A stretch of DNA of 9,386 bases from Candidatus Micrarchaeum sp. GTDB lineage: Archaea > SpSt-1190 > DYHY01. Location of the stretch: the NCBI GenBank assembly GCA_020723935.1, contig DYHY01000029.1, positions 1 to 9,386 of the forward strand, read 5' to 3'. The notes beneath the pieces are model-generated. The model saw nothing but the letters and a program-made list of their open reading frames with translations. It had not been told where the DNA came from and searched no databases. Numbering within the stretch: the first letter of the stretch is position 1; the number at the start of each line of letters is the position of its first letter. Both the position numbers and the translations under genes were made by a program. Below are positions 1 to 9,386 of this stretch, piece after piece.

Positions 1-1
1 G

Positions 2-145
2 GCGCCGATGGAAGAGGCGAAGGCGCCGATGGAAGAGGCGAAGGCGGAGGCGCCGATGGAAGAGGCGAAGGCGCCGATGGAAGAGGCGAAGGCGGAGGCG
101 CCGATGGAAGAGGCGAAGGCGCCGATGGAAGAGGCGAAGGCGGAG
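2..145 (+). repeat. Three perfect 48-bp in-frame tandem repeats
   Basis: Units at 2-49, 50-97 and 98-145 are identical at every base. Each encodes 16 residues, made of two 21-bp heptad subrepeats plus a Gly-less Ala-Glu spacer codon pair. A diverged fragment continues to about 180 (ATG becomes GTG, and Lys replaces Ala). The array starts at the window edge, so the true copy number is unknown. Identity at silent positions points to recent slippage or recombination rather than old repeats kept by selection on the protein. Confidence 0.95.
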
Positions 146-565
146 GCGCCGGTGGAAGAGAAGAAGGCGAAGGCGCCGAGGGCCGCGCCCGTCTACAAAC
201 GGGATAAGCTAAAACTGAGCTACGTCGAAGATGGGAACGTCGCAAACTACACGCTCGGCACGCAATATCCCGACGCTGACCTGGCGATGCTTGGCCTGCG
301 CAACATAGCCTATCGCGGGAAGGTCAAGATGTCCAAGCAGTACGACGCGCTCACGTCCCTCGCGCAGTACGTCCGCGTCGAGGAGAATGAGAAGGGGAGG
401 ACCCCCGAGAAGATCAAGGTCGGCAAGTACCGTGGGCACTCGACAAAATACGTCGAGCTGCGGACCGCCACCCTCCTGGAAGCGATGTCAGACTACTGCA
501 AGAAGCACAATCTGCCCGACCCGTATGTGCCGGCAAGCGGCGGCGGGACGCCGGCCGTGAAATAG
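2..565 (+). CDS. Repeat-bearing protein with unrecognised C-terminal domain (5' partial)
   Basis: The reading frame is open to the left edge, so the real start probably lies upstream. An ATG at 8 is only one of many Met codons inside the repeat. The first ~58 residues are low complexity: heptads of the form A-P-M-E-E-A-K, two per 16-residue unit followed by Ala-Glu, ending in a degenerate Glu/Lys/Ala/Pro stretch. This should be a charged, extended or helical linker. From about base 185 a compact-looking domain of ~120 residues begins (V-Y-K-R-D-K), rich in Lys, Tyr and Leu, ending in a Gly/Pro tail before TAG. No signal peptide or membrane segment is visible in this part. I do not recognise the C-terminal domain. 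Its basic, mixed character would suit a soluble nucleic-acid- or protein-binding domain on a flexible tether, but that is inference. No neighbour suggests a function. Confidence 0.75.
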   Translation, partial: APMEEAKAPMEEAKAEAPMEEAKAPMEEAKAEAPMEEAKAPMEEAKAEAPVEEKKAKAPRAAPVYKRDKLKLSYVEDGNVANYTLGTQYPDADLAMLGLRNIAYRGKVKMSKQYDALTSLAQYVRVEENEKGRTPEKIKVGKYRGHSTKYVELRTATLLEAMSDYCKKHNLPDPYVPASGGGTPAVK

Positions 566-794
566 CGGTCATCACTTGACAGGGAAAAGAGGGGCTTTGG
601 GCGGCGGCGCGGGCGGGAGAATCTTCGCCCTTCCCGCTCCCTTCCCCTCGCAGAATTTCTTCTTCGGATTGTTTTATGTCCCCCGTCGGAGCGCGCGTTC
701 GCGCCCCCCTGTCCCGGGATAACAAGAAGGCCGCATTTCAGGGCGGCAGCTTCACAACAATTATTAACGGGCGGCGGCGCGGGCCCTCTGGCAG
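566..794. other. Intergenic region with 16-bp direct repeat and weak hairpin
   Basis: No convincing gene is seen in these 229 bases. A 16-bp sequence (gggcggcggcgcgggc) occurs exactly at 599-614, just past the upstream gene, and again at 769-784, between the TATA-like box and the ATG of the next gene. A small stem (gggcg 611-615 with cgccc 626-630) followed by a pyrimidine-rich stretch could end transcription of the upstream gene, but it lacks a T-run. I looked for tRNA T-arm sequence and C/D boxes and found none. Confidence 0.5.
759..766 (+). promoter_or_regulatory. TATA-like box for the small membrane protein gene
   Basis: The A/T-only stretch aattatta stands in a GC-rich surround, with its centre about 32 bp before the ATG at 795. 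Archaeal TATA boxes lie about 26 bp before the transcription start, so the mRNA would have a leader of only a few bases. Confidence 0.55.
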
Positions 795-1133
795 ATGGAA
801 AAAAAGGCCCCCTTGAAGCTCCCGCGCCCCGTCCTCGTCGTCCCGGCGGCGTACCTCGCGGCGACGATGATCCTGTTCTCACTTCACTACGTTCTCGGGA
901 GGCTCGCGGTCCTGAGCCCCGCCTCCTCGATCGCCGGGGGGATATTGGCAGTCCTCAACCTCCCCGGCTCATTCGCCACGGAGCCCTTCGGCCCCGGGGA
1001 GCCCTGGAAATTCATATCGCTCGCAGGCGCAAACATCGTGTTCTACGCGCTGGTTGGCACCGTTGCGGAGCTCGCAATGATCAAGAGCAAGCCGTTCAGG
1101 AAGGAGCCCGTCGTCCCCCGGCTCAAACAGTGA
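795..1133 (+). CDS. Small hypothetical membrane protein (112 aa)
   Basis: The start is the ATG just downstream of a TATA-like box. The N-terminus is basic (M-E-K-K), followed by a long hydrophobic segment at about residues 12-36, a second, weaker one at about 43-58 containing L-N-L-P-G, a polar loop with Pro/Gly/Glu (59-71), and a third segment at about 73-95 with N-x-x-F-Y-A-L-V-G. A basic tail ends the protein. This pattern (hydrophobic helix, LN.PG loop, then N...Y..vG helix) is familiar from many small prokaryotic membrane proteins of unknown function. No catalytic motif is seen. The last 11 bases overlap the end of the convergent DUF357 gene, so the two transcripts are complementary at their 3' ends. 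It is very likely a real gene, with function unknown. Confidence 0.7.
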   Translation: MEKKAPLKLPRPVLVVPAAYLAATMILFSLHYVLGRLAVLSPASSIAGGILAVLNLPGSFATEPFGPGEPWKFISLAGANIVFYALVGTVAELAMIKSKPFRKEPVVPRLKQ

Positions 1134-1401
1134 ATATTTCCTTCGCCGATTCGTCCGAGAGCTTGAGGGCTCCGAGGTGCAGGCCCGCGTCCAAGTAGCC
1201 CCAGCATATGACGGCGGCTTCGAAAGCCTCGATGAATTTCCCCTTGGAGAGGAAATGCCCCCCGTCGGAGAGGTAGGATCTGGCGAGGAGGAGGACCTTC
1301 TCGGCCCGCGCATCCTTCCCCGCGAGCCTCACCGCGGCGAGCGCCCGCCCGCTACGCTCGATCTCCTTCCTCGCGGCCGCCTCGATGGCGGGGTCAGTCA
1401 A
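1123..1401 (-). CDS. DUF357 family protein
   Basis: This is a 92-residue, mostly helical, soluble protein. Residues about 34-80 carry the pattern of the archaeal DUF357 family: A-R-S-Y-L-S-D-G-x-x-F-L-x-K-G-K-F-I-E-A-F-E-A, then W-G-Y-L-D-A-G near the C-terminus, reading as a helical hairpin. The family has no established biochemical role that I can state. The start is TTG at 1399-1401. The TTG overlaps the end of dphB (8-bp overlap, TTGACTGA), and there is no ATG in the frame. A purine-rich aggggt lies about 7 bases before it and may act as a Shine-Dalgarno site. The arrangement points to translation coupled to dphB. The gene's 3' end overlaps the convergent membrane protein gene by 11 bp. 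The family call is from remembered motifs. A role linked to translation is only suggested by its operon partner. Confidence 0.8.
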   Translation of the reverse strand: MTDPAIEAAARKEIERSGRALAAVRLAGKDARAEKVLLLARSYLSDGGHFLSKGKFIEAFEAAVICWGYLDAGLHLGALKLSDESAKEIFTV

Positions 1402-2095
1402 AGCGGAAACCCCTGAGGAACGCTTCCTCGGTGAAATGGAGCTTGGCCGGGACTATTATGCAGTGCGGGGGCGTCCCGAACATCATCTTCTCCAGGCGCT
1501 CCGCCGGCCCCCAGGCTATCTTCATGTCCGGCCTGTTCGCGCGCGAGACGACGACGAACTCCGGGAAGAACGACTTGAGGTGCCTCACCGCGTTGACGGG
1601 GTCCACCCCGATGTCCAGGAGTATCAGGCTGTGGAGGCCTGCTGAAAGGTTCCTCTTCACGTATTCGACGACTGAGGGGAACTCGCCCGCGCGCGGGAAC
1701 GACACGGTCCTACCGAACTTGTAGAGCTGCAGGCCCGTCTTTCCCACGGCGGTGAATATCGAGGGGGCGGAGACGACCTCCACTTTCACACCCTTCTCGC
1801 GCGCCTCCTCAAGGAGCGAGAGGTGCGTCGTCGCTGCGAGCGGGTCCCCGGAGACGAGGACTGCGACGTCCCCCTTCCTCGCGCGCTCCAGGAGCTCGCC
1901 AGACTTCTCCTCTATGTCGGGCCTCTTGGCCCGCTCGAATCTCCTGCCGGTGAGCTTCTCGAGGTAGGAGACCTGCTCTTCGGTTATGGTGTTCGTGTAT
2001 TCCTCAAGGAGGACGCTGCCCGCCGCCTTCACGGCTTCCACGCCCTTCAGGGTTATCTCCGCGACATCCAGGCCCAATCCGACGAGGGTGAGCAT
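1394..2095 (-). CDS. dphB: Diphthine synthase (DphB/Dph5)
   Basis: This enzyme uses S-adenosylmethionine to methylate the modified histidine of archaeal elongation factor 2, the second step of diphthamide synthesis, in the cytoplasm. The 233-residue protein shows the tetrapyrrole-methylase fold signatures: G-L-G-L (6-9), the E-E-Y-T segment (31-34), G-D-P-L-A-A-T-T-H (83-91), A-P-S-I-F-T-A-V-G-K-T-G-L (110-122) followed by Y-K-F-G, L-D-I-G near the middle of the second half, and a final G-T-P-P-H-C-I-I-V-P-A-K-L-H-F-x-E-E motif typical of the family. It is somewhat shorter than the usual 250-265 residues. The loss lies mainly between the L-D-I and C-terminal motifs and at the end, so it does not look truncated in a core element. 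The start is ATG, 28 bp from a TATA-like box, implying a leaderless or nearly leaderless mRNA. It is followed by, and overlaps, the DUF357 gene, and is divergent from trm5. Confidence 0.95.
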   Translation of the reverse strand: MLTLVGLGLDVAEITLKGVEAVKAAGSVLLEEYTNTITEEQVSYLEKLTGRRFERAKRPDIEEKSGELLERARKGDVAVLVSGDPLAATTHLSLLEEAREKGVKVEVVSAPSIFTAVGKTGLQLYKFGRTVSFPRAGEFPSVVEYVKRNLSAGLHSLILLDIGVDPVNAVRHLKSFFPEFVVVSRANRPDMKIAWGPAERLEKMMFGTPPHCIIVPAKLHFTEEAFLRGFRFD

Positions 2096-2118
2096 CGCGC
2101 AGGATGGCTCCTTTTCCC

Positions 2119-2127
2119 TTATTAAAA
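2119..2127 (-). promoter_or_regulatory. TATA-like box for dphB-DUF357
   Basis: Read on the minus strand the sequence is ttttaataa, centred about 28 bp before the dphB ATG, which would put transcription start at or next to the start codon. Confidence 0.65.
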
Positions 2128-2131
2128 CCGC

Positions 2132-2143
2132 TTTTTTTTATAA
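2132..2143 (+). promoter_or_regulatory. TATA-like box for trm5
   Basis: An eight-T run followed by ataa ends about 30 bp before the ATG at 2174. It sits only five bases from the oppositely directed dphB box, so the two pre-initiation complexes probably cannot form on the same DNA molecule at once. Confidence 0.65.
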
Positions 2144-2173
2144 CGTGGAGGGGCCGGGAGCGCCCCAAGGGAC

Positions 2174-3223
2174 ATGCGAAGGAAGAAGGATGCCGCCGCC
2201 GGGAGGAAGGAGCCGGCAAGCCCGGGGAAGCTGGCCGTCAGGGTTGCGAGCGCGGATGCGGAATCCGCTAGGCGCAGGCTCGCGTCGGAGGGCTTCCTCG
2301 ACCCGTCGCGCAAGGTCTCCCGGGGGGCGGGGTTCGTCCTCTTCCCTGTCATCGCGAAGCCCGAGGGCCTGCCCCGGGGCATGCGCACAGTCAGCGCCGA
2401 TCTTCCCGCCCAGAAGAACCAGAACCAGTCCCTCGCAAAGAGGCTCTCAGGGATCCTCTCCTCGGGCTCGTTCTCCAAGTCATTCGACATCGTCGGGACG
2501 GTCGGGATACTGGACGTCTCCGGCCTCTCGCCCGAGGAGCAGGAATACGCCGCGGGCGCCCTCAGGCAGGTCTATTGCAGCCTAACTGCCGTCTGCACGC
2601 GGGCGGGGAACATTGAGGACGAATACAGGGTGAGGCCCCTCAGGCTGATATACGGCAAGTCCACCGAGACGATCCATCCCGAGAACGGCGTAAGGCTGAA
2701 GCTTGACCCGGCCATAGCCTACTTCTCCGCGAGGCAGGCGGCGGAGAGGGCGCGCGTCGAGTCCCTCGTCGGGAAGAACGAGGAGATCCTCGTTATGTTC
2801 GCCGGCGTCGGCCCCTTCTCCATACTGATCGCGAAGCGCCACCCGGACTGCAAGGTAACTTCCGTCGAGCTAAATCCTGCGGCAGTGCAATATATGGAGG
2901 AGAACATATCCCTCAACAAGGTCGGGAGGAACAGCGTCGCCATCGAAGGCGACGTTGCGAAGGCAGTCCCGCCTCTGGGGAAGAGATTCGACAGGGTGAT
3001 AATGCCCCTCCCCAAGAGCGCCGGGGATTTCCTCGACGTCGCCCTCGCCGCGGCGAGGCCCGGCGCATTCATCCATTTCTACTCCTTCGGCAGGGATTTC
3101 TCGGAGACAAGGGCCCTTCTCGGGAGGAAGCTCCCCGGCGCGCGGATACTTGGCATGCGCAGATGCGGCGCGATCGCGCCCGGAAAGTTCAGGCTGGTCT
3201 TCGACGTCAGGCTCCCCGAATAG
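2174..3223 (+). CDS. trm5: tRNA (guanine37-N1)-methyltransferase, Trm5/COG2520 family
   Basis: This enzyme methylates N1 of guanosine 37 next to the tRNA anticodon using S-adenosylmethionine, which prevents +1 frameshifting. In some archaea relatives take part in wyosine synthesis. Of 349 residues, about 18-100 form a variable N-terminal region. Then comes the family block E-D-E-Y-R-V-R-P-L-R-L-I-Y-G (148-161), T-E-T-I-H-P-E-N-G (164-172) and A-Y-F-S-A-R-Q with E-R-A-R-V (182-195). The Rossmann domain follows: motif I F-A-G-V-G-P-F (209-215), the acidic E-L-N-P (232-235), and M-P-L-P-K-S-A (277-283) at the substrate-binding loop. Two details differ from the characterised M. jannaschii enzyme: V-M-F-A-G replaces D-M-F-A-G, and M-P-L-P replaces N-L-P. 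Both occur, as I recall, in another archaeal COG2520 subgroup, so a different modification (for example a wyosine-type step) is possible. The ATG lies about 34 bp after the TATA box. A terminator hairpin follows. Confidence 0.88.
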   Translation: MRRKKDAAAGRKEPASPGKLAVRVASADAESARRRLASEGFLDPSRKVSRGAGFVLFPVIAKPEGLPRGMRTVSADLPAQKNQNQSLAKRLSGILSSGSFSKSFDIVGTVGILDVSGLSPEEQEYAAGALRQVYCSLTAVCTRAGNIEDEYRVRPLRLIYGKSTETIHPENGVRLKLDPAIAYFSARQAAERARVESLVGKNEEILVMFAGVGPFSILIAKRHPDCKVTSVELNPAAVQYMEENISLNKVGRNSVAIEGDVAKAVPPLGKRFDRVIMPLPKSAGDFLDVALAAARPGAFIHFYSFGRDFSETRALLGRKLPGARILGMRRCGAIAPGKFRLVFDVRLPE

Positions 3224-3246
3224 TTCCGGACGGGCCGGTGCCCTGG

Positions 3247-3277
3247 CCCGGCGTCAGGCCGGCCGACGCCGGGTTTT
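3247..3277 (+). terminator. Intrinsic terminator-like hairpin after trm5
   Basis: A perfect 9-bp stem (cccggcgtc 3247-3255 with gacgccggg 3265-3273) encloses a 9-base loop and is followed at once by TTTT (3274-3277), 24 bases past the trm5 stop. An overlapping alternative stem (cgggcc 3231-3236 with ggcccg 3245-3250) would compete with its left arm. The T-run is on the plus-strand side only, so it serves trm5, not the convergent gene. Confidence 0.75.
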
Positions 3278-3299
3278 CTCCCCGCCCCTGCATTAGGAG

Positions 3300-4598
3300 T
3301 CAACTGCTCTTGGCGATCTCCCTGTCTACGGCGGCGATTAGCCAGGCGGGCGCTCTCTCGTCGGAAGGGATCTCCTCGTCCGTCCCGAAATCAACCCTGC
3401 TCACAATGAGGTTCCCCTCCACGGCGCGCTGCACCTTGAGGCCGTCCGCTGTGATCACCGAGCCCCCCTTCCCGCTGTCGCGCCCCTCGAACGAGAAGGC
3501 ATACTCCCTGCCTGAGAGGAGGGCGGTCTTGGAGACCCCCCGGGGCGGCTCAAAGCCTAGGACGGATGCGAGGAAGCCGTAGATGTCCGTCGTCTGGACA
3601 AGGCTCCCGATCCTGCGGGGCTTCGCGCCGGGAACGCGGATTATCAGCGGGACATGGACGGTCTGCGCGGAAAGCCCCCCGTGGCCGAACGACTGGTGGA
3701 CGAGTGACGCCCCCAGCTCCTCGCCGTGCTCCGACGTTATGACCACGATCGTGTCCCCGAGCCGGCCGCTTTCATTGAGGAACCCGAGGATCTTCCCGAC
3801 GGCTTCGTCCTCGCGCCTCAGCTTGTCGTCGTAGCGCGAGACTATCCAGGCGAGGTCTTCGGCCGAAAGCTCCCAGCTTTCGTTCCCCGTGTCAGTCCCG
3901 TAGTAGACGCCGTTGGCCACGTAGCTACGCATGAAATCGAGCGTGGCGTTCCTCAGGCGCCCCGGGTACTCCGGATAGAAGAAGGGCGTCACGTTCCCGT
4001 CATCGTAGGGATCGTGCAGGTAGAACGAGTTGTAGAAGGCGAAGAAGGGCCTCGGAAGGCGGGATATCTCGGCCGGGGCCGCCTCGTCCAAGCCCTCCCA
4101 TTCCGAAGCCCCCGGGACGAAGCAGTCCCCGATCACCCTCTCCTGGAAATCCCCGCCAAGGCCCCGAGGGAACGCCCAGTCAACGCAGCTCCTCCTGAAC
4201 GTGTAGTATCCCTTCCTCAGGAGGAATTCCGGGAGCATCAGGTCGCCGGCCAGGCCCGCCCGCTCCATGAAATAGTTGGGCGCGCTCATCGCCAGGGCGC
4301 CGAGCCTCGCCTTCTTGATTGGCCGCCCGAGGAGTATCGACGCGTCGGAATCGAAGGTTATGTGCGTGGGGGAGACGGCTTTCTCGAAGAGCCACGATTT
4401 TGCGGCGAAGGCGTCGATGTTGGGCGTCGTGTTCCTGGAGTAGCCGTACGTCCCGAGGTGGCTTGCGGGGAGGACGTCGAGGGTTATCATCAGGACGTTG
4501 CAGCCCGGGCAGGAGGGCGCAGAATACCGCGCGCGCACGAGCAGAAGGAGGATGATGCAGGCGGCGAAAAGGAGCGCAGCCGCCTTCTTCTCTCCCAT
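3300..4598 (-). CDS. Membrane-anchored sulfatase / alkaline-phosphatase-fold hydrolase
   Basis: The 432-residue protein starts with a basic end (M-G-E-K-K) and a hydrophobic segment at about 6-21, a signal anchor that would put the rest outside the membrane. The sulfatase pattern follows in order: N-V-L-M-I-T-L-D (34-41, metal ligand D41), H-L-G-T-Y-G-Y-S-R-N-T-T-P-N-I-D (47-62), the nucleophile region H-I-T-F-D-S-D-A-S-I-L-L-G (79-91) with T81 at the likely nucleophile position, Y-L-H-D-P (193-197), Y-D-D-K-L-R-R-E-D (256-264), T-S-E-H-G-E-E-L-G (288-296), F-G-H-G-G (304-308) and H-V-P-L-I-I-R-V-P-G (315-324). There is no C-x-P-S-R, so a formylglycine arylsulfatase is unlikely. It fits the branch that includes phosphoglycerol and phosphoethanolamine transferases. 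Oddities: T-S-E-H replaces the usual T-S-D-H, Pro is replaced by Asp after the nucleophile, and the second N-terminal Asp is missing. Cysteines at 30, 33, 138 and 159 could form disulfides. The substrate is unknown, and cell-envelope polymers are a guess. Confidence 0.85.
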   Translation of the reverse strand: MGEKKAAALLFAACIILLLLVRARYSAPSCPGCNVLMITLDVLPASHLGTYGYSRNTTPNIDAFAAKSWLFEKAVSPTHITFDSDASILLGRPIKKARLGALAMSAPNYFMERAGLAGDLMLPEFLLRKGYYTFRRSCVDWAFPRGLGGDFQERVIGDCFVPGASEWEGLDEAAPAEISRLPRPFFAFYNSFYLHDPYDDGNVTPFFYPEYPGRLRNATLDFMRSYVANGVYYGTDTGNESWELSAEDLAWIVSRYDDKLRREDEAVGKILGFLNESGRLGDTIVVITSEHGEELGASLVHQSFGHGGLSAQTVHVPLIIRVPGAKPRRIGSLVQTTDIYGFLASVLGFEPPRGVSKTALLSGREYAFSFEGRDSGKGGSVITADGLKVQRAVEGNLIVSRVDFGTDEEIPSDERAPAWLIAAVDREIAKSS

Positions 4599-4661
4599 GT
4601 CGGCGGTAGGCTCCCCGCGGCGCCTCTTGCGGCCATATCGGGAGGGCGGGATGCGCCACCG

Positions 4662-4669
4662 ATATTTAA
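4662..4669 (-). promoter_or_regulatory. TATA-like box for the sulfatase-fold gene
   Basis: On the minus strand the sequence reads ttaaatat, centred about 67 bp before the ATG at 4598. That implies a leader of about 40 bases, longer than for most genes here. Confidence 0.5.
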
Positions 4670-4704
4670 CCGGAACGGGCGCGCCCCCGTCGGCCGGAAG
4701 ATGT

Positions 4705-4714
4705 TTTTTTTAAA
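4705..4714 (+). promoter_or_regulatory. TATA-like box for the VIT1-like gene
   Basis: A T-run followed by aaa is centred near 4710. Transcription would start near 4736. The GTG at 4738 would then be leaderless, and the ATG at 4759 would have a leader of about 20 bases. Confidence 0.55.
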
Positions 4715-4758
4715 GGGCTCTCCCGGCTTCCCTCCCTGTGGGATTGCGCGCGCGCAGG

Positions 4759-5244
4759 ATGGACAGGCTGGGCGAGACGTGGCGGGCGGGGATTTCCTTC
4801 GGTTCGACCTCCGGGATAATAACGACGCTGGGCCTCATGGTCGGTCTCAATTCCGGGACCCATTCGCGCCTCGTCGTCATCAGCGGGATACTCACGATCG
4901 CGATCGCCGACGCCCTCTCCGACGCTCTCGGGATGCACATCGCCGAGGAGGCCGAGAACAAGCACACCGTCCTGGAAATCTGGGAGTCAACCTTCGCGAC
5001 CTTCGCATCCAAGCTCTTCTTCGCCCTGACGTTCCTGGTGCCCGTCCTCCTCCTCCCCCTTGACGCCGCGATCATCGCGGCGATCGGATGGGGTCTCTTC
5101 CTCCTCGCGACCCTCAGCTACCTGATAGCGAAGGCCGAGAAGGAGGCGCCCTGGAAGGTGATAGGGGAGCACCTGCTCATATCGGTGATAGTCATCGTGG
5201 TCACCAACTTCGTCGGCTCCGCGATACGCCACTGGTTCGGCTGA
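4759..5244 (+). CDS. VIT1/CCC1-like membrane protein (putative Fe/Mn transporter)
   Basis: This 161-residue, five-segment membrane protein has the motif G-S-T-S-G-I-I-T-T-L-G-L-M-V-G-L (15-30), I-A-I-A-D-A-L-S-D-A-L-G-M-H (47-60) and E-E-A-E-N-K-H (63-69), a pattern I associate with an archaeal VIT1/CCC1-like group. Likely membrane segments are at about 14-31, 37-58, 80-100, 103-124 and 138-157. Classical VIT1 proteins move Fe2+ or Mn2+ out of the cytosol in exchange for protons. Here the Asp expected in the first-segment motif is replaced by Ser/Thr, and the long cytoplasmic metal-binding domain is absent, so transport of iron is only inferred. The Asp pair in segment 2 and the Glu-rich stretch after it could bind metal. 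The start is uncertain: a GTG at 4738 would add seven residues and lies nearer the promoter, but ATG is preferred because homology begins after it. It is followed after 6 bp by the methyltransferase-like gene. Confidence 0.8.
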   Translation: MDRLGETWRAGISFGSTSGIITTLGLMVGLNSGTHSRLVVISGILTIAIADALSDALGMHIAEEAENKHTVLEIWESTFATFASKLFFALTFLVPVLLLPLDAAIIAAIGWGLFLLATLSYLIAKAEKEAPWKVIGEHLLISVIVIVVTNFVGSAIRHWFG

Positions 5245-5250
5245 CGGGAG

Positions 5251-5793
5251 ATGGCGCGCCCCGACCCGAGGCTTGTCTCCCCCCTCCTGATGTGGGCCGC
5301 CGTCCTCGCCGGATGCGCGGCCCTCCTCGCCATCGTCCCCCGGGCCGCCCTTCCCTTGCCCAGGTTCCTGTGGATCCTCGCGATCCCGGCGGCCGTCAAC
5401 TGGCTCTGTTTCTTCCCGGCGGCGGTCAGGGAGAACGGGCGGGCAGCGTTGAGCGCCGCGCAGACGAGGAGGCTTGCGACCGGGAGCGTCTATTCGGCGG
5501 TCCTGCACCCAATCTATTCGGCCGACATAATCCTGGCCTAGGGGCTCCTCCCCGCGTTCCCCTCCGCCCGCCTCCTCGCGTGCGCCGCGTGGCTGACGCT
5601 CGTCCTTTCCTTCTGGATGCGTCTGGAGAAGGATGCGCTCCTGGCGAGGTTCGGGAAGGAGTACGAGAGATACCGCGCGAGGACGCCGGGGATGTTCCTT
5701 CCGGATTATTCCAGGCTCCTCGGCTTCCCGCCGGCCCGGCCGGGATTGAAACGCTTATTAATGGGTACCCGCGGACGCAGGAACCGAAGATGA
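5251..5793 (+). pseudogene. Isoprenylcysteine carboxyl methyltransferase (ICMT)-like gene, interrupted by in-frame TAG
   Basis: The ATG has gggag close upstream and lies 6 bp after the VIT1-like gene, so the two form an operon. Before the stop are two hydrophobic segments (about 9-30 and 38-58) and the ICMT/PEMT-type motif G-S-V-Y-S-A-V-L-H-P-I-Y-S-A-D-I-I-L (79-95). Codon 97 (5539-5541) is TAG. The same frame then continues with a hydrophobic stretch (98-122) and the C-terminal family signature L-E-K-D-A-L-L-A-R-F-G-K-E-Y-E-R-Y (125-141) with T-P-G-M-F-L-P-D-Y (145-153). It ends at TGA 5791-5793, overlapping the next ATG. Both halves are needed for the S-adenosylmethionine site, so the 96-residue product should be inactive. 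One G-to-A change from TGG would explain the stop. A recent mutation, a sequencing error or recoding are the options. TAG is a plain stop in two other genes here. In the arginine-histidine-proline motif the Arg is Leu. The substrate is unknown. Confidence 0.75.
5754..5762 (+). promoter_or_regulatory. TATA-like box for the acidic protein gene
   Basis: The A/T-rich cttattaat is centred about 32 bp before the ATG at 5790, inside the 3' end of the ICMT-like frame. The acidic protein may therefore be made from its own promoter as well as from the upstream operon. Confidence 0.55.
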
Positions 5794-5951
5794 AAAAGGA
5801 AGTCCTGAAGAAGGGAGCCGCGGAAAACGACGAGTCCGAGGAAGACGAAGAATCCTCCGAGGAAGACGACATTCCGACCGAAGACGAGAAGGACGAGACC
5901 GGGGAAGGGGACGACGAGGCTGGGGAAGAGGACGACTCGGACGGGTTCTGA
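5790..5951 (+). CDS. 53-residue highly acidic protein
   Basis: After a basic head (M-K-K-E-V-L-K-K) the protein is almost all Glu, Asp, Ser and Gly: 27 of 53 residues are acidic and 5 are Lys, for a net charge near -22. It has no hydrophobic core and must be disordered alone. The start is supported by a TATA-like box about 32 bp upstream and by an ATGA overlap with the stop of the ICMT-like frame. It is not an extension of an upstream frame. Highly acidic tails occur in chaperones, in DNA-mimic proteins and in Ca2+/Fe-binding proteins. With VIT1-like and ZIP genes on either side, binding divalent metal is a reasonable but untested guess. No family is recognised. Confidence 0.65.
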   Translation: MKKEVLKKGAAENDESEEDEESSEEDDIPTEDEKDETGEGDDEAGEEDDSDGF

Positions 5952-5998
5952 GCCCCAGGAAGTCTGCCGGAGAAATTTTGCCAGCTAGCCCGGCCGAG

Positions 5999-6754
5999 TC
6001 ATCCGACGAGAAGGAGAACGTACATCAGGCCCATTCCGAACAGGAACGCGGCCAGCTGCATCGCAGATTTCCCTGGGGAGGTCTCCTTGTGGAGCTCCGG
6101 GATGAGGTCGCTTCCGGCTATGTATATGAAGCCCCCCGCCGCGAACGGCACGAGGAACGCGCTCATGCCCGGGACGTACGAGTCCATTGAAACAGCAACG
6201 ATCGTCCCGAGCACGGCCGTGAGCGAGACGAGGAAGTTCATGAGGAGCGCTTTGGAGACGGAGAAACCCCCGTGCACGAGGACGCCGAAGTCGCCCAGCT
6301 CCTGCGGTATCTCGTGGAGGACGACCGCTATCGTCGTCGCGATTCCGATCGGGATGCCGGCTAGGTAGCTAGCTCCTATCACCAGGCCGTCTATGAAGTT
6401 GTGGACCGAGTCTCCGACCAGGTTCATGTAGGCGAAGACGTGCGGATGCTCGCGGGTCGACTCCTGGTGGCAATGGTGCCAATGAATGAACTTCTCGACG
6501 ACGAAGAACAGGGCCACTCCGGCAAGGGCCGCGGACGAGACGCCCAGCCCGAAGCCTCCTGCGTCCCTCGCCGCTTCCGGCAGGAGGTGTATGAAGGCAT
6601 CCCCGAAGAGCGCGCCGCAGGAGAAGCTGACGAAGAGGAAGATAGCCTTCCTGAGGCCTTCCATCTTCATCTTCAAGCTTATCACGCCTATGAAGGAGAT
6701 CAGGCTGACTATTATGACGCTCACGAGCGAGTAGACCCAGATGGAGGCGTCCAT
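5999..6754 (-). CDS. ZIP family divalent metal transporter
   Basis: This 251-residue protein has eight predicted membrane segments and the ZIP family metal path: H-N-F-I-D-G-L (118-124) in segment 4 and H-E-I-P-Q-E-L-G-D-F (147-156) in segment 5, providing His118, Asp122, His147, Glu148 and Glu152. A His-rich loop, H-W-H-H-C-H (91-96), lies between segments 3 and 4, as is common in the family. The H-E-I-P-Q-E signature resembles the LIV-1/KE4-type branch. ZIP proteins carry Zn2+, Fe2+ or Mn2+ into the cytosol, and the metal here cannot be told. The ATG at 6752-6754 keeps segment 1 whole. However, the nearest TATA-like box is only about 16 bp upstream, so a GTG at codon 11 (6722-6724) may be the real start. 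It is convergent with the acidic protein gene, 47 bp away. ZIP would bring metal in, whereas VIT-type proteins remove it. Confidence 0.93.
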   Translation of the reverse strand: MDASIWVYSLVSVIIVSLISFIGVISLKMKMEGLRKAIFLFVSFSCGALFGDAFIHLLPEAARDAGGFGLGVSSAALAGVALFFVVEKFIHWHHCHQESTREHPHVFAYMNLVGDSVHNFIDGLVIGASYLAGIPIGIATTIAVVLHEIPQELGDFGVLVHGGFSVSKALLMNFLVSLTAVLGTIVAVSMDSYVPGMSAFLVPFAAGGFIYIAGSDLIPELHKETSPGKSAMQLAAFLFGMGLMYVLLLVG

Positions 6755-6765
6755 CCGTCGCGGCC

Positions 6766-6774
6766 CTTTATATG
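6766..6774 (-). promoter_or_regulatory. TATA-like box near the ZIP gene
   Basis: On the minus strand the sequence reads catataaag, a good archaeal TATA match, but its centre lies only about 16 bp before the annotated ATG. The predicted transcription start would fall near 6744, inside the gene, which favours a start at the GTG 6722-6724. Confidence 0.55.
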
Positions 6775-6824
6775 TTTTGCCGAGTTTTGCGAATCAGCTA
6801 AAAGTGCCCGCCCAGCGCGCCAGG

Positions 6825-6829
6825 AAAAA
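6825..6829 (-). terminator. Possible oligo-T terminator after the six-cysteine membrane protein gene
   Basis: A run of five T on the minus strand lies about 15 bases past the stop of the gene ending at 6844. There is no stable hairpin before it. Archaeal polymerase can stop at T-runs alone, but five T is weak. Confidence 0.3.
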
Positions 6830-6843
6830 GGCCTCGCTCCCGG

Positions 6844-7467
6844 TCAGGGCACCCGCTTTCCGGCCGGCTTCTTGCCCTTGCCCGTCGCCCGTTCCTTCGC
6901 CTTCTCGATCTTCATGTAGGTGGCCCACACGACGAGGGCGAGCTCCAGGAATATCGCAAGGAACCTCACGAACTTGTTGGAGAGGTCAGCGTACCTGAGC
7001 GTGCCATAGGCCATGAGGATTATGCCGCCGTACATAAAGCCCGTCCCGATGGAGTCTATCCTCTCCGGCGCGAGGACGCCGAAGATGAGCGCCGCCGAGC
7101 CGAAGATGACGGCGACTATGAAGAAGACAAGGTTGTAGCTCTTCCTCGCCGCTTCCAGGCCCACCTGGCAGGTGTTGCACGAATACGACGCCGGGCAGCT
7201 GGCGTTCTCGGCGTAGGAGTATTCGAAATACCCTCCGGAAGCCTGGCAGTCTACTTCTTGCGCCGGCGAGGGGCTTATCGCGATGCAGTTGCCGGGCGCG
7301 TATGCGCCGTCCGCCTTCGGCTGCGAAAGGTAGGGGGCTGGCCTCTGGGGCGCGCAATATTTCTCGTACGTGGGCTCGGAGAGGAACAGGTCCGTCCCGA
7401 GGACGACGAGGAACGAGAAGAAGATAGCGATCGATATTATCAGCGCGGCGCGCTTTATGTCTGCCAT
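6844..7467 (-). CDS. Hypothetical four-segment membrane protein with a six-cysteine outer domain
   Basis: The 207-residue protein begins at an ATG 26 bp from a TATA-like box. The frame is open a further 37 codons upstream, but those would cross the promoter. Segment 1 is at about 6-28. Residues 30-108 form a soluble domain with six cysteines (38, 61, 74, 91, 97, 100) and many Tyr, Pro and Ala, probably outside and disulfide-bonded. Segments 2-4 lie at about 112-133, 138-157 and 167-186, with I-D-S-I-G-T-G-F-M-Y-G-G-I (137-149) and G-T-L-R-Y (155-159). The tail is strongly basic (K-G-K-K-P-A-G-K-R) and cytoplasmic. From memory this layout (Cys-rich loop, then G-x-G-x-x-x-G-G-I and G-T-x-R-Y) resembles an uncharacterised membrane protein frequent in DPANN genomes. 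No enzymatic motif is seen. It is divergent from tnaA. Confidence 0.75.
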   Translation of the reverse strand: MADIKRAALIISIAIFFSFLVVLGTDLFLSEPTYEKYCAPQRPAPYLSQPKADGAYAPGNCIAISPSPAQEVDCQASGGYFEYSYAENASCPASYSCNTCQVGLEAARKSYNLVFFIVAVIFGSAALIFGVLAPERIDSIGTGFMYGGIILMAYGTLRYADLSNKFVRFLAIFLELALVVWATYMKIEKAKERATGKGKKPAGKRVP

Positions 7468-7488
7468 CCGCAGGGGCGGCCCCGCCGG

Positions 7489-7497
7489 CATAAATAG
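7489..7497 (-). promoter_or_regulatory. TATA-like box for the six-cysteine membrane protein gene
   Basis: On the minus strand the sequence reads ctatttatg, centred 26 bp before the ATG at 7467. This is the exact spacing for a leaderless transcript and is the main reason for choosing that start. Confidence 0.65.
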
Positions 7498-7518
7498 GAT
7501 TCGGCCCGCCGAGGGAAT

Positions 7519-7528
7519 CAGATAAAAG
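7519..7528 (+). promoter_or_regulatory. TATA-like box for tnaA
   Basis: The sequence cagataaaag is centred about 47 bp before the ATG at 7572, giving a leader of about 20 bases. A purine stretch (ggagaaggaa, 7551-7560) lies in that leader. Confidence 0.5.
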
Positions 7529-7571
7529 GACGGGCCTGTTCCCGGAGTGCCGGAGAAGGAACTTTCGGAAG

Positions 7572-9050
7572 ATGGCAAGGACCGGCGCGGACGGATCGTT
7601 CAGGCTCGCAAGTCGCGGAGTGCCCCCCTTCAAGACCAAGATGACGGAGCCGATACTGGCCGTCGGCCTCGGCGTCGGGGAGCGGCTCGCGATCCTTAGG
7701 AAGGCGAAATACAACCTCTTCTCCGTGAGATCCGCAGACGTAGCCCTAGACTTCCTCACCGATTCGGGCACGGGCGCGATGAGCCAGGAGCAGTGGGCCG
7801 CGATGATGGTCGGGGACGAGGCGTACGCGGGCGCTACGAGCTTCACGAGGTTCGCTGGCGCCTTCAGGAGGATAACCGGGCTGAGGTACGTCCTTCCGGC
7901 CCACCAGGGCCGCGCGGCGGAGAGGAGCCTTTTCGAGGGCCTGAAGGCGAGCGGCAGAATAAGCGAGGATTCCATAATCGCCTCCAACGCCTTTTTCGAC
8001 ACGACGCTGGGCTGGGCGAGCTCCTTTTGCAGGTGCGAGAATCTCTATTGCGGGGATTTCGAGGCTGGGAACACGGTTGAGCGCCCGTTCAAGGGCGACC
8101 TGGAGCTCTCGCGCCTGAAAAGGCTTGCCTCCGAGAACCCTGGGAAAGTAGGCCTCGTCCTCCTAACGATAACGAACAACACGGGCGGCGGGCAGCCGGC
8201 GAGCATGGCGAACATAAGGGAGCTTTCTGGGTTCTGCAGGAAGGAGGGGATACTGTTCTTCTTCGACGCGTGCAGGTTCGCGGAGAACGCCTATTTCATC
8301 CACGAGCGCGAGCCCGGCTACGCGAGGAAGACGATCAAGGAAATCGTCTGGGAGATGTTCTCATATGTCGACGGCGCGACGTTCAGCGCGAAGAAGGACG
8401 CGAGGACTAACATCGGCGGCGCGATCCTCTTCTCCGCCGGGCACGAGAAGCTCTATCTCGCCTGCAGGCCCTCGATAATCAGGAACGAGGGGCTCTTCAC
8501 GTACGGCGGGATGGCCGGCCGCGACCTAGAGGCCGTCGCTCGGGGGATAGAGGAGACGACCGAGCTCCAGTACCTGCGGTCGCGTGTGGGGCAGGTGGCT
8601 ACGCTCCACGGTCTCCTCGCCGGGATGGGCGTCCCTTTGGTGAGCCCCGCCGGCGGACACGCCGTCTACATTGACGCCAAGGAATACCTCGCGCGTGTGC
8701 CCGAGAGCGAATACCGCTCGGACACATTGGCCCTCCTGCTCTACGCGATGGGCGGCATAAGGAGCGTCGCAATCGGGAACATGATGTACGCGAAGAAGGA
8801 CGCGAAGGGGCGGATCCTGGAGCCCGCCAAGAACGATTTCGTGCGCCTGGCGATACCGAGGAACGTCTATTCGCTGGATCACATGCTCTACGCCGCGGCC
8901 GTTTTCGGGAAGGTCGGCCGCGCGAAAGAGGCGCTACGCCGCGGAGTGCGCGTCGGACCCGGATTCCGAAACGACCATTTCGACCATTTCGACTGCGCGA
9001 TGGAACTCGCCGACAAGAAGGATTTCGAGAGGGCGGCGCAATCCGCCTGA
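7572..9050 (+). CDS. tnaA: Tryptophanase (beta-eliminating lyase)
   Basis: This cytoplasmic pyridoxal-phosphate enzyme splits tryptophan into indole, pyruvate and ammonia. The 492 residues (E. coli TnaA has 471) follow the family from end to end: P-P-F-K-T-K-M-T-E-P-I (18-28), F-L-T-D-S-G-T-G-A-M (61-70), G-D-E-A-Y-A-G (81-87), A-H-Q-G-R-A-A-E (110-117), N-N-T-G-G-G-Q-P (202-209), D-A-C-R-F-A-E-N-A-Y (232-241; Asp232 for the cofactor ring nitrogen), S-A-K-K-D-A (272-277; Lys275 is the expected cofactor lysine), Y-G-G-M-A-G (311-316), A-G-G-H-A-V (360-365) and R-L-A-I-P-R (425-430; Arg430 for substrate carboxylate). Tyrosine phenol-lyase, the close relative, has Arg381 in its M-E-R-G motif. 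Here the site reads V-A-I-G (399-402) with Ile401, as in tryptophanase. A His near 469-472 matches TnaA His463 rather than the lyase's Phe448. The N-terminal family motif requires the start at 7572. The C-terminal tail is about 14 residues longer than in E. coli. Confidence 0.93.
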   Translation: MARTGADGSFRLASRGVPPFKTKMTEPILAVGLGVGERLAILRKAKYNLFSVRSADVALDFLTDSGTGAMSQEQWAAMMVGDEAYAGATSFTRFAGAFRRITGLRYVLPAHQGRAAERSLFEGLKASGRISEDSIIASNAFFDTTLGWASSFCRCENLYCGDFEAGNTVERPFKGDLELSRLKRLASENPGKVGLVLLTITNNTGGGQPASMANIRELSGFCRKEGILFFFDACRFAENAYFIHEREPGYARKTIKEIVWEMFSYVDGATFSAKKDARTNIGGAILFSAGHEKLYLACRPSIIRNEGLFTYGGMAGRDLEAVARGIEETTELQYLRSRVGQVATLHGLLAGMGVPLVSPAGGHAVYIDAKEYLARVPESEYRSDTLALLLYAMGGIRSVAIGNMMYAKKDAKGRILEPAKNDFVRLAIPRNVYSLDHMLYAAAVFGKVGRAKEALRRGVRVGPGFRNDHFDHFDCAMELADKKDFERAAQSA

Positions 9051-9200
9051 GATCGGGCCGGCCGGATGAGGCCTTCTGCAAGATACTGTGGCGTCCTCCG
9101 CGGAGGACCTGCGCGCTACGCTCCGGCAGGGGGCTGAGGGAGTTGCGGCGACCGCGAGGTCCATGCGCCACGCAGTTATGGCTTGCCGTAAGATAAGGTG
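9051..9200. other. Non-coding region between tnaA and the repeat array
   Basis: This stretch holds no credible gene. It includes the imperfect inverted repeat gtcctccgcggaggac (9091-9106), an exact 16-bp palindrome that could form a hairpin after tnaA, though without a T-run. A possible decayed copy of the 82-bp unit begins near 9126. Confidence 0.5.
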
Positions 9201-9386
9201 GTGCAGGGGGAGGCCGCGCCCTCGGGCGAGGTCCGTAGCGACCGCAGGGCGCGAAGCCCTGCGCGACGAGCGCTAGCGAGGAGTGCAGGGGGAGGCCGCG
9301 CCCTCGGGCGAGGTCCGTAGCGACCGCAGGGCGCGAAGCCCTGCGCGACGAGCGCTAGCGAGGAGTGCAGGGGGAGGCCGCGCCCT
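9201..9386. repeat. 82-bp tandem repeat array with internal hairpins (runs off the window)
   Basis: Units at 9201-9282 and 9283-9364 are identical across all 82 bases, and a third starts at 9365 and is cut by the window end after 22 matching bases. Each unit holds a perfect 8-bp hairpin with a five-base loop (9243-9250 with 9256-9263 in unit 1), a second stem around cgccc-tc-gggcg with one G-A mismatch in its extension (about 9214-9231), and the 8-bp palindrome cgctagcg (9271-9278 in unit 1). Since 82 is not a multiple of three, the array cannot encode a regular repeat protein. There are no unique spacers. Upstream, 9126-9162 shares gcaggggg and gcgaggtcc in the same order and may be a decayed copy. 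Confidence 0.93.

Follow-up and report, generated by a model that had tools for sequence, protein, structure and literature searches.

A perfect 82-bp tandem repeat whose units end in the tail of a tRNA-Leu, and its counterparts behind other archaeal tRNA genes

The end of an archaeal contig is occupied by head-to-tail repeats of 82 bp, raising the question of what these units represent and how they came to be amplified. The window, by which we mean the whole stretch of DNA that was analysed, is the entire contig C8 (9386 bp) of genome G000, a 1.14-Mb assembly in 47 contigs whose gene content, including Trm5 and diphthine-synthase-like genes, is archaeal. The original prediction had described two identical complete units followed by the start of a third, had attributed them to recent amplification or homogenisation, and had listed several possible functions. 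TRF and a repeat search agree on the arrangement, with a period of 82, 2.27 copies (2.3 by TRF), 100% matches and zero indels across positions 9201-9386, and the complete identity of the units bears out the proposal of recent amplification or homogenisation. Because the window comprises the whole of C8, the array runs off the contig. The features of this region are as follows.

7572-9050, plus strand: gene for a beta-eliminating lyase (tryptophanase-like; PF01212, 6.5e-55)
9126-9200, minus strand: probable decayed tRNA-distal unit (0 of 500 shuffles reach its score)
9201-9282, minus strand: complete 82-bp unit 1, read on this strand as trailer, then copy of the tRNA-Leu(UAG) 3′ end
9283-9364, minus strand: complete 82-bp unit 2, identical to unit 1 (repeat search, TRF)
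9365-9386, minus strand: opening 22 nt of a third unit, truncated where the contig ends (repeat search)
9202-9213, minus strand: copy 1 of the last 12 nt of tRNA-Leu(UAG), CCTCCCCCTGCA (sequence; tRNA at C20:31-115)
9284-9295, minus strand: copy 2 of the tRNA-Leu(UAG) 3′ end (sequence)
9366-9377, minus strand: copy 3 of the tRNA-Leu(UAG) 3′ end (sequence)
9243-9263 and 9325-9345, no strand assigned: 8-bp hairpin with a GCGAA loop, CGCAGGGC-GCGAA-GCCCTGCG (sequence)
9220-9231 and 9302-9313, no strand assigned: second short stem, CCTC-GGGC-GAGG (sequence)
9271-9278 and 9353-9360, no strand assigned: palindrome CGCTAGCG (sequence)

The hairpin with its GCGAA loop, the second stem and the palindrome are therefore all present as originally described. 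The G+C content of the unit is 77% (63/82), and the 82-nt unit folds no better than its own dinucleotide shuffles (z = -0.27), such that the hairpins are what this G+C content would give. The earlier view that the array is neither coding nor a CRISPR is also upheld. The units follow one another head to tail with identical content, there are no differing spacers, and Cas1 was not found; a coding repeat and a partition array are likewise ruled out on anatomy. Among the functions that had been listed, a dispersed repeat, a repeated small RNA and a recombination site are still live options, and a partition, origin or nucleoid-binding array is unsupported. Rfam yields no match at gathering score in the window array. 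A search for the 82-mer in the rest of the genome revealed that it recurs at the start of contig C9 (98% over 128 nt, a second and slightly diverged array end) and at the start of contig C20 (100% over 43 nt), and the unit is thus not private to one contig end. Among 101 genomes, G000 provides the sole match (0 of the 100 others). A 21-base junction pattern found no match in genome_contigs, and four patterns found none in viral contigs.

What had been missed is that each unit, on the minus strand, ends in the 3′ end of a tRNA-Leu. The plus-strand sequence TGCAGGGGGAGG at positions 9202, 9284 and 9366 is the reverse complement of CCTCCCCCTGCA, which constitutes the last 12 nt of the G000 tRNA-Leu(UAG); the tails of the remaining tRNA-Leu genes found in this genome differ from it. 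The tRNA-Leu(UAG) gene resides on the minus strand of C20, with a 3′ end that reads ...GAATCCCTCCCCCTGCA, and C20 starts 31 nt downstream of this gene with bases that correspond to the 82-bp unit at 100% identity. As C20 begins in a unit and reads into tRNA-Leu(UAG), the array represents the 3′ trailer of that tRNA, in which, on the minus strand, the tRNA is followed by repeats of a segment made up of 70 nt of trailer and 12 nt from the tRNA 3′ end. The assembly is broken by the array, and we therefore infer the link between C20 and C8 from sequence, the two sides of the junction never occurring within one contig. The 82-bp array is nevertheless almost certainly a tail array of tRNA-Leu(UAG), and the tRNA itself remains intact whatever number of units follows.

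Adjoining the perfect units, the probable decayed unit contains a 22-nt exact match (9147-9168) to the decayed distal unit of a tRNA-Leu(UAA) array on contig C29, and positions 9126-9137 resemble a decayed tRNA 3′ end. The lyase gene lies next to the array and is convergent with it and the tRNA; we treat it as a neighbour, and it may have arrived within an inserted span. At the other end of the window, positions 1-169 contain a 48-bp coding tandem repeat that is 97% identical, within an ORF that is open at the contig start and encodes AEAPMEEAKAPMEEAK-type repeats. A Trm5-like gene (2174-3223) resides on this same contig, and in G001, a genome of a sister genus in the same family, a Trm5-like gene directly adjoins tRNA-Leu(UAG) (C1:8230-9108).

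The second point absent from the original prediction is that the same architecture occurs at many tRNA genes. We scored the recurrence of each tRNA's own 3′ tail within the downstream 300 nt, using a threshold of at least 12 matching nt and a null distribution in which tails were permuted among tRNAs (5,000 permutations). By this measure, an own-tail copy lies downstream of 8 of the 39 testable tRNAs in G000 (permuted mean 0.00), 10 of 34 in G001 (permuted mean 0.15) and 12 of 36 in G002, which belongs to a third family of the class (permuted mean 0.17). None was found among the 29 tRNAs of G003, from another family of the same class, and an upstream control gave no own-tail copy scoring 8 or above. 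When 30 tRNAs were sampled from G002 and G004-G006, two scored at least 10, both from G002. Trailers in these genomes also have features of their own: those of G002 (L224-L252) start with a stem-loop followed by TTGAYCAAAA(ACGCG), a motif also seen in G004, and those of G003 are often simple G+C-rich hairpins.

Within G000, tRNA-Leu(UAA) on C29 is followed by 60-bp units that each terminate in the tail of this tRNA, the array being interrupted by an assembly gap; tRNA-Arg(UCG) by a perfect tandem of 53-bp units, with three tail copies before the contig end; tRNA-Pro(CGG) by a perfect tandem of 75-bp units up to the contig end; and tRNA-His by two 54-bp units, with other tRNAs having one copy. 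In G001, a tRNA-Leu on C56/C64 is followed by 124-bp units in perfect tandem. Five contig ends in G000 lie at most 250 nt downstream of a tRNA, compared with 0.9 expected (p about 0.002), which fits arrays that are too long or too uniform to assemble. The direct repeats vary in length from 8 to about 26 nt, and the clearest copies in G001 run from the T-loop or T-stem to CCA.

Between a tRNA and its tail copy, G001 typically has 100-180 bp of sequence that can be assigned to recognisable families. Element A comprises a first stem-loop (of the CTTTCTTTT/AAAAGAAAG type), which is followed by TCACC(C)AAGAAAA and additional hairpins; CGTTGC then precedes the tail copy. Element B reads CCGCAGGGGG...CCCCCTTCAG...CCTGATTCCCCC. 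The two can be stacked behind one tRNA, in either order (G001 C1, C57 and C59). Tandem growth therefore takes two forms, one in which different elements are stacked and one in which a single unit is repeated perfectly, as in the window and in the tRNA-Arg, tRNA-Pro and C56/C64 arrays. A covariance model of the 5′ part of element A has 27 matches in G001, most of them directly behind tRNAs, and no match in the 12 further archaeal genomes scanned, which include G000. Three of the 27 are in tandem behind a box C/D-like sRNA on G001 C48 (L166, approximately 900-1330, minus strand). This sRNA, which was recognised by eye and has no Rfam match at its locus, reads GATGATGA...CTGA with flanking GCC/GGC, and its 3′ end, GTCTGAGGCA, is copied; insertion targets may thus take in small RNA genes other than those for tRNAs. 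The first stem retains its pairing despite changing sequence, with a complementarity of 7.33 bp for its own arms and 5.66 bp for swapped arms (maximum 6.54 of 5,000), and two of the three G001 elements tested fold better than shuffles (z about -3.7).

Element B also occurs in G000, behind tRNA-Gly(GCC), where it resembles two G001 copies to a degree that 0 of 500 shuffles reach. The similarity of element A between G000 and G001 is unconvincing (its score is matched or exceeded in 18 and 29 of 500 shuffles), and so element B alone is claimed to be common to both genera. Neither element A nor element B can be recognised in the 82-bp unit, whose sole relatives are the tRNA-Leu(UAA) units (0 of 500 shuffles); this likeness, together with the shared 22 nt, could also reflect an ancient duplication between tRNA-Leu loci. 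Terminal inverted repeats were not evident in the elements. REP-like palindromic doublets (of the CCCAAATTGC..GCAATTGGRCCCAGT..ACTAGGG type) are present in the loops of some G001 elements (L167, approximately 13017-13063; L153, approximately 7880-7925), and we read these as nested insertions.

Some tail copies enclose genes, in the following arrangements.

G001 C28 (L163): tRNA-Leu, element A, tail copy at 890, five genes with element A, tail copy at 4990, GMP synthase gene at 5024-6823, tail copy at 6846
G001 C1: tRNA-Leu, element B, tail copy, half of an element A with RHH and ParE-family genes, tail copy
G001 C39: tRNA-Glu, Fic protein gene, tail copy
G001 C39: tRNA-Ser, element, HEPN and nucleotidyltransferase (MNT) genes, degenerate tail copy with another element
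G000 C30: tRNA-Gly(GCC), unit, tail copy, element B with a 117-aa ORF (no Pfam match), tail copy, first unit again, tail copy

The GMP synthase gene is bounded precisely on both sides by a copy of the tRNA-Leu 3′ end, its stop codon preceding the second copy by a few nucleotides, and it may be a resident gene that was caught between copies.

In G000 and two related genomes, then, trailer elements are flanked by copies of the 3′ end of their own tRNA at many tRNA genes, and related element sequences are found behind different tRNAs. These arrangements were probably produced by insertion (or duplication) of elements at tRNA 3′ ends, followed by tandem amplification, which is the reading that we favour. 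Small mobile elements, mostly gene-less with a few carrying genes, would target the 3′ ends of tRNAs and of at least one other small-RNA gene, and each insertion would give rise to a direct repeat of the tRNA tail, from about nt 57 to the 3′ end. With such a repeat in place, repeated insertion or unequal recombination plus slippage could build a perfect tandem array like that of the window. Insertion is preferred to plain duplication mainly because elements are shared, elements are stacked, an sRNA gene has the same arrangement, and genes lie between copies. Direct evidence pointing to insertion is thinner for the array in the window. Counting against insertion are that no integrating enzyme was found, that terminal inverted repeats are not evident, and that the direct repeats vary in length.

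A more specific proposal, which we advance only tentatively, is an archaeal cassette system in which structured elements, with or without genes, would be inserted repeatedly at the 3′ ends of tRNAs (and C/D sRNAs) by an enzyme outside the recognised tyrosine and serine recombinases and Cas1, building integron-like arrays with the tRNA tail as the shared site as well as perfect tandems such as the 82-bp one. The recombinase search covered G000 and G001, and positive controls were found. At the cut-offs used, neither genome contains a tyrosine recombinase (PF00589), Cas1 (PF01867) or a serine recombinase (PF00239), the last having one sub-cut-off match in G001. Since the assemblies are 91% (G000) and 84% (G001) complete, this absence is not proof. 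Conversely, G003 encodes five PF00589 proteins, yet lacks the tail-copy pattern. We also considered and rejected a reverse-transcriptase route: there is one RVT_1 protein in G001 (C6, L156, 3775-5130) and none in G000 or G002, and, judged by its sequence, it presumably belongs with the reverse transcriptases of diversity-generating retroelements.

Several known systems share parts of this architecture. A resemblance to integrons may lie in the stacking of short structured elements, and of genes such as those for toxin-antitoxin pairs, between copies of a short shared site, as seen in G001; unlike in integrons, the anchor is a tRNA 3′ end instead of attI, most spans are gene-less, and no IntI-type tyrosine recombinase was found in G000 or G001. 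Casposons, the Cas1-solo transposons (A. boonei tRNA-Pro, M. mazei), likewise insert at tRNA 3′ ends with direct repeats. The A. boonei casposase targets the 3′ end of tRNA-Pro in a Cas1-dependent manner and recognises TCAAATC, and the target-site duplication is 14-15 bp, 8 bp beyond this motif (PMC6614799). TCAAATC is also the T-loop motif in the tRNAs described here, but the copies often reach into this motif or the T-stem, in G001 usually ending at CCA, and neither the terminal inverted repeats nor the Cas1 of casposons were found. A casposon was consequently rejected on the lack of PF01867 in G000 and G001, the different position of the duplication and the lack of terminal inverted repeats. 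REP/BIME and MITE sequences are similarly short, structured and gene-less, and differ in that the elements described here are bound to the 3′ ends of RNA genes with an end copy and have no evident terminal inverted repeats.

An alternative that we consider unlikely is plain tandem duplication with no mobile element, in which slippage or unequal crossing-over copied a tRNA 3′ end and its trailer, and the break points set the unit length. The units of the window and of tRNA-Arg, tRNA-Pro and tRNA-Leu(UAA) are perfect local tandems that are tRNA-specific, and the 82-bp unit has no distant relative outside the tRNA-Leu family, as this process would predict. It would not explain why the sequence after the tail copy is unrelated in many single copies, why unrelated tRNAs have elements in common and element B is common to two genera, or why elements also occur behind the C/D-like sRNA and genes between tail copies. 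Moreover, the 5′ edges of the copies cluster in the T-loop and T-stem, which random duplication does not predict.

Less probable again is that the array is kept for a repeated small RNA, with a precursor read through from the tRNA promoter being cut at each tail to release one trailer RNA per unit. The closest known architecture is that of the E. coli tyrT repeats, which are 178 bp long, each contain AATCCTTCCCCCACCACCA, corresponding to tRNA-Tyr nt 58 to CCA, and are annotated on the chromosome (L264) as RtT sRNA, a processing product of the tyrT transcript. Here too, tandem units directly downstream of a tRNA gene each carry its 3′ end, and the copied part begins near the copy edges seen in G001. 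The pairing retained by the first stem and the two G001 elements that fold better than shuffles would also suit an RNA product. The 82-nt unit, however, has no such folding excess, units are wholly different between tRNAs and unrelated to RtT, and no Rfam match was obtained. Unlike the single tyrT locus, the archaeal arrays involve many tRNAs, several element families and genes between copies.

An integrase crossover in the T-loop would leave direct repeats that extend from the T-loop to the 3′ end, and the tail copies could accordingly be viewed as remnants of ordinary tRNA-targeting integrative elements whose integrase-bearing members are gone or outside the assemblies. Archaeal elements of this type commonly leave partial tRNA copies, the intact tRNA lying at one end of the element and a 3′ fragment at the other, and span 9-23 kb (PMC9897764). 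The spans described here are mostly 53-180 bp rather than kilobases, perfect tandems occur, related elements are found at many different tRNAs of one genome and at an sRNA gene, and the five PF00589 proteins of G003 accompany no such pattern. A tyrosine-integrase element was rejected on the absence of PF00589 from G000 and G001, despite the tRNA 3′ repeat at the far end and a possible donor outside the assembly, and we judge this origin very improbable. Finally, an assembly artefact or a vector or other contaminant is hardly credible even though the array lies at a contig end in a metagenome-type assembly, because the unit bears the tail of this genome's own tRNA-Leu(UAG) and has no match in the other genomes and contig collections searched, and comparable arrays are found away from contig ends as well as in related genomes.

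To our knowledge, the tyrT repeats of E. coli have until now been a single-locus curiosity, and we found no description of archaeal tRNA-tail repeats in the open-licence literature. In three archaea that have small genomes and belong to one class, between about a fifth and a third of tRNA genes show a comparable architecture, and the tail arrays would account for the breaking of contigs at tRNA trailers. As elements are common to genera and genes are present in some arrays, the origin of tRNA-tail repeats becomes testable by strain comparison. The arrays would imply either an unrecognised insertion enzyme that is specific for tRNA ends or a strong hotspot of duplication at tRNA 3′ ends.
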